From Bacteroidetes bacterium ADurb.Bin217 (GTDB taxonomy: Bacteria; Bacteroidota; Bacteroidia; Bacteroidales; UBA1715): a DNA stretch of 64,000 nucleotides. The notes under the pieces were generated by a model. That model searched no databases. It saw only the letters and a program-made list of their open reading frames with translations, and was not told the DNA's origin. The stretch is from NCBI GenBank assembly GCA_002069975.1, contig MWCJ01000004.1, positions 1 to 64,000 of the forward strand. The letters are read 5' to 3'. This document shows positions 1 to 64,000 of this stretch, piece after piece (within the stretch, counting starts at the first letter, position 1; each line of letters starts with the position of its first letter). The translations under genes and the position numbers were made by a program.

Positions 1-571
1 AAAACAATTAAGTAAAGAAGATATTAAAAATATTGAAGCCGGATGTACCAATTATAGATTTGACAAACAATTTAATCTCTCGCACAGAATTTATGAGGTA
101 ATATGGGAATTTCATAATTATAAATTAGGGAGAAGTCCGGCGGGACATTCGGTAACGCAACGAATAGAATTTTTGAAATGTTCATATCAAGTTTTTAAGC
201 AGCATATGTGGTTTGGTACCGGAGTGATACAAATAACAGAGAAAATGGCCGAACAGTATGCAAAACAGCAGACAAAAATGCCCGAAAAATACTGGAAAAA
301 ACCACATAATCAATTTATGCTTATAGCTGTTCAATATGGTCTTGTAGGGTTCATAATTTTTATAGGTAGTATTATAGGTATGATTATATATTCCAGAAAA
401 AACTTAAATATTTTATCTATTTGCTGGTTAAGTATTTGTTTAATATCGTTTTTTAACGAAGATATGCTCGATGGAATTCATGGCTTAGTATTTTTCTCCT
501 TTTTTGCTTCGTTATTTTTATGTGTTCAACCGGTATACAATGAAGTGTTGAACAAGGTAAAAAAAATATAA
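1..571 (+). CDS. O-antigen ligase/polymerase-like membrane protein, C-terminal part (5' truncated)
   Basis: The frame is open from base 2 to the TAA at 569-571, so this is the 3' part of a gene that starts left of the window; the TTG at 173 is internal. The visible part begins with a soluble stretch carrying SVTQRIEF and then WFGTG. This resembles the large periplasmic loop of the Wzy_C (O-antigen ligase/polymerase) family, in which a ligase joins polysaccharide to lipid A core or a similar acceptor. Three hydrophobic segments follow (around nucleotides 310-390, 405-450 and 480-530), then a short lysine-rich tail. The family call rests on loop motifs and topology only; another polytopic glycan polymerase is possible. 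Confidence 0.65.
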   Translation, partial: KQLSKEDIKNIEAGCTNYRFDKQFNLSHRIYEVIWEFHNYKLGRSPAGHSVTQRIEFLKCSYQVFKQHMWFGTGVIQITEKMAEQYAKQQTKMPEKYWKKPHNQFMLIAVQYGLVGFIIFIGSIIGMIIYSRKNLNILSICWLSICLISFFNEDMLDGIHGLVFFSFFASLFLCVQPVYNEVLNKVKKI

Positions 572-631
572 TCTACGTCGAATTTCCTATACCTAATAAA
601 TCAAAGACGTTTGTAAAATATTATAGAACAC

Positions 632-2452
632 ATGAATTCTCTAGAATTAGTTTCTCCGGCAAAAAATCTTATGTGTGGCATTGCTGCCATAGAACATGGT
701 GCCGATGCTGTGTATATAGGTGGTCCTGCTTTTGGAGCTCGTAATGCAGCTTCTAATTCACTAGAGGATATTGCACAATTAGTTTCGTATGCACATCGAT
801 TTCATGTCAAAGTTTTTGTTGCTCTCAATACAATTTTGTATGATTCTGAAATAGATCAAGCTATAGAAATTGCCAATGCAGCATATAGCATAGGTGCCGA
901 TGCTTTAATTATCCAAGATTTGGGTTTACTTGAATGCAATTTGCCACCTATACCACTGCATGCAAGCACGCAATTACATAATACTACTGCCGAAAAAGTA
1001 GCATTTTTAGAACATGTTGGGTTTTCGCAAGTAGTTTTAGCCCGCGAATTATCGCTTAGCCAAATACAACAAATTCACAATCAGACTAATATTACACTTG
1101 AATGTTTTATTCATGGTGCATTATGTGTATGCTATAGTGGGCAATGTTATATGAGTGCATTTGCCACAGGTAGAAGCGGAAATAGGGGTGAATGTTCTCA
1201 AATGTGTAGACATGCATATTCTATTACTGGATTACAACAACACTCAAAGCAATCAGCATATTATTTATCGCCCAAAGATTTAAACCTGTCGCAACATATT
1301 GGCGATATGATTGATGCCGGTGTACAAAGTTTTAAAATAGAAGGACGATTAAAAGATGAAGTATATGTTAAAAATTGTACAGCATACTATAGACGCATAC
1401 TTGATGCTGAAATAGCAAAACGTCCGTCTGTTCAAAGATCTTCGCATGGCAGTGTATCGTATTCATTTACTCCCGATGTTCATAAATCTTTTTCGCGTAG
1501 TTTTACTAATTATTATATTCAAAACAAACGGAATTCTATAGCAAACATCTTATCGCCCAAATCGGTAGGAGAATTTATTGGAACACTTACACATATTCAA
1601 GGTAAACATATTCAAATAAATACAAATGTAGCACTTGCTAATGGCGATGGGCTTTGTTATTATAGAAATAATGAATTATTGGGTGTGCGAATTAATTCTG
1701 TTACGGGAACTCATATTGAATTAGCAGAACCTATTATATGCGATATCGGTTCTTCATTTTGGAGAAATGTTTCAGTAGAGTTTATAAAACAAGTTGAACG
1801 AAGTAAATCATGTAGATATATTTTTGCTACTGCTATGTTTAAAGAAATTGACAACGGGTTTCGTCTTACAATTACCGACCAATATGGTTACAGCGAGCAG
1901 GTTGAACATATATGTACAAAAGAATTGGCTCAAAATAGTCAAAAAATGCAAGAAACTATTACACACAATATTCAAAAAACAGGTGCTAGTTTTTTTAAAA
2001 TAACTGATGTGTCAATACTTTGGAATACCCCTTTTTTTGTGCCAATTTCTATAATTAACGAAACACGTAGAAATTGCCTTCAATTGCTCGAAAATAAAAG
2101 ACAAAACGCAATGTTGCGTGTTGAAAAACAGATAATTAAAAATACAATACCTTATCCTATTCAGCAACCTGTAGATGCACGATTAAACTGCAGTAATACA
2201 TATGCTCAAAAATTCTTTGAACGTCATGGTATAGTAAACGTTCCTTCAGCGTTCGAAATTAAAGCAGACACATCTGTTCCGCTTATGACAACAAAATATT
2301 GTATCCGATATGAATGTGGAGAGTGTCCAAAACAATCAAAATCAAATATTCAGGCCTCTCCTATCTACCTCAAAGACAATAAATATAGGTATAGAGTAGA
2401 ATTTAATTGTAAAACATGTGAAATGTTAATTTTTTCTGAAACACATTTGTAA
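632..2452 (+). CDS. U32 family protein, RlhA-like (23S rRNA hydroxylation) with Cys-rich tail
   Basis: 606 residues. The U32 fold begins at residue 3 (LELVSPAKN), and the family signature lies at about 157-175 with Cys165 and Cys172, followed by Cys188 and Cys192 in GECSQMCR. These are the kind of cysteines that hold a [4Fe-4S] cluster in U32 proteins. The length and the long C-terminal region (DUF3656-like) match RlhA/YdcP-type members, which are needed for 5-hydroxycytidine in 23S rRNA, better than the short UbiU/UbiV type. The last 55 residues carry two CxxC pairs and a further Cys after MTTKY, suggesting a small metal-binding tail. The old label 'collagenase-like peptidase' is probably wrong for function. 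The gene stands alone, 60 bases after the ligase. Confidence 0.8.
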   Translation: MNSLELVSPAKNLMCGIAAIEHGADAVYIGGPAFGARNAASNSLEDIAQLVSYAHRFHVKVFVALNTILYDSEIDQAIEIANAAYSIGADALIIQDLGLLECNLPPIPLHASTQLHNTTAEKVAFLEHVGFSQVVLARELSLSQIQQIHNQTNITLECFIHGALCVCYSGQCYMSAFATGRSGNRGECSQMCRHAYSITGLQQHSKQSAYYLSPKDLNLSQHIGDMIDAGVQSFKIEGRLKDEVYVKNCTAYYRRILDAEIAKRPSVQRSSHGSVSYSFTPDVHKSFSRSFTNYYIQNKRNSIANILSPKSVGEFIGTLTHIQGKHIQINTNVALANGDGLCYYRNNELLGVRINSVTGTHIELAEPIICDIGSSFWRNVSVEFIKQVERSKSCRYIFATAMFKEIDNGFRLTITDQYGYSEQVEHICTKELAQNSQKMQETITHNIQKTGASFFKITDVSILWNTPFFVPISIINETRRNCLQLLENKRQNAMLRVEKQIIKNTIPYPIQQPVDARLNCSNTYAQKFFERHGIVNVPSAFEIKADTSVPLMTTKYCIRYECGECPKQSKSNIQASPIYLKDNKYRYRVEFNCKTCEMLIFSETHL

Positions 2453-2478
2453 TTGTTGCGTATATATGTGTATATTTG
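2446..2478 (+). promoter_or_regulatory. Bacteroidota-type promoter of the receiver-domain gene
   Basis: TTTG at 2446-2449, 21 bases, then TATATTTG at 2471-2478, matching the Bacteroidota consensus TTTG-N19-21-TAnnTTTG. It overlaps the last codons and stop of the U32 gene. The receiver gene starts 31 bases downstream, so this orphan regulator can be transcribed on its own. Seen by eye only. Confidence 0.55.
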
Positions 2479-2509
2479 TTTCGTAAATGTACTTAAAACT
2501 TGAAGATAT

Positions 2510-2878
2510 ATGGATTCAAAAACATCTATATTATACGTGGACGATGAGCCAATTAATTTAATGCTGTTTGAACTTAATTTTAAATCAAAATATCATGTAA
2601 TTACTGCCAATAATGCAAAAGAAGGCTTACATGTGTTAGAAAAAAATCCTCATATTCCAATAGTAATTAGTGATATGAAGATGCCTGAAGTAAATGGCGT
2701 TGATTTTTTACGTAGTGTTAAAGAACAGTTTCCTCAATGTTCATGCTTTATTCTTACCGGTTTTGACATAACTCCCGAAATACAAAAAGCATTACGCGAA
2801 CATATTATTCTTAAATATTTATCAAAACCTTTTGTAATTCACGAAATTAATACCGCTATTCAAAGTGCTTTAAATTGA
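2510..2878 (+). CDS. stand-alone response regulator receiver domain (CheY-like)
   Basis: 122 residues, one receiver domain and no output domain. Asp11 and Asp12 form the acidic pocket, Asp55 in VISDMKMP is the phosphoacceptor, Thr83 and Lys106 (SKP) complete the active site, so it should be phosphorylatable. No histidine kinase lies nearby, so its partner is encoded elsewhere. It could relay a phosphate or act by binding a target protein when phosphorylated. The ATG at 2510 is the first in frame and is 31 bases from a good promoter. The gene converges on the lamin-tail gene at 2922. Confidence 0.85.
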   Translation: MDSKTSILYVDDEPINLMLFELNFKSKYHVITANNAKEGLHVLEKNPHIPIVISDMKMPEVNGVDFLRSVKEQFPQCSCFILTGFDITPEIQKALREHIILKYLSKPFVIHEINTAIQSALN

Positions 2879-2921
2879 AGTGAATTGTAGAAACTGTTTA
2901 CATTTTGTTTTTGAAAACAAT

Positions 2922-5303
2922 CTAAATTACAGAACAAGTAAACTTTTTAGAATACACACATACCCCTTGTTTCAAAACTTCTATATAAACTATATAAATA
3001 CCACTATCTACAATATCTTGTTGTTTTGATGTTCCATCCCAACTTATAATACCTTGAGTTCCCAGTAAGGTATTATTTTTAACATGTTTTACTAATTCTC
3101 CGTCGAGCGAAAATACATACATTTGTAGTGTTTTTTCTTCAGTATCATTAGTATATGTAATTGTTAAAACATCATTATCACCATCGTTATTTGGACTTAT
3201 ATATGTATTTTCAATAGAAAATTCGAGCGATACATTGTTAGATTGTTGCGTATTTTCGCAGCCCGGTGACATGCCGCCATGTAAAGTAGATGCCGATTGC
3301 CAATAAGAACTTCGCCACGAGTCTCCTGCATAATTAAGTTTTTCTAACGAAACACCTTCTGTACTTCGCAAGCTTGCAGAATGCCAAGAACTACTATACG
3401 TAACCGAATCTATAGTTTTCCCCCATTTGTTTTGAATCCATACAGTACCCTGTTCGTCGGGAAAACTTGGTAATGACGGCATCGTAACAAATAAGGATTG
3501 ATTGTAGCAATCACTTTTATTTTTATAATACTCAGCTTGTGTTGAAACAACTACGTATGTATGTGGAGCAAACAGTATAGGAATGTCTGATATTTTGTAA
3601 AATGTTCCAATTTCGTTGCGAATACTATCTCTGTTAGCAATAATTACATGCGACAACGTGATGTACGAATTTGAATTATTATACAATTCTATAAAATCGG
3701 TACACCCTGCTGTTGGATTAAATAAAATTTCTGTAATGAGAATTTGGTGTTCCAATGATACTGTATCGAACAATGCAATTTCAAATGTTTGAAAATCTGC
3801 AGTATTTCCCGCAAAATCAAGCAGATTTCCGGACATATTAAATTCATACAAAGTTGAGGCTTGTAAAGGTGTTTCAAGGAGTAATTCAAATTCTTGTAAA
3901 CTTGCATGGCATGGGTTGCATTGATATATAGTATGGGTATTAGAAGTATTCCAAGCTTGCAACACCGCCGATGGGTCTATATTTTCGTTGGTTTTGCAAA
4001 GCAATGTAGTATCGTTTAATGCTTGTAAATACCATATATAGGGCGATTGAGTATCTGCGAGTGGTTTGCTTATAGAATTTGAATATCCGGGAGTTCCTCC
4101 TGTATAATTTGCCGCCGATTTCCATAATTCTTGTGTTTCGCTAACATTTGTTATATCTATTTTTTCTAATGCCCAACCACCATCTTTTTTTATGGCACTT
4201 GTATGCCAATCAATTGAAAATGGAATGGAAGAAAGAATAGTAGAGTCTTGCAATACCGCTATAGTTTCGCCACTATTAACAATCGAAGGAAATGTAGACA
4301 TGGCACATACCGTTATACTATCGCCATACATATGCTGAGCTTTATTAGAAACCAATAATATATATGTATGAGGTTTTATTGTACATGCAGGCAATGAATA
4401 CAATTCGGTGCCTATTTGCAATTGCAAATTGTTTGTTTGTATTTCGCAATTGCTTGTATTATAAAGTTCTAAATATTCATATTCAGGTAAACCTACAGAA
4501 GGTGAAGGATCCGACATAATTTCAGTTATAATAATTTCATGCATCGAAGGTGTATATGCAAATTCTCGCTTAATACACGTATCGGCACATACTCGACCAG
4601 AAGTATCGGTAATGTTTTGTATGCACACACTATGGGTACCGCAAATAGAATTGAAGAATTCTATATATATCACACTATCTTGTATATACGTATGTTTAAT
4701 TATATTTGGAGATGATGACGCTACAGTATAATATGTTATAGGATATGAAAAATGCAAAACATGTAATTCTGCATATTCTTCAATTGCACATAATTTAAAA
4801 GGACTTAAAGGTTTTTTAAAATATTCTATTGCAATATCATCAATAGTTAGCTGTCCGGAACTTGCAGTATTTTGACGAATAGAAATAACAACAGAATCGC
4901 TGAAAGTCAAGTTCGAAATAGAAAAATATTGGGTTATATCTGCTTGATTAAAGCTTAATAATTGCCCAATACAACTATCATTAATCCAAACACTTGCATC
5001 GCAATTGCTTGTCAATTCTTGCTCATACTGAAATTGAAGTGAACGAATTCCATACACTATAGTATCCGAAAAAATACATGACTGTATAGATTTATGTAAA
5101 CTTATTGCTGCATTTTTGTTTGCCGTTGTAGTTTGTCCACCTCGAGCATTTACATAATTCCATGCTATACTATCAATACCTATAAATCTTCCTGTAGTAT
5201 ATGAAGACGATAGTTTTGCATTCGAAAAATCTTCGATTTTCTGACCATTTACAGAAAAAAACATGAAAGAATATAGAAGACCTAATAAAAGGTTGCTTTT
5301 CAT
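2922..5303 (-). CDS. secreted protein with two lamin-tail domains and a FlgD-like C-terminal domain
   Basis: The frame is open back to 5372, but the ATG at 5303 gives a clean signal peptide of about 20 residues ending in VNG-QK, so I start there (793 residues). Two lamin-tail domains can be recognised, at about 258-370 (starting IIITEIMSDP) and 518-640 (starting ILITEILFNP). Such beta-sandwich domains occur in secreted nucleases and surface proteins. The last 90 residues start with SPNNDGDND and contain SWDGTS and DSGIYIVYIEV, a gliding-motility/FlgD-like fold of the kind used as a T9SS sorting domain. The very end (YSKKFTCSVI) departs from the usual KGxxTLI(R) of type B domains. No catalytic domain is seen; an outer-surface structural role is an inference. 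It is divergent from asd. Confidence 0.7.
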   Translation of the reverse strand: MKSNLLLGLLYSFMFFSVNGQKIEDFSNAKLSSSYTTGRFIGIDSIAWNYVNARGGQTTTANKNAAISLHKSIQSCIFSDTIVYGIRSLQFQYEQELTSNCDASVWINDSCIGQLLSFNQADITQYFSISNLTFSDSVVISIRQNTASSGQLTIDDIAIEYFKKPLSPFKLCAIEEYAELHVLHFSYPITYYTVASSSPNIIKHTYIQDSVIYIEFFNSICGTHSVCIQNITDTSGRVCADTCIKREFAYTPSMHEIIITEIMSDPSPSVGLPEYEYLELYNTSNCEIQTNNLQLQIGTELYSLPACTIKPHTYILLVSNKAQHMYGDSITVCAMSTFPSIVNSGETIAVLQDSTILSSIPFSIDWHTSAIKKDGGWALEKIDITNVSETQELWKSAANYTGGTPGYSNSISKPLADTQSPYIWYLQALNDTTLLCKTNENIDPSAVLQAWNTSNTHTIYQCNPCHASLQEFELLLETPLQASTLYEFNMSGNLLDFAGNTADFQTFEIALFDTVSLEHQILITEILFNPTAGCTDFIELYNNSNSYITLSHVIIANRDSIRNEIGTFYKISDIPILFAPHTYVVVSTQAEYYKNKSDCYNQSLFVTMPSLPSFPDEQGTVWIQNKWGKTIDSVTYSSSWHSASLRSTEGVSLEKLNYAGDSWRSSYWQSASTLHGGMSPGCENTQQSNNVSLEFSIENTYISPNNDGDNDVLTITYTNDTEEKTLQMYVFSLDGELVKHVKNNTLLGTQGIISWDGTSKQQDIVDSGIYIVYIEVLKQGVCVYSKKFTCSVI

Positions 5304-5427
5304 AATTGTAAGATATATTTTTGTTGCGACAATGATGGTGCAAAAATAAAAAAAATGAAGCAAATTATTCATACGTATCCATCATAAAAATGAGACTTTA
5401 ATACATATTTATTAATTTTTTACAATT

Positions 5428-6438
5428 ATGAAAATTGCAATTGTTGGTGTCAGCGGAGCAGTTGGCCAAGAATTTTTAAGAATTCTCGAAGAAAGAAATC
5501 TTCCTATGGAAGAGCTAGTGTTATTTGGATCGGGTCGGAGTGCCGGAAGTACGTATACGTTTAAGGGCAAAACGCTTACTGTTAAGGAATTGAAACACAA
5601 CGATGATTTTAAAGATATTACAATAGCATTAACATCAGCCGGAGCAAGTACTTCAAAAGAATATGCAGACACTATAACTAAATATGGTGCTATCATGATA
5701 GATAATTCAAGTGCATTTCGTATGGATGAAGATGTGCCATTAGTAGTACCTGAAGTTAATGCTGCCGATGCAAAACAAGCGCCTCGAAATATTATTGCGA
5801 ATCCTAACTGTACTACAATTCAAATGGTAGTGGCATTGCGAGCATTAGAAAATATTTCTCATATAACACGTGTGCACGTATCGTCGTATCAATCTACAAG
5901 CGGTGCCGGAGCTATGGGAATGGCAGAATTAGAACAACAAGTTAAAGATTATGTTGCAGGAAATCCTATAAAAGTTGAAAAATTTGCACATCAAATATTG
6001 TTCAATGTTATTCCTCATATCGATGTATTTACCGATAACGGATATACTAAAGAAGAAATGAAAATGTATAACGAAACACGAAAAATAATGCATTCTGACA
6101 TTCAAGTAAGTGCAACTACTGTTCGTGTTCCAACTATGCGTGCACATAGTGAATCTATTTGGGCAGAAACAGTTGCTCCTGTCTCTCCAGAAGCTTTTAG
6201 AGCTGAATGCGAGAAAATGAAAGGAATTACCGTGATAGACAATCCTGCAAATAAAGAATATCCAATGCCAATGTATTTAGCAGGCAAAGACGATGTATAT
6301 GTAGGTAGAATTCGTAAAGACATTACAAATCCAAATGGAATAACGTTTTGGTGCGTGAGCGACCAGATTCGTAAAGGAGCAGCTTTAAATGCAGTACAAA
6401 TAGCGGAATATTTAATTGCAGAAGGTGTAGTTAAATAA
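5428..6438 (+). CDS. asd: aspartate-semialdehyde dehydrogenase
   Basis: 336 residues, the usual length. It reduces beta-aspartyl phosphate to aspartate semialdehyde with NADPH, on the way to lysine, diaminopimelate, threonine and methionine. The NADP-binding GVSGAVGQ lies at residues 7-14, the nucleophile Cys128 is in NPNCTT, and the acid/base His240 is in RAHSES. It is monocistronic: divergent from the lamin-tail gene and followed by a strong hairpin terminator. thrC, in the same pathway, is 9 kb away. Confidence 0.95.
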
Positions 6439-6452
6439 TTTGAAGAGTTACA

Positions 6453-6472
6453 TTACGTCGAATTGACGTTAC
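6453..6472. repeat. short imperfect palindromic intergenic element, copy 1
   Basis: TTACGTCGAATTGACGTTAC contains the inverted repeat ACGTC/GACGT. A related copy lies at 54460-54479, 16 of 20 bases identical, all four differences being C/T changes, and both copies sit just after the end of a + strand gene (asd, cysS). A partial match (TACGTCGAATT) lies at about 574-584 after the ligase gene. Confidence 0.4.
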
Positions 6473-6474
6473 AT

Positions 6475-6512
6475 AAAAAGGCCTTTATATATTCAATTAT
6501 AAAGGCTTTTTT
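6475..6512 (+). terminator. intrinsic terminator of asd
   Basis: GCCTTTATA at 6481-6489 pairs with TATAAAGGC at 6498-6506, extended by A-run/T-run pairing, and is followed by six T. It sits 40 bases after the asd stop. Confidence 0.8.
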
Positions 6513-6863
6513 ATTGTGTTATATACCGCCACTCGCACTTTCTGTAATACATCCTTTGCGAAATTTTAGAATTTTCCATGGTTGAAATGCTATTTGGAAA
6601 GCTCGATTTTAGAAGTGTTAACGATATAATTCAAAATTAAATATTCGATGGTAGTTGTGAGTTTCTTATTTGAGTATGATTTGCCCATAATTCACAGCTG
6701 TTATTTACATGCTCCCATCCAAATTCACTGAAATAAATTCTTTTCCACATATTCATAATATTCATATAGTGTTTCAGGGTATTAAGTTGTTTTATTACAA
6801 TATTATTTGAAACCTTGTTTTTTTATTTGTAATTTTATCACAAAATCTGACCAAGTCAAAAGT
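6513..6863. other. gene-poor spacer between asd terminator and the giant T9SS protein
   Basis: About 350 bases with no supported gene. On the minus strand a 42-codon frame (6637-6765) begins with MNIMNMWKRIYF and has plausible-looking protein composition, but I recognise no family; it may be a gene remnant or chance. No clear TTTG/TAnnTTTG pair was found before 6864. Confidence 0.4.
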
Positions 6864-9800
6864 ATGTATAAACGTATTTTTTTTGTTATTGTATTGTTAG
6901 TTGTGCTTGTATGTAAAGCTATGGCTCAGATTCCTCGTATAGTTTTTACAGAAAATCTCAATCAATGGGATTCACGAGTATTGTTTCGTGCACAGTTGTA
7001 TCAAGGTTTTTTGTATGCCGAAAAAAATGGTTTAACGTATTATTTTACCGACGCTTCATCGCATAGGCATTCTCATAGCGCGGCTCATGGTTCACATGAT
7101 GCTGAAATTAATGAACAAGCATTACAGCAAGCATTATCAAATTTTGTTTCTAGTTCTATAGATTCGTTGCCTAAAAACGCGTTTCACGAAAATTCAAGTA
7201 TCGAACATCATCAAGAATCTGGTAAAGCTCATGCGTACAAGGTGCAATTTGTAAATATGAATAAAAAAACTGCGATAACTCCACAGAAAGCTTTACCCGG
7301 AATAGAAAATTATTATAAAGGGAATAATCCTTCTAAATGGGCACAAGGGGTTAAAAGTTTCGAATCTATTACATATTCAAATATATATTCTCAGATAGAC
7401 CTTATGCTCTATGACCATAATGGTGGGTTAAAATATGATTTTATTGTAAAACCGGGCGGAAAACCATCGAATATTCAATTGCAATATTCGGGTATTCCTC
7501 GAATGGAGATTGATGCTAATGGTGTACTTGTTATTTATACTTCGGTTAATGAAGTATTTGAAAAAAAGCCGGTTGCATATCAAATTATTCAAAACGATAC
7601 GGTGTATGTAGATTGCAAATACGAACTTGAACATTTTAAAGTATCCTATTCTGTAGGGGCATATAATCCTAAATATACATTATACATTGATCCTGAACTT
7701 ATATTTAGCACATATACCGGTTCTATAGCCGATAATTGGGGGTTTACGGCTACGTACGACAGTCAAAATAACGTATATGCCGGTGGTATTGTCGATGCAT
7801 TTGGATATCCCACAAATACAGGAGCTATTCAAGAGCTATATGGAGGTGGTTCATGGGATATAGGAATTATTAAATATGATCCTACCGGAACACAGCGGTT
7901 ATATGCTACTTATTTAGGTGGAACCAGTGCCGAAATGCCACATAGTTTAATTGCCAACAGTAATGATGAATTACTCATTTTAGGAACTACAGGTTCACAA
8001 GACTTTCCTATGCAACAATCTTATGATAATACGTTCAATGGTGGTAAAGGTATTATATATGATAATGCTATAGATTTTGAAAATGGGGTAGATATGTTTA
8101 TAGCTCGTTTGAATACAGATGGCACGCAATTGCTTTCGTCTACGTTTTTAGGTGGTACAGCTAATGATGGAATAAATTTCGACTGGGAGTTTGATTTATA
8201 TTACGGACACGATTCATTGTATCATAATTATGGCGATGGGGCACGTGGCGAAATTATGGTTGATGCAAGTGATAATGTTTACATTGCGTCTACTACGTTT
8301 TCATCTGATTTTCCTGTTGTACAAGCTATACAGCCTACTTTTGGAGGTATGCAAGATGCTGTTGTGTGTAAATTTAATCCTACACTTACTTCGTTGGAAT
8401 GGAGTACGTATGTGGGGGGAGCAAGTAAAGATGCTGCGTATTCTGTGGACGTTGATAAAAATGGAAATACGTATGTTACCGGAGGTACCTGTTCGCCAAC
8501 ATTGGGTATTCCGGTTCAAGGATTTATTCAAAATCGTATTGGCGGAACTGTTGATGCATATGTGCTTAAAATGAGTCAATTAGATGGAGCACTTCAGGCT
8601 GCATCTTATTTTGGTTCTTCAGCATACGATCAAGCGTATTTTGTTCGTGTAAATAATGACGGAAATGTATTTTTATTTGGGCAAACAAATGCTACGGGTT
8701 CTACGCTTATACATAATGCTCCGTATAATCGTCCTAACAGCGGACAGTTTTTGGCTTCGTTTAGTAACGATTTATCTACTCTAAATTGGTCTACAGTATT
8801 TGGTTCGGGCAATGGCAGACCAAATATATCGCCCACTGCGTTCGAAGTAGATATTTGCAATAGAATTTACCTTGCCGGCTTTGGACGTGAATGGCCAGAT
8901 GGAAGGAGACCCGCTTGGTACTATGATGCATATTTAGGGTATTATAGATACGATGCCTATGGGTGGAGGTATTTACAAGGAACTAAAAATATGGATATTA
9001 CTGCCGATGCTTTTCAGTCGCATACCGATGGGCAGGATTTCTATATTATGGTAATTGACGATGAGGCTAAAAATCTTGATTATGCTACCTATATAGGTGA
9101 AATAAGCTATGGTGGGTGGGTTACTTATAATCAAAAAGATACTCTATACATACCATGTATGTATAGCGGACACGACCATGTTGACGGTGGTACAAGTAGA
9201 TTCGACAATAAAGGATATATTTATCAAAGTGTTTGTGCAAGTTGTGGAGCTTGTAATGGTTTCCCTACAAAACCAAAACCCGGAGCGTGGTCTAATAATA
9301 ATAATTCAAATAATTGCAATAATGCAGTAATGCGATTTTTCATAGATTTCGGATTATTAATAGCCGATTTTGAATTGCCTGAAATAGGGTGTAAAACAAA
9401 AGAATTAGAATTTAAAAATACGAGTAAAATTCATTATAATAATCCTAAAATTACCTATACATGGAATTTTGGCGATGGCAGTCCTGTTTCTCACGACGAG
9501 CATCCGGTTCATGTTTTTCAAAACCCCGGAGAATATACAATTACATTATTAGTTGCCGATAGTTCTGCTTGTAATTTATCTGATTCAATTAAGAAAAAAC
9601 TAGTAATTGTAAACGATGTAAAACAAGAAATTTTACCCGAAAAAAATATGTGCGAAGGCGATACTGTTGTAATAGGAATTACTAACACCTATAATCCCGA
9701 CCTAATTTACGAATGGAATCCTTCGCAAAATTTAGAAAATCCAGATCGCCCACAAACAAATGCAACACCGGGCGAAACCACCGATTATACACTTACTGTT

Positions 9801-11363
9801 ACTTCCGGATGGTGTCAAACTGTGTATGAACAAGTTGTAAATGTATATGCTGACGATTACGAAATTCTTACTATAGAATCTACTGTTTTGGGAGCACCTA
9901 AAAATCCTGTTTGCCAAGGCGATCAAGTAAAGTTAACAGCTGTAACGAATGCTCCGTCGCAACGATATTTATGGTCAACCAATCCATATTTTTTCCCTAT
10001 TTTAAATTCAGATTTTAAACAAAACAGTATAATTGTAAATCCTACAAATTCTTCGTGGTATTATGTTCATACATTAAGTTCGTATTGTGAGTACGAAGAT
10101 ATTGATTCTATTTATGTTGAGGTTGCTCATAATGATGTAATTGCAACGGGCGATACTCTTATATGTAAAGGTGATGTTGCAACAATTTCTGTTACGAATC
10201 TAATTCCGGCATCGTCGCTTGCGTATGAATGGATCCCAAATCAATTGGTTGTGAGTGGCGGTAATTCCAACCAAGCAATTGTTCGTCCCGAACGATCTAC
10301 ACAGTTTGTAGTATTTGCGACCAACGCTGCCGGTTGTACAGTTACCGATACAGTTCAGGTTGATGTAGATTTATTAGCTATAGAGACTTCTGTGTATAAT
10401 CCAATAAGTTGCTTTGGTAAGACTGATGCTTCTATTGTTGTGTTACCTCAAGGGATTCCTCCATATACCTATGTGTGGGAAAATGGTGATGTGCAAAATT
10501 CGCGAGTAAACATAGGTGAAGGTTCGTATACAGTTACTATAACCGATGGTTTAGGTTGTATTAATTCGCGAGTTTTCGAAATTATAGAACCCGATGTATT
10601 ACAAATAGTTGATACAAGTCTATGGTATGTTACCTGTAACGCTGCATGCAACGGAGCTATACATACCCAAGTTGCAGGAGGAACACAACCATATTCATAT
10701 GTATGGTCTAATGGCGATACTACACAGGCTATTGCCGGGTTATGTAGGGGTTCGTATTCGCTTCAAGTAACCGATGCTCATGGGTGTACTACAAATTTTG
10801 AGCAACCTGTGTCTATTGGAATGTATGAAAAATTACCCAAATTAGATGCTTTTGCTGCTCAGCCAATTCTTTTTAAAGGTCAAGGAACAACACTTCATGC
10901 TACTCGGTATGCCCCCGATACCGTTCAATATCAGTGGTTCCCTAATATTTGGATGGAAAATTATAATTCGGCAGTTGCGACTATTCTTCCGCAAGATTCT
11001 TTTACATATTATGTTCGTGCTACCGATGCGTATGGTTGCGAAACAGTTGATACAGTTCCAATAACTGTTTTCGAATGGGTATGTGGCGATCCGTTCATAT
11101 TTATCCCTACAGCATTTACTCCAAATAATGATGGTAAAAACGATATGTTATTTGTTGAAAGTAAAGTAATTACCGATTTAGAATTTGCAATATATGACCG
11201 CTGGGGTGAAAAAATATTTGAAACTACCGATATTACCAAAGGATGGGATGGAACGTATCTTGGCAAAAAACTTCAACCTCAGGTGCTTGTATATTATTTA
11301 GAAGCTACCTGTTTAAATGAAGAAAGGTTTATTTCAAAAGGTAATATTACTATTATAAAATAA
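6864..11363 (+). CDS. giant secreted SBBP-repeat/PKD protein with T9SS type B sorting domain
   Basis: The frame opens at 6807, but the ATG at 6864 gives a standard signal peptide (about 22 residues, ending AMA-Q), so the protein is taken as 1499 residues. In order: a DUF7948-like N-terminal domain (about 25-260) with a His-rich segment near 65-80; beta-propeller-type SBBP repeats (about 290-760, recurring YLGG/STYVGG motifs); one PKD domain (about 850-915, WNFGDGS); two SprB-like repeats (about 1175-1320, SCFGKTDAS and TCNAACNGA); and a type B C-terminal domain from about 1407 (FTPNNDGKND, DRWGEKIF, GWDGTYLGK). It is expected to cross the outer membrane by T9SS and sit on the surface as an adhesin or filament-like protein. 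The PorP/SprF gene follows after 3 bases and is its likely dedicated partner. Confidence 0.88.
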   Translation: MYKRIFFVIVLLVVLVCKAMAQIPRIVFTENLNQWDSRVLFRAQLYQGFLYAEKNGLTYYFTDASSHRHSHSAAHGSHDAEINEQALQQALSNFVSSSIDSLPKNAFHENSSIEHHQESGKAHAYKVQFVNMNKKTAITPQKALPGIENYYKGNNPSKWAQGVKSFESITYSNIYSQIDLMLYDHNGGLKYDFIVKPGGKPSNIQLQYSGIPRMEIDANGVLVIYTSVNEVFEKKPVAYQIIQNDTVYVDCKYELEHFKVSYSVGAYNPKYTLYIDPELIFSTYTGSIADNWGFTATYDSQNNVYAGGIVDAFGYPTNTGAIQELYGGGSWDIGIIKYDPTGTQRLYATYLGGTSAEMPHSLIANSNDELLILGTTGSQDFPMQQSYDNTFNGGKGIIYDNAIDFENGVDMFIARLNTDGTQLLSSTFLGGTANDGINFDWEFDLYYGHDSLYHNYGDGARGEIMVDASDNVYIASTTFSSDFPVVQAIQPTFGGMQDAVVCKFNPTLTSLEWSTYVGGASKDAAYSVDVDKNGNTYVTGGTCSPTLGIPVQGFIQNRIGGTVDAYVLKMSQLDGALQAASYFGSSAYDQAYFVRVNNDGNVFLFGQTNATGSTLIHNAPYNRPNSGQFLASFSNDLSTLNWSTVFGSGNGRPNISPTAFEVDICNRIYLAGFGREWPDGRRPAWYYDAYLGYYRYDAYGWRYLQGTKNMDITADAFQSHTDGQDFYIMVIDDEAKNLDYATYIGEISYGGWVTYNQKDTLYIPCMYSGHDHVDGGTSRFDNKGYIYQSVCASCGACNGFPTKPKPGAWSNNNNSNNCNNAVMRFFIDFGLLIADFELPEIGCKTKELEFKNTSKIHYNNPKITYTWNFGDGSPVSHDEHPVHVFQNPGEYTITLLVADSSACNLSDSIKKKLVIVNDVKQEILPEKNMCEGDTVVIGITNTYNPDLIYEWNPSQNLENPDRPQTNATPGETTDYTLTVTSGWCQTVYEQVVNVYADDYEILTIESTVLGAPKNPVCQGDQVKLTAVTNAPSQRYLWSTNPYFFPILNSDFKQNSIIVNPTNSSWYYVHTLSSYCEYEDIDSIYVEVAHNDVIATGDTLICKGDVATISVTNLIPASSLAYEWIPNQLVVSGGNSNQAIVRPERSTQFVVFATNAAGCTVTDTVQVDVDLLAIETSVYNPISCFGKTDASIVVLPQGIPPYTYVWENGDVQNSRVNIGEGSYTVTITDGLGCINSRVFEIIEPDVLQIVDTSLWYVTCNAACNGAIHTQVAGGTQPYSYVWSNGDTTQAIAGLCRGSYSLQVTDAHGCTTNFEQPVSIGMYEKLPKLDAFAAQPILFKGQGTTLHATRYAPDTVQYQWFPNIWMENYNSAVATILPQDSFTYYVRATDAYGCETVDTVPITVFEWVCGDPFIFIPTAFTPNNDGKNDMLFVESKVITDLEFAIYDRWGEKIFETTDITKGWDGTYLGKKLQPQVLVYYLEATCLNEERFISKGNITIIK

Positions 11364-11366
11364 GCA

Positions 11367-12383
11367 TTGAAACAGGTATTCTATATTATATGTTTTCTTT
11401 TATGTATACTCCAAGTTTCTGCTCAGGATATACATTTTTCTAATTTTTATACCAATGTATTAAATGTTAATCCTGCATTTACCGGTTATTTTCGAGGAAA
11501 ATACAGATACAATATCACCTATCGCGATAGATTTAGAACTGTAGCAGTACCCTATCAAACAGTTTCGTTTGGCATAGATACAAAAACAAGTAAGCTCAAG
11601 GGGTTTAGAAAAATTATTGGTTATGGTGTACTATTAAATTACGATATTGCCGGCGATTCTCAATTTAATACCGTTCAACTTCAATTTCCGCTTTCATATA
11701 TTCATACATTTCCAAATAAAATATGGACAATTTCTGGAGGTGTTATGCCGGCATTTGTATTTAATTCGCTTGACTATACTGTATTACGGTTTCCCGATCA
11801 ATTCGATGGTATTCAATACAATCCAGATGCACCAGTGAGCGAAGAATTTGATAAAACTAATTCTGTTTTTTTTAATGTAGGTGCAGGAGGACAAATTACC
11901 GCGAAACCCAATAAACGACAAACGTATACTGTAGGAATAGCCGGATATAATCTTACGCAACCCAATATTTCATTTTTTGATGATAAATCGGTACGATTAT
12001 ATCCTCGAACTCTTATGCATGCAATGGCTATTGTGGAAATTAAACCCGATGTAGATATGGTTCCTGCTGCAAAAATGCAGTTTCAGGGAAAACAAAAAGA
12101 ATTTCATGTGGGTGCAATGTTTATAAAGTATTTTGACAATCTTTCAATACAAGATATTTCCGGAGGTGCTTGGTTTCGCTCCCGCGATAAAGATGCCATA
12201 ATTCTTGGTATAGGCTGCAATTATATGGGCTATACTGTATTATGCAATTACGATATTAACATTTCGAATCTTCAAAAAGCAAGTAACGGACATGGAGCAT
12301 TTGAAATAAGTGTATCTTCAATTCTTTATGAACAGAAAAAACGAAGAAAAATGACTTCTGTTAAATGTCCTCCGTATTTGTAA
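11367..12383 (+). CDS. PorP/SprF family outer-membrane protein (T9SS partner), TTG start
   Basis: 338 residues. A signal peptide ends at VSA-QD and is followed by IHFSNFYTNVLNVNPAFTG, the hallmark N-terminus of PorP/SprF beta-barrel proteins. In Flavobacterium SprF is needed for secretion of the giant adhesin SprB; by analogy this one serves the protein encoded immediately upstream. The start is forced: the upstream stop TAA (11361-11363) is in the same frame, and TTG at 11367 is the only initiation codon before the signal peptide. This suggests translation coupled to the upstream gene and a lower yield than ATG would give. It converges on the ROK kinase gene with 17 bases between. Confidence 0.88.
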   Translation: MKQVFYIICFLLCILQVSAQDIHFSNFYTNVLNVNPAFTGYFRGKYRYNITYRDRFRTVAVPYQTVSFGIDTKTSKLKGFRKIIGYGVLLNYDIAGDSQFNTVQLQFPLSYIHTFPNKIWTISGGVMPAFVFNSLDYTVLRFPDQFDGIQYNPDAPVSEEFDKTNSVFFNVGAGGQITAKPNKRQTYTVGIAGYNLTQPNISFFDDKSVRLYPRTLMHAMAIVEIKPDVDMVPAAKMQFQGKQKEFHVGAMFIKYFDNLSIQDISGGAWFRSRDKDAIILGIGCNYMGYTVLCNYDINISNLQKASNGHGAFEISVSSILYEQKKRRKMTSVKCPPYL

Positions 12384-12400
12384 AAAATTTAGATAAACTA

Positions 12401-13363
12401 TTATTTTTCTAATTCATTCCAAGCAAGAGCACTTGCTCCCAGTACCGCAGCATTTACATTGAGCAATCCGCTTTGAGCTATAGTAATTTTTTGTTTAAAA
12501 ATTGGTAGCAGATTTTCTTCCATTGCTCGTTTGGTAGGTTCTATAATTAATTTGCCTGCTTTGGCAACTCCACCAAATAAAAATATATGTGAAGGACTTG
12601 TATGACATACAGCATCAGCAAGTTTTAAACCTAAAATTTGTCCGGTATATTCAAAACACTCTTTGGCTAATTCATCGCCGTCTTTATATGCTAATTCTAT
12701 CGCAAGAGCTGTAATTTCATTGTATGGAATGTCACGTAATTTCGATGGTTTGTTAGAATTACATAATATTTCCGCCATTGTTCGAACCATGCCGGTAGCC
12801 GATACATATGTTTCTAAACAACCTTTTTTGCCGCAACCGCATTGTCTGCCATTTGGAAATACGGTAGTATGTCCTACTTCACCGGCAAAGCCATCGTGTC
12901 CATATACTAAATCACCATTAACAACAATGCCGCTTCCTAAACCTGTACCTAAAGTTATGACAATAAAATCGCGAATGCCTTGTGCCGCACCATATATCAT
13001 TTCGCCCATTGCAGCAGCATTGGCATCGTTGGTAATAGTAACCGGAATGGTAGGGAAATAATTTCCTAGCAATGAACAAAATTGAACTGTGCCTTTCCAC
13101 GAAAGATTAGGAGCTTCTTCAATAGTTCCTCTGTGGTAATTCGCATTAGGAGCACCAACACCTATACCTACAACTTGTAAATCAGGTTTATTTGCTAATT
13201 CTTTTTGAATAATTCCTGCAAGATTTTTAAGATATGGTGTTATATCAGCATATTCTTTTGTTGGAATTGAAGTTTCAAACACACAGGTTCCATTTCTGTC
13301 TACAAATCCTATAGCGGTATTTGTTCCGCCTATATCTATACCTACGGTAATTTGTTTTGCCAT
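12401..13363 (-). CDS. ROK family sugar kinase (glucokinase-like)
   Basis: 320 residues. ATP-binding DIGGTNT lies at residues 10-16, the catalytic base Asp113 is in TNDANAAA, and the ROK zinc site is formed by His165 and Cys175, Cys177 and Cys182 (CGCGKKGC), followed by LETY. The combination and length fit a glucokinase that phosphorylates glucose in the cytoplasm. There is no DNA-binding N-terminal helix-turn-helix, so it is not a ROK repressor. Another hexose or N-acetylhexosamine substrate cannot be excluded. A TAATTTTG -7-like box lies just upstream (13380-13387), but no good -33 was seen. Confidence 0.88.
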   Translation of the reverse strand: MAKQITVGIDIGGTNTAIGFVDRNGTCVFETSIPTKEYADITPYLKNLAGIIQKELANKPDLQVVGIGVGAPNANYHRGTIEEAPNLSWKGTVQFCSLLGNYFPTIPVTITNDANAAAMGEMIYGAAQGIRDFIVITLGTGLGSGIVVNGDLVYGHDGFAGEVGHTTVFPNGRQCGCGKKGCLETYVSATGMVRTMAEILCNSNKPSKLRDIPYNEITALAIELAYKDGDELAKECFEYTGQILGLKLADAVCHTSPSHIFLFGGVAKAGKLIIEPTKRAMEENLLPIFKQKITIAQSGLLNVNAAVLGASALAWNELEK

Positions 13364-13502
13364 TGTTTTCGTTTTTTTACAAAATTATTGTTTTTTTTGA
13401 AATTGTTTAGATTTCGTGTTTGAATAATAGTGGTGCAATGTCAAAATGTCAAATTATGTGTGAAATTTCTCTTTAAAATGGTACTATTGCTTTTTAGAAT
13501 AT

Positions 13503-13520
13503 TAAGACTTTCAAGACTCC
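13503..13520 (-). repeat. GTCTT-type phrase repeat over the ruvC stop codon
   Basis: On the minus strand the end of ruvC reads AGTCTTGAAAGTCTTAATA: the stop TGA is inside the first AGTCTTGA and a second GTCTTAA follows. It resembles the 16-base units at 39600-39663. It is short, so chance similarity is possible. Confidence 0.3.
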
Positions 13521-14086
13521 TTCGATTTTTTTGGCTTTACCACCCGTTTGGGGTTTTGATTGAGAAATTCTTTCCATGATTTTGCTGCTGTTCCTTTGGC
13601 TATGCCTGGTCGCGAAATTTGATAATAATGACACACTGCAACACCCAAAGCATCTGTTGCATCAAGGAATTCAGGTTTTGCTTCGGTATTAAGCATTCTT
13701 GATAACATTGCAGCTACTTGTTCTTTGGAGGCTGTGCCGGTTCCGGTAATAGCCAATTTTACTTTACGAGGAGCATATTCAGTAATTGGAATATCAAATG
13801 CAAGTCCCGCGGCCATGGCAACTCCTTGTGCTCGCCCTAATTTAAGCATAGACTGCACATTTTTTCCAAAAAATGGAGCTTCTAACGCCATTTCGTCGGG
13901 GCAAAATTCTTGAATAATACCTTGCAGGCGTTTATATATTTTTTGTAATTTTATATAATGGTCGTCGTACTTCTGAAGATTAATAACTCCTAAGCCTAGT
14001 AATTTTATAGAATTACCCGATACTTGTATCAATCCGTATCCCAATATGTTGGTTCCGGGGTCAATACCTAAAATTATTTTTTCCAC
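13511..14086 (-). CDS. ruvC: Holliday junction endonuclease RuvC
   Basis: 191 residues. The four acidic catalytic residues are visible: Asp9 (GIDPGT), Glu69 (LEAPFFG), Asp142 and Asp145 ([10 protein letters not shown]). RuvC resolves Holliday junctions together with RuvAB during recombination and repair. The short lysine-rich tail after about residue 175 ([11 protein letters not shown]) is slightly longer than usual. It is monocistronic in this window, with ROK kinase downstream after about 150 bases. Confidence 0.95.
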
Positions 14087-14201
14087 TTTTGTTTTTTTTC
14101 AAAGGTACATAAAGAAATTAAGTATTCAAAAGTACTCATTATATAGAATAACTTATATTTGTATAATTCCTCTAATAGGAAGTATTCATTAAATTTTGGA
14201 C

Positions 14202-15248
14202 ATGAATAAAATTTTACAAAAATTCATTTATGTTATACTATTAGGTTTATTCCCTTATATATCTTTTTCGCAAATTGATACATGTATTTGCAATTCAATT
14301 AGAGAATATAAGGTTACTGTTCCAACGCCACTTTCAGAGTATCATAAATTTCCTCGATTATCAAAAATTACTGATTTTAACTTAGAGAATAAACAAAGAA
14401 TATCTTCCGACATTTATTTTAGTGGATTAAATACAGAGCGAGGAAAGCTCAACCGAATAAGTCTTCTCACGTGGAATCCAATTATATTTACTAGTCCCGA
14501 TAGAAACTATTCTTTAAATTTAACACCTTGCATTTCTCACAATAACTTTAGTAGAATTAAATTATATATACTGAAAAATGAATATATTATTAAAGTAGGA
14601 TTATTAGGATTAGATATTAGTTCAAAAATTCTTACATATTCTGAAAGTATACAAAGTAAATCTGTTCCCCGTTATACAACAATTATTGTTGAACCAAAAG
14701 AAATATCCTATTCCAAAAAAGAAGGATTATATATAAAAATTGATAGTGTAATTCCTAATTACTATACAATAACAGGCACAAAATTAAATATACTTTTTCA
14801 ACAAATACAAACTCTTACTTCTTCAAAAAAATGTGAATACTTTTTAGGAAGTTACGTATTCCCCGGAGGGTATCCTTTATTTATTACTGGGGTCGACTCC
14901 GTTTATGTAGGTGATATGGGGATTATTTATCAATATAATTACAAATATGATACAATGCTTTCTGATTTTACGGGATTTGTAAGTGTTAAATCTATAATGA
15001 AAATACCATATCGCGATGCCATAATTTCTGCAACGTGTGAAAATGTTTTATTTAATAACAATCTTATTACGGGTAAAATATATTTGCCTGCTACTTACAA
15101 AAATGAAAAAATCATTTCTGTAGAAACCAATATTGGTTTAATACATACTTCTGATGATGAAATTATTGAAGCATTTCATAAAGCCGGATTAAAACATGTT
15201 GTATATGTTCCAATGAAAGGTGGATATTTGTTTAAAGTTGTAAATTAA
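14202..15248 (+). CDS. secreted protein of unknown function
   Basis: A TTG at 14196 could serve, but the ATG at 14202 (two codons later) is preferred, giving 348 residues. An N-terminal signal peptide ends near SFS-QI, followed by DTCICNS with two Cys in CIC. The rest is beta-rich with no transmembrane segment and no motif that I recognise. Three further Cys lie near the middle and end (TPCIS, KKCEYF, ATCENV). It is likely exported to the periplasm or surface. Its stop overlaps the convergent thrC stop by 4 bases. I cannot assign a function. Confidence 0.6.
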   Translation: MNKILQKFIYVILLGLFPYISFSQIDTCICNSIREYKVTVPTPLSEYHKFPRLSKITDFNLENKQRISSDIYFSGLNTERGKLNRISLLTWNPIIFTSPDRNYSLNLTPCISHNNFSRIKLYILKNEYIIKVGLLGLDISSKILTYSESIQSKSVPRYTTIIVEPKEISYSKKEGLYIKIDSVIPNYYTITGTKLNILFQQIQTLTSSKKCEYFLGSYVFPGGYPLFITGVDSVYVGDMGIIYQYNYKYDTMLSDFTGFVSVKSIMKIPYRDAIISATCENVLFNNNLITGKIYLPATYKNEKIISVETNIGLIHTSDDEIIEAFHKAGLKHVVYVPMKGGYLFKVVN

Positions 15249-16609
15249 AACTTATTCAATAAATACTCTTTGAATGCAGGATAATTTGCCGGAATATTAT
15301 CAAACGCTTCGGGTTTGTCTTCTATACCTTGCAAACTTGGAGGCAACGCAGGGTCTATACCTATATTGGTAACAATAGCTTCGGGGAATTTTGCTGGATG
15401 TGCAGTTTCCAACGATATCAACAATTCATCGGCTTGTTCGCCATTTTGTGCTACATACGTTTCTACACATTTCCATCCCACTGCACCATGTGGTTCCAAT
15501 ACTACGTTATAGGAATTCCATGCACGTTTTATAGTTTCGTGTGTTTGTGCGTCGGTAACACTTAAAGAATAAAAATCACGATTCATGGCTGCAAAATCCG
15601 GTGCTTTGTGAAGCATTCCGGTTTCGTCCATATTGCCACCATATAATTCTATAAGTCGTGCCAAATTACTTGGATGTCCAACATTCATAGCACTTGACAA
15701 ACAATTTTTAGAAGGTTCTATTTTCGTATATTGTTTTGTTTGCAATAACACTTCAAATTCGTTGTTGTCGTTGGTTGCTACCAATATTTTTTTAACCGGC
15801 AATCCCATATGTTTTGCAAACACACAGCCCATCATATCGCCAAAGTTACCCGATGGAATACAAAAAACAGCTTGTTCGCCACTTCCTGGTTTTGCCAATC
15901 GCGAATATGCATAGATATAATATACAATTTGTGGAATAAGTCGTCCAATGTTTATAGAGTTCGCACTAGTAAGTTCCAAATATTGTAAATCTTTGTCAGA
16001 AAATGCTTCTTTTACCATAGCTTGTGCATCGTCGAATTTGCCATCGATAGCTAGCACATGAATGTTTTTTTGCAAAGTAGTCATCTGTTTCCGTTGACGA
16101 AGGGTAACTTCATCTTTGGGGAACAATATTGCTACACGTATTGTTTGCAAATCGTAGAAAGCCGAAGCAACCGCACTTCCTGTATCACCCGAAGTAGCAG
16201 TCAATATGAGTTTGTGAGTACCTTTTTGTTTTAAATAATATTGCATCAATCGTCCCATCATTTGACCTGCAAAATCTTTGAACGAAGCTGTAGGTCCTTG
16301 GTCAAGTCGCATGATATATTTTCGGTTATATACCTTTTCTAGAGGCACATCAAACGTATATGCATCTTTGCACATACTTAGTAATTCGTTATATGGAATA
16401 TCATTGCGTAAAAATTTTGAAAATACAGCACAAGCTATTTCATAATACTCCATAGTGGCAAACGATTGAATTTCGTTGCTTGTAAATGTTGGAATACTTT
16501 GGGGCATATATAAGCCCTTGTCTGGAGCTAATCCTTGTAATAATGCTTCACCAAAGCTTACTTGTGGTGCTTTGTGATTTGTCGAAAAATATTGTAACGA
16601 TTCTGCCAT
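15245..16609 (-). CDS. thrC: threonine synthase
   Basis: 454 residues. It converts O-phosphohomoserine to threonine with pyridoxal phosphate. The PLP lysine is Lys111 in GPTASFKDFAGQ, and the N-terminal HKAPQVSFGEALLQGLAPDKGLYMP stretch is diagnostic for the longer bacterial/fungal-type ThrC. SGDTGSAVASAF and SGNFGDMMG form the phosphate- and cofactor-binding loops. The gene is alone, with a promoter at 16625-16656, and is divergent from the malic enzyme. Confidence 0.94.
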   Translation of the reverse strand: MAESLQYFSTNHKAPQVSFGEALLQGLAPDKGLYMPQSIPTFTSNEIQSFATMEYYEIACAVFSKFLRNDIPYNELLSMCKDAYTFDVPLEKVYNRKYIMRLDQGPTASFKDFAGQMMGRLMQYYLKQKGTHKLILTATSGDTGSAVASAFYDLQTIRVAILFPKDEVTLRQRKQMTTLQKNIHVLAIDGKFDDAQAMVKEAFSDKDLQYLELTSANSINIGRLIPQIVYYIYAYSRLAKPGSGEQAVFCIPSGNFGDMMGCVFAKHMGLPVKKILVATNDNNEFEVLLQTKQYTKIEPSKNCLSSAMNVGHPSNLARLIELYGGNMDETGMLHKAPDFAAMNRDFYSLSVTDAQTHETIKRAWNSYNVVLEPHGAVGWKCVETYVAQNGEQADELLISLETAHPAKFPEAIVTNIGIDPALPPSLQGIEDKPEAFDNIPANYPAFKEYLLNKF

Positions 16610-16624
16610 AGTATGAATTTTTTA

Positions 16625-16656
16625 CAAAAATACACGTTTCGTTAATAATTTGGCAA
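16625..16656 (-). promoter_or_regulatory. Bacteroidota-type promoter of thrC
   Basis: On the minus strand TTG (16654-16656), 21 bases, then TATTTTTG (16625-16632), 15 bases before the thrC start codon. Confidence 0.5.
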
Positions 16657-16809
16657 TAAATTTTTGTCGAATCAAATAGTTTTTTCATATAGCTGTAAAA
16701 TAACAGAAAAATATATTTCAAATAACGGGTTTATATGTTAAAAATAGCATGGATATTTTTTCATATATATTTTCATATCCAAATACATTTGAAAAAAAAT
16801 TGATAGATT

Positions 16810-18078
16810 ATGAACAATAAAAAAAATGAAGCATTGGAATACCATTCACATGGTAGACCCGGAAAGATAGAAGTTGTTGCATCAAAATCGTATGCAACTC
16901 AAAATGATTTAGCATTAGCATATTCACCTGGTGTGGCAGAACCTTGTTTGCAAATTCATCAAAATCCTGAAAGTGTTTATGCCTATACAGCTAAGAGTAA
17001 TTTAGTTGCTGTAATTTCTAATGGAACAGCAGTATTAGGTCTTGGAAATATTGGTGCACTTGCAAGTAAACCGGTAATGGAAGGTAAGGGCATGTTGTTT
17101 AAAATATATGCAGATATTGATGTGTTTGATATTGAATTAAATACCGAGGATGTAGAAATTTTTATACAAACAGTAAAAACTATAGCACCTACTTTTGGAG
17201 GTATTAATTTGGAAGATATTAAAGCTCCGGAGTGTTTCGAAATAGAACGAAGACTTAAACAAGAACTTGATATCCCTGTAATGCATGACGATCAACATGG
17301 TACGGCTATAGTATCGGCAGCGGCATTACTTAATGCATGCGAAATTGCAGGAAAACAAATTTCTGAGGTTACAGTTGTAATAAATGGAGCAGGGGCTGCA
17401 GCAATTTCATGTGCACTTTTGTATATTTCAGTTGGTGTTCGAAAAGAAAATATTATAATGCTTGACAGTAAAGGTGTAATCCATACAAATCGTAAAGATT
17501 TAGATATTTCTAAGCAGCAGTTTGCTCAAAATGTTCCGTTTACTTCGCTCGAAGAGGCTATGAAAGGGAGTGATGTGTTTATTGGCTTATCTAAAGGTGA
17601 TATTGTAACAGAACAAATGGTGCAAAGTATGGCTTCAAATCCTATAGTATTTGCTTTGGCTAATCCAAATCCTGAAATTTCTTTCGATAAAGCTATGGCA
17701 TCTCGTAATGATATAATTTTTGCAACCGGACGAAGTGATATTCCGAATCAAGTAAATAATGTTTTAGGATTTCCATATATTTTTAGAGGTGCTTTAGATG
17801 TACGTGCAACACAAATAAATGAGGAAATGAAAATTGCGGCGGCATATGCAATAGCTCAATTAGGAAAAGAAGAGGTGCCCGAAAAAGTTGCCAAAACATA
17901 TGGTAAAAATATTTCATTTGGACCTCACTACATTATTCCAAAACCCAACGATCCTCGATTACGTGAATATGTATCGTATGCCGTGGCAAAAGCTGCAGTA
18001 GATTCGGGAGTAGCTCGTAATCCAATTACAAACTGGGAAGAATACCGAAGTGTATTACGTACGAAAAGTTTTAATTAA
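16810..18078 (+). CDS. NAD(P)-dependent malic enzyme, short form without phosphotransacetylase domain
   Basis: 422 residues. It oxidatively decarboxylates malate to pyruvate. YSPGVAEPC (about 38-46), the metal-binding region with DDQHGTA (about 157-163) and the nucleotide-binding VVINGAGAAA (about 193-202) are all present. Many Bacteroidota and proteobacterial MaeB-type enzymes carry a phosphotransacetylase-like C-terminal half (about 760 residues); here the protein ends normally after the malic domain and the next gene is on the other strand, so this is a genuine short form. A TACATTTG -7-like box lies at 16784-16791. Confidence 0.9.
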   Translation: MNNKKNEALEYHSHGRPGKIEVVASKSYATQNDLALAYSPGVAEPCLQIHQNPESVYAYTAKSNLVAVISNGTAVLGLGNIGALASKPVMEGKGMLFKIYADIDVFDIELNTEDVEIFIQTVKTIAPTFGGINLEDIKAPECFEIERRLKQELDIPVMHDDQHGTAIVSAAALLNACEIAGKQISEVTVVINGAGAAAISCALLYISVGVRKENIIMLDSKGVIHTNRKDLDISKQQFAQNVPFTSLEEAMKGSDVFIGLSKGDIVTEQMVQSMASNPIVFALANPNPEISFDKAMASRNDIIFATGRSDIPNQVNNVLGFPYIFRGALDVRATQINEEMKIAAAYAIAQLGKEEVPEKVAKTYGKNISFGPHYIIPKPNDPRLREYVSYAVAKAAVDSGVARNPITNWEEYRSVLRTKSFN

Positions 18079-18092
18079 AATTTTCTAATATT

Positions 18093-19388
18093 CTATGTCA
18101 GTGAATTACGTAAATCTTCAATTTCTTCGATTTCTATTGGCATAGATTCCAATAAGTTTATATTGCCTGTGTTGGTTATAAGAATGTCGTTTTCTAACCG
18201 AATTCCTATACCTTCATTGGCAATATATATTCCGGGTTCGCACGAAACAACCATGCCTGGTTCTAATATAACATCTTTGCTGCCAACATCATGAGTGTCT
18301 ATTCCAATAAAATGTGAAACTCCATGCATAAAATATTTGAGGTATGCGGGTTTACCATGTAATTGATGCATAATATCATGTGAGGTAAGTAAACCAAGTT
18401 GTAATAATTCTTCTTGAACACACAGTTTAGTATGCTCCTGATATTCCAAAATTGTAGTTCCGGCATGAATTTTTTGTGTTGTTTGTCGCAACACGCGTAA
18501 TACTGCATTATATACTTGTTTTTGTCGTGTTGTAAATGTTTTGGATGTTGGAATTACTCGCGTAGCATCACTTGCATAATTTGCATATTCTGCACCAAAA
18601 TCCATAAGTACTATAGAGTCATTTTGTATAGTATTGGAATTTTTAGTGTAATGTAAATAACAGGAATTTGTACCCGATGCAATAATAGGTTCAAAAGCAT
18701 GACCGGAAGCTCCGTGTTCAAGAAAATGTTTTGTAAGTAATGCTTCTATTTCATATTCATACATTCCGGGTTTTACATGAGGAATGGTAGATACAAATGC
18801 TTTGGTAGTTATATCGCAAGCTTTTGTTATTAATCCAATTTCTTCGGGTTCTTTACGTAATCGACATTCGGTAAGTATTGGTGCAAGTCGTTCTATTTGT
18901 TTTTCGGGAAATCGTTTTCTAATAATTCGTTTAAACCTTTCATCGCGTGATTTAACAAAAGTTTGTAAGCGTGGATTTTCATTTTTGTTTAAATATACTA
19001 CATTGTGCTGTTGTAATATTTTTGCAAAAAGTATATGAAATGTATGCTCAAATTCAATTTGAGTAATACCCGAAATCTCTTGAGCTTGTGTTTTCGATAA
19101 TTTTTTGCCTTCCCACGTTTCAATTTCCGGTTTTGGTTCAATTATAAATAATACAGCCTTTTCATCTTCGTTCTTTGCCCCTGGCAACAAAACTAAAATA
19201 GTTTTTTCTTGTTCAATACCTGTTAAGTAAAACAAATCTGAATGTTGTCGAAACGGAAAAAATAAATCGCCATTACGTGGCATTTGATCGTTTGAATGAA
19301 CTACAGCTATTGCATTTGAAGGTAATTGCCGGAGAACTTTCTCTCGATTTTTTTTAAATAACTGATTGGAAATTGCTGGGTATTTCAT
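18093..19388 (-). CDS. Xaa-Pro aminopeptidase (aminopeptidase P family, M24)
   Basis: 431 residues, with the PepP layout of an N-terminal domain (about 1-170) and a pita-bread catalytic domain. The five dimetal ligands are visible: Asp263 (MDFGAEY), Asp274 (SDATRV), His359 (HGVSHF), Glu384 (SCEPGIY) and Glu399 (RLEND). It removes N-terminal residues before proline. A terminator hairpin of the upstream PorE-like gene ends only about 12 bases before its start codon, so its own promoter must overlap that hairpin or transcription must read through. Confidence 0.92.
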   Translation of the reverse strand: MKYPAISNQLFKKNREKVLRQLPSNAIAVVHSNDQMPRNGDLFFPFRQHSDLFYLTGIEQEKTILVLLPGAKNEDEKAVLFIIEPKPEIETWEGKKLSKTQAQEISGITQIEFEHTFHILFAKILQQHNVVYLNKNENPRLQTFVKSRDERFKRIIRKRFPEKQIERLAPILTECRLRKEPEEIGLITKACDITTKAFVSTIPHVKPGMYEYEIEALLTKHFLEHGASGHAFEPIIASGTNSCYLHYTKNSNTIQNDSIVLMDFGAEYANYASDATRVIPTSKTFTTRQKQVYNAVLRVLRQTTQKIHAGTTILEYQEHTKLCVQEELLQLGLLTSHDIMHQLHGKPAYLKYFMHGVSHFIGIDTHDVGSKDVILEPGMVVSCEPGIYIANEGIGIRLENDILITNTGNINLLESMPIEIEEIEDLRNSLT

Positions 19389-19400
19389 GTATATAAATAA

Positions 19401-19434
19401 AAAAACCTACACAATTTACATTATGTAGGTTTTT
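19401..19434 (-). terminator. intrinsic terminator after PorE-like gene 1, directly before pepP-type gene
   Basis: AAAAACCTACA (19401-19411) and TGTAGGTTTTT (19424-19434) form an 11-base-pair stem with a 12-base loop. On the minus strand it ends in a run of seven T. It lies just after the stop at 19452 and about 12 bases before the aminopeptidase start. Confidence 0.75.
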
Positions 19435-19451
19435 GGATAATTATAAAAGTT

Positions 19452-21542
19452 TTACTCGTAAATTACTTCATTCATTTCTTGAACAGAACCTACAATTTTA
19501 AATTCAGTACGTCTGTTTTTAGCACGACCGTCTGGGTTATCACTTCCGTCGTCATTATTATTTTTGGCAACAGGTACACTATATCCGTATCCTTTACCCG
19601 AAACTCTATTTGGTTCAATACCTTGTTTTACCATGTATTCAACAATTTCGTCGGCACGTTTTTGCGATAATTTTAAGTTAAATTCTTCGCTTCCTTGATT
19701 ATCTGTATGGCTGCTTAATTCTATTACTATTTCCGGAGCTTGTTTCATCAAAGAAATTATTGAAGAATCTATAGCAGATCTTTGGTCTTTAGTAAGTTTG
19801 TATTTACCATATTCATAATAAATATTTTTCATTACCATAGCTTCTTTGCTTATGAAGTTTATACCATAATCACGAATTTTAATGGTATCAGGTTTTTCCA
19901 TACCTTTAGTAGTAAAAGGAATAAAAGCACGTCCGGTTTTCACGTTTTCGAATTGTAATACGTAATCTTTTCCGGGTTCTACTTTAAATGAGTACATTCC
20001 TTGTTCATCAGTGTCATCTTTCGATAAAAATACTTTTTCGTTTGTGTTACCTATAAAAAGGGAAACTGTACTTCCGGTAATATAACGAATATCTACAGAA
20101 TCCGAAATTGGTTGCATTCCCTCTGTTTGGAAATTTTTCGAAATAAGTTTTTTAATTTCTTTATCTTCTACTTCAAAAACTCTTCCTACTACAGGAATTT
20201 TAAATACGTTTTCGAAATTTATTTCATATAAATCATCACAGCATGTTTCATGTCCAGCTACAACTCCACCGGGGCGGTTTGAAGAGAATATTCCTGATTT
20301 GCCATCAGTAGCAATCGTAAAATAATAATCATCATACGGTGAATTTATTGGATAACCCATATTTTCGGCAGGTGTCCATTTTCCTAATTCTCCGTTGGTT
20401 TTAAAAATATCATATTCTCCTAATCCGGCATGACCTGTAGAACTATAATACATTGTACGTGTTGCCATGTCAAAATATGGAGATAATTCATCACCTGCAG
20501 TGTTTATTTTGTTACCACAGTTTTTTGGTTCACGCCATTCGCTTTTCTTAGGCATAAAAATAGTAAACCAAATATCTAATCCTCCTTGACCACCCGGACG
20601 ATTTGAAACAAAATATAAAACTTCATCATTCTTTTTAGATTCGTTACCAACAGTAACCTGTAAATTTGAAAAACCTTTACCGTTCACTATTTCAGGAAGT
20701 TCTTCGGGAGCTTGCCATACACCAAATGAATTTTTCGAAACATATATTTTGCAAACAGTTCCCATTTTTTTTACTTTTTCGCATTTTGTAAAATAAAAAC
20801 GCTGAAAATCGGGAGAGAATGCTCCGTGAAACATACCAATAGAAGGTGTGTTTTCTGCTTTTAAATCCCATTCCCCGGTATTTAACCATGTAAACCCACT
20901 TTTATTAGCACCATATAGAATAGGAGCTTTTACAGCATCACTTGAACTTACGGTATCAAAAGGTTCAACTGCAAATATCATTGAAGTATTGGAAAGTAAA
21001 ATAGGCATGTACTCCATAGCTTCGGTATTCAGTGAGGTTCCCATGTGAGTAACTCGAGCTTGAACTGGATTTTTAACCATGTTAACCGATGAGTCGCATG
21101 ATATAATTTGATTTTTGGTGCGTTTTTGAAAAATTTCAGAATCGTCGTAATCTACATATTCCTTTTTGAATGTTTTAAACTGTGTTTCAGCCTCTTCGTA
21201 CATTTGACTGGTTTTGAGCATTGCTGCATAATAAAATAAAGCTTTTCCATTTTTTTTAGGACTTGCTTTATATGCTTTATCATACCAATATTGTGCAAAC
21301 GGATAATTTCGTGCAAAACGATAACTTTCGGCTAATTGATACATGATAGCCGGATCTTCTTTAATTTTAAGAAATTCTTCAAAATAGCGAATTGCTTTAT
21401 AGGGTTCCTTGTTTTGGAGAGCTTTTATTCCTAATTTTTTTAATTTTCCGGTGCTATATACCGATAAATCTTCTTGAGCTTGTAATGATATTGCTCCTAC
21501 GAAAATTAGTAACAAACACGAAAGTAAATATTTACGTACCAT
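19452..21542 (-). CDS. PorE-like T9SS-associated OmpA-family protein 1
   Basis: The frame opens at 21620, but the ATG at 21542 directly precedes a signal peptide (MVRKYLL...LQA-Q), giving 696 residues. Domains in order: TPR-like repeats (about 25-130), a WD40-like PD40 propeller (about 220-450, with repeated YYSSTG and NRPGG motifs), a carboxypeptidase-regulatory-like beta domain (about 510-575) and an OmpA peptidoglycan-binding domain (about 585-690, with SSHTDNQGS and LSQKRAD). This is the architecture of Porphyromonas PorE, which anchors T9SS components to peptidoglycan. It is the second of two tandem paralogues downstream of a PorP/SprF gene and ends at a terminator. Confidence 0.85.
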   Translation of the reverse strand: MVRKYLLSCLLLIFVGAISLQAQEDLSVYSTGKLKKLGIKALQNKEPYKAIRYFEEFLKIKEDPAIMYQLAESYRFARNYPFAQYWYDKAYKASPKKNGKALFYYAAMLKTSQMYEEAETQFKTFKKEYVDYDDSEIFQKRTKNQIISCDSSVNMVKNPVQARVTHMGTSLNTEAMEYMPILLSNTSMIFAVEPFDTVSSSDAVKAPILYGANKSGFTWLNTGEWDLKAENTPSIGMFHGAFSPDFQRFYFTKCEKVKKMGTVCKIYVSKNSFGVWQAPEELPEIVNGKGFSNLQVTVGNESKKNDEVLYFVSNRPGGQGGLDIWFTIFMPKKSEWREPKNCGNKINTAGDELSPYFDMATRTMYYSSTGHAGLGEYDIFKTNGELGKWTPAENMGYPINSPYDDYYFTIATDGKSGIFSSNRPGGVVAGHETCCDDLYEINFENVFKIPVVGRVFEVEDKEIKKLISKNFQTEGMQPISDSVDIRYITGSTVSLFIGNTNEKVFLSKDDTDEQGMYSFKVEPGKDYVLQFENVKTGRAFIPFTTKGMEKPDTIKIRDYGINFISKEAMVMKNIYYEYGKYKLTKDQRSAIDSSIISLMKQAPEIVIELSSHTDNQGSEEFNLKLSQKRADEIVEYMVKQGIEPNRVSGKGYGYSVPVAKNNNDDGSDNPDGRAKNRRTEFKIVGSVQEMNEVIYE

Positions 21543-21651
21543 ACTATAATTTTTTAAATAATAACGCCTTTGAGAATGTTTATACGGCTCAAATATACTA
21601 AGAGTTACAGACAAAAACAAAATATTTTACAATAAACTACAATTTGAGTAA

Positions 21652-23766
21652 TTATTCCTCATAAATGATTTCGGAATACTGACTTAAATTACCGATAATT
21701 TTAAATTCTGTTCGTCTGTTTTTTTGCCTTCCTTCCGGATTATCGCTTCCATCTTTATTTTCATTTGGAGCTATAGGTCGAGTTTCGCCATACCCTTTTG
21801 CAACTAATCTGTTTTTGTCTATTCCCTTTTTAATAAGGTAATTAACAACGCTTTCGGCACGTTTTTGCGACAATTCCATATTGTATTCGTCATTACCTTT
21901 GCTGTCGGTATGACTACTTAATTCTATAATAATATCGGGAGCTTCGCGAAGAATTACCAACAATGTAGAGTCCAAAACTTTTTGCGATTCACTGCGTAAT
22001 TTAAATTTATCGAAATCGTAGTAAATGTTTTTAATAATAAATGGTTCTTTATTCGACAAATATTCCACTCCCACATCGTTTAATATGAGTGTATCAGACA
22101 TAGTTATTCCTTTTGTAGTAAATTCTACTGTTGTGGGTGGAATTTTATTTGACTGAAATTCAAGTATATAATCTTTGTTTACTGTTAAATCAAAGAAATA
22201 AATTCCTTGTTTTGTTGTCGTGTCTTTTTGCAAATATGTGCGTTCTTTATTGGCTTTGTCGTGTAAATATAATGTAACTATAGAGCCTTCAATATATTTT
22301 TTTTGAGTTGTATCTATTGGTGATGTTTCTGAGGTTTCTATTTGCGATTGTAAAATATCTTGTATTTTTTTGTTGTATATTTCATATACTTTTCCACTTA
22401 CCGCTACTTGAATTAAGCCGGTATAATTAAATGAGAACAAATCGTCGCAACAGGTTGGATGCGAATATGATATTGTGCCCGGACGATTAGAAGTAAAAAA
22501 TCCTTTTTTCCCCTCGGTATGTAGTACATAATACAAATCGTCGAACGGAGAGTTTATTGGGTATCCAATATTTTCGGCAGGATTAAATTTTCCTAATTCG
22601 CCTATACTACTAAAAATATCTAACTCGCCTAACCCAGGCCATCCCGTTGAGCTAAAATACAATGTGCGTGTTTTGTTATCGTAAAATGGAGTTAATTCAT
22701 CGCCGGCAGAATTTACTTTGTTTCCGCAATTTTTAGGTTCACGCCATTGTTTTTTGCGGGCATTATAAATGGTAAACCAAATGTCTAATCCACCTTTTCC
22801 TCCAGGTCTATTACTTACAAAATACAATACTTCGTCGCCATTTTTTGATTCGGTACCTATGGTAGGTTGTGTATTGGTTACATTTTTTGTATTTATTATT
22901 TCAGGCAGCAATTGAGGTTCGCCCCATTTTGAACCCTGTTTGTTGCTTACATAGAGTTTGCAAATAGTTTGAAATTTCCAATTTTGTTCGCATCGTGTGA
23001 AATACATGCGTTTGCCGTCGATAGAAAATGCTGCATTTCCAATGTTTTGGTTGTCAGGATTTAATGCTTTATTGTCCCATTCTTTTACGAACTGCCATTC
23101 ATAATTTTTTAAATGTGCAGTATAAAATTGACGAACAGGTACGTGAGAATTTTCGCCGTCAAACACACTATATACAGCAGTGTCTGTGCGTAACGAAGCA
23201 TATAACAATGTAGAATCGTTAATAAATTGTGGTGAAAATTCTATTGATGCCTTATTTACAGATGTATGTAAGTGTCTGATTTCTACTAATAGCGAAGAAT
23301 CTATCATGTGTTGAGCTGTATCACATGCTATAATTTGATATGCAGCAAGTCTTTTAAAATCTATATCGGATTTGCTCCCGTCGTATTGTTTACGAAATAC
23401 TTTAAATTGCCGTCCTGCCTCATCGTATTTTTGTTCAGTTTTGAGCATGCAAGCAAAATAGTATAATGCTAAAATGTTTTTCGAAGGTTTTGTTTTGTAT
23501 GCTTTTTCATACCATTTTTTTGCCTCCGGATAATTTCGTGCAAGCCTATAACAATCGGCAAGAAGATACATAACCTCATAATCTTCTTTTTTTTGACTAT
23601 ATGCTTTAAAATAATCTATTGCAGAATAGGTGTCGCCCATTTGTAATGAAGCTTTTCCCATAGCTTTGAGTTTATTTGCAGGAATTTGTTGTAAGTCGCG
23701 TTGTTGAGAAAACGCGGATGTGCTTACACAATAAATACATAGAAAAGAAATTACAAATCGTATCAT
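21652..23766 (-). CDS. PorE-like T9SS-associated OmpA-family protein 2
   Basis: 704 residues with a signal peptide (ends SAFS-Q). It has the same order of TPR, PD40 propeller, regulatory-like and OmpA domains as its neighbour at 19452, and shares blocks such as VLYFVSNRPGG and NRRTEFKI. The OmpA part (SSHTDSKGND, LSQKRAE) should bind peptidoglycan. It starts one base after the PorP/SprF gene, so the two are one transcript and probably one complex. The two paralogues differ through the propeller, which suggests distinct partners rather than a recent duplication. Confidence 0.85.
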   Translation of the reverse strand: MIRFVISFLCIYCVSTSAFSQQRDLQQIPANKLKAMGKASLQMGDTYSAIDYFKAYSQKKEDYEVMYLLADCYRLARNYPEAKKWYEKAYKTKPSKNILALYYFACMLKTEQKYDEAGRQFKVFRKQYDGSKSDIDFKRLAAYQIIACDTAQHMIDSSLLVEIRHLHTSVNKASIEFSPQFINDSTLLYASLRTDTAVYSVFDGENSHVPVRQFYTAHLKNYEWQFVKEWDNKALNPDNQNIGNAAFSIDGKRMYFTRCEQNWKFQTICKLYVSNKQGSKWGEPQLLPEIINTKNVTNTQPTIGTESKNGDEVLYFVSNRPGGKGGLDIWFTIYNARKKQWREPKNCGNKVNSAGDELTPFYDNKTRTLYFSSTGWPGLGELDIFSSIGELGKFNPAENIGYPINSPFDDLYYVLHTEGKKGFFTSNRPGTISYSHPTCCDDLFSFNYTGLIQVAVSGKVYEIYNKKIQDILQSQIETSETSPIDTTQKKYIEGSIVTLYLHDKANKERTYLQKDTTTKQGIYFFDLTVNKDYILEFQSNKIPPTTVEFTTKGITMSDTLILNDVGVEYLSNKEPFIIKNIYYDFDKFKLRSESQKVLDSTLLVILREAPDIIIELSSHTDSKGNDEYNMELSQKRAESVVNYLIKKGIDKNRLVAKGYGETRPIAPNENKDGSDNPEGRQKNRRTEFKIIGNLSQYSEIIYEE

Positions 23767-23767
23767 A

Positions 23768-24790
23768 TTATAATCTATCGCAAGGAATTTTAATAAATGT
23801 AGATTGTACGCTTGGTGTTATATATATAAGCGATACTTCAAAGGCGCCTCGGTTGTTAGTAGCTTGTTGTAAACCGGAAATATTGACGTCATAACTCAGT
23901 CCTACACGCCAATTGTTAATTTGCATGCCGCCTATCCACGACGATGCGTCAAAGTTTCGTGAAAGCCCGTATCGAATGCTTGTGCCAATATATGGTCTGA
24001 TATTTTCAGACAATTTATATTCAACTTCACCGCCAAGCAAACATTCAGTTGCTTTTTTTTGTGACATATAAAGCACATGAGGAACAACTATAATTGAATT
24101 GGTCAATGAATATTTGCCGCTGGCATATAACGCAGTTCGAATAGGTAATTGTGCTTCGTTTAAGTCTAATCCGTAAAATGATTCTTTGGGAGTATTTATA
24201 TTAAATATAGAAATGCCAAATTCAGGTTCAATTCTATTTGTTAATCGTTTGCTCCACATTGCACCTGCATTAACCAACCCATACAGAATAGGTTCTCCCG
24301 GCACTTCGGCAGTGGGTAGTTTTGGATTGAACACACTGCTGCCACCCAAATCAAATTGATCGTCGAAGGTATATCGAATAACATTGGTGCTTTTGTATAC
24401 AACACCTGCTTGAATACCTGCCGAAATTTTATGTCCGTTAAGTTTCTTTGAAAATGCTCCGGAGAGTAAAACTTTATTGGAAACCAATCCTACATATCCG
24501 GTTTCATCGGATACGGCTTGTAATCCAAAACTGTATGTATTGGTAAAATAATGAAATTGTTTTTCTACTCCGGCTCCTATGGTTGCATAGGGTTTATTGT
24601 CTATAGCTTTCCATTGGGTTCTGTAATTTCCGCTAATTCGTATATCGCCCTTATACCAGCCTGTTTGTGCAGGATTCAGGGTAAGTGGACTCGCATAAAA
24701 TTGAGAAAAATGAATATCCTGTGCAACCATTTGGTAGGTTACTAGAGTCATTATAATAGAAACTATGTATCGAATGTTGACCATATTCAT
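23768..24790 (-). CDS. PorP/SprF family outer-membrane protein
   Basis: 340 residues from the ATG at 24790; a second ATG at 24784 is equally possible. The signal peptide ends at MVA-QD and is followed by IHFSQFYASPLTLNPAQTG, the PorP/SprF signature, then a beta-barrel ending near FEVSLIY. It heads a three-gene minus-strand unit with two PorE-like genes and is divergent from the giant PKD protein at 24881. It is therefore the likely partner for that cargo. Confidence 0.88.
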   Translation of the reverse strand: MNMVNIRYIVSIIMTLVTYQMVAQDIHFSQFYASPLTLNPAQTGWYKGDIRISGNYRTQWKAIDNKPYATIGAGVEKQFHYFTNTYSFGLQAVSDETGYVGLVSNKVLLSGAFSKKLNGHKISAGIQAGVVYKSTNVIRYTFDDQFDLGGSSVFNPKLPTAEVPGEPILYGLVNAGAMWSKRLTNRIEPEFGISIFNINTPKESFYGLDLNEAQLPIRTALYASGKYSLTNSIIVVPHVLYMSQKKATECLLGGEVEYKLSENIRPYIGTSIRYGLSRNFDASSWIGGMQINNWRVGLSYDVNISGLQQATNNRGAFEVSLIYITPSVQSTFIKIPCDRL

Positions 24791-24880
24791 GTTTTCTTAA
24801 AGACAAAAAAAGCAAAGAATTAGTTGCATGCGGTAAATAAATAAAATTGTATATTTGTTCGCGATTCAAAATTACATAAA

Positions 24881-27800
24881 ATGACCAACATACAAAGCAA
24901 ATTACTCAAAATAATTTTATTATTTCTACTTACTCCTATAGGAATAATAGCTCAAACTTTTGATTTTAGTGCATCCAACACACAAGGTTGTACCCCTTTG
25001 CAAGTTACGTTTACTAATACTACCGATATTGCATATCGTAATAATTATTTGTACGAATGGACTGTAGAGCCTTCTAAATTTTCGACAGAAATTACCAACG
25101 TAGAAAATACCTATTTATCACCGGGTAACTATTCTATTACAATGAAAGTATTTACTCCCGAACAACAATTAGTTGCTACTGTTTCAAAACCTAACTACAT
25201 AACTGCTTTTCGCGACCCCGATGTAGTAATTGCAAGTGATAAACAATCTGATTGTATTTATAAAAATTTCCAATTTTCGGTAGTTTCCGAAGATTCCGAT
25301 GCTCCAATAACATCGTATATGTGGATTACCTCCGACGGAGCAAGTTATTCGGGGAAAGTACCTTCGCCTCATGCGTTTTCTTATGCCGGAACACATACTA
25401 TTTTTGTTGCAGTAGAAGATGCCAATGGTTGTACCAATCGCGAACGTCAAAATATTACTGTAACTACGGTTGATGATTTCCCAACTCCCTCTTTTACTTC
25501 ATCCAACCCTAAAAGTGTATGTGAAGATAAACTTACTGTTAGTTTTGAAAATACTACGCAAGGTACCAATATTCAATCATTTCGTTGGGAATTTGGCGAT
25601 GGTACCCAATCTACTCAAAATAAGCTTTCGCATGAATATAACGGATATGGTACATACTATGCAGTCTTGCGAGTATTGGCAAACAATGGCTGCGAAAGCA
25701 CGTCTATGGTTGCGGTTCGATTAGAAGATTTTCAACCGGATATTGTTATTAATGATGGTATTAAAGCTATTACCGGAACCAATAAGGCTTGTCCCGGTAC
25801 GGTGAATTTTTCGATGATTAACAATGGAACATCTACATTACCTGTATCAAAATATGAATGGGATTATCAAAACAATGGTTCGGTAGATTCTGAAAATGCT
25901 ACATATAGTGTTTCGAATCCAACAGGAGGATTTGCTCAAATTAAACTTACCGCAACTACACTTGCTTGTACCAAAATTGTTACAAAAAATTATGCAATTG
26001 AAGATCCTCTTATAATTTCGTATTCTCCTACTCAAAAATTTGCATGTAAATTGCCTGCTACTATTCCGTATGATGCAAATAGTAATGTGCCGGGAACTAC
26101 ATATGAATGGGGTATAGACGGTGTTCGTTATTCGGGTAAAACAGTTAGCCACACCTATAATACTCAAGGTTTTTTCCCCGATACGCTGTTTGCAATTTCA
26201 CCAAATCAATGTACCGCTCAACTTATTAAACCAAATAATGTTGAGATTGCTATTCCTCAGGTAACAATTTCACCAATATCTTCACCTATCGAAGGTTGTG
26301 CTCCTTTAACGGTAGATTTTGATAAAACTGTTGTATACAATACTTCAAGGGATTCTGTAAAAACTGTAGAATGGGATTTGGATAATGATGGAATATTTGA
26401 ACTTACCGGAGAGGGACCCAAAACACATACCTATGAAAAACGTGGTGTATATCCAACGAGAGTAAAAATTACTACCTATGAAGAATGTGAATACATTGAT
26501 ACAACCAAACAAACGTTCGAAATTGTAAGAGTTGGACACAAAGCCAAAGGCGATTTGGTTTTTCCTGATACAATTATATGTGCTTCAGATGTTTTGCAGT
26601 TCTTATACATAAATTCAATTGATAGTTTAATTAATACTCCTATTTTTGATAATATTACAGTAAATTTTATTCATATTGATAATTCTTTATACCGTTCCGG
26701 TACTTCAACATCGCCTTTTAATTTTCAATTACAAGCTAATTTTAGAGATACTATTGGTATTTACTCAGTATCATTTGAACTTGATGACCATGGATGTAAA
26801 AAACAATTTACCGATGTAGATTCAAATCGATGTGAAATTATCTATGGTCCTTTTGGAATAGCACTTGACACTATTTGTCCACCTACACAAATTCATATAA
26901 AAGGTCCTATTATTGAATTGCAAGGTACTCCAAAAGACTGTGATGATAATTATAATTATTCGTACTATTTAAGAAAATTTATTAATGTAGATACAACTAA
27001 AAGTGGCGAATTTGTTGAATGGTTTATTCAAGAAATTAATTCAGAAGGATTACCAATTACACCTAAAAAGTTAATTGCATATAATAAAGACAGTATTCAT
27101 ATAAACTACGACCATGACACATTAGGAAGAGGTATTTATAGAATTTCGGTATATGCATACAATCAAAACGAAGAATGTGTAAATGCTCAAAAATGTAATT
27201 GTATTGATTCGGCATTTGTAACTAATCGTATTACCGATATTAAAACTTCGTTTCGATTGCTCGATACCACTGTTTGTGTTGGCGATACGGCGGTATTTTA
27301 TATAAAACCTGATGCAACCGCCGATTGGTTATATACCTACGATAGTGTATTTCAACATCAATGTTATCCACCCATTTCAGAAGATACATTATTTTATGTA
27401 TTCAATAATCGAAATATTCACGAAGTTATAGTAATAGGTAAAGACGTGTTTGGATGTACCGATACTGCAAGAATTCCGATAAAAGTATATCAACCCAAAG
27501 CATACTTTTTTGCCGATATAGTTTCGGATTGTTTGCCTTTCGAAACACAATTTACCGATTCTACCATACACGATACTACTATAGTTGCTCGTAAGTGGGA
27601 TTTTGGTAATGGTTTTATTCAAACCGGAAATGATTCCATAACTACCACAGAATATTCGCAAGCCGGATTAACATCGCCAAAACTTACAGTTACCGATATA
27701 CTTGGATGTGTTGATAGTATTACTCGCGATAAATATATTAGACCGGTAGTTCCAAATTCAATCTTTACTATTCAACATCCTAAAGTTTGTTTGAATCATG

Positions 27801-29677
27801 AAGCTATGTTTATTCGTAATACCAACGACCCTAATTACGATAACAATATTCATAAATATTCTTGGGATTTTGGCGATAATACTACCTACGAAGGTTCACT
27901 TCTCGACACTACACGACATACGTATACCGAAGTTACAGGAGCAACACCCTATACGGTAAATCTTACTGCATATAGCATGAGTCCCGAAGGTAATGAATGT
28001 AAATCGAGTACTTCAAAAACTATTGATATCAAAGATTTTAACCCAACTATTGATATTGTAGGAATAGATAAATGTAAAGAACCCGGACAAAAATTTTTGG
28101 TATTTGTAGATCGCACTAAATATTCAAAGTATTCTACTGTGGCATGGTACAAAGAAGACGGTGATGTGCGAAAATTAATTTCTACCAATAAATACTCATT
28201 TCAGGTTGCAACATTCGATAATTATGGCGACCAGAAACTTATATTGTATACTACTTCAGATTATTATGGCTGTCAATTAGATTCGGTGCTTATGGATGTG
28301 GAAGTCCCCGGGTATGAAGCTGAATTTATAGCCGACAAATACGACGTATGTGTACGCGAAGATGTGAACTTTACTCTTACAAAACAATTGAACATTGATA
28401 AATATGTATCGTACTGGGAATTTGGCGATGGCAATTCCGATTATGTAAATATTGCAAACACTACACATTCGTATACAACATTACCCGAAGTGCTTGATAA
28501 TAAGTTTAAAGTGCAATTTATAGTAAATGCTCCAAATTGTAAACCACGCGATATTTATAAGCATGTTACTATATATCCTGTTTTAGCCGAATTCGATCGT
28601 GGTTTGCTCGATGCCGATTCTATGGGGTGTGCCCCATTAACAGTAAAATTTTATAATAATTCGGCAGGTCTTACTTCAAACAATTTTATTTGGAATTTTG
28701 GCGATGGAACTACCAGCACCGAAAAAGACCCTACGCATACTTTTGCGACAATAGACAGTGTGTATAATGTAAATTTAAGTATAACCAATAATGTGTGTCC
28801 CGACAATAATACGAAACAAATTTCTACGCATCCGTTATCGAATGTAACAATTACTACCGATACTACATTATGTTATGGAGAGCAGACAACAATTTCGGCT
28901 ACCGGTGATTTTACAAGTATACGTTGGTCGCCCGAATCGCAAGTAAACATGCCAAATTCAGCAACTACGTTATATAACCCATATATATCGGGATATATTT
29001 ATGCTCATTTGGCAACTAATTATGGTTGTGAAAGTACCGATAGTGTGTATGTATATGTGCAGCAATTCCCCCGTTATCAAGGAGCCCCCGATTCATTGCT
29101 TTTGTTTTACAAAACACCTACCGTACTTGAACCGGTAAAACAACCTGATTCACGCATAATTGCCGGACAGTTGTATAATGTAAACAATACCCCCGTGCAA
29201 GGTGTTGCTTATTCTTGGAGTCCTTCTACGTATTTAAGTTGCGACAATTGTATCAGTCCTGATATTGATTTACAATGTGGAACTGCTATGCGTCCAAGTT
29301 GTATTGATTTTCCTGAATTTATAGATTATACCGTTCATATGGTCGATTCATTAGGTTGCTTCGAAGCCGATACTACTATACGATTTCATATTATAATTGA
29401 AACTAAAGCAGCTTTACCTCAGGCATTTACTCCAAATAATGATGGCGAAAATGATATGGCATTTGTTCGGGGGTGGGGTATTAAAGAATTTTTGGAAGTA
29501 AAAATATACAACCGCTGGGGACAATTAGTATATGAAAGCAACGATTTGTATCAAGGATGGGATGGTACTTTTAAAGGTGAACCACAAGCTATGGATACCT
29601 ATGCGTATACTATACGAATTATAAATACTGACAATAAAGAAGAGTTTATTAAAGGATATATTACATTGTTGAGATAA
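24881..29677 (+). CDS. giant PKD-repeat surface protein with T9SS type B sorting domain
   Basis: 1598 residues. The signal peptide ends near IIA-QT. Most of the protein is a chain of PKD-type beta domains; the clearest have WEFGDGT, WDFGDNT, WEFGDGN and WNFGDGT, and others are more divergent. Cysteines recur at regular spacing and may form disulfides. The C-terminus is a type B domain: QAFTPNNDGEND, YNRWGQLVYES, GWDGTFKGE, ending KGYITLLR. It is probably a long, rod-like surface adhesin. A TATATTTG -7 box lies at 24850-24857, with a TTG 23 bases earlier, slightly longer than usual spacing. It is divergent from the PorP/PorE operon. Confidence 0.88.
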   Translation: MTNIQSKLLKIILLFLLTPIGIIAQTFDFSASNTQGCTPLQVTFTNTTDIAYRNNYLYEWTVEPSKFSTEITNVENTYLSPGNYSITMKVFTPEQQLVATVSKPNYITAFRDPDVVIASDKQSDCIYKNFQFSVVSEDSDAPITSYMWITSDGASYSGKVPSPHAFSYAGTHTIFVAVEDANGCTNRERQNITVTTVDDFPTPSFTSSNPKSVCEDKLTVSFENTTQGTNIQSFRWEFGDGTQSTQNKLSHEYNGYGTYYAVLRVLANNGCESTSMVAVRLEDFQPDIVINDGIKAITGTNKACPGTVNFSMINNGTSTLPVSKYEWDYQNNGSVDSENATYSVSNPTGGFAQIKLTATTLACTKIVTKNYAIEDPLIISYSPTQKFACKLPATIPYDANSNVPGTTYEWGIDGVRYSGKTVSHTYNTQGFFPDTLFAISPNQCTAQLIKPNNVEIAIPQVTISPISSPIEGCAPLTVDFDKTVVYNTSRDSVKTVEWDLDNDGIFELTGEGPKTHTYEKRGVYPTRVKITTYEECEYIDTTKQTFEIVRVGHKAKGDLVFPDTIICASDVLQFLYINSIDSLINTPIFDNITVNFIHIDNSLYRSGTSTSPFNFQLQANFRDTIGIYSVSFELDDHGCKKQFTDVDSNRCEIIYGPFGIALDTICPPTQIHIKGPIIELQGTPKDCDDNYNYSYYLRKFINVDTTKSGEFVEWFIQEINSEGLPITPKKLIAYNKDSIHINYDHDTLGRGIYRISVYAYNQNEECVNAQKCNCIDSAFVTNRITDIKTSFRLLDTTVCVGDTAVFYIKPDATADWLYTYDSVFQHQCYPPISEDTLFYVFNNRNIHEVIVIGKDVFGCTDTARIPIKVYQPKAYFFADIVSDCLPFETQFTDSTIHDTTIVARKWDFGNGFIQTGNDSITTTEYSQAGLTSPKLTVTDILGCVDSITRDKYIRPVVPNSIFTIQHPKVCLNHEAMFIRNTNDPNYDNNIHKYSWDFGDNTTYEGSLLDTTRHTYTEVTGATPYTVNLTAYSMSPEGNECKSSTSKTIDIKDFNPTIDIVGIDKCKEPGQKFLVFVDRTKYSKYSTVAWYKEDGDVRKLISTNKYSFQVATFDNYGDQKLILYTTSDYYGCQLDSVLMDVEVPGYEAEFIADKYDVCVREDVNFTLTKQLNIDKYVSYWEFGDGNSDYVNIANTTHSYTTLPEVLDNKFKVQFIVNAPNCKPRDIYKHVTIYPVLAEFDRGLLDADSMGCAPLTVKFYNNSAGLTSNNFIWNFGDGTTSTEKDPTHTFATIDSVYNVNLSITNNVCPDNNTKQISTHPLSNVTITTDTTLCYGEQTTISATGDFTSIRWSPESQVNMPNSATTLYNPYISGYIYAHLATNYGCESTDSVYVYVQQFPRYQGAPDSLLLFYKTPTVLEPVKQPDSRIIAGQLYNVNNTPVQGVAYSWSPSTYLSCDNCISPDIDLQCGTAMRPSCIDFPEFIDYTVHMVDSLGCFEADTTIRFHIIIETKAALPQAFTPNNDGENDMAFVRGWGIKEFLEVKIYNRWGQLVYESNDLYQGWDGTFKGEPQAMDTYAYTIRIINTDNKEEFIKGYITLLR

Positions 29678-29707
29678 ACGTAATTTTTTGATTTTCTACA
29701 TATAAAA

Positions 29708-29740
29708 TTGTTTTTGAAATACAAAAAATTAGTATGTTTG
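29708..29740 (+). promoter_or_regulatory. probable promoter of the beta-barrel gene
   Basis: TTG at 29708-29710, 22 bases, then TATGTTTG at 29733-29740, 31 bases before the start codon. The -7 box is a perfect match; the spacing is one base over the usual range. Confidence 0.4.
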
Positions 29741-29771
29741 ATATTTATTTGAACTACATAATTTTTATACA

Positions 29772-30554
29772 ATGAAACAATTTTTACTGCCTGTTTGTAT
29801 TTTTATAATCTGTGCTGTAAGCGGTATAGCTCAAGATTTTCAACCCCAATTTATAGGTGCCGAAGCTTTAATAATAGGATACGAAGGTGAAGTTACTCAA
29901 AAAGAGAATATTCGCAAAAATCTTTCTACATTGTATTCCAATTATGACCCCAATGGATATTATTTAAATACCCTATCGTTTTATACTTCGTTTGGAGCAC
30001 ATGCCGAATATGTAACAGTGTCTAATAAATTTGGGTTTATTTTAGGATTACGATATACTTATATGCGAAATTCTATTTCGTACGACGAATCGTGGACTAA
30101 TCAAACGTACTTTTATTATTTATACAGTCAAGATAGTTTACGAACCGACTATCTTAAAGTACATCAAATTACACAACAAAATCGGTATATAGGTATTCCA
30201 TTAGAAATTAAATATTATTGGTTTCGTCGTCCTTATAAAGCTTCGCCGTATATTATTGCAGGTGCCGAAATGCGGTATCGAATGAAATCGCAGACTTCAC
30301 TTATAATGCACGATAGTAATATGAAACAATTTGAAGATAAAATATTACAAGATGTACAAGAACCAACTAATATGCATGTGTCGCCATATATAGGTATAGG
30401 TATTAAAATAGGTAAAGAACCAAAACCTACCTTACTTGTAGAAGCTAATGTGCCATTTGCTTCTATACCATCAAAATCGTATGGGATGGTGCAGCCCGAT
30501 GCCGGAGCCGGAGTGAGAGTGTCGGCTCAATTTCCACTAAATTCAGATAATTAA
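29772..30554 (+). CDS. outer-membrane beta-barrel protein (porin-like)
   Basis: 260 residues. A signal peptide ends at GIA-QD, then alternating hydrophobic and polar strands rich in Tyr and Phe (KFGFILGLRYTYMR, YIGIPLEIKYYWF, SPYIIAGAEMRYR) end in a beta-signal-like strand. This is the pattern of Bacteroidota 'outer membrane beta-barrel domain' proteins with about eight strands. The specific role is unknown. It may be co-transcribed with the lipoprotein gene 27 bases downstream. Confidence 0.65.
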   Translation: MKQFLLPVCIFIICAVSGIAQDFQPQFIGAEALIIGYEGEVTQKENIRKNLSTLYSNYDPNGYYLNTLSFYTSFGAHAEYVTVSNKFGFILGLRYTYMRNSISYDESWTNQTYFYYLYSQDSLRTDYLKVHQITQQNRYIGIPLEIKYYWFRRPYKASPYIIAGAEMRYRMKSQTSLIMHDSNMKQFEDKILQDVQEPTNMHVSPYIGIGIKIGKEPKPTLLVEANVPFASIPSKSYGMVQPDAGAGVRVSAQFPLNSDN

Positions 30555-30581
30555 TGTAAGACACTATAAAACTAAACTCAT

Positions 30582-31208
30582 ATGAAACTAAATATATATA
30601 TTATTTTTTGTGTGCTACTATGGAGTGCATGTAGCGAATACGAATTACAAGATACAATAATGGTATATGATTCTGAACACAAGTTTTTACCTGAATATTC
30701 GGAATGGGGATATAACTCTTTTGGAGCCTATTACGATCGTGAAATTTTTGTCTCAAATAAATCAATAACACCGGCTAAACTAATTTTTACAAATGATTCA
30801 TTAACATTTATGTTAAACGGTATTAAAGGGAAACCCGACACTGAATTATATTACGATTATTACAATTCGTTTCCAACTATGTCTATAGCGTTTCAACTAT
30901 CAGGTTATAGTCCCGAATCGTTTCAGGATTTAACTATATTGCACAATACTACAATAGACTTAGTCGATACAAATAATGCAGTATATATTACAATAGATAC
31001 TATTCGTTATAAAGCACAAATTTTATCAGGTTCATTTTCGTGCAAGCGAGCACAATTATTATATGTTGATACAAAACTCAACGAGGTAATACTTTCCGGA
31101 GAATTTGACTTCAAAGCATTGGTACGAGGAATTCCTATGACTATATCGTATGGCAGGTATGATGTGGGTGTAAACGAGGGAAATTTTTATCTGTATGATG
31201 TGCCGTAA
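30582..31208 (+). CDS. lipoprotein of unknown function
   Basis: 208 residues. A short signal peptide ends in the lipobox LWSAC, so Cys17 should be lipidated. The remainder is beta-rich and acidic with no family that I recognise. The next residue is Ser, then Glu and Tyr, so there is no inner-membrane retention signal. It follows the beta-barrel gene by 27 bases and may work with it. Confidence 0.65.
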   Translation: MKLNIYIIFCVLLWSACSEYELQDTIMVYDSEHKFLPEYSEWGYNSFGAYYDREIFVSNKSITPAKLIFTNDSLTFMLNGIKGKPDTELYYDYYNSFPTMSIAFQLSGYSPESFQDLTILHNTTIDLVDTNNAVYITIDTIRYKAQILSGSFSCKRAQLLYVDTKLNEVILSGEFDFKALVRGIPMTISYGRYDVGVNEGNFYLYDVP

Positions 31209-31287
31209 AATAATTATTGAGTAACAGTTTCTAAATATATTGATGTCTGTTTAATCGGGTAAAACTATAGTTTTTATCGATTTAATG

Positions 31288-31318
31288 TTTGCTGAGGTTT
31301 TATATGCAAATAATTTTG
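31288..31318 (+). promoter_or_regulatory. promoter of the LiaF-like/LytTR pair
   Basis: TTTG at 31288-31291, 19 bases, then TAATTTTG at 31311-31318: a full match to the Bacteroidota consensus. The gene starts 29 bases downstream. Confidence 0.6.
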
Positions 31319-31345
31319 CGTATGTTTAATTCTTAAAATATACGC
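31318..31345. promoter_or_regulatory. inverted repeat between promoter and start codon (operator or 5' hairpin)
   Basis: GCGTAT at 31318-31323 and ATACGC at 31340-31345 are exact complements, with additional TTTAA/TTAAA pairing inside. The repeat touches the -7 box and ends two bases before the ATG at 31348. It could be an operator for the LytTR regulator encoded in this operon, or a structure that limits translation. Confidence 0.45.
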
Positions 31346-31347
31346 AT

Positions 31348-32106
31348 ATGAAAACACATCATTCACATCATTCTTCAGGAATTGGTTTTGCCGGTTTATT
31401 AATTGTAATTGGCGGACTATTGTTAAGTGTAAAACTCAATATTTTTCCCGATTCGTTTGCATCAGTAATTATATCGTGGCAAATGTTGCTTGTAGTATTA
31501 GGTTTATATAATCTATACAAAAAGAATTTTATGGCAGCTACTGTACTTACAGGTGTTGGTTTATTCTTTATAGTGCCACTTATTGCAAGTTTACCCAATA
31601 GTTTTATCACAGATTTACCTCAGAATTATTTTGGCACATTTTGGCCGGTATTATTAATTTTTGCAGGTATTCTTATAGTTGTTAAACGTACATGTAAAAC
31701 TTCCGATGGCCCTATAGGTACCTGTGGGCATTTTAAACAACATGCTCCTAAAAGTACGTGGGAAAATACCAATGGTTTTGTGTACAAAAATTCATCGTTT
31801 CAGACGTCGGAACATATTGTGTTAGACCCTGAATTCAAAGGTGGTGAAATACAAATTTCTTTTGGCGAAACAACTCTTGACTTGCGTAAAACTACCTTAG
31901 CCGACGAACAAGTAGTTTTGAATATTAAAGTATCGTTTGGTTCGCTGGTGTTATATGTGCCATACAACTGGAATGTGCAACCTCAAGTTGAAGCTGCTTT
32001 TGGTGGATTTGAGGACAAACGCTATGGAGCCGAAGTTGCTACTGATAATAAAGCTCTTATAATTCGTGGAAATGTAACGTTTGGAAATGCAGAATTACGA
32101 AATTAA
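31348..32106 (+). CDS. LiaF-like membrane protein
   Basis: 252 residues. A His-rich start (KTHHSHHSS) precedes four hydrophobic helices within residues 10-118 (LiaF-type transmembrane domain), followed by a soluble C-terminal domain from about 150 with repeated ISFGETTLDL/VSFGSLVLYV/VTFGNAEL strands, as in the LiaF-like C-terminal family. In Firmicutes LiaF restrains a cell-envelope stress system. In Bacteroidota such proteins often sit next to LytTR regulators, as here (14 bases before the next gene). A role in envelope-stress control is therefore an inference from context. Confidence 0.75.
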   Translation: MKTHHSHHSSGIGFAGLLIVIGGLLLSVKLNIFPDSFASVIISWQMLLVVLGLYNLYKKNFMAATVLTGVGLFFIVPLIASLPNSFITDLPQNYFGTFWPVLLIFAGILIVVKRTCKTSDGPIGTCGHFKQHAPKSTWENTNGFVYKNSSFQTSEHIVLDPEFKGGEIQISFGETTLDLRKTTLADEQVVLNIKVSFGSLVLYVPYNWNVQPQVEAAFGGFEDKRYGAEVATDNKALIIRGNVTFGNAELRN

Positions 32107-32120
32107 TCTGTGTAGAAAAA

Positions 32121-32936
32121 ATGACACATTTTGCTCTTCAATCATATAAAAAAACAGTGTTGTATGTGCTTTTGTATATAGCTTTTGCTGTAGTATTGGC
32201 AGGTATGTTGTATGGTTCGAGTTCGGTATGCTTTGCTTCATTATTGGCTATATCTTTAGTGTTTTCAGTAGTATTTGCCGCACTCACTATTCCACTTTGG
32301 ATGTTTGTGCAATTTGTTGAATCGCAATTACGAAGAGAATTTCAACAGTATATAAATATTGTTGCTCTGTGTATTGTATTCCAAACAATACTTTTAGCAA
32401 TTACAAGTGCAAGTGCATATGGAATTTTAGATGTTGTACAGTGGCATATATTTGTTTTGTATATGCCTATTCTTTTATGTATAGGAATTTTGGGATTTTG
32501 CTTTGTATATCAATCGTATAGATTTGTAAAGGTTTCAAATGATTCATCGACTATCATTGATAATTCTTCTGTTTCAATAGAATCTGAACAAGAACCCCAA
32601 GCAGAAATTGTAGAACGAATCAGTGTAAAACATGGTCAAAAAATTCATGTTATTCCGGTAGAAACTATTCAATATTTGCAGGCAGAAGGCGATTATGTAA
32701 TGATTTATACAAACGATTCAAAATATTTGAAAGAACAAACAATGAAATATTTCGAATCGCATCTGTCAAATGATATATTTGTTCGAATTCATCGGTCGTA
32801 TATTGTTAATGTTCATGTTATTTCGAACGTACAATTGTACGAAAAACAGCAATATATTATTACACTTCGCTCGGGTTTGGTTATTAAAGCAAGTGCTGCA
32901 GGGTATAAATTATTGAAACAACGATTGCAGTTATAG
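32121..32936 (+). CDS. membrane-anchored LytTR family DNA-binding regulator
   Basis: 271 residues. Four predicted transmembrane helices (within about 12-138) replace the usual receiver domain. After a linker comes a LytTR domain at about 165-270 with IQYLQAEGDYVMIYT, FVRIHRSYIVNV and the terminal KLLKQRL. It has no phosphoacceptor, so it would be a one-component regulator tethered to the inner membrane, perhaps gated by the LiaF-like protein encoded just upstream. Its target may include the inverted repeat at 31318-31345 (inference). Confidence 0.8.
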   Translation: MTHFALQSYKKTVLYVLLYIAFAVVLAGMLYGSSSVCFASLLAISLVFSVVFAALTIPLWMFVQFVESQLRREFQQYINIVALCIVFQTILLAITSASAYGILDVVQWHIFVLYMPILLCIGILGFCFVYQSYRFVKVSNDSSTIIDNSSVSIESEQEPQAEIVERISVKHGQKIHVIPVETIQYLQAEGDYVMIYTNDSKYLKEQTMKYFESHLSNDIFVRIHRSYIVNVHVISNVQLYEKQQYIITLRSGLVIKASAAGYKLLKQRLQL

Positions 32937-33056
32937 TGTAACGTAGAGTTACAATAGTAAAGATAATTTATTTTGGATATTGGTATATGTGGCTTGTGTA
33001 AATAACCCATACCAAAAATACACGTGTATGGAAATTATAAGAATAACCCTATAGCA

Positions 33057-33563
33057 TTACTTCCACCACGGGCCTCGCTGTACCATTATTTTCCAGCCAT
33101 GGGGAGTTTTTATTAATTCACCTATTTTCAATCGAAATGTTTGATTTTGATATGACACAAATGCAGTAGCTTCTGTCAATTCTATGCCTTTCCAATTTTC
33201 AATTCTATAGTCTACCGAATCAAACCGGAGTTGCTGCCAAAATTCGTTGGTTTCAGTATTTCTAAAGGTTCTAAACGCTTTTTGCAAACTGTCAACATCA
33301 AATACTTTGAGTTTTTGCATCCGTTCAAATTGTTCAAGTTGCTTCTCCTTTTCAGAGTTTGGGGTAGGGTGTTGTTGTGCAAGCAACAAGCGAATTTCCT
33401 CTTCACTTACCCAAATATTCGCAGACTCATCTATTGCATTGGTTTTGAATGCAGTGAATACATAGTTGCAAAATTCCGGTACAGTATCATACTGCTTTGT
33501 AGGAGTATCACAACTCATAAGAAAGATTGTGAAACATAGAAGGAGGGAGAAACGGGGAATCAT
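33057..33563 (-). CDS. small lipoprotein of unknown function
   Basis: 168 residues. The signal peptide ends in the lipobox FLMSC, giving lipidated Cys18 followed by Asp. Asp at the second position favours inner-membrane retention in E. coli, but the rule is not safe for Bacteroidota. The middle is helical and charged (NSEKEKQLEQFERMQ), and the end is beta-rich and finishes GWKIMVQRGPWWK. I recognise no family. A C-rich phrase repeat directly abuts the start codon on the coding strand. Confidence 0.65.
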   Translation of the reverse strand: MIPRFSLLLCFTIFLMSCDTPTKQYDTVPEFCNYVFTAFKTNAIDESANIWVSEEEIRLLLAQQHPTPNSEKEKQLEQFERMQKLKVFDVDSLQKAFRTFRNTETNEFWQQLRFDSVDYRIENWKGIELTEATAFVSYQNQTFRLKIGELIKTPHGWKIMVQRGPWWK

Positions 33564-33602
33564 AGGATTAAGGGTATAAAGGTGTATGGGTTTAGGGATG
33601 AG
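33564..33602 (-). repeat. C-rich phrase repeat abutting a lipoprotein start codon
   Basis: Read on the coding (minus) strand the segment is a run of CCCTAAACCC, ACACCTTT and ATACCCTTAATCC-type words ending right at the ATG. The same words make up the array before leuB (51601-51751), in the same orientation relative to the gene. Confidence 0.55.
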
Positions 33603-33776
33603 TTTTGAAATATGGGATTTTCTGTGCTAAAAACAGCTGTGATAATCCGTGTAATTTGCTAATGCGGAACACGTCTGTGGTGAAAAATAAGGAATGTAAA
33701 AGGCAACCCAAGGGATTGCCTCTACAAATCAATATTTGTGTCTTAGTGCCTTTGTGGCAAAGAGAGTATACCTTAA
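33603..33776. other. spacer with phrase-like low-complexity segments between leuD and a lipoprotein gene
   Basis: No gene is seen. The spacer contains GTGATAATCCGTGTAAT (near 33640), GTCTGTGGTGAAAAATAA (33673-33690), the GGCAACCC/GGGATTGCC hairpin and TGTGTCTTAGTGCCTTTGTGG (near 33738). These look like members of dispersed intergenic word families rather than decayed coding sequence. Confidence 0.4.
33702..33720 (-). terminator. possible terminator of leuACD
   Basis: On the minus strand GGCAATCCC-TT-GGGTTGCC forms an eight-pair stem with one bulge, followed by TTTTA, about 57 bases after the leuD stop. The T-run is short, so it may instead be only a repeat element. Confidence 0.4.
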
Positions 33777-34373
33777 TTAACCTTTATATTTTTTTTCAAA
33801 CGCCTCTATTTCCGGCAATTTGCTTATTAAATAGTCTATATCGTCGAATCCGTTGAGCAAACAATCTTTTTTGTATGCATTGATTTCGAATCCTTCCGAT
33901 TCGTTGGTAGCCACCAAAGTAATTGTTTGGTTTACCAAATCCACTTTAAGTTCAGTTGCAGGATTTGCATCAACTGCTGCAAATATTTTAGCCAAAAATG
34001 CTTCAGAAACTTGTACGGGTAATACACCATTGTTAAGTACATTGTTTTTGAAAATATCGGCAAAAAAGCTTGACACTACTACTTTGAAACCATAGTCGGC
34101 TATGGCCCATGCTGCATGTTCGCGGCTCGATCCACAGCCAAAGTTTTTGCCGCCTACCAATATGCAACCACTATATTTTGGGTTATTTAGCGGAAAATCT
34201 GCTATTGGTTGATTGTTTTTGTCGTATCTCCAGTCGCGGAATAAATTGTCGCCAAATCCTTTTTTATCGGTTGCTTTCAAAAAACGAGCAGGTATAATTT
34301 GGTCAGTATCTATTTCTTCTATTGGAATAGGTACTACACGCGATATTGTTGTTATAAATTTTTCTATTGCCAT
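33777..34373 (-). CDS. leuD: 3-isopropylmalate dehydratase small subunit
   Basis: 198 residues. It is the swivelling domain of the LeuCD isomerase in leucine synthesis. [17 protein letters not shown] and the substrate loop [12 protein letters not shown] (about 75-86) are typical. It follows leuC with 57 AT-rich bases between and is the last gene of the leuA-leuC-leuD transcript. Confidence 0.94.
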
Positions 34374-34430
34374 TGATATAATTTTTAATTATAAATTATT
34401 AATTTTTAATTGTTTGAGTTTCACTCAAGT

Positions 34431-35828
34431 TTATAAAAATTCTCGTGGGTCAGTAATTTTTCCGGTAATAATTGCAGCAGCAGCGGTAAGCGGACTGGCA
34501 AGTATAGTACGAGCTCCCGGACCTTGACGACCTTCGAAGTTACGGTTCGACGTTGCTACACAATATTTACCCGAAGGTACTTTGTCTTCGTTCATTGCCA
34601 AACAACTCGAACAACCCGGTTGGCGAAGTTCTACATCGGCTTCGGCAAATATTTTATCAAGACCTTCTTCTTTTATTTGTTTTTCAACCAAATACGAACC
34701 CGGAACTATATAGGTATTGATATGTGGTGCACGTTTGCGACCTTTAAGCATAGCAGCCAACAATCGGAAATCTTCGATACGACCATTGGTACAACTTCCT
34801 ACAAATACCCAATCTACTTCTTTTCCAAGCAATTGTTGTTCGGGTTCAAACCCCATATATTGTAATGCTTTAACAAATGTATCTTTAGTTGAAGGGTCTA
34901 CCGATGCCAACGAAGGAATTTTATCCGTAATTTTCATACCCAATCCCGGATTGGTTCCGTAGGTAATCATAGGAATAATATCGGCTGCATCGAATGTATA
35001 TTCTTTATCGAATGTAGCATCGGCATCGGAATATAATTGTTTCCATGTTGCTACCGCTTTGTCGAAATCGGCACCTTGTGGAGCATATTTTCTACCTTTT
35101 ACGTAATCAAATGTTTTTTGGTCGGGAGCAATCATGCCACCGCGAGCACCAAGTTCTATACTCATATTACATACTGTCATACGTGCTTCCATACTCATAT
35201 TGCGGATAGTACTTCCTGCATATTCTATAAAATATCCGGTAGCACCACTTGCAGTAAGTTTCGAAAGAATGTATAAAATTACGTCTTTTGAAGTAACTCC
35301 TTTACCAAGTTCACCATCTATGGTAATGCGCATACGTTTTGGTTTTGGCTGCATAATACACTGACTTGCAAATACCATTTCAACCTCGCTGGTACCAACA
35401 CCAAACGCTACCGCACCAAATGCACCGTGTGTAGATGTATGGCTATCGCCACATACTATAGTCATTCCCGGTTGTGTGTACCCCAATTCAGGTCCCACAA
35501 CGTGTACAATGCCATTGAACTCATCGCCCAAACCATAATATGTAATACCATGACGAGCACTATTTTCTTTAAGTTTTTCAACCTGAAATGCCGATAAATA
35601 TTCTTTTATCGGTAAATGTTGATCCATAGTAGGAATGTTGTGATCGGCAGTAGCCGTAATTTGTGAAGGGCGAAACACTTTTCGTCCACGTCCTTCTATT
35701 CCGGTAAATGCTTGGGGACTTGTAACCTCATGAATAAACTGACGGTCGATGTATAATATACTTGGACCATCTTGTATCTCTGTCACCACGTGCGCATCCC
35801 AAATTTTGTCAAATAAGGTTTTTCCCAT
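34431..35828 (-). CDS. leuC: 3-isopropylmalate dehydratase large subunit
   Basis: 465 residues. It is an aconitase-family protein that isomerises 2- to 3-isopropylmalate with LeuD. The [4Fe-4S] ligands are Cys346 (GSCTNGR), Cys406 and Cys409 (PGCSSC). [15 protein letters not shown] and [11 protein letters not shown] are also characteristic. It lies 103 bases downstream of leuA and is probably transcribed with it under the attenuator. Confidence 0.95.
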
Positions 35829-35931
35829 TGTTTATATAATTTTATTGTTCAATATTATGTTTCATTTTTATAGAGCAAATGTAACCAAAAATTAAAAATT
35901 CATAATTAATAATTAACAATTTACAATTATT

Positions 35932-37428
35932 TTACTCCATTGATTTACTAATAGCATCAACAAACGCTTCAACCGAAGCTGTTACAATATCGGTATCGGC
36001 ACCAAATCCGTAGTATATAGTTTTGTTACATTCTATTTGCACGTTTACTTGTCCAAAATCGTCGCTGCCATTGTTGAATCCTTGGATTAAAAATTCAAGT
36101 AATTTTATTTCTTTATCAATTAACTTTTTCACGGCATTGTACGAAGCATCTACCGGACCATCACCCATAGCTGTTTCGGTTTTGGTTTCGCCTTGTATGA
36201 TTAACGACACTGTAGCCGACGGAATCATAGATTTACCACATACTACTTGCAACGAATCCAATTTAATGGCACGATTGGCATCGCGTTGTTCTTTGCCTAC
36301 CAATACTAGTAAATCGTTGTCTTTTACTTCTTTTTTCACATCGGCTAAATGCAAAAAGTCTTGATATGTTTTGTCTAAATCGGCACCGTCAATTTTGAAT
36401 CCCAACAATTCCAAACGATGGCGTAACGCAGCACGTCCACTACGAGCGGTAAGGATAATAGACGATTCGTCAACACCTACATCTTTTGGGTCAATAATTT
36501 CGTAATTCTCACGATTTTTCAATACTCCGTCTTGATGTATTCCCGATGAATGAGCAAATGCATTTTTACCTACAATTGCTTTGTTTGCTTGCACGGGACT
36601 TTTCATTAACCGTTGCACCAAACGGCTGGTTTGCAAAATACGAGGAGTAACAATATCGGTATACACACCTAATTTATGGCTTTTTATTGCCATTACCACT
36701 TCTTCTAAAGCAGTGTTCCCGGCACGTTCACCTACACCGTTCAAAGTTACTTCCACCTGTCGAGCACCATTATATACCCCCGACATGGTGTTGGCAGTAG
36801 CCATTCCCAAATCGTTGTGGCAATGGGTAGAAAGAATAGCTTTGTGAATATTTGGCACATTATCAATTAAATATTTAATTTTTGCACCATATTCATGTGG
36901 TAAGCAATAGCCGGTAGTATCGGGGATATTAACTACGGTAGCACCTGCAGCAATTACTGCTTCTACCATGCGAGCAAGATATTCATTTTCGCTTCGTCCT
37001 GCATCTTCACAATAGAATTCAATATCTTCTACAAATTTTTTGGCATATTTTACGGCATCAACACCACGGCGAATAATTTCTTCGGGTGTAGAATTTAATT
37101 TAGACACAATATGATACGGAGACACGCCAATACCGGTATGAATTCGCGGGCGTTTTGCATATTTAAGTGCATCGGCTGCTACTTCAATATCTTTTTGTAC
37201 TGCACGGGTCAATCCGCAGATAATGGGATTGGTAACAGCTTTTGATATTTGCACTACCGAATCGAAATCACCGGGACTCGAAATTGGAAATCCTGCTTCG
37301 ATAATGTCAACACCAAGGAGTTCTAAAGCTTTTGCAACTTCAATTTTTTCAACCATGTTTAATTGATTTCCCGGAGCTTGTTCGCCATCTCGCAATGTAG
37401 TGTCGAACACAAAAACTTTATCATTCAT
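35932..37428 (-). CDS. leuA: 2-isopropylmalate synthase
   Basis: 498 residues. It condenses acetyl-CoA with 2-oxoisovalerate, the first committed step to leucine. [13 protein letters not shown] gives catalytic Arg13 and metal ligand Asp14; the HCHNDLGMA motif supplies the two metal-binding His. A C-terminal LeuA dimer (allosteric, leucine-binding) domain follows from about residue 360. It is slightly shorter than E. coli LeuA (523) but complete. The gene is preceded by a leader peptide and attenuator, so leucine should control it twice, at transcription and by feedback. Confidence 0.95.
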
Positions 37429-37452
37429 ATCTGTTAATTTTTAAATATTTCA

Positions 37453-37491
37453 CAAAAAACAAAAACCCCCAAAGCTTAGTAGCAAAGGGGG
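37453..37491 (-). terminator. attenuator terminator of the leuA leader
   Basis: On the minus strand CCCCC (37487-37491) pairs with GGGGG (37466-37470) around an inner GC/GC pair, followed by TTTTTGTTTTTTG. An upstream segment AGGGGG (37542-37547) can pair with the same CCCCC and so prevent terminator formation. Confidence 0.75.
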
Positions 37492-37541
37492 CTTCTTAGT
37501 AATTTTATTATTGTTACTCATATTACTGCATAAACCAACAA

Positions 37542-37550
37542 CCCCCTAGC
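37542..37550 (-). promoter_or_regulatory. antiterminator arm of the leu leader
   Basis: GCTAGGGGG on the minus strand can pair with CCCCCTTTGC at the start of the terminator. The adjacent GGTTG (37539-37543) can alternatively pair with CAACC (37569-37573), which lies inside the leader peptide codons. These are the three mutually exclusive helices expected of ribosome-mediated attenuation. Confidence 0.6.
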
Positions 37551-37551
37551 A

Positions 37552-37599
37552 TTAGCTAATGAGCAGCAGGTTGAGTAATATGGTAATTATTTGATTCAT
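37552..37599 (-). CDS. leuL: leucine-rich leader peptide of leuACD
   Basis: A 15-codon frame reading MNQIITILLNLLLIS then TAA. Five of 15 codons are Leu and four are Ile. The Leu codons are TTA CTC, then CTG CTG CTC after one Asn; CTG and CTC appear uncommon in this AT-rich region, where TTA and TTG are frequent. The stop lies in the perfect palindrome CATTAGCTAATG (37550-37561). A starved ribosome stalled on these codons would cover the CAACC arm, free the AGGGGG arm and block the terminator. The gene lies about 19 bases after a consensus promoter and ends 124 bases before leuA. It is too short for homology, but position, codons and structures agree. Confidence 0.75.
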   Translation of the reverse strand: MNQIITILLNLLLIS

Positions 37600-37617
37600 A
37601 TATTTGTTTATTTGATG

Positions 37618-37648
37618 CAAATTTATTTTAATTTATATAATAGTCAAA
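37618..37648 (-). promoter_or_regulatory. promoter of leuL-leuA-leuC-leuD
   Basis: On the minus strand TTTG (37645-37648), exactly 19 bases, then TAAATTTG (37618-37625), a full Bacteroidota consensus. Expected transcription start is near 37612, about 13 bases before the leader peptide ATG. It separates leu genes from the upstream cysN. Confidence 0.7.
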
Positions 37649-37674
37649 TATTTTAGAGAAAAATTACAAAAAAA

Positions 37675-39591
37675 TTATTTTTTATATCCTTTTTCGGTTA
37701 TATAAACGAGTATTTTTTGAACATTATCTTCTATATCCTGAGGTTTACAAACTATATGAGCTTGCTGTGGGATGTCGTAATTACAATCTACTCCAGGTAA
37801 ATTATCAATAGTTCCTTGTTCTATACGTTTGTACAACTCGGGTTTGTTTTGTTTGCAATAACTCAAATCGGCATCCATATATACCAATGTAAATCTGTGT
37901 TCGCCAATAATTGTAGCTACTTGCTTACGTACAGTATCATCGGCCGAAATAAACGAACAAATAGTAATAATACCTTGATCATTCAATACTTTACAAACTT
38001 CGGCAACACGACGTAAATTTTCGGCTCTGTCGACTGGCGAAAAATCAAGTTCTTTCGATAAGCCACTACGAACAGTACTTCCGTCGAATAATACGATCAC
38101 CGCATCTTGATTGAACAATTGTCGTTCAAGCGAATATGCCAGTTGGTTTTTGCCTGAACCATGTAATCCGGTTATCCATATAGTAGAGCCCTTTTGGCGA
38201 TATCGAGTTTCGTATTCTTGTTCAGATATTAATCCAATACCGGTATCTATCTTTTGTTTATCGGCATCGGTAATTCGTTGTGGCAATCCGTCGGCATGAA
38301 TTTTATCTAAAATCATTCCTACCGCACATGTATTATGTGATACAGGGTCAATTAACACAAATGAACCTGTATTTCTATTTTTTTTGTATGCATCGAAAAA
38401 TAATGGTTTTACCGTAGTAATAACTACACGACCAATTTCATTAAGTTCTAAATGTGTTACATCAAATTTTTCGAGCGAATTCACATCAACTTTGTATCGA
38501 ATGGTATCAAACCGAGCTTTTGTTGTATTTGTATTATGTTTTATATAAAACTGTGTTGATGGATTCATTGGTTTTTCATCCATCCACACCAACATAGCTT
38601 CAAATTGACGCTCTACATGTGGTAAATTATCAGGGTGAACTAACATTTCACCTCGCGAAATATCTATTTCGTGAGCCAAAGTAACGGTAACCGATTGTGG
38701 TGGAAAAGCTTGTTCTAATTCGCCATCGTAAGTAACAATAGATGTAACTGTAGATGTTTTACGCGAAGGCAGCACCATTACCGTGTCACCTTTTTTTATA
38801 ATTCCCGAAGCTACTTTAGCACAAAATCCACGAAAATCGCGATCGGGACGAGATACATATTGTACCGGATACCGTAAATCTTCGAAATTTCTATCGCTGC
38901 TTATATGAACTGTTTCCAAAAAGTCGAGCATACATTTACCTTTGTACCATGCCATTTTTTGTGATGCATCTACCACATTGTCTCCTTTGAGAGCAGAAAG
39001 AGGAATAAACTGAACATCAGGAATATCGAGTTGCGAAACAAATTGTTTGTATTCTTCGCAAATTTCGTGAAACCGCGATTCACTAAAATCTACTAAATCC
39101 ATTTTATTTACCGCTAATACCACATGTTTAATTCCCAATAACGAAACTAAAAAAGTATGACGGCGTGTTTGTGTAATTACACCTTTGGTAGCATCTACAA
39201 GAACTATGGCTAAATTTGCTGTAGAAGCACCGGTTACCATGTTACGAGTATATTGCTCGTGACCGGGAGTATCGGCAATTATAAATTTTCGTTTATTCGT
39301 AGAAAAATATCGATATGCTACATCTATGGTAATTCCCTGTTCTCGCTCTGCTTTTAGACCATCGAGTAATAATGCATAATCTATATCTTCGCCGGCATGA
39401 CCTATTCGTTTGCTGTCGCGTTCCAAAGCAGCAAGTTGATCTTCGTAAATCATTTTACTGTCGAACATCAATCGCCCTATAAGAGTAGATTTGCCATCGT
39501 CTACCGAACCACACGTAAGCAATCGAAGAAGATCTTTCTTCTCGTCACGATTTAAAAATTCTTGAATATCTATTTTTGAATTATTTTCCAT
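37675..39591 (-). CDS. cysN: sulfate adenylyltransferase subunit 1 fused to an APS kinase-like domain
   Basis: 638 residues. Residues about 15-440 are the GTPase subunit of ATP sulfurylase: P-loop GSVDDGKST (28-36), DTPGHEQY and NKMD. Residues 467-638 resemble APS kinase ([36 protein letters not shown]). However, the kinase P-loop reads GSGKN: Asn482 replaces the usual Ser/Thr, and the FISPFRADR-type block that carries the phosphate-accepting Ser reads FISADDTVR. The sulfurylase half looks fully functional; the kinase half may be weak, altered or structural. With CysD it makes APS from sulfate and ATP. Confidence 0.9.
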
Positions 39592-39599
39592 AATAATAT

Positions 39600-39663
39600 G
39601 TCTTAATGTCTGATTGTCTTAATGTTTGATTGTCTTAATGTTTGATTGTCTTAATGTTTGATT
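39600..39663. repeat. four 16-base tandem repeats at the 3' end of the four-helix-bundle gene
   Basis: Four copies of GTCTTAATGTTTGATT (first copy with one C) at 39600, 39616, 39632 and 39648. The array lies just before the cysN start and enters the four-helix-bundle gene: its last codons (SNIKTIKH) and stop TAA are read from the array. Related words (GACAATGAGACATTC) lie on the other side of the gene at 40021-40050, in inverted orientation. Confidence 0.8.
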
Positions 39664-40009
39664 GTAAATATGTTATTAGTTTTTTAATTTTTATTGCTAT
39701 TTTTTTACAGTCTTGTATCAATTCATCTCGTTTTTCTATAGTAATATATGAAAAATCACCTGCCAAATACAACATACTTCTTACTTCGCCGGCAGAACTT
39801 TTTGCTATTACAAGAAATTTACAAAAATCTGCATCTGAACTTCTCTCAAATCCTTCGGCAATATTGTTCATAATAGAAACGGAAGCTCTTTGTATTTGGT
39901 CTTTAAAACTATAATCTTTAATGTCTTTTACATGTATGTAAATTTTATTGCAAAATAATCTTGTGTCTTGCCACATTTCTAAATCTTCAAATTCTTTTAT
40001 TGTTGCCAT
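39635..40009 (-). CDS. four-helix-bundle protein (S23/23S rRNA-intervening-sequence family)
   Basis: 124 residues, mostly helical. The start KEFEDLEMWQDTRLFCNKIY, then FKDQIQRASVSIMNNIAEGFERSS and FLVIAKSSAGEVRSMLYLA are hallmarks of the family (TIGR02436). The family was first found inside 23S rRNA intervening sequences but is common elsewhere in Bacteroidota. Its biochemical role is unknown; related proteins form pentameric bundles. It is inserted between cysD and cysN on the same strand and flanked by related repeat arrays, one of which supplies its C-terminus and stop. This suggests it arrived as a cassette. Confidence 0.88.
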   Translation of the reverse strand: MATIKEFEDLEMWQDTRLFCNKIYIHVKDIKDYSFKDQIQRASVSIMNNIAEGFERSSDADFCKFLVIAKSSAGEVRSMLYLAGDFSYITIEKRDELIQDCKKIAIKIKKLITYLQSNIKTIKH

Positions 40010-40020
40010 ACTTTACTATT

Positions 40021-40050
40021 TGACAATGAGACATTCAGACAATGAGACAC
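40021..40050. repeat. GACAATGAGACATTC repeat upstream of the four-helix-bundle gene
   Basis: GACAATGAGACATTC is followed by GACAATGAGACAC-type sequence. On the minus strand it reads GTCTCATTGTCTGAATGTCTC, resembling the plus-strand array at 39600-39663 (GTCTTAATGTCTGATTGTCTT). The two arrays therefore flank the gene as inverted relatives. Confidence 0.55.
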
Positions 40051-40058
40051 TTAATAGA

Positions 40059-40967
40059 TTAAAAATATCCCTCCCGTTTTTTCTGCTCCATACTTCCGTC
40101 TTGGTCAAAATCTATCACACGAGTGGTACGTTCCGAAACGGTAACTGTCATCATTTCCTCCACAATTTTTTCGATAGTGTCTGCTTCTGATTCTATAGCA
40201 CCGGTGAGCGGGTAGCAACCTAAAGTACGGAATCTAACCATACGCATTTCGGCTTTTTGTGCCAATTCTTGTGGCATACGCTCGTCGTCTACCATGATAA
40301 GAGTACCATTGTACTCTACTACCGGACGAGGCTTTGCATAATATAAAGGTACAATTGGAATATTTTCTAAGCGTATATATTGCCAAATATCCAACTCTGT
40401 CCAGTTCGAGATAGGGAATACACGAATAGACTCTCCCTTATGAACTTTGGTGTTATATATATCCCATAATTCAGGACGTTGATTTTTAGGGTCCCACTGA
40501 TGAAATTTATCACGAAACGAAAATATTCGTTCTTTTGCACGCGATTTTTCTTCGTCACGTCGAGCACCACCAAATGCGGCATCAAACTTATGTTTGTCCA
40601 AAGCAGCAAGTAATGCCTGCGTTTTCATAATATCGGTATGCACTTTACTGCCATGAGTAAACGGTCCAACACCGGCTTCAAACGCTTCTTTGTTGTATTC
40701 TACTAGTAAATCCCAGTTATTGTCGCGAGCATATGAATTCCGAAACTCTATCATTTCTTGGAATTTCCATTTCGAATCTATGTGCATAAGTGGAAACGGA
40801 ACTTTACCCGGATAAAAAGCTTTTTCAGCTAAACGAACCATTACCGACGAATCTTTACCAATAGAGTATAACATTACCGGATTTTGGAACTCGGCAGCAA
40901 CTTCGCGGATTATCTGAATAGCCTCCGCTTCGAGTTCTTTTAAGTGTGAAAGTGAATATTCTTGCAT
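40059..40967 (-). CDS. cysD: sulfate adenylyltransferase subunit 2
   Basis: 302 residues. It is the catalytic PP-loop ATPase subunit of ATP sulfurylase, working with CysN. The PP-loop [13 protein letters not shown] lies at about 36-48; [18 protein letters not shown] and [12 protein letters not shown] are diagnostic. It should form one transcript with the four-helix-bundle gene and cysN, though 49 bases of repeat separate it from the former. A TATTTTTG -7-like box lies at 41013-41020 but no -33 partner was found. Confidence 0.95.
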
Positions 40968-41085
40968 ATTGTTTTATTTGTTTACACAACGTATCCTATA
41001 TAATTTGTAGGACAAAAATATATAATTTGGTTTAAAAATACATTAAAAAAAATTTGTTATCTAACAAAGTTCCAAATCTCATAAA

Positions 41086-41550
41086 TTAATCTGATTCTAC
41101 CAACAATAATTCAAGTTGAGAAATATTATAAATAGTATCTAAATTCATGGCAGGAGTAATGCTAAACACATTTTTTCCTTTGGGCAAACGCTGTTTTTTC
41201 ATAAGCACTTGTTCCAGAGTAAATGTATCGGCATCTTGAATACCTTTACATGTACCATCTTGAGATCGGAGAATTACTCCCAAGGTAATAGCAAGTGAAT
41301 CGCCAGGTTCGGTAGTAAGTTTATAATCAAATACAAACTGATTGTGTTCAATGCGTTGGGTATACTTTAGTTTTACAATTACATCATAATAATCTTGTGA
41401 AGATACTGAATTATACTCGAATTCTAATGGTTTACTCGGTAATTTATTTTGGTCGAATGTATATACTTTTGAATATGAATTTTCGTCGCACGAGGTAGTA
41501 ATAAAAATTGCGACAATGAGAGTAATAATGATACTGATAGTGTTTTTCAT
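41086..41550 (-). CDS. lipoprotein, possibly GldH family
   Basis: 154 residues. The signal peptide ends in the lipobox TTSC, giving lipidated Cys21. The rest matches the length and loose pattern of GldH gliding-motility lipoproteins (a YDVIVKLKY strand, a DGTCKG turn, LPKGKNVFSITPAMNLDTIYNISQ near the end). Individual diagnostic residues of GldH (Trp after the lipobox region, YPFSNL) are absent. I treat the name as tentative. It starts 18 bases after ispG ends on the same strand, so they may be co-transcribed. Confidence 0.5.
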   Translation of the reverse strand: MKNTISIIITLIVAIFITTSCDENSYSKVYTFDQNKLPSKPLEFEYNSVSSQDYYDVIVKLKYTQRIEHNQFVFDYKLTTEPGDSLAITLGVILRSQDGTCKGIQDADTFTLEQVLMKKQRLPKGKNVFSITPAMNLDTIYNISQLELLLVESD

Positions 41551-41568
41551 AGATTTATATATTTGAGT

Positions 41569-43335
41569 TTATTTCCAATCTCCATTTTCGCGAATTAAAG
41601 CAATTAGTGCATCAACTGCTTCATGTTCGGGAATATTTTTTTTAACTAATTCTTGTCGGCGATATAAATGTACCATACCTCTGCCTGCTCCTACATAGCC
41701 ATAGTCGGCATCGGCCATTTCGCCGGGTCCGTTAACTATACAGCCCATAACTGCAATTTTGAGACCTTGCAAATGGTTTGTTTTTGCTTTTACTTGAGTC
41801 AATGCTTGTTCTATATTAAACAATGTCCGTCCGCACGATGGACAGGCAATAAATTCTGTTTTCGAGAATCGAGCACGTGTAGCTTGCAATATCGCAAATG
41901 CTAATTCTACACATTGTTGTTCGGGTATATTTTGATTTTCTATCCACAAGCCATCACAAAAGCCGTCAATAAAAACCGAACCGGCATCCATAGCTGCACG
42001 GATTTGTAATTCTTCGTATGAATCTACATCATATTGCAATCGTAAAATTATTGGAGGATTACAGTGTGCTTGTTGCAATTCGGCATATAATTTTTGTATC
42101 CAATACTGTAATTTTTTTCCACCGTAACGCAATACCAATATACAATCTTCGGGTATATGTTTGGTATGCAAATGATGAATTTGTTCTACTTCTATTTCAA
42201 TAATAACATGTTTACCTATATGTTTTGCTTGCAAATCTTCAAAGCAAATATATTCTAAATCATACTCACCATCTTCTTTGGTAAGAACATTACTATCGTG
42301 AAAAACCCAATCGGCACCTATGTTCATAGTTTGCGATACTACTATAGGTAAAGCTTGCCCACCAATGCCGTACACACAATGCGATACAAATTTATTATAG
42401 GCAAATATATTTGGGCGTATATCAAATGGAATAACCGTATGAATACTTTCAGCACAAACTTCGTTACTATATGCAACAATAGACTTACATACAGGTATTT
42501 CTTTTTCGGGAGCTTCGGTGAGCGATACTCGTATGGTATCGCCAATACCTTCGAGCAATAAAGTGCCTATACCTACAGCCGATTTTATTCTTCCATCTTC
42601 ACCTGCACCAGCTTCGGTAACACCCAAATGTATAGGATATGCAAGGTTTTCTTGTTGCATAGTATGTGCAAGTAAACGAGTAGCATACACCATAATTCTG
42701 GTATTACTTGCTTTAATAGAACAAACCACATTTGTAAATTGTTCTTGGTTGCAAATACGCAAAAATTCAATCATACTCATTACCATACCTTGGGGAGTAT
42801 CGCCATACTTGTTTACAATTCTATTAGATAACGAACCATGATTTACCCCTATTCGAATAGCTGTATTGTGTTTTTTACAAACTTGAAGAAGAGGTCGTAA
42901 ATTTTCGGCAATTTTATCTAATTCGGCAGCGTATTCTTCCTCGCTATATTCAGTTTTGGTAAGTGATCCAAGTGTAACATAATTTCCCGGATTTATGCGG
43001 ATTTTTTCTACATATTGAGCAGCTACTATTGCCGCTTGTGGATTAAAGTGAATATCGGCAACCAGTGGTTGCGTATAGCCTTGCTGTACCAAACCTTGTT
43101 TGATTTCACGGAGAGCTTCTGCTTCTTTAACACCTTGAGCCGTTAGTCTTACATAATGTGCTCCGGCATCAAATATTCGTTTACACTGTTCTATACTTTT
43201 ATCAATTGCATTGGTATCGGTATTGGTCATAGATTGTACGGCAATAACGTTTGTGCCTCCTATAGTAACATTACCAATTTGCACCTCGGGCATTTGCATG
43301 CGAGTATACAATTGTATATCTTTTTGCGTATTCAT
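41569..43335 (-). CDS. ispG: 4-hydroxy-3-methylbut-2-enyl diphosphate synthase, long form
   Basis: 588 residues. It is the [4Fe-4S] enzyme of the MEP isoprenoid pathway that reduces MEcPP to HMBPP. An N-terminal TIM barrel (about 10-280) is followed by an extra domain (about 290-480), as in plant, chlamydial and Bacteroidota enzymes, then the cluster domain with Cys498 and Cys501 (ACPSCGRT) and Cys532 (MGCIVNGPGE). The first ATG is used; a lipoprotein gene follows after 18 bases. It is divergent from the permease with 61 bases between starts. Confidence 0.95.
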   Translation of the reverse strand: MNTQKDIQLYTRMQMPEVQIGNVTIGGTNVIAVQSMTNTDTNAIDKSIEQCKRIFDAGAHYVRLTAQGVKEAEALREIKQGLVQQGYTQPLVADIHFNPQAAIVAAQYVEKIRINPGNYVTLGSLTKTEYSEEEYAAELDKIAENLRPLLQVCKKHNTAIRIGVNHGSLSNRIVNKYGDTPQGMVMSMIEFLRICNQEQFTNVVCSIKASNTRIMVYATRLLAHTMQQENLAYPIHLGVTEAGAGEDGRIKSAVGIGTLLLEGIGDTIRVSLTEAPEKEIPVCKSIVAYSNEVCAESIHTVIPFDIRPNIFAYNKFVSHCVYGIGGQALPIVVSQTMNIGADWVFHDSNVLTKEDGEYDLEYICFEDLQAKHIGKHVIIEIEVEQIHHLHTKHIPEDCILVLRYGGKKLQYWIQKLYAELQQAHCNPPIILRLQYDVDSYEELQIRAAMDAGSVFIDGFCDGLWIENQNIPEQQCVELAFAILQATRARFSKTEFIACPSCGRTLFNIEQALTQVKAKTNHLQGLKIAVMGCIVNGPGEMADADYGYVGAGRGMVHLYRRQELVKKNIPEHEAVDALIALIRENGDWK

Positions 43336-43396
43336 GTAATAATTTGTTTAAAAAACGGACTAAAAGTACAATATTTGTTTTTCAAATTTTATACAA

Positions 43397-44434
43397 ATGT
43401 ACATATTTCAAGAATTTATTTCAATAAGTAATCAAATGGCACCCTATTTATTGGTAGGGTTTCTACTTGCCGGTATAATGCATGTTTTGGTTCCTAAAAC
43501 AATGGTACAAAGATATATGGGTAACAATACATTTTCGTCGGTTTTATATGCATCGTTATTAGGTATTCCCTTACCATTGTGTTCGTGCGGGGTGTTACCT
43601 ACAGGTATAGCATTTCGTAAACAGGGAGCATCTCCCGGAGCAACTGTTTCGTTTCTTATTTCTACTCCCCAAACAGGTATAGATTCTATGATAGCTACCT
43701 ATTCGCTATTAGGATTGCCGTATGCAATAGCACGTCCAATTATAGCATTTGTTTCGGGTATAGGTGGCGGAATGCTCACCAATATATTTCGCGAACCCGA
43801 AAAACCAAAACCACAATTTACGTTAAATTTACCTAAACCACCGTGCGATAAAAATTGTGGATGCGAACAAAGTATTCCAAAAAAACAAACAAAAATTCGT
43901 GCAATATTCCAATATGCATATATTGATTTTATTCAGGATATAGGTAAATGGATTCTCATAGGATTAGTATTGGCTACAGCAGTAGCGCTTGCTATACCCG
44001 ACGATTTTTTTACAAGCATATCAACAAATCCACTTGTGCATATAGCATTTGTATTATTGCTTTCTGTACCTATTTACACCTGTGCAACCGGGTCTATACC
44101 TGTAGCAGCAGCTCTATTACTCAAAGGGATTTCGCCCGGTGCCGCATTAGTATTTTTAATGGCAGGACCTGCTACAAGTATTGCATCTATTACAGTTTTG
44201 TTACAAACAGTAGGTAAACGAATTACACTATTATATGTGTTATCTATAGTGATAGCTGCCGTAAGTTTTGGATTGCTTATAGATTTTGTTTTACCGCAGC
44301 ATTGGTTTTCAATAGAACAGTTACCACATATACATGCCCATAATGAATTTTCGTGGTTTGAATATGCAAGTACTGCTATTTTATTTGCAAGTATTGCATT
44401 TTCATTTATTCGCAAAAAAATGAGCAAGTCTTAA
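43397..44434 (+). CDS. permease, SO_0444/ArsP-type metal efflux family
   Basis: 345 residues with about eight hydrophobic helices. PLPLCSCGVLP (about 54-64) is the family motif, repeated in weaker form as VPIYTCATGSIPVAA (about 220-234), and STPQTGIDS completes the permease core. A central cytoplasmic loop carries CDKNCGCEQ, a likely metal-binding cluster, which fits the SO_0444 Cu/Zn efflux group better than the arsenical exporter ArsP. No regulator is adjacent. The substrate is inferred. Confidence 0.8.
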   Translation: MYIFQEFISISNQMAPYLLVGFLLAGIMHVLVPKTMVQRYMGNNTFSSVLYASLLGIPLPLCSCGVLPTGIAFRKQGASPGATVSFLISTPQTGIDSMIATYSLLGLPYAIARPIIAFVSGIGGGMLTNIFREPEKPKPQFTLNLPKPPCDKNCGCEQSIPKKQTKIRAIFQYAYIDFIQDIGKWILIGLVLATAVALAIPDDFFTSISTNPLVHIAFVLLLSVPIYTCATGSIPVAAALLLKGISPGAALVFLMAGPATSIASITVLLQTVGKRITLLYVLSIVIAAVSFGLLIDFVLPQHWFSIEQLPHIHAHNEFSWFEYASTAILFASIAFSFIRKKMSKS

Positions 44435-44460
44435 TAGTATTCATTTTGAAAGTGTGTTTG

Positions 44461-45060
44461 TTATTCCAAACAATCTAACACATCGCAAATAGAAGAATAC
44501 GTTTGTTTTTTTATCATATCTATATCTTTACGTGAAACCCATGCTATATCAGTAATACCTTCTTCAATTTGTGGCAGTAATGTTTGTTCAAATTCGGTAT
44601 GCATAGTATACCAATAGGTTTGTTTAAGCACAGTACCCTTTGGGTGTTGGTATGTATGCCATGTAGAACACAAAAACGATGTGCAAACAACCGATTGTAA
44701 TCCTGTTTCTTCGCATACTTCGCGCACAGCAGTTTGCTCTGTAGTTTCGCCCTTTTCGGCCTTGCCTTTGGGTAAATCCCACATGCCATTTCTGTAAATA
44801 CAAAGTATTTCATTTGATTTATTGCTCACAACGCCTCCTGCGGCTGTGATAGAGCGAAATTGTTTCGAAAATATCTCCCATAAATATTCAAATTCGGGAA
44901 AAACTATACAAATATCGGTATGAGGGTTAGTAATATACTCAGTAATAATATGTAAAATTTCAGATTTGCTAGTACAAATATATGTTTCACCCAAAAATTT
45001 TGTATTTTTACCGTCCGATAAAATAACAAACTGTGTATTGAAATAAATTTTTCGTTCCAT
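44461..45060 (-). CDS. NUDIX hydrolase
   Basis: The frame stays open beyond 45060, but an upstream start would run deep into the divergent pyrE, so I use the ATG at 45060 (199 residues). The NUDIX box lies at about 99-121 (GKAEKGE, REVCEETG) with all consensus acids. The domain is preceded by an N-terminal region of about 70 residues of unknown function. It is likely to hydrolyse a nucleoside diphosphate derivative. Its ATG and the ATG of pyrE overlap in the four bases CATG (45058-45061), so both 5' untranslated regions would have to lie within the other gene or be absent. Confidence 0.85.
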   Translation of the reverse strand: MERKIYFNTQFVILSDGKNTKFLGETYICTSKSEILHIITEYITNPHTDICIVFPEFEYLWEIFSKQFRSITAAGGVVSNKSNEILCIYRNGMWDLPKGKAEKGETTEQTAVREVCEETGLQSVVCTSFLCSTWHTYQHPKGTVLKQTYWYTMHTEFEQTLLPQIEEGITDIAWVSRKDIDMIKKQTYSSICDVLDCLE

Positions 45061-45691
45061 GATTACAACTGAACAAATAATTGCCGAACATTTATTGCAA
45101 ATTAACGCAATAAAATTACAACCTGCAAATCCTTTTACATGGGCAAGCGGTTGGAAGTCGCCAATATATTGCGATAATCGCAAAACATTATCGTATCCTG
45201 CAATCAGAAAAGTTATAGCACAATCGTTTGCACATCAAATAAAACAACTGTATCCACAAGCTCAAGTAATTGCCGGTGTCGCTACCGGTGCTATTGCAGT
45301 GGGTGTGCTTGCTGCCGAAGAATTAAATCTTCCTTTTATTTATGTTCGTTCATCGTCAAAAGCTCATGGACTTACAAATATGATTGAAGGCTATTATGAA
45401 CAAGGACAACAGGTAGTTGTAATAGAAGATTTAATTTCGACCGGAGGTAGTAGTCTTAAAGCTGTGGAAGCACTTCGCGAAGCAGGCTGTAACGTTTTAG
45501 GCATGCTTGCAATTTTTACGTATGGATTTGATACTGCAATGCAAAATTTTGTTCAAGCACAGTGTCCTTTACATACATTAAGTAATTATAATGCATTAAT
45601 TTCGTTGGCTATAGAAAAGAAATATATTACACAAGAACACCTTGCCAGTTTGCAAGAATGGCGAAAAAATCCCGAAATTTGGGGTAAATAA
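45059..45691 (+). CDS. pyrE: orotate phosphoribosyltransferase
   Basis: 210 residues. It makes orotidine monophosphate from orotate and PRPP. The PRPP loop VVVIEDLISTGGSS (about 120-133) and FTWASGWKSPIYCDNRKTLSYP near the N-terminus are diagnostic. It starts within the NUDIX start codon on the other strand. gldA follows 19 bases later and could share the transcript. Confidence 0.95.
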   Translation: MITTEQIIAEHLLQINAIKLQPANPFTWASGWKSPIYCDNRKTLSYPAIRKVIAQSFAHQIKQLYPQAQVIAGVATGAIAVGVLAAEELNLPFIYVRSSSKAHGLTNMIEGYYEQGQQVVVIEDLISTGGSSLKAVEALREAGCNVLGMLAIFTYGFDTAMQNFVQAQCPLHTLSNYNALISLAIEKKYITQEHLASLQEWRKNPEIWGK

Positions 45692-45710
45692 TTTGTGATA
45701 CTTAATAATT

Positions 45711-46625
45711 ATGTCAATACATATACAAAATCTAACAAAATCATTTGGAACCCAAAAAGCGGTAGATTCTATTTCGTTTGATGTTTCTAAAGGCGAAATT
45801 GTAGGTTTTATAGGTCCTAATGGTGCCGGAAAATCTACCACCATGAAAATAATTACCGGATTTATTTCTGATTTTGAAGGTAGTGTTGAGGTAAATGGAT
45901 TAGATGTTCGTTCGCATGCTTTAGAAGTTAAAAAAACTATAGGTTATTTGCCCGAACATAATCCATTGTATGTAGACATGTATGTGAGCGAATATTTATC
46001 ATTTATAGCACGTATGTTTGCAATACCGGGAAATATTAAAAAACACATAGATCACACTATAGAAATTACCGGATTGCAAGCCGAACAACATAAAAAAATT
46101 ACTGCATTATCTAAAGGGTATCGTCAACGAGTTGGATTAGCGTCGGTGCTTATTCACAATCCGCAAGTACTTATACTCGACGAGCCTACTACCGGACTCG
46201 ACCCAAATCAAATAGTTGAAATACGAAATGTTATAGCCGAAGTTGGAAAAGAAAAAACGGTAATACTTTCGACTCATATTATGCAAGAAGTTGAAGCTAT
46301 TTGCAACAGGGTAATTATTATAAATAAAGGTGTTATAGTTGCTAACAACGACTCACAAACTATAAAAAAATCGCACGAAAGTAAAGGAACAATTTCTGTA
46401 GAATTTTTAGAAACTTGTTCACAAGAATTACTCGCTCACATACCTATGGTTGATGAATTAGTGCAGGTAAGTGCTACCCAATGGCTCATAAAACCAATTG
46501 AAAATGTGGATATTCGACAAAATATATTTAATTTTGCTGTTCAAAAGAACTTAACGGTTCTTGCAATGCAATTCCAAGAAAAAACCTTGGAAGAAGTTTT
46601 TCAAGAGCTTACTAAAAAAACATAA
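45711..46625 (+). CDS. gldA: GldA-like ABC transporter ATP-binding protein
   Basis: 304 residues. Walker A GPNGAGKST (about 35-43), signature LSKGYRQRVGLA, and Walker B VLILDEPTTGLD are all present. The whole-length pattern, including the C-terminal 80-residue extension, matches GldA, the ATPase of the GldAFG transporter associated with gliding in Flavobacterium. GldF and GldG are not in the window, so a generic ABC exporter is the alternative. It lies between pyrE and the MltD-like gene (11 bases). Confidence 0.7.
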   Translation: MSIHIQNLTKSFGTQKAVDSISFDVSKGEIVGFIGPNGAGKSTTMKIITGFISDFEGSVEVNGLDVRSHALEVKKTIGYLPEHNPLYVDMYVSEYLSFIARMFAIPGNIKKHIDHTIEITGLQAEQHKKITALSKGYRQRVGLASVLIHNPQVLILDEPTTGLDPNQIVEIRNVIAEVGKEKTVILSTHIMQEVEAICNRVIIINKGVIVANNDSQTIKKSHESKGTISVEFLETCSQELLAHIPMVDELVQVSATQWLIKPIENVDIRQNIFNFAVQKNLTVLAMQFQEKTLEEVFQELTKKT

Positions 46626-46636
46626 AATAAATACAT

Positions 46637-48235
46637 ATGAAGAGATTAGGTGTCTTGCTTGCAAGTTTATTTTTAAGTTGTATTGCATTTAGTCAAGAAG
46701 ATACTACATCATTGGCAGAACTCATTGAAGATACACTTATCATTGCCGAAGTAGAACCCGATGATTTTTCTGAAATATTATCAGATACTGTTATTTTTAC
46801 TCAATTTAATACCAATTTAGATAAATTAGTAAATCTTTGGTATGTACAAAAATCAGAGTATTGGAAATATACAAATCGTCCGGTATTGAGCAAAGACACG
46901 GCATATGTACCTAATTTTAGCCCCGAAATTTATAAAAAACGGATAGACAATATGGTTTCTATTGTACCTCTTACGTATAACGATCAGGTGCAAGCGTTTA
47001 TAAATCTCTATGCTTTACGCAAACGCGACAGGGTAGAAATAATGTTGGGACTCGCAGAATACTACTTTCCTATGTTTGAAGAAATTCTCGATGCACACAA
47101 CGTTCCGTTGGAGTTAAAATATTTGGCAATCATAGAATCTGCACTTAATCCACGAGCTACATCGCCGGTGGGTGCAGGTGGATTGTGGCAATTTATGCCG
47201 GCTACCGGAAGAATGTATAAATTACACATTACATCATTTGTGGACGACCGTCGCGACCCATATAAATCGACTCATGCAGCTGCAAAATATTTAAAATATT
47301 TACATGGAATGTTCAACGATTGGTTACTTGCCATAGCTGCATATAATTGTGGTCCGGGGAATGTTCGTAAAGCAATAACTCGTTCGGGTGGTAAAACAAA
47401 TTTTTGGGAAATTTTTCCTTATTTACCCCGCGAAACTCGAGGATATGTTCCGGCATTTATAGCTGCCTATTACGTATTTGAACATCATAAAGAACATAAT
47501 TTGTATCCGCGAGAAATTACCTTTCCGGAAATTACCGATACATTAATGGTAACCCAACAATTACATTTGCAACAAATTTCAGAGGTTCTGAACATTCCGC
47601 TGCAAATGTTGCAAGACATAAATCCACAGTATAAAGTTGGCGTAATTCCGCGGTCCGAAGTCGGAAATGCATTATATTTACCTGTTGAATATGTTACTCC
47701 ATTTTTACTTTTTCAAGATTCTATAATTGCATATAAAGATTCAGTATTTATACATAATCCTGTTGTTGCAAAACAAGAAACAACTATTTCGACTCATTCA
47801 AACAGTAAAACTCAGGTATACTATTATGTAAAAAAAGGCGATAATTTAAGCCTCATTGCTCAATGGTACGATGTAAATGTGCAAGATATTAAAAAGTGGA
47901 ATCGGCTTTCGGGTAATTCTTTAAGTGTCGGAAAAAAATTAACGATTCAAGTACCTGCTCATAAAAAGGACTATTATTCAAAAATTACATCGATGAGCTA
48001 TGCTCAAAAGCAACGATTAGGTTCGTCGTCTTCACAAGTAGCTTCACAAAAAAAAGTTAGTTCGAGCTCAAAAAAATCTTCATATACCTATCATACGGTT
48101 AGAAAAGGTGAAACGTTGTGGGCAATTTCTCAAAAATACGACAATGTAAGTCTCGATGATATTTTACAAATGAATGGACTTACTACCAAATCAAAGATTA
48201 CACCCGGCATGAAAATCAAAATTAAAACAATGTAA
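46637..48235 (+). CDS. MltD-like lytic transglycosylase with two LysM domains
   Basis: 532 residues. A signal peptide ends at AFS-QE. A soluble glucosaminidase-like SLT domain (about 145-270) has catalytic Glu167 in IIESALNP, followed by GAGGLWQFMP and AAYNCGPGNV. Two LysM peptidoglycan-binding repeats follow (about 394-436, YYVKKGDNLSLIAQ; and 484-530, YHTVRKGETLWAIS), joined by a Ser/Lys-rich linker. It cleaves glycan strands of peptidoglycan in the periplasm. It is 11 bases after gldA and 13 before asnB. Confidence 0.92.
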   Translation: MKRLGVLLASLFLSCIAFSQEDTTSLAELIEDTLIIAEVEPDDFSEILSDTVIFTQFNTNLDKLVNLWYVQKSEYWKYTNRPVLSKDTAYVPNFSPEIYKKRIDNMVSIVPLTYNDQVQAFINLYALRKRDRVEIMLGLAEYYFPMFEEILDAHNVPLELKYLAIIESALNPRATSPVGAGGLWQFMPATGRMYKLHITSFVDDRRDPYKSTHAAAKYLKYLHGMFNDWLLAIAAYNCGPGNVRKAITRSGGKTNFWEIFPYLPRETRGYVPAFIAAYYVFEHHKEHNLYPREITFPEITDTLMVTQQLHLQQISEVLNIPLQMLQDINPQYKVGVIPRSEVGNALYLPVEYVTPFLLFQDSIIAYKDSVFIHNPVVAKQETTISTHSNSKTQVYYYVKKGDNLSLIAQWYDVNVQDIKKWNRLSGNSLSVGKKLTIQVPAHKKDYYSKITSMSYAQKQRLGSSSSQVASQKKVSSSSKKSSYTYHTVRKGETLWAISQKYDNVSLDDILQMNGLTTKSKITPGMKIKIKTM

Positions 48236-48248
48236 TTTTTGAATATTC

Positions 48249-50105
48249 ATGTGTGGAATTGCCGGATATTATTCACTTACTGGAGTTTTTCAAACGCATG
48301 AATTACAACGTATGGGACATGCACTTGCTCATCGTGGTCCCGATGCCGATGGTTTCTTCTCCGATTCTATTGTTGGGTTAGCTCATCGTCGTTTAAAAAT
48401 TCTCGATTTATCGCAAGAGGCAAACCAGCCAATGTTTACAGACAATAAGCAGCACACAATTGTATACAATGGCGAAGTGTATAATTATAATGATTTACGT
48501 CGCGAATATCAAATACCTGTACATACAAGTTCCGATACCGAAATTATTCTTCATTTGCTCGCTAACAAAGGCATACAAGCCTGCAACGAGTTCAATGGGA
48601 TGTTTGCCATAGCATGGTACAACTGCGAAAAACAAACACTTAGCCTTATTCGCGACCGAATGGGAATAAAACCGCTTTTTTATTTTTGGGATGGGCACAA
48701 TTTTGCGTTTGCTTCGGAAATTAAAGCCTTATTACAACTGTCGTATGTTATGCAACACACATCGTTTAATCAACGGGCTTTACAAGAGTTTCTGCATGTG
48801 GGGTATTCGGGTATTGAAGAAACTTTTTATACTAATATTTATAAACTTCCTGCCGGGTCTGCACTTACTATTCACAATACGAGTATACATATCGAAAAAT
48901 TTTGGGATATTCATTCAAAAATTCAACCCGAACCAATTACCAATTATTATCAAGCAAAAGAAACATTACGAGATTTAATAGAAGCATCGGTTCGCTATAG
49001 ACTCAAAAGTGATGTGCCATATGGAACATTTTTAAGTGGTGGTATCGATTCTTCGTTGGTAACAGCTGTAGCACAAAGAAATATAAGCGGAAAACTAAAA
49101 ACCTTTACTATTGCTTTTGCCGATAGTAAATATAACGAAGCCGAACATGCTCGGAAAGTTGCTGATTTTTTAGGCACCGACCATACCGAATTGCTCGTAA
49201 CTCAAGCCGATGCTATTCGACTTGCTCATGATATGCTTACTGTTTACGACGAGCCGTATGCCGACTCTTCTGCTATTCCTACAATGATGGTATCACAACT
49301 TGCTCGTTCTCAAGTTACCATGACACTTTCGGGCGATGGTGGCGATGAACTCTTTATGGGATATGGTGCATACACTTGGGCTCAACGATTGCAAAATCCA
49401 TGGCTACAAACATTTCGCAAACCAATATCGTTTGCTATGAAGCAAGGTAACGATCGTTTGAAACGGGTAGGAGAATTAATTAATTATCCTTCAGAAGCTC
49501 ACAAACCAAGTCATATTTTTTCGCAAGAACAAGGGTTTTTTAGTCGGAGCGAAATTGCTGATTTGCTCGCCAACTACAGCGAAGATTCTATACAATTGGA
49601 AGAATATTTCAATGTAGCTCGTCATCTGAGCGTACGAGAAAACCAAGCTTTTTTTGATATGAATTATTATTTACGCGAAGATTTACTTACCAAAGTTGAC
49701 CGTGCGTCAATGAGGTATTCGTTGGAGTCGCGTGTGCCACTGCTCGATTACAATATTGTAGAATTTGCATTACATGTAGATGAATCATTAAAAATAAAAG
49801 ATAATTCGCATAAATATCTCCTCAAACAAGTACTATACGACTATGTTCCTGCAGAATTGTTTCAACGTCCCAAATGGGGTTTTTCAATTCCCTTACAAAC
49901 ATGGTTGCGTACCGATTTGCAATTTCTTATACACGATTATTTAAATGAAGATTGTATAAAAAAACACGGAATTTTTAAACCTCACAAAGTAAAACAATTG
50001 GTACAAAGATTTTTGTTGCACAATCAACATCATGTATACAATAGAATTTGGTGTATGATTTTGGTGCAACGGTTTATGGAAGAAAATTTTTGTAAAAAAC
50101 AGTAA
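48249..50105 (+). CDS. asnB: asparagine synthetase, glutamine-hydrolysing
   Basis: 618 residues. The N-terminal glutaminase starts at Cys2 (MCGIAGYY), and the synthetase half has the ATP loop LSGGIDSSLV (about 258-267). Homologues of this length occur both as the amino-acid biosynthetic enzyme and as amidotransferases in surface-polysaccharide clusters. The glycosyltransferase that starts 3 bases later favours the second role, but sequence alone cannot decide. Confidence 0.88.
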   Translation: MCGIAGYYSLTGVFQTHELQRMGHALAHRGPDADGFFSDSIVGLAHRRLKILDLSQEANQPMFTDNKQHTIVYNGEVYNYNDLRREYQIPVHTSSDTEIILHLLANKGIQACNEFNGMFAIAWYNCEKQTLSLIRDRMGIKPLFYFWDGHNFAFASEIKALLQLSYVMQHTSFNQRALQEFLHVGYSGIEETFYTNIYKLPAGSALTIHNTSIHIEKFWDIHSKIQPEPITNYYQAKETLRDLIEASVRYRLKSDVPYGTFLSGGIDSSLVTAVAQRNISGKLKTFTIAFADSKYNEAEHARKVADFLGTDHTELLVTQADAIRLAHDMLTVYDEPYADSSAIPTMMVSQLARSQVTMTLSGDGGDELFMGYGAYTWAQRLQNPWLQTFRKPISFAMKQGNDRLKRVGELINYPSEAHKPSHIFSQEQGFFSRSEIADLLANYSEDSIQLEEYFNVARHLSVRENQAFFDMNYYLREDLLTKVDRASMRYSLESRVPLLDYNIVEFALHVDESLKIKDNSHKYLLKQVLYDYVPAELFQRPKWGFSIPLQTWLRTDLQFLIHDYLNEDCIKKHGIFKPHKVKQLVQRFLLHNQHHVYNRIWCMILVQRFMEENFCKKQ

Positions 50106-50108
50106 TTC

Positions 50109-51344
50109 ATGAATCCATCGGTATTATATATTTCGTACGACGGCATGACCGACAATTTGGGGCAATCGCAAGTAATCCCATATCTTATAGGTTTACAAAA
50201 ACGTGGATATCGCATTCATATTCTCAGTTGCGAAAAACCACAAGTATTTGCTCATCGTAACAATCATATTGCGAAATTGTTGCAAAAAAATTCCATTGAA
50301 TGGTACCCAATTCCTTATACAGCTAAACCTGCTGTAATTTCTACTTTATATGATATTAAACAATTACAACGTGAGGCTATTCAGATAATTCGTAATCATA
50401 ATATTCAACTTATTCACTGTCGAAGTTATATAGCTGCTCAAGTTGGGTTATATTGTAAGAAAAAATTTAATATTCCTTGGATATTCGATATGCGTGGATT
50501 TTGGGCAGACGAACGTATCGACGGGGGTATATGGAATATGAAAAATCCCGTATTCAAATCAATTTACCGACATTTTAAACAACTCGAAAAAAAATATATT
50601 GCTCAGACGTCGCATATTATAAGTTTAACAAATGCAGGCAAACACGAAATTGAAACTTGGAAAATTCACAAAAAATATCCTACACCTATTACGGTAATTC
50701 CTTGTTGTGCCGACTTGGAACATTTTAATAATACACGAATTTCTAAGCAAAAACTTGATGAATTACGAACTTCACTATCAATTCCGGCATCTCATTTTGT
50801 GTTAAGTTATTTGGGGTCGTTTGGCACATGGTATATGACCGACGAAATGTTTGATTTTTTCAAAGTACTTATAGACACACAATCGAATGCCATATTTCTG
50901 TGCATTACACCCGATTCGCCACATGTACTCGAAAAAATTGCTCGAAAAAAACAAATTCCTCTTTCGGCTCTTCGTATAGTAAAAGCAAACCGCGAGGATG
51001 TTCCCCTGTATGCATCGCTTTCGAATTGGTCTATTTTCTTTATAAAACCATTGTATTCCAAGAAAGCATCGTCGCCTACTAAAATGGGCGAATTGTTAGG
51101 ATTAGGAATCCCGTTAGTTTGTAATGCAGGCGTAGGCGATGTAGATACAATAATGCAAGACTGTACTCAAGGGTATGTAATTAGCAACTATAATTCGCAA
51201 GAATATGCACGTACCATTGATTCTATGTTTACACACACTATAATAGATACTCAACAATTACACAATGTAGCATGTTCATATTATTCCCTTCAAAAAGGCA
51301 TTGAAGCTTATGAAGGAGTATATAGAGCAGTTTTAAAAATCTGA
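50109..51344 (+). CDS. glycosyltransferase family 4 protein
   Basis: 411 residues. A GT-B fold: N-terminal NLGQSQVIPYLIGLQKRGY typical of GT4 enzymes, and a C-terminal nucleotide-sugar site with YSKKASSPTKMGELLGLGIPLVCN (about 315-340), where the usual E-x7-E is partly kept. It transfers a sugar to a surface-glycan intermediate at the cytoplasmic face. It starts 3 bases after asnB ends, so the two are translationally coupled. It ends a long + strand run that may start at pyrE. Confidence 0.85.
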   Translation: MNPSVLYISYDGMTDNLGQSQVIPYLIGLQKRGYRIHILSCEKPQVFAHRNNHIAKLLQKNSIEWYPIPYTAKPAVISTLYDIKQLQREAIQIIRNHNIQLIHCRSYIAAQVGLYCKKKFNIPWIFDMRGFWADERIDGGIWNMKNPVFKSIYRHFKQLEKKYIAQTSHIISLTNAGKHEIETWKIHKKYPTPITVIPCCADLEHFNNTRISKQKLDELRTSLSIPASHFVLSYLGSFGTWYMTDEMFDFFKVLIDTQSNAIFLCITPDSPHVLEKIARKKQIPLSALRIVKANREDVPLYASLSNWSIFFIKPLYSKKASSPTKMGELLGLGIPLVCNAGVGDVDTIMQDCTQGYVISNYNSQEYARTIDSMFTHTIIDTQQLHNVACSYYSLQKGIEAYEGVYRAVLKI

Positions 51345-51600
51345 AGATACTGACAGATTTGATATTCAAAGGTTCAAAATCTTTCAACATCCGTATGTAA
51401 AGCCTATCCGATATAATCTCAAATAGGAATTATTTTTCAAATGCAGAGTAGGATACATTCGATTTCTTTTAAGACACTTTAGCCTTAATATCTTAGCTTT
51501 TTGGATGAGCTTTATAAAATGTCTTATAATTTGGGATAAAAGAATCTGAAAAAATTTCTCAAATTAAAAAAAAAATCGAAATTTGCGATAATAATTAATA
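51345..51600. other. AT-rich spacer upstream of leuB repeats
   Basis: No gene is supported. Two very short frames (14-15 codons near 51440 and 51505) lack leucine-rich codons, so I see no leader peptide for leuB here. No full promoter pair was found by eye. Confidence 0.4.
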
Positions 51601-51672
51601 AGGGTGTAAAGGTAAATGGGTATAGAGGTATAAGGGTGTAAAGGTAAATGGGTATAGAGGTGTAAGGGTGTA
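51601..51672 (+). repeat. 32-base G-rich tandem repeat, 2.3 copies
   Basis: Two near-identical 32-base units start at 51601 and 51633 with the words AGGGTGTAAAGG, TAAATGGG and TATAGAGG, and a third partial unit starts at 51665. It is complementary in style to the C-rich octamers that follow. Confidence 0.85.
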
Positions 51673-51679
51673 ATCCCAA

Positions 51680-51751
51680 CCCCTAAACCCTTAAACCTTT
51701 AAACCCCTAAACCTTTAAACCCCTAAACCCTTAAACCTTTAAACTTCTAAA
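51680..51751 (+). repeat. nine octamers CCYYTAAA directly before leuB
   Basis: Nine consecutive octamers: CCCCTAAA, CCCTTAAA, CCTTTAAA, CCCCTAAA, CCTTTAAA, CCCCTAAA, CCCTTAAA, CCTTTAAA, CTTCTAAA. The array ends 10 bases before the leuB ATG. With the G-rich units upstream it can form a long imperfect hairpin (AGGGTGTAAAGG against CCTTTAAACCC). Confidence 0.85.
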
Positions 51752-51761
51752 CCAATAACAA

Positions 51762-52826
51762 ATGAAAAAAAATATAGCAGTATTAGCCGGCGATGGAATA
51801 GGTCCGGAAGTTATTCGAGAAGCTCTCAAAGTAACAAAAGCAATTGAAAAAAAGTTTGGTCATGAATTTTCGTATACCGAAGCTATTACGGGTGCGTGTG
51901 CTATTGACGAAGTTGGAGACCCATATCCTGAATCGACTCATGCTATTTGTATGAATGCCGATGCAGTATTGTTTGGTGCAATTGGTCACCCAAAATTCGA
52001 TAACGACCCAACGGCTAAAGTTCGTCCCGAGCAAGGTTTATTGCGTATGCGTAAACAATTAGGGTTGTATGCAAATATACGCCCGGTTGAAACGTTTGAT
52101 TCGTTGTTGCACAAATCACCATTAAAAAAAGAATTGGTAGAAGGTGCTAACTTTATGTGTATTCGCGAGCTTACCGGTGGTATTTATTTTGGTGAAAAAG
52201 GCAGAAAAGACGATGGTAATACTGCATTTGATAATTGTGTGTACACTCGCGAAGAGGTAGAACGTATTTTGAAATTGGGCTACGAATATGCAATGAAACG
52301 TAACAAAAAACTTACTATAGTAGACAAAGCAAATGTACTAGAAACATCACGTTTGTGGCGTCAAATTGGTCAGGAAATGGCTCCAAAATATCCTGAGGTT
52401 GATACACAATTTATGTTTGTTGACAATGCCGCAATGCAAATTATTCAGTGGCCAAAAAATTTCGATGTTATGGTTACCGAAAATATGTTTGGCGATATAT
52501 TAACCGACGAAGCATCGGTTATTACCGGTTCTATGGGATTATTGCCATCGGCTTCAATAGGAATTCATACGAGCGTATTCGAGCCAATACATGGTTCGTA
52601 TCCACAAGCAGCAGGCAAAAATATAGCAAATCCTGTAGCAACTATACTTTCGGCTGCTATGATGTTTGAATATGCATTTGGTTTAATGCCTGAAGGAGCT
52701 TTAATTCGAAAAGCAGTAGCCGCATCGCTCGAGGAAAATGTGGTAACCGAAGATATATCGAAAGAACATGCAAAATCTACCAGTCAAGTAGGCGATTGGA
52801 TTGCACAGTTCATAGAAAAAGCATAA
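51762..52826 (+). CDS. leuB: 3-isopropylmalate dehydrogenase
   Basis: 354 residues. It oxidatively decarboxylates 3-isopropylmalate with [11 protein letters not shown] at residues 11-18, the substrate-binding [21 protein letters not shown] (three Arg) and the later [14 protein letters not shown] and EPIHGS motifs are typical. It is 14 kb from leuACD, on the other strand, and lacks a visible leader peptide, so its control must differ. Its upstream region is the repeat array, and a strong terminator follows. Confidence 0.95.
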
Positions 52827-52840
52827 AAAAATATAACGTA

Positions 52841-52883
52841 AAAAGGCTAAAATCGAGCAGTTTGTTAGATTTTAGCCTTTTTT
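52841..52883 (+). terminator. intrinsic terminator of leuB
   Basis: A perfect 14-base-pair stem, AAAAGGCTAAAATC (52841-52854) with GATTTTAGCCTTTT (52868-52881), a 13-base loop and a following T-run. Confidence 0.9.
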
Positions 52884-52898
52884 CTTTCTGTTTGATTG

Positions 52899-52930
52899 TT
52901 TGTAATTTCAATCATTATCATGTACTTTTG
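52899..52930 (+). promoter_or_regulatory. promoter of cysS
   Basis: TTTG at 52899-52902, 20 bases, then TACTTTTG at 52923-52930, 26 bases before the cysS ATG. It follows directly after the leuB terminator. Confidence 0.6.
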
Positions 52931-52956
52931 ACCTCCAAATAATAACAAGTTCAACT

Positions 52957-54426
52957 ATGCAAAAATTAGTAATATATAACACATTACGGAGAAAAAAAGA
53001 AGAATTTGCTCCTATTAATCCTCCGCATGTTGGAATGTACGTGTGTGGTCCAACGGTATATGGCGAAGCTCATTTAGGCCACGCTCGTCCGTCGGTTACA
53101 TTTGATGTATTGTTTCGTTATTTGCAGCATATTGGTTACAAAGTACGCTATGTTCGTAATATTACCGATGTGGGGCATTTAGAAAACGATGCCGATACAG
53201 GTGAAGATAAAATTGCTAAAAAAGCACGGTTGGAACAATTGGAACCTATGGAAATAGTGCAATTGTATACATTGAATTATCACGATTGTATGAAAGCTTT
53301 GAATGTGTTGCCGCCGAGTATAGAGCCTCGTGCATCGGGACATATTATTGAACAACAGGAATATGTACAACGAATTCTTGATAGTGGATTTGCATACGAG
53401 TCGCAAGGTTCGGTATATTTTGATGTAGAAAAATATAATAAACAACATAATTACGGAATACTTTCGGGTAGAAATATAGATGATATGCTTTCGAATACCC
53501 GAAGTTTGGACGGACAAGATGAAAAACGTGCACCATTGGATTTTGCATTGTGGAAAAAAGCAAAACCTGAACATATTATGCAGTGGAATTCGGTGTGGAG
53601 CAAAGGCTTCCCGGGTTGGCATTTAGAGTGTTCTGCTATGGGCGAAAAATATTTGGGCAAAGAATTCGATATTCACGGTGGAGGAATGGATCTTATGTTT
53701 CCGCATCACGAATGCGAAATTGCACAATCTACGGCAGCCAACGGAAAATCGGCAGTACGCTATTGGATTCATAATAATATGATTACCATAAATGGACAGA
53801 AAATGGGGAAATCCCTTGGTAATTTTATTACCTTGCAAGAACTGTTTAGTGGAAGTCACAAAATCTTGGAACAGGCATATACTCCTATGACTATTCGTTT
53901 TTTTATATTACAAGCACACTATCGCAGTACGTTGGATTTTTCAAACGAAGCATTGCAGGCTGCACAAAAAGGTATGGAGCGATTGTTACAAGGATACCAA
54001 ACTATACAAAAATTGCCCGTGTCGGTACAAAGTACTGTACAAGTAAATGAATTAAGTACAAAATGTTACGATGCTATTTCCGATGATTTGAATACACCTA
54101 TACTTATTTCGCATTTGTTTGTTGCTCTTAAAGATATTCAAGCTATAGCAGCAGGTGCCGCTACAATTACCCAAGCCGATAAAGATGTCTTGGAAAAATT
54201 GTATCGTGTATTTTTATTCGACATATTAGGCTTACAGTCGCAAGCCGACCAACAGTCAAACAATTCTGAATTGTTGCATACTGCCATTGAAATGCTTTTG
54301 CAAGCACGTTTAGATGCTAAAAAAAATAAGGATTTTGCTAAATCAGATGAAATTAGAAATACGTTGACCAATCTTGGTGTGGTAATTAAAGATACCAAAG
54401 ATGGGTATGAGTGGTCGTTGGCGTAA
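52957..54426 (+). CDS. cysS: cysteinyl-tRNA synthetase
   Basis: 489 residues. Class I synthetase: the zinc-site Cys30 is in [10 protein letters not shown], the HIGH motif appears as HLGH, the second zinc region is GWHLECSAM with HHECE, and KMSKS appears as KMGKS. The C-terminal DALR-type helical domain ends with [11 protein letters not shown]. It charges tRNA-Cys. Own promoter and terminator-bounded upstream, so likely monocistronic. Confidence 0.96.
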
Positions 54427-54459
54427 GCCACATGTTGAATATGAAGGGTTTTTCTATAA

Positions 54460-54479
54460 TTACGTTGAACTGATGTTAT
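54460..54479. repeat. short imperfect palindromic intergenic element, copy 2
   Basis: TTACGTTGAACTGATGTTAT, 16 of 20 bases identical to 6453-6472. The preceding TGAAGGGTT also resembles TGAAGAGTT before copy 1. It lies 34 bases after the cysS stop. Confidence 0.4.
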
Positions 54480-54551
54480 AATAATTTCATTCCTTTGGGA
54501 TTAATCGGGTGTTTGGTAAATTAATGTAAATTTTTATGTTGAATTTTATTC

Positions 54552-54575
54552 GACCTTGAGACACTCAGACCTTCA
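54552..54575 (-). repeat. GTCT-type phrase repeat over the lolD stop codon
   Basis: On the plus strand GACCTTGAGACACTCAGACCTTCA; the final TCA is the complement of the lolD stop TGA. It resembles the GACAATGAGACATTCAGAC words at 40021-40050. Confidence 0.4.
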
Positions 54576-55229
54576 GCCAATAATATTCCCATCTTCCATA
54601 GTTATAGTTCTATCCGACAACTGGGCTAATGTACTATCGTGAGTTACAATTATAAATGTCTGATTAAACTCTTTACGAAGGGTAAAGAATAATTCATGTA
54701 ATTCGGTTTTATGTTTACTATCCAAATTTCCCGAAGGTTCATCAGCAAATATTATCGATGGTTTGTTCATGAGTGCACGTGCCACTGCTACACGTTGTTG
54801 CTCGCCACCCGATAGTTGTGCCGGCTTATGTTCTATTCGGTGCGAAATGCCAAGAAAATCGAGCAATTCTTTTGCTCGTTTATGCGATTCGCTCATAGAT
54901 TTTCCTTGAATTAACGAAGGAATACATACATTTTCGAGAGCTGTAAATTCGGGTAATAATTGGTGAAATTGAAACACAAAACCAATATGTTCGTTACGAA
55001 ATCGAGCCAATTGTTTTTCTTTGAGTTTTGATATTTCGGTATTGAGTATTGATATATCACCACTATCGGCTTTGAGTAGTGTGCCCGCAATATGCAGTAA
55101 TGTAGTTTTGCCTGCACCGCTTTTGCCTACTATAGATACCACTTCGCCTTCTGCTATAGCTATATCTATGCCTTTAAGTACTTGTACGTCGCCAAACGAT
55201 TTATGAATCTGTGTTGTGGTAAGTATCAT
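54573..55229 (-). CDS. lolD: LolD-like lipoprotein-release ABC ATPase
   Basis: 218 residues. Walker [10 protein letters not shown] (about 35-43), signature [15 protein letters not shown] and Walker [13 protein letters not shown]. The MacB/LolD/FtsE subfamily length and pattern fit LolD, which powers lipoprotein extraction from the inner membrane; LolC/E partners are not adjacent. It begins one base after the acyltransferase gene and is the last gene of the minus-strand cluster, perhaps by read-through rather than shared function. Confidence 0.8.
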
Positions 55230-55230
55230 G

Positions 55231-55929
55231 TTATTTGTTATTTACAAAATCTTCTTGTGTTTCGTCAGGTTTCACATATTTCAAATGTTTTGCAGGGCTG
55301 CCTACTACTACCTGATAAGGCTCTACATCCTTTAAACATAATGCTCCGGCACCAACTACCGAAAAGTCGCCCATGGTAACTTTTTCCATTACTGTTGCAT
55401 TTAATGCTACATCGCAGCCATTGCCTATAGTAAGTACGCTCGAACAAATAGCTCCTACCGAAAAATGACAAAAACCACCAATTTTGTTGTTGTGTCCAAT
55501 GGCACAATTAGCCATTACAAAGGTGCATTTGCCAATTTTTGTTTCGGGACCAATATACGAGTGAGCCATAATCATACAGCCGGGACCTATTTCACAGCCT
55601 TCGCCAATAAAGGTAAGCGGGTGAATAAGAGTTACCAATTTTTCATCGGGAATACCTAACGATTCAAATAATTTGATGCGTAACGGTGCATGCGAAATAC
55701 TATGAATGGCATATATAAAATAAAAATCACCGGCAACATACGGTCCTATATCTTTGAGACCGCCAAGAACAGGATATCCGTTTATTGTTTTTCCGGCAGG
55801 TATAAAGTCATTTATAAAACCGTAAACTTCATATTCTTCTATATCGTAATTTACACGCATATCTTGAATACATGCAGCAGCTACACCGCCATTGCCGTCA
55901 CCGCCTATTATTATTACTTGTTTAGCCAT
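55231..55929 (-). CDS. NeuD/PglD-type sugar O- or N-acyltransferase
   Basis: 232 residues. An N-terminal Rossmann-like PglD_N domain ([14 protein letters not shown]) is followed by a left-handed beta-helix of hexapeptide repeats (about 95-210: [41 protein letters not shown]). Such enzymes transfer an acetyl or other acyl group from acyl-CoA to a sugar amine or hydroxyl. In this cluster it is the best candidate to attach an acyl group made or activated by the neighbouring CoA enzymes. It overlaps the upstream gene by 8 bases. Confidence 0.82.
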
Positions 55930-56923
55930 TGGTATGTTTTGATTTGTGAATAATATACAAAATTCCTCCTAGTATAATGTTTAAAAATGTAGCTGTTAAA
56001 TAGATAAACGAAACTAACAAACTCATTTCGGAAACTATTCCAAACAATCCGAAAACAAGGATATATGCTCCTTCTCGTACACCTATACTTCCAAACGAAA
56101 TAGGTAACAAAAATATAATATTTAACAATGGGTTGGCGAATAAATTTTCAACTAATTTCAAATTTGCACTAAATCCGTTGAAAACGATGTTTGATACAAC
56201 AACATTGGTTAATTGATTAATCAAACTAAAAAGTACAATGAGAAGGATAAACTTGGGGTTAATTAGAAATTTGAATATTTGCTTAAGAAAATTAGGATTT
56301 ACATTATTTATAATGTTAAATTTTGAACAGAAAAAATTGATTATTGTATAAAGTAAATCATTGATGTTTTGCAAAATTTTTTGAAAGATAGAATTATGCC
56401 GAAAAACTAAAAGTATAAGTATGCCAACTCCCAATGAAATAGAGGAATATAGTATTATATGTTTAAAATAAAGCAGTATTGATGTGTCGGTTACCGTAAT
56501 AAAAAGCATTGAAATGCCAATGAGGAAAAAACATACGACAATTGCTAAAATTTTTTCGAGAAACAGAAGAGATATTTGTAATTCGGTAACATTATATTTT
56601 TTTAATGCATGTAGTCTATATACATCTATACCAATACCACCGGGCAAGAAATACCCTACAAAAATACCTCGATACATGATGCCTAATAATTCGAAAAAGG
56701 GAATGCGAACCCCCGCAAATTTTTGTAAAATCAATTTCCATCGTAGAGTAAACAAAATATATTGAGCAGGAAATACAATACATGCAGCAGCAGTAGTATA
56801 CGGATTTCCTGTAGTGAAAATTTGAAAAAGTTGTTCGAAATTTATTTTCGTAAGAATAAAAAGGAGTAGCCCAAGAGCAATAAGAATTTTAAGTATTTTA
56901 AAAATGAATTTTTTATTCATCAT
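55922..56923 (-). CDS. lysylphosphatidylglycerol synthase-type membrane protein (UPF0104/YbhN)
   Basis: 333 residues with about eight hydrophobic helices and the motifs GIMYRGIFVGYFLPGGIGIDVYR (about 84-106) and LPISFGSIGVREGAYI (about 275-290) of the LPG_synthase_TM family. The family covers flippase-like domains of MprF and stand-alone proteins linked to glycolipid or hopanoid modification. It has no catalytic acyltransferase/lysyl-transfer domain, so movement of a lipid-linked sugar is a reasonable inference. Confidence 0.8.
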   Translation of the reverse strand: MMNKKFIFKILKILIALGLLLFILTKINFEQLFQIFTTGNPYTTAAACIVFPAQYILFTLRWKLILQKFAGVRIPFFELLGIMYRGIFVGYFLPGGIGIDVYRLHALKKYNVTELQISLLFLEKILAIVVCFFLIGISMLFITVTDTSILLYFKHIILYSSISLGVGILILLVFRHNSIFQKILQNINDLLYTIINFFCSKFNIINNVNPNFLKQIFKFLINPKFILLIVLFSLINQLTNVVVSNIVFNGFSANLKLVENLFANPLLNIIFLLPISFGSIGVREGAYILVFGLFGIVSEMSLLVSFIYLTATFLNIILGGILYIIHKSKHTNG

Positions 56924-56932
56924 GCTAATGTG

Positions 56933-58216
56933 TTACTCAATAATTTCTACAATTTTATATTTGCCGGATTTTGAAATAGGCAGCGTGTCAACAATTTCAT
57001 ATGTATGCTGTATATCATTAAAAGCATTTTGCATTATTGATTGAATTATTTCTTCAGTTTCTGAATTAGGTCTTGTTAATCTAAACAAAAATTTAATAGT
57101 ATTTGTTTCTTTAAAATACAGAACTTTATATTGTTGAATTAAATAAGGATTATCTATCAATAAAGGTTTTCTGAATCTTTGCCAAAAATGTATATAATTT
57201 AAAACTCTTCCGTCAGGCAAGTGAATTACATCATCAGAACGGCCAATAATATCTCCAATAATTTGAGATTTTCTGCCACATGTGCAGGTAGAATCTATAA
57301 CTTTTACTACATCGCCGGTTTTGTATCTTACAAATGGCATTATATTGTTGGTGAGGTTTGTTAATACTATATCTCCAAAAGTTTCACCATCAATATCACG
57401 TTTGTTTACAACTTCAACAATAGCAGTAGATTCAAAAATATGCATATTGTTGCATTCCGGACATGTATATGCCAATGTAGGCGATTCCATGCAACCGTAT
57501 ATATTAAGTAATTTTGCATTAAAAAAAGTTTCTAATCGTTGCCGATGTTCGGGGCGAACTTCTTCGGCAGTACACAATAAAAATTTGGGGGTATAGCTAA
57601 ACCCTATGCGTTCGAAGTAATCGGCTAATATCATATAAAAACTACGATTACAGAACAAAAAATCAGGCTGTTTTTGTTCTATACATTCTTTTATTTCATC
57701 AAGAGGTTTAAATATCGAAATTGATTGTAATAATCCCAATTTTCTCATAAAACCTTTGTGGGTACTATTGTCTTCGCGCCAAATTTCCAAACCTTTCCAC
57801 GTAGGGTTCCATCCATATTGACGCATTGCATACAATACTTTAAGTGCAGGAATCATTTCTATACGAGCAGGTATTTGTATATGAAATGGTTTCCCGGTAG
57901 AACCCGAAGTTGGTGTAGTTATGGTATGTGGAATTGCATTAGAAATAAAATAGTCTTCGTATTTAAGTTTTCTACAAAGTTCTTTATGTATAATAGGAAG
58001 TTTTTGTAAATCTGCTATTGAATTTATATGAATAGTTGATAGGTCTATGTCTTTGTATATTTCTTTATAAAATGGTAATTTTATAGCTTTTTCAAATATT
58101 TTTTTGAATTGTTTAATTTGAAATTTCTCAATTTTTGATTTATTCCACGATTCGAATCGAAAAATCAAATATGCATGTTTAATGAGAAAAGGAATGTTGA
58201 AAAGTAAGCGTATCAT
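56933..58216 (-). CDS. CapK/phenylacetate-CoA ligase-like adenylate-forming enzyme
   Basis: 427 residues. The ATP loop TTPTSGSTGKP lies at about 99-109, a CPEC pair and a later CTCG pair form the Cys4 zinc site of PaaK-like enzymes, and KTGDVVKV with GRSDDVI completes the AMP-binding fold. Members in glycan clusters (CapK) are thought to activate a carboxylic acid for transfer. Here it sits next to a hydratase and a lyase that handle CoA esters, so it may make the acyl-CoA substrate. Substrate unknown. Confidence 0.82.
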   Translation of the reverse strand: MIRLLFNIPFLIKHAYLIFRFESWNKSKIEKFQIKQFKKIFEKAIKLPFYKEIYKDIDLSTIHINSIADLQKLPIIHKELCRKLKYEDYFISNAIPHTITTPTSGSTGKPFHIQIPARIEMIPALKVLYAMRQYGWNPTWKGLEIWREDNSTHKGFMRKLGLLQSISIFKPLDEIKECIEQKQPDFLFCNRSFYMILADYFERIGFSYTPKFLLCTAEEVRPEHRQRLETFFNAKLLNIYGCMESPTLAYTCPECNNMHIFESTAIVEVVNKRDIDGETFGDIVLTNLTNNIMPFVRYKTGDVVKVIDSTCTCGRKSQIIGDIIGRSDDVIHLPDGRVLNYIHFWQRFRKPLLIDNPYLIQQYKVLYFKETNTIKFLFRLTRPNSETEEIIQSIMQNAFNDIQHTYEIVDTLPISKSGKYKIVEIIE

Positions 58217-58220
58217 GAAA

Positions 58221-58691
58221 TTATTCTATATCTAATTCTGTAATGTTTTGTATTTCTTGGGGTTTTAAAAATTTTGATGATACAGTGAAGTTCCAAAGCA
58301 TAGTAACAGGTATTACCATATAGTTAAGAATAAGTTCATCAAATGGTAAAAATTTTCTATATAAAACTAAAGTGAAGAATCCAATAATCATACTTGTACT
58401 ATATACGCCATAATAAATAAATAAATTCTTTTTTGACTTACCTGATTTAAAAACAAGACGACTGTTTAGATAATATGATTGTAATATAGAAATTACATAG
58501 CTTAAAAAATATGTTAGATATGGATGAAAATGCAATACTTTCAACATTATATATACCTGTAACATTCCAATAAATGTTATTACAACCCCCACAAACGAAA
58601 ACCCAATCAAACGTTTTACCAAAGGATATTTGAGTAAAAATTTAGGAATACATGCCAGTATTATTCGTTTTGCAAGTTCAAACAATTTCAT
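58221..58691 (-). CDS. GtrA-like membrane protein
   Basis: 156 residues with four transmembrane helices and the GtrA pattern LVKRLIGFSFVGVVITFIG and SYYLNSRLVFK. GtrA proteins are proposed to flip undecaprenyl-phosphate-linked sugars or help glycosyl transfer across the inner membrane. Its start overlaps the lyase stop by 4 bases (ATGA type), a strong sign of co-translation. Confidence 0.85.
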   Translation of the reverse strand: MKLFELAKRIILACIPKFLLKYPLVKRLIGFSFVGVVITFIGMLQVYIMLKVLHFHPYLTYFLSYVISILQSYYLNSRLVFKSGKSKKNLFIYYGVYSTSMIIGFFTLVLYRKFLPFDELILNYMVIPVTMLWNFTVSSKFLKPQEIQNITELDIE

Positions 58692-59581
58692 ATTCTTTGT
58701 AGAATTCGGTTATGTTTTTCGAGTACTTTTTTTGCTCCTAATACCATAGGGGGACCAATAAATTTACCGTTTTTTACTGCCACACCCTGATTGTTTAGTT
58801 GTGCTTCTTCGAACAACGTCAACATTTCTTTAGCGTCGGCAACGTCTTGTTCACTTGGCGAAAAATATTGGTGTACAAGTGGTAATTCTTTAGGGTTTAA
58901 TACTAACATTCCTTCGTATCCCAATTTTTTAGCAAGGATTAAGTTTTTTTCTAAATCTTCTAAATCATGTACCTTTATGTGAACCGTGTCTATAGGTGCT
59001 ACATTGTTGGCACGAGCTGCCATGGCTATAATAGCACGAGCCGAAAAAATACTCTGACCTTCAGCATCATGTACACCTTGTAAATCGCTTACAAAATCTT
59101 CACATCCAAATGCTATGGCAATAACACGTTTCGATGCAGTACATATGTCTTGAGCATTGAGTACTGCTCCGGTAGTTTCTATAAGCGGTATCAATTTGAA
59201 TGTGCCTATGGGTAGGTTTTTTTCAAATTCTATAGTTTCTAACAATTTATCTATAAAGTAGATATCTTCACCTTTTTTTGCTTTGGGATACATAAATCCG
59301 GCAATTCCGGGTATAGCAAGCGATGTTACATCTTTGAGTAAATGTCCGCTTTCTCTGTCGTTTATTCTTGGAAATACGTGGTGTTTAGCAAAATCGCCAC
59401 GTTGAACACGTTCAATAATTTTGTTGCGAGCTATTTGTTTATTTTCTACAGGTTGAACGGAATCTTCTAAATCGAGCAATAATACGTCAGCATTTAAACG
59501 TGCCGCACTATCAAGCAGTCTGTCGTTGTGTGCGGGAACAAACAGTAAACTGCGTAACAAAAATTCAGAAGATTGATTCAT
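58688..59581 (-). CDS. CitE-like CoA-ester lyase (HpcH/HpaI family)
   Basis: 297 residues. RSLLFVPAHNDRLLDSA and DVLLLDLEDSV near the N-terminus, PLIETTGAVLNAQDI (about 136-150) and AIAFGCEDFVSDL give the metal and CoA sites of citrate lyase beta subunit-like enzymes, including malyl-, methylmalyl- and citramalyl-CoA lyases. It cleaves or forms a 3-hydroxyacyl-CoA by aldol chemistry. Next to a MaoC hydratase this resembles itaconate or methylmalyl-CoA modules, but the usual CoA transferase is absent. Confidence 0.87.
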   Translation of the reverse strand: MNQSSEFLLRSLLFVPAHNDRLLDSAARLNADVLLLDLEDSVQPVENKQIARNKIIERVQRGDFAKHHVFPRINDRESGHLLKDVTSLAIPGIAGFMYPKAKKGEDIYFIDKLLETIEFEKNLPIGTFKLIPLIETTGAVLNAQDICTASKRVIAIAFGCEDFVSDLQGVHDAEGQSIFSARAIIAMAARANNVAPIDTVHIKVHDLEDLEKNLILAKKLGYEGMLVLNPKELPLVHQYFSPSEQDVADAKEMLTLFEEAQLNNQGVAVKNGKFIGPPMVLGAKKVLEKHNRILQRI

Positions 59582-59619
59582 AATAAATTATTTTATACAA
59601 ATATGCATATTTTTTATGT

Positions 59620-60078
59620 TCAATGTTTCTTTTTTACCAATACATTTCGTCGAAATTTTAGAACCTCTTGCTTGTGTTGGTTGTATGCAATTGTTTCTAC
59701 ATACACAATTCCTCGGTCGGGTTTTGATTTCGATTCGGTGGTTTTAAGAACGATGGTTTTGGCATAAATGGTATCGTTTATAAATACCGGATTTAGGTGC
59801 TCAATTTGTTCGTATCCTAAATTTGCTATGGCTTTGCCACTAATGTCGGGTACGGTAATGCCTACTGCCAAACTAAATACTAATGTGCCTACTACTAATA
59901 TTTTCCCATGTTGGTTTTGTGCAGCATAGTCTAAATTGGTATGCACCGGGTGATGATTCATAGTAAGCAAGCTAAATAAGTTATTGTCGCTTTCGAAAAT
60001 AGTTTTAGATAGGGTGTGTTCTATAATTTCGCCTTGCGAAAAATCTTCGAAATAATTGCCGAATTTACTTTGAGCCAT
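59620..60078 (-). CDS. MaoC-like hotdog hydratase
   Basis: 152 residues, single hotdog domain. The catalytic region reads DNNLFSLLTMNHHPVHTNLDYA: the His and the surrounding pattern are kept, but the classic Asp of SGDxNPIH is Asn, as I recall for mesaconyl-CoA-type hydratases. It should add water to, or remove water from, an enoyl-CoA. Paired with the CitE-like gene 38 bases downstream. Its start overlaps the upstream cupin gene by 14 bases. Confidence 0.82.
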   Translation of the reverse strand: MAQSKFGNYFEDFSQGEIIEHTLSKTIFESDNNLFSLLTMNHHPVHTNLDYAAQNQHGKILVVGTLVFSLAVGITVPDISGKAIANLGYEQIEHLNPVFINDTIYAKTIVLKTTESKSKPDRGIVYVETIAYNQHKQEVLKFRRNVLVKKKH

Positions 60079-60499
60079 TTGTGTGAGTTTTAATATAAGT
60101 CATAAAATCTTCGTATTTGCGAATATAATCGGCTTCGTTGTATGTATGCGATGCAAGTACCAAACAAATTGCTCCCGACGAAAAACCTTTTTCGGCAGCC
60201 CATATTCCAGGAGGTATATGTAATCCAAAATTTGGTCGATTCAGAGTTACGGTACGTTTTGTTGTTCCGTCGTCTAAATCAATTTCGAACGCACCGGAAG
60301 CAGCAATTAAAAACTGGTGACATTCTCTGTGAGCATGAGCACCACGCGATTCTCCACCTGGAATGTCGTACAAATAAAAAATTCGTTGTATGTCAAAAGG
60401 TATTTCTCTATTGCCATGTACAGGGGTAATATTACCGGCTCTGTTATGAATTTTTGGAAGTTCTATTACCGAACAATCATATACTGTTATGCGTTTCAT
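60065..60499 (-). CDS. FdtA/QdtA-like dTDP-sugar ketoisomerase cupin (catalytic His pair present)
   Basis: 144 residues, one cupin barrel of the WxcM-like family. RGAHAHRECHQFLIAASG at about 52-69 contains His55 and His57, matching the HAH pair that FdtA uses to isomerise dTDP-4-keto-6-deoxyglucose between 3- and 4-keto forms. FGLHIPPGIWA follows. The 3-keto product normally goes to an aminotransferase, which is not in the window. It overlaps the upstream paralogue by 4 bases. Confidence 0.85.
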   Translation of the reverse strand: MKRITVYDCSVIELPKIHNRAGNITPVHGNREIPFDIQRIFYLYDIPGGESRGAHAHRECHQFLIAASGAFEIDLDDGTTKRTVTLNRPNFGLHIPPGIWAAEKGFSSGAICLVLASHTYNEADYIRKYEDFMTYIKTHTNGSK

Positions 60500-60906
60500 A
60501 TACCTGAAGTTTGTTTTAAAAAATCATCGTACTTGCGAATATACAAATCTTCGGAATACGGTGCCGACGAAAGAATGAGACATAATGAATTTGTTGAAAA
60601 ATTTTCGAGTGAACGCCATATCATAGGTGGTACATACAATCCGTAATAGGAACGATTGAGAGAAATTGTTTTTGTTTCTTTACCGTTGTTTATCACCACA
60701 TCAAAACTTCCCGAAAGAGCAATAATACATTCGTGTAAATTGGTATATGCATGTCCTCCGCGAGTTTGCCCACCGGGGACATCATATATCCAATAGGTAC
60801 GTTCTACCGCAAAGGGTATATGCTTGCCGCCTTCTATAAACGACAGATTACCTCGTGGGTCTTGTATTTTGGGTAAATCTATGAGTTTACATTCAGTTAT
60901 TTCCAT
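60496..60906 (-). CDS. FdtA/QdtA-like cupin paralogue with HAY in place of HAH
   Basis: Starts at 60906, 60924 and 60945 are possible; I use 60906 (MEITECK, 136 residues) because it aligns with the paralogue and gives the smallest overlap with the upstream gene. The same WxcM-like cupin: RGGHAYTNLHECIIALSG at about 49-66. His52 is kept but the second His is Tyr54, so the known acid/base pair is incomplete. It may be specific for another sugar, have a different reaction, or form a heteromer with its neighbour. Confidence 0.8.
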   Translation of the reverse strand: MEITECKLIDLPKIQDPRGNLSFIEGGKHIPFAVERTYWIYDVPGGQTRGGHAYTNLHECIIALSGSFDVVINNGKETKTISLNRSYYGLYVPPMIWRSLENFSTNSLCLILSSAPYSEDLYIRKYDDFLKQTSGI

Positions 60907-61603
60907 TATCTTCAGGTTTTTCATGTTTTCTAAATACATAAACAAGTCCGTATTCTTCGGCTTGTTTTCGTTTTTCTGCTGCCGGTAAATGAGCGAAAGT
61001 TTGTTCTACTTCATTCCAAATAGATAGAATTATATCATCGGCTTTTTGACGCAATTCTTGTACATATTCAAACGCACGTTCGTTTTTCGATTGTATAAAA
61101 CTATTGGAACGATATGCGTTTACATATTTATCGTATTGTATTTTTACCATAGCTATGCGTGGATTTACCATTGGGTTTCCCCCTTGTTGTACCCGTGCTT
61201 CTTCGCCGTCAATTAATTTTTTACCCCATGCTATTATTTCATCATCAGTGGTAAGTGGAGGCAATTTTTTCGTGAATTTTTCTAAGCCGTAAAACGAACG
61301 GGCATCGGCAGGCATTTCGTCGCGTGCTATAGCCATATTGAGCACTTGAATAAAGTGCGAAATGTACATTTTAGCACGTTTTTGTAGAGAATTATAATTC
61401 GAATTTTTTTCTACCGATTGTGAATAATCGGCTCGTTGGTAGTTTATGCCTGTTTTGAAAGTAGGGAGAAAAAACTTGGCATTTTGCAGTACTTTGTATG
61501 AATATGCTATATCATCGGGGTGCATACTCATAGTTTTATTTATAGCATTGGTTAGAGCTCGTATACGAGCAGCATCGGTATTTGGTAATCTTCGGTATGG
61601 CAT
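60893..61603 (-). CDS. conserved-looking protein of unknown function, first gene of the glycan cluster
   Basis: 236 residues, soluble, largely helical and charged. It begins MPYRRLPNTDAARIRAL and has a Pro-rich middle (TKKLPPLTTDDE) and a C-terminal helix with AEKRKQAEEYGLVYVF. I recognise no functional domain, signal peptide or membrane segment. It leads the ten-gene minus-strand cluster and overlaps the next gene by at least 14 bases, so it is co-expressed, but its start to this run may be accidental. A nested inverted-repeat region lies just upstream. Confidence 0.7.
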   Translation of the reverse strand: MPYRRLPNTDAARIRALTNAINKTMSMHPDDIAYSYKVLQNAKFFLPTFKTGINYQRADYSQSVEKNSNYNSLQKRAKMYISHFIQVLNMAIARDEMPADARSFYGLEKFTKKLPPLTTDDEIIAWGKKLIDGEEARVQQGGNPMVNPRIAMVKIQYDKYVNAYRSNSFIQSKNERAFEYVQELRQKADDIILSIWNEVEQTFAHLPAAEKRKQAEEYGLVYVFRKHEKPEDNGNN

Positions 61604-61616
61604 AATAGGTTTATTA

Positions 61617-61704
61617 GCGAATAATACAATAGTAAATAAAAACTACTATTCGCATAGAGGTATATATGCGAATGTCTACAAATATAGAAAAGAATATTAT
61701 TCGC
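61617..61704. promoter_or_regulatory. nested inverted repeats (four GCGAAT motifs) upstream of the glycan cluster
   Basis: GCGAATAAT (61617-61625) and ATTATTCGC (61696-61704) enclose a second pair, ATTCGCATA (61648-61656) and TATGCGAAT (61665-61673). A TATATTTG -7-like box on the minus strand lies at 61679-61686, so the inner palindrome would fall at the transcript start. It looks like an operator with four half-sites, or a cruciform. Confidence 0.5.
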
Positions 61705-61760
61705 AGTTTGTGTTTTTTACGAAAGTTATAAACCGGTAGTGTTAATAATAGTGATATGTT

Positions 61761-63422
61761 TTATAGTAAAACTAATACTAAAATTTGAGCCATTAAAATG
61801 CGTAAAAACATAGTGAGGGGATATACTGTGGCATACGCTGTAGACTGAGCTTGAACAGGTGCAACAGAATTAGCAAATTCTAAGGCGGGGGGGTCGGTCA
61901 TAGAGCCTGCTAACACACCGCAAATAGTAAGGTAGTTGATTTTCATAATCCGTGCAATTATTCCAACTATAAGTATTGGAACAAAGGTAATAATAGCTCC
62001 ATACAACATCCACATATATCCACCCGATAGTATTGATTCCCAAAAATGGGCTCCGGAACCCAAACCTACACAGCTTAAAAACAATACAATTCCAAGTTCG
62101 CGAATAAATAAATTTGTTCCGGGAGTCATATAAAAATCAAAAGATCCAATTCGTCCAAAATGCCCTAAAAGTAAAGCTATAATTAAAGGACCTCCTGCCA
62201 ATCCTAATTTTGCGGGAGCGGGTAATCCGGGGATAAAAAATGGAATGCTTCCAACGATAATTCCTAAACATATTCCTACAAACAGTGGTATGAGATTAGG
62301 GTGCGAAAGTGATTTTTGCGAATTTCCTAAATATTTGGTTACGGTATCTATAGAATTTCTGTCGGCAACCACACGAACCGTATCGCCAAATTCTACGGTA
62401 GTTTCGCTGGTTGGCAATATTTCGTTTCCTGCTCTGAATATGCGAGTAATATTAGCCGGATATTGTTCCGATATTCCTATTTCTTGCAATGTTTTTCCTG
62501 CAATTTTTCTATTGGTTACCAGCACATGGCGCATGGTTAAATTGCCGGTTATTTCTATTCTGCCGGTTTTGTGCACGGTTCCTATTTTTATTTCCAATGC
62601 AGCATATTTATCTTCGGTTGATACACCATACAAAATATCGCCTTGCTCAATAGTAGTGTTATTCGATGGGATTATAAAATCACCATTTCTGCGTAATCGC
62701 GAAATTACAAATTCTGAATCTACCGATGCTCTAACAAATTCTATTGTTTTTCCTAAAATAAGTGGATTTTTAACTTCTACATGAATAGAATGCATAGCGC
62801 CGTTTAATCCGGTTAACTCTTTTTGATATGTTTCTACTTCGTGTGGTATTGAAATGCGATACATTTTTTTTAGTAAAAGCATTACTAATATAATACCCAA
62901 TATGCCAAACGGATATGCAACTGCATATGCCATACCGGCAACAGGAGCAAGTTCTGCCCCATTAGGTATTTGGTAGGAAATTACTGTTTGTGCAGCTCCT
63001 AAACTAGGTGTATTTGTAACCGACCCACTTAGTATTCCGGCAATTACTTCAATATCGAGATTGAAAATGAATTTGAGAGAAAGAGCAAGTAAAAAACCTA
63101 GTAATACAATTGACGAAGCTAGTACATTAATAGTTATACCATTGTTTCGAAACGAAGCTATAAAGCGTGGCCCAATATCAATACCTATAGAATATACAAA
63201 TAGGATAAGTCCAAATTCTTTTATAAAGTGTAATACATCATGTTGAACATGAGCACCTAAATGTCCGGCAATAATTCCGGTAAATAATACCCCTGCAATC
63301 CCTAATTTAATGTTGAAAATTTTTATTTTTCCCAATAATATACCTGTTATACTTATAATTGCGAGTATTACAAGCGATCCGGCTGTTGTTTCTTTTGTAA
63401 ATAATTGTAGTATATCTTCCAT
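61761..63422 (-). CDS. AspT/YidE-like transporter with two RCK_C domains
   Basis: 553 residues. Two blocks of about five hydrophobic helices (about 12-185 and 380-553) with the duplicated motifs AGILSGSVTNTPSLGAAQ and CGVLAGSMTDPPALEFAN frame two soluble TrkA_C/RCK_C domains (about 205-290 and 290-370). This is the aspartate:alanine antiporter family (AspT, YidE, YbjL). The substrate may be a dicarboxylate or amino acid; YidE/YbjL homologues are uncharacterised. It is transcribed alone. Confidence 0.88.
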   Translation of the reverse strand: MEDILQLFTKETTAGSLVILAIISITGILLGKIKIFNIKLGIAGVLFTGIIAGHLGAHVQHDVLHFIKEFGLILFVYSIGIDIGPRFIASFRNNGITINVLASSIVLLGFLLALSLKFIFNLDIEVIAGILSGSVTNTPSLGAAQTVISYQIPNGAELAPVAGMAYAVAYPFGILGIILVMLLLKKMYRISIPHEVETYQKELTGLNGAMHSIHVEVKNPLILGKTIEFVRASVDSEFVISRLRRNGDFIIPSNNTTIEQGDILYGVSTEDKYAALEIKIGTVHKTGRIEITGNLTMRHVLVTNRKIAGKTLQEIGISEQYPANITRIFRAGNEILPTSETTVEFGDTVRVVADRNSIDTVTKYLGNSQKSLSHPNLIPLFVGICLGIIVGSIPFFIPGLPAPAKLGLAGGPLIIALLLGHFGRIGSFDFYMTPGTNLFIRELGIVLFLSCVGLGSGAHFWESILSGGYMWMLYGAIITFVPILIVGIIARIMKINYLTICGVLAGSMTDPPALEFANSVAPVQAQSTAYATVYPLTMFLRILMAQILVLVLL

Positions 63423-63552
63423 GTGTCCACCATTTTTTTTGACGAAACAAATGTATATATTTCAGTATAGATAACTCTACATTTTTTTGATTTTTTGACT
63501 AAGTTGAAAAATTGATTTTGTGATGTGTATTTGTACCACTCATAGGTGGTTT

Positions 63553-64000
63553 TTATCGGTTTATATACAAAATATAAACTCCTACAAGAACACCTGCCAA
63601 TAAAAATGCTTTAGTTTTACCATTGTGTTCTTTAAAAATAATAACTCCCGATAGAAAAGAAATAATAACTCCGCTTCTTCGAATTATTGATACTACTGAT
63701 ATTAATGCTCCCGGAATGCTTAATGCATAAAAATAAAAAAAATCTGCTAATACTAAAAATACGCCTATAAGCGGAATAGTCCATCGCCATGAGAACGCAT
63801 CGGTTTTTGTTCGGTTAGGATACCATACAAGTAAAACAAACGGAATCATAAGTAAAAATTGATATACCGAAAACCATGCTTGAATTTCCATTTTGTGTAT
63901 GCCACAGGTTGCAAGTAAATATTTATCGTATAATGCACTTATAGACCCAAGTATAGTTCCTGCAAATATGCATGCTATCCAAATATTATTTCTAAAATGA
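63553..64000 (-). CDS. EamA family permease, C-terminal part (5' truncated by window edge)
   Basis: The frame is open to the right edge: codons upstream of the ATG at 63891 continue as IWIACIFAGTILGSISALYDKYLL, so the gene starts outside the window. At least four helices are visible, including FSVYQFLLMIPFVLLVWY, LADFFYFYALSIPGALISVVSIIRRSG and AFLLAGVLVGVYILY. The pattern is that of EamA (drug/metabolite transporter) half-repeats. Substrate unknown. Confidence 0.78.
   Translation of the reverse strand, partial: HFRNNIWIACIFAGTILGSISALYDKYLLATCGIHKMEIQAWFSVYQFLLMIPFVLLVWYPNRTKTDAFSWRWTIPLIGVFLVLADFFYFYALSIPGALISVVSIIRRSGVIISFLSGVIIFKEHNGKTKAFLLAGVLVGVYILYINR

Follow-up and report, generated by a model that had tools for sequence, protein, structure and literature searches.

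How is the leucine operon leuACD of this uncultured member of the Bacteroidales controlled? Its genes are encoded on the minus strand of the analysed stretch of 64,000 nucleotides, referred to here as the window. The first regulated gene, leuA (35932..37428, with its ATG at 37428), encodes 2-isopropylmalate synthase. It is followed by leuC (34431..35828) and leuD (33777..34373) for the large and small subunits of 3-isopropylmalate dehydratase. These identities were assigned with the curated cut-offs of NCBIfam, namely TIGR00973 for leuA (677 bits, cut-off 598.7), TIGR00170 for leuC and TIGR00171 for leuD, the latter two likewise above cut-off. The upstream neighbour on the same strand, a cysN-cysC fusion, ends at 37675, and leuA thus has its own leader region of 246 nt. 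A first-pass annotation had described this region as a leucine leader peptide with a transcription attenuator. Sequence comparison and modelling now make it highly probable that a ribosome-mediated transcription attenuator controls leuACD. From the anatomy, conservation, covariation and geometry of the region we infer translation of the leader frame, termination in vivo and a response to leucine.

Anatomy of the leuA leader

Base-by-base reading upstream of leuA located every element that had been listed for the minus strand, i.e., the promoter, the 15-codon frame, the palindrome, AGGGGG, CCCCC, GGGGG and the T-run. The promoter (37618..37648) consists of TTTG at 37648-37645, a 19-nt spacer and the -7 box TAAATTTG at 37625-37618, and by its sequence this combination is a Bacteroidota promoter. 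The relevant passages of a study on Flavobacterium psychrophilum assign the -7 box to positions -12 to -5 relative to the transcription start (PMC9723704). Transcription is therefore predicted to start near 37613, 14 nt 5' of the leader ATG at 37599. No Shine-Dalgarno-like sequence was seen in this 5' UTR of about 14 nt.

The leader frame MNQIITILLNLLLIS (37552..37599, minus strand) comprises 15 codons and the stop codon TAA (37554-37552), and reads ATG AAT CAA ATA ATT ACC ATA TTA CTC AAC CTG CTG CTC ATT AGC TAA. Five of the 15 residues are leucine (TTA CTC CTG CTG CTC) and four are isoleucine (ATA ATT ATA ATT; codons 4, 5, 7, and 14). The stop codon is spanned by the palindrome ATTAGCTAAT.

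Strand 1 lies inside these Ile and Leu codons and consists of CATATTACT and CAACC, with AGTAATATG and GGTTG as the respective partners. The CAACC/GGTTG pairing of the first hairpin had been recognised before, while its strongest part had been overlooked. In the minimum free energy structure, CATATTACT (37582-37574, within the codons ACC ATA TTA CTC) is perfectly complementary to AGTAATATG (37527-37519), the 3' arm of a protector hairpin predicted for the ribosome-free RNA. This is the longest uninterrupted helix in the hairpin and extends the known pairing. Inspection by eye revealed similar pairings containing CATA in two other genera of the family, g2 and g4. The segment AGTAAT in AGTAATATG can instead pair with ATTACT (37503-37498), which is located inside the antiterminator.

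Strand 2, AGGGGG(UU), begins 4 nt past the stop codon (37542..37547) and is the antiterminator partner of strand 3, as indicated by a pairing search and by covariation. Strand 3, AGAAGCCCCC (37487..37496), includes CCCCC at 37491-37487 and is common to the antiterminator and the terminator. The search for strands 2, 3 and 4 returned AGGGGGTT with AGCCCCCT as the antiterminator pairing. According to folding, strand 4, GGGGGTTTTT (37470-37461), forms the 3' arm of the terminator and, together with the T tract (T's at 37459-37454), makes up the predicted termination site (37454..37470). The three leader RNA strands thus pair in mutually exclusive ways, the last pairing being the terminator with its T tract.

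Folding energies indicate that an intrinsic terminator sits between the leader frame and leuA. The terminator hairpin (37496-37461) has a predicted stability of -18.3 kcal/mol (z = -3.83) and the whole leader fold reaches z = -4.46; in both cases 0 of 200 shuffles were as good. The antiterminator on its own is unremarkable in stability (z -0.68). A three-strand arrangement occurs in about 3% of shuffles of the window leader, none of which attains the real score. The leuA leader hairpin was absent from the output of a consensus terminator scan, a miss that is probably explained by the symmetric UUU/UUU internal loop interrupting its stem.

Conservation and covariation in relatives

The comparison of leuA upstream regions that had been proposed as a check covered 60 relative genomes and a species-genome collection, giving 110 leuA loci, two of which (L031 and L032) duplicate genomes of the window's family. 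It recovered both the short Leu frame and compensatory changes in the helices. A Leu-rich short frame is located upstream of leuA in all 14 genomes of the family, with peptides such as MNQIITILLNLLLIS, MTTTNNILLLSLLLSK, MNKTIIILSIILLA and MKTFCIDILLLLLVSTR encoded by differing nucleotide sequences. The automatic search found the arrangement of strands 2, 3 and 4 in 13 of them, and dinucleotide shuffles of the family sequences contained it in 0-8% of cases, none as strong. The fourteenth (L007) escaped the filter, which demanded an unbroken run of six pairs, and was picked up by a relaxed search.

With the strict filter, the arrangement combined with a Leu/Ile/Val-rich frame was present in 39 of 110 leuA regions vs 2 of 258 control genes (p = 7e-21). 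The relaxed filter gave the full arrangement in 61 of 110 leuA upstream regions, mainly of Bacteroidales, a count that is descriptive only, as the selection itself includes the frame. Two relaxed hits, L041 and L068, look spurious and were excluded from the later folding test.

Because the G-runs of strand 2 were misaligned by MAFFT, pair counts were based on registers verified against the ungapped sequences. Across six core columns in the 14 family genomes, 77 of 84 cells are paired in the antiterminator and 84 of 84 in the terminator. When strands were permuted among species, the observed pair count was never reached (0/5000); this outcome is not a probability, since the species are related, but the changes do fall on separate genera. 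By genus, the cores of strands 2, 3 and 4 read GGGGG/CCCCC/GGGGG, GGAGG/CCTCC/GGAGG, GAGGG/CCCTC/GAGGG and AAGGGG/CCCCTT/GGGG. In columns 2, 4, and 5, both partners of a pair are substituted in different genera, with strands 2 and 4 changing together, and thus the three strands covary. The covariation points to selection on a mutually exclusive antiterminator that shares the 5' arm of the terminator. Together with the Leu-rich frame, the covarying helices support the earlier reading of the region as a leader-peptide attenuator.

These observations also bear on whether the hairpin could be an ordinary terminator or an RNA-stability element, with the short frame being incidental. Terminators do occur in intergenic regions of Bacteroidota, and the strand arrangement without the frame requirement is found upstream of 23 of 258 control genes. 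Against this, the frame, the type of amino acid, the promoter and the pairing of strands 2, 3 and 4 are conserved and shift together, which renders an incidental frame extremely improbable.

The promoter is conserved along with the attenuator. In 54 of 61 loci, a TAnnTTTG box is located no more than 80 nt 5' of the leader ATG, compared with 6% of shuffles; in 14 of 14 family genomes this distance is 5-23 nt. The gap between box and ATG is 5 nt in G003, G010, G011, and G013, and 8 nt in G006, G008, and G012. With gaps of 5-8 nt, the leader frames of these seven family members would start about 1-4 nt after the transcription start. Judged from box positions, their leader frames thus appear to be translated after a 5' UTR of 1-4 nt, and the transcripts would be almost leaderless. 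At the loci L008-L014 of genus g3, no more than 5-8 nt separate the end of the promoter box from the leader ATG.

At leuA loci lacking a detected leader, a long ORF on the same strand ends at most 200 nt upstream of leuA in 26 of 48 cases vs 5 of 59 with a leader (p = 3e-7). Such an upstream ORF would fit an operon-internal position of leuA at these loci, and the attenuator arrangement is rarer for leuA genes in that position. Several of the ORFs upstream of leuA at loci without a leader end like ilvC, as judged by eye.

Gene order downstream of leuA also varies. In the family, no leuC was detected in the 1.5 kb past leuA (2.5 kb in L031) at L003-L005, L008-L011, L013, L014, and L031, and the leader is retained; in G007 (L031), hisG comes after leuA instead of leuC. 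At Bacteroides-like loci such as L076, L085, L097, L107, and L108, the leader frame extends across strand 2, and a conserved ..GSE(C/Y).. tail (GGAAGTGAG) is encoded by this strand. The antiterminator strand is therefore itself coding there.

Ribosome position and the amino acid sensed

In the proposed mechanism, RNA polymerase would start near 37613 and a ribosome would begin the leader frame at once. With ample charged tRNA-Leu, the ribosome would reach the stop codon and cover AGGGGG just beyond it, upon which CCCCC would pair with GGGGG and transcription would end at the T tract. When Leu-tRNA is short, it would halt on the codons TTA CTC or CTG CTG CTC, covering strand 1 (CATATTACT and CAACC) and leaving AGGGGG free to pair with CCCCC before GGGGG is made, with readthrough into leuA. 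If no ribosome is loaded, the long strand-1 hairpin would hold AGGGGG and the terminator would form.

This scheme was modelled by folding the RNA ahead of the ribosome codon by codon, with the leading edge assumed to lie 13 nt beyond the first nucleotide of the A-site codon. When strand 4 was included, equilibrium folding favoured the terminator of the window at every ribosome position (P(term) 0.98), while the leaders of five family members (G003, G004, G010, G011, and G013) still flip at the Leu codons. In the window, switching would thus depend on the antiterminator folding ahead of the terminator, as it does in the classic model, and a second calculation was therefore made with RNA up to strand 4 but excluding it. 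For the window, this gave a predicted antiterminator probability of 0.00 on ribosome-free RNA, about 0.66 when the ribosome occupied the Ile/Leu cluster and 0.14 when it had reached the stop codon. A value of 0.7 was attained as early as the second Ile codon and persisted to the last Leu. In 57 of 57 loci, the modelled probability was higher at the cluster than at the stop. A ribosome at the regulatory codons is thus predicted to free the antiterminator strand, and a ribosome at the stop codon to mask it. The interval between the last cluster codon and the fall in antiterminator probability (mean 3.3 codons, sd 2.4) was set aside as support, its spread being barely tighter than that of the interval measured to the stop (sd 3.3).

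Geometry that tracks ribosome position in the model speaks against another RNA mechanism of the type suggested for the actinobacterial LEU element, such as a leader-binding protein or control of leuA translation initiation. LEU elements do show that an upstream run of Leu codons may occur in a leader that is not a classical attenuator (PMC1262725), and, as cited there, a look-alike leuA leader of Streptomyces coelicolor failed mutational tests of attenuation, which counts against the attenuator. In the leader studied here, a terminator with a T tract is located just before leuA, a feature undescribed for LEU elements, and the predicted pseudoknot-free fold leaves the Leu codons unpaired with the leuA start. 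Assignment to the LEU element was rejected on these two points, and a mechanism of this kind is considered very improbable.

The use of CTG and CTC in an AT-rich genome had been singled out by the first-pass annotation, and this was borne out: they make up 4 of the 5 Leu codons of the peptide vs 24 of the 287 Leu codons in nine genes of the window (p = 3e-4). In the pooled peptides of the family, which are non-independent, 36 of 72 Leu codons are CTC or CTG. This rare-codon use parallels the Salmonella leu leader, in which changes from CUA to CUG lowered sensitivity (PMC1183508). It is plausible that the CTC and CTG codons sharpen sensitivity to leucine, depending on the tRNA levels of the host.

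The four Ile codons had raised the possibility that the attenuator senses isoleucine besides leucine, and that the operon would answer to general branched-chain starvation. LeuBCD also serve isoleucine synthesis where a CimA-type gene acts. In the model, stalls at the ATA and ATT codons 4, 5, 7, and 14 also expose the antiterminator, and the codon preceding the Leu run is ATA in 14 of 14 family members, a conservation that may reflect its place in strand 1. Several Ile codons are retained in the peptides of g1, the genus of the window, and of g2, while those of g3 and g4 contain almost only Leu (mostly 1-3 Ile vs 4-7 Leu). Peptides outside the family are rich in both residues, e.g., ILLLGIIILL at Bacteroides-like loci and LLNGLIIIRL in Prevotella, and a CimA-like gene is found downstream of leuD in most checkable operons outside the family. 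This correlation between Leu and Ile in the peptide and the CimA-like gene rests on essentially one clade. Within the family, the CimA-like gene (best match CimA, with 676 bits under its cut-off of 950) is located elsewhere, and a search for a leader in front of it found none. The modelled stalls and the peptides outside the family thus speak for dual sensing and the peptides of g3 and g4 against it, which leaves it a possible reading that we hold with some doubt.

Leaders of other operons and relation to known systems

The same genome contains comparable frames in front of other amino-acid operons. An Ile/Val frame, MNRIINIVLVVVVISSIQRKV, precedes ilvD, a His frame ending in MKHIHHHIQ precedes hisG, and a Trp frame, MVQQLHIWWWRLQILIVR, precedes trpE. 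The leader amino acid agrees with the pathway in four operons (leuA, ilvD, hisG, and trpE), a further argument against an ordinary terminator with an incidental frame. In relatives, hisG follows MIHHHSI and ilvD follows VVVV-type frames, and terminators can be recognised in these sequences. An IWWW frame before trpE was not found in family genera g3 and g4, and aspartokinase genes (thrA-type, lysC) in the family showed no convincing leader.

Individual loci can be described as follows. The ilvD leader MNRIINIVLVVVVISSIQRKV is L128 (G000:C28 around 24007). Relatives in L125-L136 have Val/Ile-rich frames, e.g., MLLETVFVVVVDVIQ, and a three-strand arrangement of GAATGGTG, CACCATTC and TGGTGC with a T tract was seen by eye in ilvD leaders. 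For hisG, L147 (G000:C33 around 19106) and the relatives L140, L142, L143, L145, L146, and L148 have His-run frames accompanied by a hairpin with a long T tract. Short IWWW frames precede trpE at L155 (G000:C1 around 48162), L151, L159, and L160.

These leaders may belong to a whole attenuation regulon in Bacteroidales for Leu or Leu+Ile, Ile/Val, His and Trp. Its frames would lie a few bases to a few dozen from the 5' end, would lack a Shine-Dalgarno sequence, and the choice between Leu and Leu+Ile would follow the presence of a citramalate synthase gene in the operon. We regard this wider reading as finely balanced, leaning slightly towards doubt. If true, transcription and translation would be tightly coupled in the phylum from the first codons.

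Searches of Rfam with the window leader and with 13 leuA loci returned no family match; the window leader matched neither the T-box riboswitch model nor, at the gathering threshold or among hits to E = 5, Leu_leader (RF00512). Sub-threshold hits to ohsC, rnk and His_leader were weak and judged to be due to chance.

The closest known system in design is leuL of E. coli and Salmonella, in which a run of Leu codons is combined with mutually exclusive protector, antiterminator and terminator strands, and the terminator is located just before leuA. The leader described here shares the run of rare Leu codons (for leu leader codons, see PMC1183508), the exclusive strands and the terminator adjoining leuA with leuL (RF00512). 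It differs in its length of 15 codons, its Bacteroidota promoter, the absence of a visible Shine-Dalgarno-like sequence, the identity of its rare codons (CTC/CTG, not CUA) and the lack of a covariance-model match. The actinobacterial LEU element likewise has a leader frame with a Leu run upstream of leuA, but its pseudoknot pairs the Leu codons with the Shine-Dalgarno sequence of leuA, and mutational data speak against attenuation (PMC1262725). The ilv-leu attenuator of Staphylococcus aureus also combines an Ile+Leu-rich frame, resembling the Ile+Leu peptides of other Bacteroidales, with a terminator and a predicted antiterminator; it is located upstream of ilvD and its antiterminator pairs with the U tail, not with the 5' arm of the terminator (PMC5794164).

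For a long time, documented cases of leader-peptide attenuation came mostly from Proteobacteria and Actinobacteria, and in Bacteroidota there have so far been only hints of it. An older comparative survey by Lopatovskaya et al. from 2010 may already list cases from Bacteroidetes. Another survey from 2010 stated that, prior to its own case from Firmicutes, leader-peptide systems had been demonstrated in Proteobacteria and Actinobacteria alone (PMC2965389), and short frames resembling leader peptides are mentioned in a map of B. thetaiotaomicron (PMC7366714). The covarying leuA set, together with the Ile/Val, His and Trp leaders of one genome, provides targets for the question of whether ribosomes stay close behind RNA polymerase in Bacteroidota. 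It also aids the annotation of many unlabelled short frames in gut bacteria, including Bacteroides and Prevotella. The nearest precedent within the phylum is a 2021 study of F. psychrophilum, whose relevant passages report 'strong clues' of leader-peptide attenuators upstream of amino-acid operons and agree with the present case in the proposed mechanism and the TAnnTTTG promoter type (PMC9723704). That report concerns one species of another order, and leuA is unnamed in those passages. The mechanism itself is classic and known from other bacteria, and its recurrence in Bacteroidota, as indicated here by sequence comparison, is little described in the open-access literature.
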